Source of the DNA: Entophlyctis helioformis | Taxonomy: Eukaryota; Chytridiomycota; Chytridiomycetes; Chytridiales; Chytriomycetaceae | NCBI GenBank assembly: GCA_025526915.1 | Contig: JAHLKH010000430.1 | Location: forward strand, 1-12,886 | Direction: 5' to 3' | Length of the DNA: 12,886 nucleotides | Shown here: positions 1-12,886 of the stretch, one piece after another | Position numbering within the stretch: position 1 is the stretch's first letter | Layout: every line of letters starts with the position of its first letter | Position numbers and translations under genes: made by a program | The notes under the pieces: generated by a model | Told to the model about the DNA's origin: nothing | Database searches by the model: none | What the model saw: only the letters and a program-made list of their open reading frames with translations

Positions 1-2
1 TC

Positions 3-948
3 GACTATGCCACAGGTTGGGTTGTTTGCCAAGCCATATGCGCGCCGGGATGCAGCCACGTTTGCCAAGTTCCTCTTTGACGAGATCCTGATGAATTACG
101 GCGCGCCGATCGAGATTGTCTCGGACCGCGGCTCCAACTTCATGGCCGAAGCGATTCAAGAGTATCTTCGGCTGCAGGAGATCCAGCACTTGCCTAGTAC
201 ACCGTTCCACCCGCGGACCAACGGCGCAGTCGAACGCATGCATCGCACTTTGGGCGACGTCCTCACGAAGCTCTGCCGCGGCTCGCCTGAACGCTGGGAC
301 GTGTATCTGCCTCAAGCTGTGTTTGCCCTCCGCACTCGCATACACTCGGTCACGGGTTTCTCGCCATTCTACCTCATGTATGGAGTTGAGCCGCGTCTGC
401 CTGGTGATGATGCGCCGCCACTCGAGTATGACCTGCGCGACCCAGACGACCTTGCTGCATGGACATCCCGCGAGTTGGAGGATCTCGGTTTGGATCGCGC
501 AGCCGCCCACATTTGCCGCCGGCGCCAGGCCGAACGCATGAAGGCAAGCTACGACGGCACCAACAAGGTCCAAGCCGCGCGTTTCGACATTGGGGAGTAC
601 GTCAAGATGTGGCACCACGACAAGCACAAGTTCGAGTTTTGGTGGATTGGCCCCTTTATTGTGACCGACCAAGGACCCAACGACACTTATCGGCTGATGC
701 GTCCCAACGGTTCTGCTGTCGACACCCTCGTGAACGGCGACCACCTTGCACCATACTACAGCCCCAACCGCGACGTGTTCTATGGCGGTTCACCCAACCA
801 GCCGCTGCGACAAGAGCCGCCTGTTCCGCCATCTGCACCTACGGTCGTTCCTGCAGCTCCGTCTCTGATCCCACGCACTTCTGCTGGCATCCCCATTGTG
901 CAGTCTGCGCGTGCACTTCGAGAGTCGCGAGGACGCGCCACAAGCTAA
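3..948 (+). pseudogene. Element 1: end of gypsy pol (integrase core and C-terminus), frameshifted
   Basis: This is the 3' part of a Ty3/gypsy polyprotein. The integrase joins retrotransposon cDNA to host DNA. The second and third catalytic residues are visible: the D of SDRGSNF and the E of NGAVERMH, exactly 35 residues apart (D,D-35-E). A GPF motif follows in WWIGPFIV, then a Pro-rich tail of about 60 residues and a TAA at 946. There is no chromodomain. The first residues, DYATGWVV, lie in the frame starting at base 3, whereas the rest (AKPYARRDAATF) starts at 28 in another frame. Comparison with element 3, which reads DYATRWVVAKAY unbroken, implies one extra T in the run at 25-27. The Met at 7 is therefore an artefact of the shifted frame, not a start. 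Element 3 carries a clear but diverged homologue. The upstream gene lies outside the window. Confidence 0.88.
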
Positions 949-959
949 GGGGGGAGACC
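949..959 (+). other. Polypurine tract of element 1
   Basis: GGGGGGAGACC directly follows the pol stop codon and directly precedes a TGTTAG LTR start. This is the position and composition of the plus-strand primer of an LTR retrotransposon. Element B has the same GGGGGGAG core. Confidence 0.75.
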
Positions 960-1253
960 TGTTAGACCCTCACGTCCGCACCGCCACACGCGTCTTGGTG
1001 CACAGGCTGCTTGGCTTGTGAGTCATACCCGGCACAGCCACCTTCTAGAATTCCATCGAACTCTGGCCTGCCCGCGAGCTGAGGAACACCACAGAACCTT
1101 GAACCGCAGCGCCACTCCCTCTCCGGCTATAAATAGCCCTGCTCTCTCTTCTGCTGAATGAACTCCAGATCTGATCTCACGAGCTAGTCGCCTACGCCCC
1201 TTGCCCGGCCTGCCTCTCCCCTGCGGTCGATCTCGTGTCCAACACACAAGAGG
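960..1253 (+). mobile_element. 3' LTR of element 1, probably cut by insertion of element 3
   Basis: The LTR starts with TG just after the polypurine tract and contains a TATA box. It shows no A1/A2 tandem block, unlike every other LTR here. The LTR of element 3 begins at 1254 with no intervening DNA, so this LTR is either complete near 1248 (a CA dinucleotide) or truncated at agagg (1249-1253), which would be the left TSD of element 3. I favour truncation because the expected second half is missing. The right-hand remainder would lie outside the window. Confidence 0.65.
1128..1136 (+). promoter_or_regulatory. TATA box in the element 1 LTR
   Basis: TATAAATAG sits in a GC-rich LTR and is a canonical Pol II TATA element. 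Initiation would be expected near 1156-1160. Confidence 0.6.
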
Positions 1254-1261
1254 TGTGACGG

Positions 1262-1329
1262 CTGCTCGTACAGTGTCACTCAGCAATGTTGGTAGCGAAG
1301 TCACTTCATTGTGGATCTGGTGAACATAC
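1262..1329 (-). other. Candidate intron in R of LTR-D (68 nt)
   Basis: The sequence starts GTATGT, a perfect 5' splice-site consensus, immediately after block A1, which ends AGCAG. It ends with the AG of A2. A branch-like GTGAC or CTGAG lies 15-25 nt upstream of the AG. The whole unit is spacer plus second block. It carries ATG codons, while the blocks do not. Splicing is inferred from sequence only. Confidence 0.5.
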
Positions 1330-1399
1330 CTGCTCGTACAGTGTCACTCAGCAATGTTGGTAGCGAAGTGACTAGCACGAGCATGCAGGACGGGACCGC

Positions 1400-1406
1400 T
1401 TTTATA
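1400..1406 (-). promoter_or_regulatory. TATA box of LTR-D
   Basis: TATAAAA on the - strand. The first T lies 29 nt upstream of the 8-nt segment TGCTAGTC (1377-1370) that abuts block A1. That is the usual TATA-to-start spacing, and it independently places the RNA 5' end just before A1. Confidence 0.7.
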
Positions 1407-1526
1407 GAGGTCCCAGATCTGGCAGAAGCTTATTTGAGAGGTTCCAGAAAGTTCCCAGATGTGGCCGTGCACCACGTCAATGACGAGACTAACAGCGGAA
1501 CTTGGTAGTCGTACTGGCGCGCAACA

Positions 1527-1537
1527 TTCCTCCCGTC
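1527..1537 (-). other. Polypurine tract of element 3
   Basis: GACGGGAGGAA on the - strand lies between the pol stop (1540-1538) and the TGTTGCGC start of the LTR. Confidence 0.7.
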
Positions 1538-2193
1538 TTAGATGGAGGCACGTCCCTGTGCCGATTGCTCTGGGTTTGGACGCGCACGTTGGACAATGGG
1601 GATACCACGGTGATCGCGTTGCGGCCCTGTGGTTGATGTCGGTGCTGCTGGTGCCGTGATGCGTGGCGGAGCGGCTGCTGCTGCTGGAACTGGCATGAGC
1701 GGCTGGTTGGACGAACCTCCATAGAACACGTCCGTCTGCGGGCTGTAGTAGGGGGCGAGGTGGTCGCCGTTGACGAGATTCTCGAGCATGGATCCGTTGG
1801 CGCGCATCAGCCGGTACGTGTCGTTGGGGCAGACCTCCTGCACGATGTATGGTCCGGTCCAGGACAGCTCAAACTTGGTCTTGTCGTGGTGCTTCTGCTT
1901 GACGTACTCGCCCACGACAAACCGGTCTGCGCGCACCGTGTGCGCCGTGTTGTACTGCTCCTCCATGCATTTGGCCTGAGCCTGCGATCGCACGTACGCG
2001 GCCTGGCGTGCGAGACCGACCTCGTCGAGACTGCGGGCGGTCCAGGCGGCCATGTCCTGCCAGTCCTTGGGATCGTACTCGTGCGGCAGGCTGTCATCTC
2101 CGAGTAGGCGCGGCTCGACTCCAAAGAGCAAGTAGAACGGCGAGTAGCCCGTGACCTCATGGCGGCGCGTGCGCAGCGCGAGCAGGGCCTGCG
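1538..2193 (-). CDS. Element 3 pol, final segment: integrase C-terminus
   Basis: This is the end of the integrase and of the polyprotein, separated from the rest by element A. Visible features are an S-P-F-Y-L-L-F-G-V-E-P stretch typical of gypsy integrases after the catalytic core, a basic and charged linker, the GPY motif in SWTGPYIV, then NDTYRLMRANG and NGDHLAPYYS, which are also present in element 1. An Ala/Pro-rich tail of about 70 residues ends at TAA 1540-1538. No chromodomain is present. The frame enters at the TSD (2193-2189) and continues exactly from the segment ending at 10123 when one TSD copy is removed. The catalytic residues are on that other segment. Confidence 0.88.
2189..2193. 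repeat. TSD of element A, left copy (ctgcg)
   Basis: This 5-bp direct repeat flanks element A exactly. The partner is at 10123-10127. Five base pairs is the usual Ty3/gypsy TSD length. Confidence 0.93.
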
Positions 2194-2380
2194 TGTGAGG
2201 TGTATCGGTGGACTGGCAGATAATACTGCAGTAGGGCTCTTAGATTCATTGGTTACATGGAGCAGAGGGGGTTCGGGATCTACCTGCAGTAGGGCTCTTA
2301 GAGAGCAGCTGGGGAAGATGGCATTGCGCGTAGCAGGCAAATGGCAATGGCGGGTCGCGTGGCCGGTGCCGCGGCTTACA
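2194..2380 (-). repeat. LTR-A, 3' copy (187 bp)
   Basis: On the - strand it begins TGTAAGCC and ends CCTCACA. It appears identical to 9936-10122. It contains the 8-mer AGCTGCTC at 2310-2303, directly followed by block A1 (2302-2284). A 39-bp spacer starting GTAGAT follows, then the identical block A2 (2244-2226). No TATA box is seen. Confidence 0.94.
2226..2283 (-). other. Candidate intron in R of LTR-A, 3' copy (58 nt)
   Basis: It runs from GTAGAT, directly after A1 (...CTACTGCAG), to the AG ending A2. The same unit in the 5' LTR is 9968-10025. The branch site is weak (TCTAAG). The interval contains two ATGs (one is ATGTAA) that splicing would remove ahead of gag. Confidence 0.42.
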
Positions 2381-2745
2381 CCCCCCCTTGCCGAGACTCT
2401 CCTGGAGAGAAGGCCAGGCAGATGGTGAGGCATAAGAAGAAGCAGGTACCGAGATACGGGACACGCCAGGGGCAGGAGAGGATTTGGAGAGACGCGCACT
2501 ACGGCGAACTGCAGGTGCACGAGAGGGAGCCGGAGGGGAGGGAGCAGGAGTAGGAGCAGGGATAGGATCAGGTGCAGGAGCAGGAGCAGGAGCAGGTGTG
2601 GTAGCAGGAGCAGGAGTGGTAGCAGGGGTGGTCGGTGGGCAATTGTTGGGCGACTTGCGTTTCCTGGTGCGAGTGCGGTGGGGCGGGAGCGCGTGAGATG
2701 CCTTGAAGGCAGCCAAGAGATCGGGTGCGGTGTCTGCAAGCTCGT
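2246..2745 (-). CDS. Element A pol, last segment: end of chromodomain and Pro/Ala-rich tail
   Basis: This is the continuation of element A pol beyond the element B insertion. It opens with the last residues of the chromodomain (ELADTAPDLLAAFKAS). A basic stretch RTRTRKRK follows, then a low-complexity Pro/Ala/Thr region encoded by a GC-rich repeat at about 2550-2635, and a RRSARLSKS basic patch. The frame does not stop before the LTR. It crosses the polypurine tract and ends at about 2246, inside the 3' LTR, so the last 45 or so residues are LTR-encoded. Joined through one TSD copy, the frame is continuous with the segment ending at 4688. The tail has no recognised fold. Confidence 0.8.
2381..2390 (-). 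other. Polypurine tract of element A
   Basis: CAAGGGGGGG on the - strand is directly followed by the LTR start TGTAAG. It is also coding (see the pol tail). Confidence 0.85.
2741..2745. repeat. TSD of element B, left copy (ctcgt)
   Basis: Perfect 5-bp repeat partnered with 4688-4692. Removing element B and one copy restores the chromodomain frame. Confidence 0.93.
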
Positions 2746-2768
2746 TGTAACGGATGCTCGGTCGCGGT

Positions 2769-2801
2769 CACGTGATCCACGTGATCCACGTGACCCACGT
2801 G
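2769..2801 (+). promoter_or_regulatory. Array of four CACGTG E-boxes in U3 of LTR-B
   Basis: CACGTG occurs at 2769, 2778, 2787 and 2796, an exact 9-bp period. The array is repeated at 4443-4475 and in the solo LTR (11699-11731). CACGTG is the palindromic site of bHLH factors such as the Cbf1/Pho4 type. The likely role is an enhancer. LTR-C has a single copy. Confidence 0.6.
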
Positions 2802-2906
2802 ACCGGACAGACATTGTCGGGCCGCACCGGCCGCTCTGGTTTCCCCCGTTCTTGCAGTCGTCTGCCCGCCGTTCCCCTGCGTGCATACTCACTGCCCCGA
2901 GACCAG

Positions 2907-2981
2907 GTCTGTGCTGCCTCCCAATGAAGTAGTCGTCTGCCCGCCGTTCCCCTGCGTGCATACTCACTGCCCCGAGACCAG
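2907..2981 (+). other. Candidate intron in R of LTR-B, left copy (75 nt)
   Basis: It starts GTCTGT immediately after A1 and ends with the AG of A2. A branch-like TACTCAC lies about 20 nt upstream of that AG. Homologous units are 4581-4655 and, on the - strand, 11593-11519. The spacer carries CAATGAA. Confidence 0.5.
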
Positions 2982-3013
2982 CCGGCAAGCCCGTCTGGTG
3001 GCCCAGTACTACA

Positions 3014-3021
3014 GCAAGAAC
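3014..3021 (+). other. Self-complementary primer-binding site of element B
   Basis: GCAAGAAC directly after the LTR is the exact reverse complement of GTTCTTGC (2848-2855), the 8 nt before block A1. No TGG typical of a tRNA 3'-end site is present. This matches Tf1-type self-priming, in which the RNA 5' end is the primer. Confidence 0.7.
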
Positions 3022-3439
3022 CCAACTTTTTTTTCGGTCGGGGCAGCATTGGTGAGCTTGGCTGGACATCCTCGCCGCCTCTGCTGCCTCGGCTGGAACC
3101 AGGGCCTGCTGGCGGTCGGCAGTCTTGCCACCCAGGCCCTGCGGAGTTGCGCCTCGAGTCTCGCACACTGGACGTCCTTGTCTCAACGCTCCTGTGCTCT
3201 CGCGGCATCTGCTTGTCGACACTTGCCGCTGTGCACCAGCGCACTTTTTTTCATGCGTCTTGGTCAGCAGCTGGCAGTGGGCAGTGTCGTCATCCACCCA
3301 CCGGCTCTGGCATCCTATGCCTCTTTACAGCCGCCTCACACTCGCCTTCCGTCGCATGGTTTGATATCTGCCAGCATCAGCTCGCTCGCCAGCATCAGCT
3401 CCACCTGCTTGTCACCGCATCTGCTTCTGGATATTGTCT

Positions 3440-3578
3440 CCAGGCATGCTCTGTGCCTCCTGTGAGAGGAGTTGGGGCGGGATCCACAGCCGATCACCAC
3501 TTACACCCTCAACTGCACCGCTGCAACTTTCGTCAGCCGCCACAACCACGCCGATCAGTCCTGACCACATCTGGATCA
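3440..3578 (+). repeat. Diverged internal repeat of element B, copy 1
   Basis: It starts ccaggcatgctctgtgcctc and ends ggatcagc. It corresponds to 3864-4002, offset about 424-426 bp, with scattered substitutions and short indels. A GAGAGGAG...GGGATCC core is shared. Confidence 0.7.
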
Positions 3579-3863
3579 GCACGTCAGTATCGGCATTCGC
3601 TTCAGCACGGCACGGCCTGCATCTGCCACAGCTGCATTGTCCGCCATATCAACCACCACTGGATCGGCTTGTGCCTCGCTGCTTCTGCAGCACGATGTTC
3701 TCGTCGACGGGCGCGTTCATCACCTCGGCCTTGGCAGCATCAGCCGCCTCAGCCACCCAGCCGCCATTGGTCTCGGCATCAGCATCCATCGGCCACAGCC
3801 TGCAGACACCAGCCCCAGCACGTTGCACATCTGTAGCTCAGCATCAGCTCCTGGACCGGGTAT

Positions 3864-4002
3864 CCAGGCCATGCTCGGTGCCTCTTGCGAGAGGAGTCTG
3901 GGGTGGGATCCCTTTTGGATCGCCACTTGAACCCACACTGCGTCCCTGACCAGCCATCAGCCGCCACCCTACACCGTACGGCTCTGACCACATTCGGATC
4001 AG
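3864..4002 (+). repeat. Diverged internal repeat of element B, copy 2
   Basis: Partner of 3440-3578. It contains the same gagaggag, gtggctctgaccacat-like and ggatcagc landmarks in the same order. Confidence 0.7.
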
Positions 4003-4150
4003 CTTACACCAACACGGCCACGCACGTCAGCTCGGTCACCACCGGCACGATCTCGCAGCCGCTGTCGCCTTTCCATCCTGATCGCCGCACCATCCGGCTT
4101 GTCCACCTGTTCATGTGTCTGTTGACCATGTTCACCCTCTCGGCCCTGAT

Positions 4151-4267
4151 CTGTCCACCTCTCCACCTTTCCCTCTTCCATCCAATCCACCTCTCCATCT
4201 CTCCCCCCTCCATCCAATCCATCTCTCCATCTCTTCCCCTTCCATCCACTCCATCTCTCTCTCTCCT
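4151..4267 (+). repeat. Pyrimidine-rich imperfect tandem repeat
   Basis: Three or so imperfect copies of a unit of about 30 bp of the form tccatccaatccacctctcc, almost purely C/T on this strand. The glycine/glutamate/tryptophan-rich ORFs on the other strand are translations of this repeat. Confidence 0.75.
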
Positions 4268-4411
4268 TGTTGCTCTGTGCGCACGGTTCCCCGTCCTGTG
4301 TCCTTCGCGTCCATTGTTGCCCACACCTCTGCTTCTTGTGTGTGCAACGCCCATGCATCCTCTTAGTCGCTGTTCATCCACTCTTCTTTCTTATGAGTGG
4401 CTGTCTACGCT

Positions 4412-4419
4412 GGGGGGAG
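4412..4419 (+). other. Polypurine tract of element B
   Basis: GGGGGGAG directly precedes the right LTR. It is the same core as in element 1. Confidence 0.85.
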
Positions 4420-4687
4420 TGTAACGGATGCTCGGTCGCGGTCACGTGATCCACGTGATCCACGTGACCCACGTGACCGGACAGACATTGTCGGGCCGCA
4501 CCGGCCGCTCTGGTTTCCCCCGTTCTTGCAGTCGTCTGCCCGCCGTTCCCCTGCGTGCATACTCACTGCCCCGAGACCAGGTCTGTGCTGCCTCCCAATG
4601 AAGTAGTCGTCTGCCCGCCGTTCCCCTGCGTGCATACTCACTGCCCCGAGACCAGCCGGCAAGCCCGTCTGGTGGCCCAGTACTACA
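4420..4687 (+). repeat. LTR-B, right copy of element B (268 bp)
   Basis: It reads identical to 2746-3013. Its landmarks are shifted by 1,674: E-boxes 4443-4475, 8-mer 4522-4529, A1 4530-4580, candidate intron 4581-4655. Confidence 0.95.
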
Positions 4688-4692
4688 CTCGT
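4688..4692. repeat. TSD of element B, right copy (ctcgt)
   Basis: Partner of 2741-2745. Confidence 0.93.
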
Positions 4693-5746
4693 CTTCCGAT
4701 CGCCAGCAGTTTGCTTCGCTGCCATAGCCAGCGTAGGAGACCAGGAACTTGTGCTTCTTGCGGTCCGACTTGACATCCAGAATGGCGTCAATCTCCCAGA
4801 GCTTGTCGCCATCGTCAGTCTGATCCACAGGGCCAGGCTCAGCAGGGTGCGGTTGGTCTGGGAACGCGTCGGTAGGGCTGATGTGCGGCTTGAGCAGGCT
4901 GACATGGAACCAAGGGTGGCTGACGTGTAGCGACGGCGGCAGCTCAAGCTTGCAGTTGAGGTTGTCTAGCCGTGTGTCAATCTCAGTGATCGGAAAGGGA
5001 CCCAGCCACAGAGCGCGGGCCAGAGTGGGGCGTTGAGTGTCTGGCGACCAGTTGATGCCGTCGGCTGAAAGCATGACCATGTCGCCGACCTTGTAGGCTG
5101 GGGCGTCTCGTCGGCGCTTGTCAGCCTGTCGCTTCTGCATGGCCTGCGCGTGGGTGAGGTTGGTTGTGGCCGTCGCGCGTGCCGCAGCAAGAGAGGCGAC
5201 CAGGTCGCGGACAGAGCTCGGCGACGATGCCGGTGGCTCATGCGGGAACATGCGCGGCGAGAGAGCAAAGGCGAGATAGAACGGCGAGAACCCAGTGGAT
5301 GCACTGACCGACTCGTTGATGGCGGCGACGGCAGCCGGAACGAGCGACTCCCAGTTGGCGCCCGAGTAGTTGGCAAACTTGGACAGGATGGACTTGAGCG
5401 TGCGGATGGTGCGCTCCGACTGGCCGTCGGTCTGCTGGTGGCGAGCCGTGGACATCATCTGTGAGATACCGGCGGCAGAGCAGAGGCTGGTCCAAAAGTC
5501 CGAGCAGAACTTGCTGTCGCGGTCGGTGACGAGCGAGGTCGGCAGGCCCTTGCCGGCGAAGACCCAGCGGTTGAGGAACAGGCGAGCGAGCTGCTCGGCT
5601 GTGACGGTGCGTTTGCATGGGATGGCCTCGACAAGCTTTGTCAAACGGTCGACAATCACGAAAACGGCGTCGTTGCCCGTGTCGCTGGCTGGCGGACACA
5701 TCGCGAGGTCGCAGGCCACCGAGACAAACCGGTCGGCAGGGACGGG
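4688..5746 (-). CDS. Element A pol, second part: integrase core, GPF module and chromodomain
   Basis: This is the frame that continues element A integrase after the frameshift at 5744-5747. The catalytic D,D-35-E triad is intact: D in VACDLAM, D in VTDRDSKF and E in GQSERTIR, with the last two 35 residues apart. KVGDMVML and WLGPFPI (the GPY/F module) follow, then HVSHPWFHVSLLKPH, typical of chromoviruses. Next comes a chromodomain starting LWEIDAILDV with KFLVSYAGYG and CWRSEDE. Chromodomains direct integration to modified histones. The domain is interrupted after EDE by element B and finishes at 2745 onward. Part of a single polyprotein, so no own start is expected. Confidence 0.9.
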
Positions 5747-5747
5747 G
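5744..5747 (-). other. 1-nt frameshift in element A pol (C run)
   Basis: The - strand reads CTACCCCGTCCC. Upstream, the frame gives GLLHPLP and then turns to Arg/Pro-rich nonsense. Dropping one C gives LPVPADRFVSVACD, the expected integrase sequence. A homopolymer slip or a sequencing error is likelier than programmed frameshifting, since this is the middle of integrase. Confidence 0.8.
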
Positions 5748-8261
5748 TAGCGGATGGAGCAGGCCGGCCGGCGCCTGGGTCGACGAGTTGAAGCGCTGGC
5801 ATGTGTCGCACGAGGCAACATACAGCTTGACCATCGCTGGCAGGCCGGGCCACCAGTAGCGAGAGCGGATGCGGTTGAGCGTGCGGTTCGCGCCTTGGTG
5901 GCCAGCGCCAATTGGGTCGTGGTACATCGACAACAGATCGGTGCGCACTGGCCCATCAGGCACATAGATCAGGTCGTGGTGATACCAGACGCCATCAGTC
6001 TCGGTCATGGCTGCGGCAATGGCGCGGTCAGAAGGCGATGCGGATGACGGGTCGCTCTTCCACGCACGCACTTTGCACAGGAACGGGTCATCAGCCAGCA
6101 GCGGCTTGATGGACTCAGCCAGAGAGGAGGAGACTGTCGTCAATGCACTGACATCGACGTCAGACCGGCAGCGGCTGCACAAAGGGGCTATGGCCGGTAG
6201 GCGAGACAGCATGTCTGCCAGTTGGTTTGAGCCGCCTTGGACGTACTCAATGGTCGCGTCAAACTCCTGCAGGGCAATCACCCAGCGAGCCTGGCGAGGC
6301 GAAAGACGCGCCTGAGTAGGGATCCAGCGCAGTGCCTGGTGGTCGGTGTGGATCGTGAAGTGCTGACAAGCCAAGTAGTGCCGGTAGTGGTAGCACATCT
6401 CGACAATCGCCAGCAGCTCACGCTCGTGTGTGGGGTAGTTGCACTCGGCAGGCTTCAGCTTGCGCGAGTAGAACACCACAGGGTGCAGTTTGCCGTCGGG
6501 GTGGATCTGCCCAATCCAGCCGCCGATACCAAAGTTGGACGCGTCACAGAAGACGTGCGTCTCAAGCTTGGGCTCAAAGAAGCGCAAAACTGGAGCCTCT
6601 GTGATAGCTCGTAGCAACGTGTGGACCGCGTTCCATTGCTGAGGGCCCATGTGGAAGCGGGCGCCTTTGCGTAGGAGATCCGTGAGCGGCGCAGTGATGT
6701 TGGCAAAGTTGTGGATAAAGTCTTTGAGCCACACGCAATGCCCGAGGAACGTCTGGACGTCCTTGACGGTTTTCAACACTGGCGGCTTCTTCATGAGCTC
6801 CTTGAAGCGGTCCTGGATGGAGTAGCCATCGCCCAAAAGCAGATGACCGCAGAATTCGACGCGCGGGGTGAGGAAGTGGCACTTGGATGGCTTGAGGTAG
6901 AGATCGTTCTCCTCCAAGAGCTGAAAGACCATCTCGAGGTGCTGGAGGTGCTCAGCCTCCGTCTTGCTGTAGACCAGGATATCGTCCATGTACGCCACGA
7001 CACAGACGTCCAGCAGCTTGCCAAAGATGCGGTTCATCATGGCGTTGAATGTGGCGGGGCTGTTGGTCAGGCCAAACGGCAAGACACGGAACTGGAAGTG
7101 GCCGTAACGGGTCACAAACGCAGTCTTGTGCGCGTCATCAGGGTGCATACGGATGTTGTGGAACCCGTTGCGCAGGTCCAAGGATGTCATGAACTTGCAG
7201 CCGCGGGTGCGATCACGTAGGCTTGGGATGTCAGGCATGGTGGCATGGTCTTTGACGGTGATGTTGTTGAGACTGCGAAAGTCGATGCAGAGGCGCAAGC
7301 CACCATCCTTCTTTTTGGCAATCACCACAGCAGCGGCGTACGATGAGGTGGAGGGTTCCAGCATGTTATTCTGCAGGTACTCCTCGATGAAGGCTTTGAT
7401 GATGGCATGCTCCTCGTCCGTTCGCTTCTGATGGGCTCTGCGCTTGGGCACAGGCGCGCCTTCGATGGTGACGATCCGGTGGTTCTCAGGCCGGTCAGGC
7501 GGCAGTGAGGTTTGTGGACGGAACCGAGCTTGGTATCGTTTGACCAGTGGATGGATCACTTCTGGCCAAAGATCCAGCGGCAGATGGTCGAACATCTCAT
7601 CGTGTGGGTTGACGGGCGAGGTTGCAACAGATGCGATCAGACAGGCAAGGCACTTGGCTGGCGTGCACTCGTGGTCATGATCCTCTGCATTGCAGTCCTC
7701 GTCCGCGTCGTCCTCACGATCAGGGGAATCTACATCTGGGTCCGTTCCGGCAGGGTCGATGCGCGAGATCCATACATAGTCGTCCTGGTTGTCAAAGATG
7801 TCCTGGTACGGGACAATCTCGATGGGCGGTAGCTTGGAAGGCAATTTGGACGACGGATCAGGCGCGACGACCTTGAGGCAAGGTTCAGGGACCGGTGGGA
7901 CGACATTCCAACGGTGTGTCTGCGCGGTGTGCTTGTCACGAAACTCAAAGATGCGGTTGCCAATGTCGCCATGTGTGATGACGATTTCAGCGAACCACGG
8001 CGTGCCCAGAATAAAGTCCACGTTGATATCCGCCACGATAAAGGTCAGCTGGCGCGTGTAGTCGCCACAGGTGAACAGCGCGTTGATCGCACTGTTGACC
8101 AGCCGATTCTTGTTGTTGGCGAAGCGGACGTAGAACGGTTCAACTGGGTGGGCCTTGAGCTTGTGTTTGCTGACGCAGTCCTTTGAGATGACCAGGCATG
8201 ACGCGCCCGTGTCAAGGAGTCCTTGCATTGGGATGCCGTTCAGCGTAGCCTCGATCTCGCT
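5747..8261 (-). CDS. Element A pol, first part: protease, reverse transcriptase, RNase H, integrase N-terminus
   Basis: Residues are counted from the Met at 8228; the frame is open upstream to the solo LTR at 8261. The aspartic protease has LLDTGAS at residues 4-10 and FILGTPWF near 71-78. A linker rich in Asp/Glu follows. RT has RLCIDFRSLN, TSLDLRNGF, LPFGLTNSPATF and the catalytic YMDD at residues 413-416 (6992-6981). RNase H has FCDASNFGIGG, HERELLAI, HTDHQAL and NQLADMLSR. The integrase zinc finger has YHDPIGAGH and SCDTCQ (HHCC). Genuine coding ends near residue 827 at the frameshift; the frame stays open to 5238 but is a shadow. All catalytic residues I can check are present. Confidence 0.93.
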
Positions 8262-8525
8262 TGTCAGAGTTCCTGCTCGAGTGCGGCGAAGGCACAGGGA
8301 ACTGCAGGTTTGGCTGAGGCACAGACAAAAGGAAGAGGAGCTGTCAGGCGACAGTGTCTGTGGCAGGCAATTGAATGTGTATTCTAAGAAGTACCTGAGG
8401 CACAGACAAAAGGAAGAGGAGCTGTCAGGCGACAGTGTCTGTGGCAGGCAATTGAATAGAACAGCAAGGGGAAGGGAGAGTCGCGAGACACGGAATTGGA
8501 AAAGCCAACAGACAATAATCTAACA
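8262..8525 (-). mobile_element. Solo LTR-X (264 bp) between element A gag and protease
   Basis: On the - strand it runs TGTTAGATTA...CTCTGACA. It matches the element X LTR at 12379-12636 with many differences. It has GCTGTTCT at 8465-8458, then A1 8457-8395 (63 bp), an 18-bp spacer starting GTACTT (8394-8377), and A2 8376-8314, identical to A1. Flanks on the + strand are tcgct and ttgcg, so there is no convincing TSD. It may have arisen by recombination between LTRs of different insertions, with loss of intervening element A sequence. Confidence 0.87.
8314..8394 (-). other. Candidate intron in R of solo LTR-X (81 nt)
   Basis: It starts GTACTTCT right after A1 (...GCCTCAG) and ends with the AG of A2. 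It has a consensus branch site CTGAC followed by a pyrimidine tract before the AG, the most convincing 3' splice site in the set. Confidence 0.52.
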
Positions 8526-9820
8526 TTGCGTCTGTATGAGATCCCTGACTGGCTTTCGGCGACGGTTGGCGGTGTCGACTGGTGCACGACAGGCACAGGT
8601 GTCACTGGCGCAGGCGTCGCTGGCGCAGGTATTGGTGGCTCAGCCGCGACAGCTGGACCAGGCGCTGGTGGTGTGGGAGATGCCTGCACGGAGCCTGACG
8701 CCAAGCTGGTGTGCGATCGGAGGTTGATGCGTCCGCGGATGAACTTTGTGCGGCTGACACGCTTGGGGCGGTTGGCAGCTGCAGGGCGGGCGTAGTTGTA
8801 CGCCAGTGGCGAGAGCATCGGCACCATGGCCGCGACAATCGACTGCGCGAGATCGTTGGGGTCGGAGACGCCCTGCGGCGTTGGAGTTGTCGAGCCGACC
8901 GAGGCTGAGGGCTGGCGCTGATGCTGGTGTGCGAACGCCTGTAGCAGCGGCGCTGGTTGTGGCTGCGGCAGCGGCATGTGGCGATGCTGCAGCGCGGCGA
9001 GCCCGGCCGAGTCGGCCGATGGCGTCATTGATGGAGCAGACAGAGCAGTGGGGAGCGATCTAAAATCGCGCGATGGCAGTGAAGCTGGCGGGGCACTGGC
9101 TGCGACCCTGACTGGGATGGGTGCTGGGGCAGTGGTGGGGGCAGCGAGAGGTTGAGCGGCCAGTGCGGGAGTGTGTGAACCAGTCGGTGTAGCCAGAACA
9201 GACGGCCCAGCAGGGCTGGCAGACGCGGAAGAACGGCTGTCCAGCCACGAGCCAAGGAGGTTGGCAAAAGCAGCGCGGTCAGCATCGGAGGCTGAGTGGA
9301 AGGCTTCGACCAGCGAGAAGGAGGCAGCAGGGGCAGCTGCTGCGACCGAGGGCTGAGCGGCACCGTGGGCGGGTGCAGCGGCAATGGGCTGGATCTGGAT
9401 GGTCGAGAGCGTCTGGGTGAGGTCGTCCACATTGGCGTCCGAGTCTGACACGTTTTGGCTGGCGGCGAAATTGATGCCGTGCGATACTGGGTGCTCGAGA
9501 GACGGGGGCTGTTGCTGGGGCTGTTGCTGGTACTGGTGCTGTTGGTGGTGCAGCTGCTGTTGGTGGTGCAGCTGCGAATGGTCGACAATGTCGTCCGACG
9601 CTTCGAAAGCGTCGAACGACGCCTCCGACGCAGACGTAAATGAAACGTTACTGGACGTCGAGGCAGGGGACGGAGCGAGCATCGAGGCGGCAATGGCCGA
9701 CATCTCGATGGCCGAGTCAAAGCCTGGGGTGTGGACGAAGGCGCCTGGGAGGCCTCGAAGGGCGTTGGTAGGCGTCGACGTCGCTGGCTCTAAGGGTCGG
9801 TTGGTGTGCGAGGCCGACAT
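8526..9820 (-). CDS. Element A gag, N-terminal part, 3' end missing
   Basis: I take the start as the ATG at 9820-9818 (MSASHTNRPLEP), the first in-frame Met downstream of the primer-binding site. The frame is open upstream into the LTR as well. About 431 residues are visible. They are Ser/Ala/Pro-rich with a Gln/His tract (QQQLHHQQHQYQQQ), a basic patch (RPKRVSRTKFIRGRINLR) and a Pro/Ala-rich tail ending GISYRR. I do not see a capsid-like retrotransposon gag domain or a CCHC zinc knuckle. Either the family has a very divergent Gag, or that part was lost at the solo LTR-X junction. Assignment as gag rests on position between leader and protease. Confidence 0.7.
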
Positions 9821-9935
9821 GGCGAGGCCGCGGTCTTGGAAAACGCGCGGCAGCGGCCGAGTCGGCGGGACTGGTGGGTGGGACGAACCGGAGGCGGGAG
9901 CGGTGGTGGACAACTGTCCGAGAAGAGAGCTGCTC
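9821..9935 (-). other. 5' leader of element A with primer-binding site (9935-9928)
   Basis: The first 8 nt after the 5' LTR are GAGCAGCT, the reverse complement of AGCTGCTC at 10052-10045, the 8 nt directly before block A1. No tRNA-type TGG is present. This is consistent with Tf1-like self-priming. The remaining 100 or so nt are an untranslated leader, or coding if the LTR ATG is used. Confidence 0.65.
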
Positions 9936-10122
9936 TGTGAGGTGTATCGGTGGACTGGCAGATAATACTGCAGTAGGGCTCTTAGATTCATTGGTTACAT
10001 GGAGCAGAGGGGGTTCGGGATCTACCTGCAGTAGGGCTCTTAGAGAGCAGCTGGGGAAGATGGCATTGCGCGTAGCAGGCAAATGGCAATGGCGGGTCGC
10101 GTGGCCGGTGCCGCGGCTTACA
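9936..10122 (-). repeat. LTR-A, 5' copy (187 bp)
   Basis: It reads identical to 2194-2380. Its landmarks are the 8-mer 10052-10045, A1 10044-10026, the candidate intron 10025-9968 starting GTAGAT, and A2 ending at 9968. The ATG at 9991 in the spacer opens a frame that joins gag. Confidence 0.94.
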
Positions 10123-10127
10123 CTGCG
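10123..10127. repeat. TSD of element A, right copy (ctgcg)
   Basis: Partner of 2189-2193. Confidence 0.93.
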
Positions 10128-11082
10128 GCACGTACTTGTCCCAGCGCTCGGGCGATCCGGCGCACAGCTTGGTGAGAATGGCGTTCAGCGACCGGTGCAT
10201 GCGCTCGACGGCTCCATTCGTGCGTGGGTGATACGGCGTCGAGGGCAGGTGGTTGGTCGCTTGCAGCTTGAGATACTCGCGCAGGCCGTCATTGGTGAAC
10301 ACGTTGGCGCGATCCGTGATGATCTCCTGCGGTGCGCCGTACTGGCACAGGATCTCCTCGTAGATGAACTTGGCGGCGGTCGTGGCGTCGCGGTTGGGAT
10401 ACGCCTTGGCCACCACCCAGCGTGTGGCGTAGTCGATCGCGGTGAACAGCTGCGTGTTGCCGTCGGCCGTCGCAGGCAGATCCTGCACAATATCAACCCC
10501 CCATCTCTCAAAAGGCAGCGCGGCGGGCTCGAGCGGATGCAGCGGGTTGCGAACGGGGTTGATGGGCGCCTCATGCAGCTGACAGACCGTGCAGCGGCGC
10601 ACAAATTGCTGAACCTCGTGCTCCATGTTGGGCCACCAGAAACGCAAACGCAGCACTCCAATCAATGTCGCGGCGGCCATGTGGCCCATGGCGCGATGAT
10701 ACTTGTCCATGATGTGGTCGCGCTCGTACGACAGAATGAACGGCACTGTGCGGTTCTTACCATCCACGACCACCTTGCGGTGTAAGATGTCGTTCCGGAG
10801 CTCGAAAAGTCGGGCCTGCTGCGTAATGAGGGCTGTGTGGATGTCAGACAAGCCAGGTGGCAGCGTGTTGTTGATCTTGTACTGGATTACGTGCATGGGC
10901 CAGTCGCGTTCCGGATCAGCTTGTGGCGGGTTGGCCGTGATGTTGGTCTCGGGCTCGCCGGCATACAGCTGGGCGGCGTCCTGGCGCAGGGCATACGGAT
11001 CGGCATCGATGATGGGTACAGTTGGCTCGGGAAGGTCGGTACGGCGCGACAGAGCATCCGCGGGCTGCCATTTGCCAGGCGT
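10123..11082 (-). CDS. Element 3 pol segment: end of RNase H, integrase zinc finger and catalytic core
   Basis: It enters after solo LTR-C with GKWQPADALSRRT, which supplies the last RNase H aspartate (ADALSR). The integrase HHCC zinc finger follows: HRAMGH and RRCTVCQ. The D,D-35-E core is D in GVDIVQDL, D in ITDRANVF and E in NGAVERMH, the last two 35 residues apart. It stops at the element A insertion just after WDKYVPQ and resumes at 2193. The frame is open throughout. The Met at 10896 is internal, not a start. The core is closely related to element 1 (shared HPRTNGAVERMHR). Confidence 0.92.
11078..11082. repeat. TSD of solo LTR-C, left copy (ggcgt)
   Basis: Perfect partner at 11328-11332. 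Confidence 0.92.
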
Positions 11083-11327
11083 TGTAACTGTCCTCGTCGA
11101 GAGCGGCTGGCCGTCTGGTGGCAGAGGGGCAGTGAGTATACAGGCTTACGGCTGGATACAACTTCATTGAGACTCAGGCACAGACCTGGTGGCAGAGGGG
11201 CAGTGAGTATACAGGCTTACGGCTGGATACAACTACAACAACAGGGCCAAGCCAAGTCCGGGCGAGGCGCGTCCAGATCAATGCCAGCAGGTCACGTGAC
11301 CACGGGACTGCGGCGGCATCCGTTACA
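11083..11327 (-). mobile_element. Solo LTR-C (245 bp) in element 3 RNase H
   Basis: On the - strand it runs TGTAACGGATG...GTTACA with perfect ggcgt TSDs. It shares with LTR-B the first 11 bases, a GTCACGTGACC box, a TATACTCACTGCCCC stretch and a CCAG|GTCTGTGC junction, but most of the rest differs. Order: 8-mer GTTGTTGT (11242-11235), A1 11234-11186 (49 bp), 22-bp spacer (11185-11164), identical A2 11163-11115, and U5. Removing it restores RNase H. Confidence 0.92.
11115..11185 (-). other. Candidate intron in R of LTR-C (71 nt)
   Basis: It starts GTCTGTGC directly after A1 (...GCCACCAG) and ends with the AG of A2. The branch-like ACTCAC is placed as in LTR-B. The spacer contains CAATGAA. Confidence 0.5.
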
Positions 11328-11332
11328 GGCGT
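11328..11332. repeat. TSD of solo LTR-C, right copy (ggcgt)
   Basis: Partner of 11078-11082. Confidence 0.92.
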
Positions 11333-11486
11333 GTACTCGAGTAGGGCGCCGTAATGGTCAAACTCCAGTTGCCAGCCCCACTGGCGCGGTCCAGGCTTGT
11401 CAATACCCGACAACCACGTCAGCGGCTGGTGATCCGTGTGGACAATGGTCGGGATGCCATCGACGTAGCAGCGCCAAGTGCGCAAT
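11328..11486 (-). CDS. Element 3 pol segment: middle of RNase H
   Basis: A short piece of RNase H caught between two solo LTRs. It reads RTWRCYVDGIPTIVHTDHQP and LTWLSG, with the catalytic D of the HTDHQ motif, and ends LLEYTP at the LTR-C insertion. Its frame links exactly to the RT segment upstream and to GKWQPADALSRR downstream once each TSD is reduced to one copy. Confidence 0.9.
11482..11486. repeat. TSD of solo LTR-B, left copy (gcaat)
   Basis: Perfect partner at 11755-11759. Confidence 0.92.
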
Positions 11487-11754
11487 TGTAGTACTGGGCC
11501 GCCAGACGGACTTGCCGGCTGGTCTCGGGGCAGTGAGTAGGCACGCAGGGGAACGGCGGGCAGACGACTACTTCATTGGGAGGCAGCACAGACCTGGTCT
11601 CGGGGCAGTGAGTATGCACGCAGGGGAACGGCGGGCAGACGACTGCAAGAACGGGGGAAACCAGAGCGGCCGGTGCGGCCCGACAATGTCTGTCCGGTCA
11701 CGTGGGTCACGTGGATCACGTGGATCACGTGACCGCGACCGAGCATCCGTTACA
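11487..11754 (-). mobile_element. Solo LTR-B (268 bp) in element 3 RNase H
   Basis: Inverted copy of the element B LTR with the same length, flanked by perfect gcaat TSDs. I count three differences from the element B LTRs: two in U5 and one in A2 near 11539 (g for t). The matching base in A1 is unchanged, so that change probably came after insertion. Landmarks: E-boxes 11731-11699, 8-mer 11652-11645, A1 11644-11594, candidate intron 11593-11519. Confidence 0.94.
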
Positions 11755-11759
11755 GCAAT
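11755..11759. repeat. TSD of solo LTR-B, right copy (gcaat)
   Basis: Partner of 11482-11486. Confidence 0.92.
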
Positions 11760-12378
11760 GCCTGAATCACAGCCATAGCCTCACGCTCCGTGGCCGAGTA
11801 GTTCTGCTCGGCGGCTGATAGCTTCTGCGACAAAAACGCGATCGGTCGATGGCCCTGACCATGATCCTGTGAGAGCACACCACCTACAGCCTCCTTGCTG
11901 GCATCTGTCCAAATGTGCATCGGCTTAGTAAAGTCGGGGGCAGCACACACCGGGGCAGATGCGAGGGCGGCCTTGAGCTTCTCGAAAGCGGCAATCTCCT
12001 CGCGACCCATTACGAACGGCACATCCTTGCCCGTGAGACGATGAAGGGGGATGGCGATATGGCCGAAATTCTGTACAAACCGACGATAATAGTTGCACAA
12101 GCCTAAGAAGGATTGCAACTGAACGAGCGACTTGGGCACTGGCCAGCTGGTGATAGCCTCGACCTTGCGTGGGTCCGGCCGAACTCCTGCAGCCGAGACT
12201 AAGTGGCCACAGTACTCGACCTCATCGAGACCAAACTTGCATTTCTTGGCATTGGCAACTAGCCCGTACTTGGCTAGGCGCTCGAACACACGCGTGACGC
12301 GCTCACGAAGCTCCTGATCGTCGCGGGCATACACAAGAATGTCGTCGAGATAAACCACGCAGATGTTGTCGACCAGAC
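11755..12378 (-). CDS. Element 3 pol segment: reverse transcriptase C-terminal half and start of RNase H
   Basis: It enters at the element X boundary with LVDNICVVYLDD. The catalytic YLDD is at 12352-12341. RT landmarks follow: KCKFGLDEVEYCGHLVS, the thumb-region FLGLCNYYRRFVQNF, and FEKLKAALASAPV. RNase H begins with the catalytic D in IWTDASKEAVGG and E in TEREAMAV. It ends at QAL, where solo LTR-B begins. The frame is fully open. The fingers and N-terminal palm of RT, the protease and gag lie beyond element X outside the window. Confidence 0.92.
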
Positions 12379-12636
12379 TGTTAGATTATCGTCTGTTGGC
12401 TTTTCCAACTCTATGTCTCGCGTCTCTGCCTTTCCCTTGCTGTTCTATTCATTTGCCTGCCTCAGACGCTGTCGCCTGACAGCTCCTCTCCCTCTGTCTG
12501 TGTTGCAGGTACTTCTTACAATACATATTCATTTGCCTGCCTCAGACGCTGTCGCCTGACAGCTCCTCTCCCTCTGTCTGTGTTGCAGACCCGCAGTTCC
12601 CTGTGCCTTCGCTGCACTCGAGCAGGAACTCTGACA
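12379..12636 (+). repeat. LTR-X, 5' LTR of element X (258 bp)
   Basis: It runs TGTTAGATTA...CTCTGACA. It contains GCTGTTCT at 12439-12446, A1 12447-12508 (62 bp), an 18-bp spacer starting GTACTT (12509-12526), identical A2 12527-12588, and a 48-bp U5. Confidence 0.9.
12509..12588 (+). other. Candidate intron in R of LTR-X (80 nt)
   Basis: It starts GTACTTCT after A1 (...TGTTGCAG) and ends TTGCAG. CTGAC plus a long C/T tract precedes the AG. Its 3' 62 nt duplicate the upstream exon exactly. Confidence 0.52.
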
Positions 12637-12644
12637 AGAACAGC
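12637..12644 (+). other. Self-complementary primer-binding site of element X
   Basis: AGAACAGC directly after the LTR is the exact reverse complement of GCTGTTCT (12439-12446), which abuts block A1. The arrangement is the same as in elements A and B. Confidence 0.7.
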
Positions 12645-12725
12645 CCTAGAAACAGCAATCTCGCCGCTCGCGGCACCCGCCTGGCCCTCACATCCCTTCT
12701 GACATCCCCCTCGTCGCTCGCGACG

Positions 12726-12886
12726 CCTACTGGTCTTCCAGCCCCCACACTGCCCTCGTCGTCCTTCTCGTCGAGCTCAGTGCCTACCGGTTCTCCGGCC
12801 CTCTACACCGTTCTCAACGTCCTTCTTGTTGCGCTCGGCGTCCACTGGTCTTCCAGCCCCCACACTGCCCTCGTCGTCCTTCTCGT
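12726..12886 (+). repeat. Tandem repeat of about 57-58 bp in element X interior
   Basis: Nearly three copies start at 12726, 12783 and about 12841. The first and third share actggtcttccagcccccac exactly; the middle one is diverged. Pyrimidine-rich. 12645-12725 shows no start codon or recognisable gene. This is leader or early gag, not assignable here. Confidence 0.65.

Follow-up and report, generated by a model that had tools for sequence, protein, structure and literature searches.

An intron in the RNA of a retroelement is normally lost on reverse transcription, which is the basis of the classic intron test for retrotransposition. The LTR of HIV-2 and SIV is maintained because the packaged RNA is the unspliced one. 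In these viruses a functional intron lies within R-U5 of the LTR (PMC1766366; here and below, cited papers are represented by partial texts). In the elements described here the predicted intron likewise lies wholly in R-U5, as judged by position, but it has a duplicated exon at its 3' end, and none is described for HIV-2/SIV in the accessible part of that paper (PMC1766366). The HIV-2/SIV intron is likely only analogous to that of the present elements, which are Ty3/gypsy elements. In foamy virus, the major splice donor lies in R upstream of the poly(A) signal, and 5' polyadenylation is suppressed while 3' polyadenylation is allowed; U1 snRNP at the donor does the silencing and RNA structure opens the 3' site (PMC3694450). 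The elements studied here also have a donor in predicted R before a poly(A)-type hexamer but, unlike foamy virus, they have both splice sites and the signal in the LTR, plus an exon copy.

A duplicated AGGT stretch reportedly makes both splice sites when introns arise by tandem duplication. Introns gained through tandem duplication of segments have been described in host genes (PMC4974935). The predicted splice sites in the present LTRs similarly come from a duplicated AGGT stretch, whereas the described cases are host-gene introns. To our knowledge, regeneration through reverse transcription is no part of the tandem-duplication idea. Self-priming chromoviruses of the Tf1/sushi type have an RNA 5' end complementary to a PBS adjoining the LTR (PMC10085805). 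The present elements are like them in a predicted match of self-primer and PBS, in their Ty3/gypsy pol, and in a Tf2-1-like SH3 match at the integrase end of the A element (29.9 bits, marginally below the cut-off of 30). They differ in that the self-primer is 8 nt, the unit also occurs in tRNA-primed families, and R has a predicted intron, of which the accessible text on Tf1/sushi makes no mention (PMC10085805). Ogre and EVADE are LTR retrotransposons with spliced RNAs that form subgenomic RNAs by alternative splicing (PMC12786077); an intron inside R, as predicted here, is not described for them in the part of that paper available (PMC12786077).

Searches of open-access papers listed no intron of an LTR or its R region that is accompanied by a copy of its exon. 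An earlier sequence-only reading of this DNA knew of no described element that uses such a device. R-U5 introns as such are known from HIV-2/SIV (PMC1766366, partial text), but the exon copy and the regeneration of the intron appear new. We consider it probable that the elements carry in R an intron with a hexamer and a copy of the preceding exon, which would be spliced at the 5' end of the RNA, polyadenylated at the 3' end, and rebuilt in each cycle by strong-stop transfer.

Elements and survey

The window is the whole stretch of DNA that was analysed, 12,886 nt of contig JAHLKH010000430.1 from the chytrid Entophlyctis helioformis. A profile search places the Pfam domains Asp_protease_2, RVT_1, RT_RNaseH and Integrase_H2C2 in that order on the minus strand of window 5238-8519, with rve downstream (4691-5767, minus) at its cut-off. 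The Ty3/gypsy order of pol (protease, RT and RNase H, then integrase) is thus present in the window. The LTRs have TG...CA ends, with the exception of the F LTR, whose end appears to be TA, and 5-bp target duplications flank the A, B and C insertions and several X copies. The genome survey was partial and covered 20 of 132 integrase matches, chosen for variety. The B copies scored are the best 40 of 108 candidates; these and most D, I and G matches are known from the matches and not from reading of their letters. Scans of viral_contigs with RT and integrase pieces found no relatives.

Layout of the repeat unit

Ten LTR families in the surveyed part of this one genome have a common layout, in which a repeat, A1, is followed by a spacer that starts with GT, a second copy, A2, and U5. 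A1 and A2 are identical or nearly so across the window LTRs and the ten surveyed families, with edges at CAG/GT (the slash marks the edge). The unit sits between the predicted transcription start and the LTR end, which by position is inside R-U5. The window features are as follows.

1254..1526, minus strand: D LTR, 3' LTR of a minus-strand element, TG...CA ends
1330..1369, minus strand: predicted exon A1 of D, 40 nt
1302..1329, minus strand: D spacer, donor GTATGT, AATGAA starting 9 nt before A2
1262..1301, minus strand: D A2, identical to A1, end GAGCAG
2194..2380, minus strand: 3' LTR of the A element; A1 2284-2302, spacer 2245-2283, A2 2226-2244, self-primer 8-mer 2303-2310
9936..10122, minus strand: 5' LTR of the A element; A1 10026-10044, spacer 9987-10025, A2 9968-9986, self-primer 8-mer 10045-10052
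2189-2193 and 10123-10127: target duplication of the A element, CTGCG (plus strand)
9928..9935, minus strand: PBS of the A element, GAGCAGCT, exact complement of the 8-mer AGCTGCTC
2746..3013, plus strand: 5' LTR of the C element; 8-mer 2848-2855, A1 2856-2906, spacer 2907-2930, A2 2931-2981
3014..3021, plus strand: PBS of the C element, GCAAGAAC, exact complement of the 8-mer GTTCTTGC
4420..4687, plus strand: 3' LTR of the C element; 8-mer 4522-4529, A1 4530-4580, spacer 4581-4604, A2 4605-4655
2741-2745 and 4688-4692: target duplication of the C element, CTCGT
8262..8525, minus strand: X LTR, haplotype b; 8-mer 8458-8465, A1 8395-8457, spacer 8377-8394 (AATACA), A2 8314-8376
11083..11327, minus strand: B solo LTR; 8-mer 11235-11242, A1 11186-11234, spacer 11164-11185, A2 11115-11163; target duplication ACGCC
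11487..11754, minus strand: C solo LTR; 8-mer 11645-11652, A1 11594-11644, spacer 11570-11593, A2 11519-11569 (one mismatch against A1)
12379..12636, plus strand: X LTR, haplotype a, 5' LTR; 8-mer 12439-12446, A1 12447-12508, spacer 12509-12526 (AATACA), A2 12527-12588
12637..12644, plus strand: PBS of the X element, AGAACAGC, exact complement of the 8-mer GCTGTTCT

Families D, A, B, C and X have repeats of 40, 19, 49, 51 and 62-63 nt, offsets (spacer plus A2) of 68, 58, 71, 75 and 80-81 nt, and donors GTATGT, GTAGAT, GTCTGT, GTCTGT and GTACTT, respectively. The D LTR has four further full-length copies at 98-99%. Re-reading and re-scanning confirmed the repeat pairs, spacers, donors and AG/GT edges first reported for these five families, with a single A1/A2 mismatch in the C copy at 11487-11754; the eight copies reported become nine (one D, two A, one B, three C and two X). 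Contrary to the earlier claim, the unit is not in every visible LTR. The LTR at about 960-1250 of the window, outside the span of that claim, has no A1/A2-type repeat (its longest internal direct repeat is 8 nt), and five LTR families seen in the genome also lack the unit. The A sequences are partly related (B clearly to C, G to I, and E weakly to G and I), and the number of families is therefore not a number of independent origins.

Right edge and predicted splice signals

A CAG/GT right edge and a CAG acceptor are found in all 14 unit variants, which represent 10 families. Among exact repeats of at least 16 nt in the scanned loci, 63 of 181 have AG/GT on one strand and 61 of these 63 lie inside LTR units, a count that is partly circular because the units had been collected by AG/GT. 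Since the collecting scan demanded AG/GT, the edge test was repeated on 17 LTRs recognised solely as pairs of long repeats, with no use of AG/GT. Nine of the 17 contain an internal exact repeat of at least 12 nt, and the edge is AG/GT in 9/9; the remaining eight have no internal repeat longer than 8 nt. For the loci scanned, the repeat counts together with the 17-LTR test reject chance edges. Another edge is found in six of the 67 unit repeats, and in at least two of the six an internal change has divided the unit (window 11541-11569 and L016 2510-2530).

Several donors are weak past the GT (GTTCGG, GTGCCT, GTACCC). The host introns, a set of four that leaves aside an unclear actin-family gap at L063, have donors GTAAGT, GTGAGT, GTAAGC and GTATGT. 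The loose branch motif YTNAY, scored with no chance control, occurs 12-30 nt from the intron end in B, C, E, F, G, I and X, no nearer than 57-59 nt in D and H, and not at all in A.

Left edge and priming

In families A, B, C, C', C'', F and X, the left edge of A adjoins an 8-mer that is a perfect complement of the PBS; the B PBS, ACAACAAC, comes from another copy (L061). In G, the position of the edge fixed the 8-mer as AGCTGTCG at a stage when just 3 nt of the PBS had been identified, and the full PBS, CGACAGCT, was found afterwards. Complementarity is 8/8 nt in A, B, C, F, G and X, whose predicted RNA 5' end is complementary to the PBS in Tf1-like fashion. In folding, spliced leaders are predicted to pair 8-mer and PBS at least as well as unspliced ones in 6/6 cases, a result that shorter loops alone favour and that covers the central 8-mer:PBS duplex only of the three-duplex "pretzel" leader of Tf1.

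E, I and a D subfamily have a PBS with TGGTAGCAC, which we take to be of tRNA type. The A left edge in tRNA-primed D, I and E lies 37, 37 and 35 nt past a TATA-like box. In self-primed F it is the 8-mer that starts 35-37 nt past the box, and the A edge lies about 8 nt further on. No TATA-like box was found within 80 nt in the other six families. Predicted starts are a pyrimidine followed by a purine in 14/14 (the H 8-mer is assumed). Under self-priming and tRNA-priming alike, the strong-stop template is predicted to have its 5' end at the left edge of A.

The hexamer and the proposed cycle

A hexamer (AATGAA, AATACA or AATAAA, a set picked after the sequences had been read) starts 4-9 nt before A2 in 14/14 variants. 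No such hexamer occurs elsewhere in the ten whole LTRs scanned, and the two host 3' ends examined have AATGAA and AATACA. At this position the hexamer would make the RNA end in or near A2, before the A2 acceptor can act; in F, with an A2 of 17 nt, polyadenylation could occur past A2. The placement of the hexamer at the start of A2 would explain both the predicted unspliced 3' copy and an expected cost of losing the intron.

From the order of the parts, their edges, the identity of A1 and A2, the 8-mer/PBS complementarity, the hexamer position, the concerted evolution and the intron-less LTRs, all read in the DNA, we infer where transcription starts, that the RNA is spliced, that it is polyadenylated in A2 or shortly after it, and that strand transfer goes to A2. 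R would consist of a short exon (A1) and a GT-AG intron (the spacer with its hexamer, plus A2), followed by U5. Splicing likely removes this intron at the RNA 5' end. At the 3' end the intron is likely kept, and polyadenylation there would take place inside A2 or shortly beyond it. Reverse transcription of A1-U5 would give a minus strong-stop cDNA that pairs with A2, so that each new LTR would regain the intron. The likely purpose is that a poly(A) signal inside R must be ignored in its 5' copy. A donor just upstream of the 5' hexamer and removal of the hexamer by splicing may achieve this, while the 3' hexamer, far from the cap, may direct polyadenylation before the acceptor acts. If the strong-stop cDNA annealed to A1 in place of A2, an intron-less LTR would result, and since it has lost the hexamer it would be a poor parent.

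The core of this proposal, in which U5-A strong-stop cDNA from spliced RNA anneals to the 3' A2, was part of the earlier reading and remains the best fit. Two of its consequences hold: subfamily changes are present in both copies of A (see below), and the left edge of A falls where the strong-stop template is predicted to end. The earlier version had missed the hexamer and extended the unit to every family, and its dependence on Tf1-type self-priming is rejected, since a tRNA-type PBS is present in E, in I and in copies of D. The weak donors, the absence of YTNAY in A and its distance from the intron end in D and H, and the five families without the unit argue against the splicing and regeneration reading.

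Concerted evolution and intron-less copies

Subfamilies differ by 2-9 edits in A, and the changes are present in both A1 and A2. The edits between subfamilies or haplotypes number 4-9 in X, 6-9 in C, 5 in D, 2 in B and 2 in G. Of the 21 X copies parsed, which include some LTR pairs of single elements, 19 have an A1 identical to A2, and the other two each show one private change. One further X copy (L043) has the unit with small deletions and was left out of these counts. Family B' (L044) has subfamily changes common to A1 and A2 and one private base that differs. Although U5 adjoins A2, X haplotype b is combined with two U5 types, and so is haplotype c. These comparisons indicate that A1 and A2 evolve in concert while the neighbouring U5 reassorts.

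Intron-less LTRs with a single A and an exact A/U5 junction were read in X (seven), I (three) and a D-like family (one). X has 30 matches over the whole query versus 10 intron-less copies, with the partial matches C187 and C68 in neither class, and intron loss in X is not rare. If the RNA ends inside A2, strong-stop cDNA matches A1 over a longer stretch than A2, so intron loss would be expected to be common. A splice product joining A to U5 is the same DNA as the product of A1/A2 recombination, and thus the intron-less LTRs are no proof of splicing. They would also be formed by a tandem repeat in R that is never spliced, that unequal exchange or RT slippage keeps alike via one- and three-copy forms, and that has simply inherited CAG/GT. 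Retroviral repeats are slippage-prone, and the A sequences of some families are related, so the edges may be partly inherited. This explanation is nonetheless unlikely. Exchange should yield three-A copies as often as one-A copies, yet none was seen in the loci examined, for which reason a plain minisatellite was rejected. Families with dissimilar A keep CAG/GT on the right and, on the left, an edge that matches the predicted end of strong-stop synthesis, and A2 follows A1 while the adjoining U5 reassorts.

Alternatively, a real intron might only silence the 5' poly(A) site in foamy-virus style, with unspliced RNA packaged and the identity of A1 and A2 otherwise caused, for example by selection on strand-transfer annealing. 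A donor upstream of the hexamer in predicted R is the foamy virus order (PMC3694450, partial text), and unspliced RNA would replicate too, by normal R-R transfer. We regard this as improbable because it leaves unexplained both the subfamily changes shared by the two A copies and the exact coincidence of the left edge with the predicted strong-stop end. A role of the A1/A2 pair as structural or protein-binding repeats (for packaging or dimerisation), with no tie to splicing, is highly improbable: R repeats could bind Gag or form hairpins, but the motif varies widely by family, yet the edges and hexamer position are constant.

Implications

We lean toward the fuller view that about ten families of one fungus, with self-priming and tRNA-priming among them, have an intron that is spliced out and re-installed in each cycle, with A2 acting as both acceptor and strong-stop landing site, and that this leaves a findable signature. 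Many elements of one genome have terminal repeats seemingly built to break the rule of intron loss. If the regeneration cycle is real, the old problem of distinguishing the poly(A) signals of the 5' and 3' LTRs would be solved in a way that the papers found do not describe for LTR elements. The DNA itself would directly show where the strong-stop ends and where the splice junction lies, and this DNA-only signature, with both edges set by the strong-stop template, would be usable in any genome.

Distribution of the unit

The unit (an 8-mer or predicted start, the predicted exon A1, a spacer beginning with GT, the copy A2, and U5) was found within the LTRs of ten families in a scan of loci: A, B, C, D, and X in the window and E, F, G, H, and I elsewhere in the same genome. 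Family H is known from one copy, and the survey is a partial one of a single genome in which 20 of 132 integrase matches were fetched. The figures that the sequence-only reading gave for the units of the window were correct on re-reading except for the copy count, as nine LTRs rather than eight carry the unit there. The window holds nested Ty3/gypsy-type elements in which protease, RT, RNase H, and integrase domains were found, as follows.

About 960-1250: LTR of family L, without the unit
1254-12386: A element inserted in the part of the D element that encodes integrase; LTRs of X, B, and C located inside A and D
2746-4687: C element of 1.9 kb in the 3' part of the A element; it is below the size needed for the usual pol genes, has two identical LTRs, and is flanked by the target duplication CTCGT
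12702-12886: near-repeats with a period of 115 bp, a short way downstream of the X 5' LTR; like arrays occur in locus L010

The A sequences vary widely among families, yet comparison with 300 shuffles indicates that they are not all independent. Likeness is clear for B-C and G-I (no shuffle reaches the score), weak for E-G (3/300) and E-I (6/300), and marginal for C-H (8/300) and C-I (7/300). Internal direct repeats never exceed 6-8 nt in five LTR families (family L and those of loci L012/L013/L017, L022, L025, and L027/L028).

Boundaries of the repeat

All 14 unit variants of the ten families have CAG at the end of A and GT at the start of the spacer. Among 17 LTRs defined purely as long repeat pairs, independently of AG|GT, all nine with an internal repeat of at least 12 nt have the AG|GT edge, and the other eight have no such repeat. 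In the loci scanned, AG|GT is present on one strand in 63 of 181 exact direct repeats of at least 16 nt, that is, in 61 of 67 within LTR units versus 2 of 114 elsewhere, where the list of units had itself been gathered using AG|GT. The two repeats outside units lie in like tandem arrays of loci L010 and L011. Donors are weak in some unit families, and branch motifs are missing or distant in families A, D, and H. Donors of the host are GTAAGT, GTGAGT, GTAAGC, and GTATGT in two actin and two actin-like introns whose limits were set by eye. The actin-like gene (locus L030) agrees with Entophlyctis helioformis actin-5 at 336 of 336 residues (30-365), leaving aside 34 residues of intron read-through, so the genome most likely belongs to this species or a very near relative. 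In the actin gene of locus L029, a stretch within 945-1130 consists of N.

At the left edge, A1 directly follows the 8-mer in A, B, C (three subfamilies), F, and X, and that 8-mer is exactly complementary to the 8 nt following a 5' LTR of the same family. In family G, the 8-mer was set from the edge with three bases of the primer-binding site (PBS) known, and the remaining five then matched. The PBS of E, I, and two D-type copies is of the tRNA type and contains TGGTAGCAC. A TATA-like box lies 37 nt before A1 in D and I and 35 nt before it in E; in self-primed F, the distance from the box is 43-45 nt to A1 and 35-37 nt to the 8-mer. This spacing comparison rests on four families because the other six show no TATA-like box within 80 nt. 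Predicted starts fall at a pyrimidine|purine step in 14 of 14 variants (the 8-mer of H being assumed). Judged from sequence, the left edge of A coincides with the predicted stopping point of minus strong-stop cDNA in both priming modes, which would be the RNA 5' end or a point 8 nt inward after the self-primer is cut off. Of all the observations, this coincidence argues most strongly for A2 being a cDNA copy of A1. Folding predicts 8-mer:PBS pairing to be equal or better in spliced leaders (six of six), which shorter loops alone favour.

A poly(A)-type hexamer precedes A2

In 14 of 14 variants, a poly(A)-type hexamer begins 4-9 nt before A2 (AATGAA; AATACA in X; AATAAA in the I copy at L022), its last one or two bases being the first of A2 in E, I, B, and subfamily C'. 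AATGAA, AATACA, or AATAAA, a set picked after the sequences had been read, occurs once per LTR in ten whole LTRs, solely at that place. Two host 3' ends inspected carry AATGAA and AATACA. If the hexamer acts as a poly(A) signal, the 3' end of the RNA would fall 10-30 nt further on, inside A2 or, where A2 is short, near the end of A2. In family L (window 960-1250; locus L023), TATAAATA is present and AATGAA begins 29 nt after that TATA, thus preceding the expected start and pointing to a poly(A)-type signal in U3. Viruses with the signal in U3 require no 5' suppression, according to an excerpt of PMC3694450. Family L, which lacks an R intron, suggests that the unit and a hexamer in R go together.

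Proposed mechanism and evolution of A1 and A2

Transcription would start at the 8-mer or at A1, and the intron near the cap would be spliced out together with its poly(A) signal. The copy of this signal at the RNA 3' end would be used before the acceptor could act. Strong-stop cDNA (A-U5) would anneal to A2 and be extended through the spacer, A1, and U3, and the new LTR would regain the intron with A2 now equal to A1. Annealing to A1 instead would give an intron-less by-product without the hexamer.

Family X has four main A haplotypes (4-9 edits apart), C three (6-9 edits), D two (5), B two (2), and G two (2), and A1 and A2 of one LTR share a haplotype. A1 equals A2 in 19 of 21 parsed X copies, some of which are both LTRs of a single element; one private base differs in the remaining two. 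Private single changes between A1 and A2 also occur in C, C'', D, B' (C'' and B' being subfamilies), and I copies. Haplotypes b and c of X are each found combined with two types of U5, though A2 adjoins U5. Since A1 and A2 share haplotypes while the adjoining U5 varies, A2 follows A1 and not its neighbour. Rewriting of A2 from A1 via an A1-U5 template would be expected to produce this pattern; ordinary R-R transfer of unspliced RNA would not.

Intron-less copies

Thirty X matches cover the whole query, and 22 of these were read. Seven intron-less X copies read directly (L010, L051-L054, and two in L055) have an exact A|U5 junction. A target duplication accompanies four of these copies and a PBS one; another three intron-less copies were deduced from overlapping match pieces. 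At L052 (C58:137150-137500), the PBS directly follows the intron-less X LTR, so a whole element with such an LTR was likely inserted. In an intron-less X LTR of L055, the 3' part of A is altered (GGTCCTGTGTCGGTCGCAG) with U5 still joined right after CAG. Three of 22 I copies are intron-less; two of the three have the same flanks and may represent a single insertion. One intron-less D-like copy was read, with a tRNA-type PBS, and a second D-like match likewise breaks off at the query base that ends A1. No copies with three A sequences were found in the loci scanned. These LTRs are compatible with strong-stop A-U5 having annealed to A1, but A1-A2 recombination would give the same structure.

Relation to known systems

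The predicted intron lies in R-U5, as does an intron known from HIV-2/SIV (excerpt of PMC1766366), and its donor is upstream of the poly(A)-type hexamer in R, as is the foamy virus donor relative to its poly(A) signal (excerpt of PMC3694450). Self-priming, predicted for A, B, C, F, G, and X, is known from Tf1/sushi elements (excerpt of PMC10085805). Among open-access papers, none was found that describes an R intron whose 3' end duplicates its exon, or the regeneration of an R intron by strand transfer. If demonstrated, this regeneration would be new in principle.
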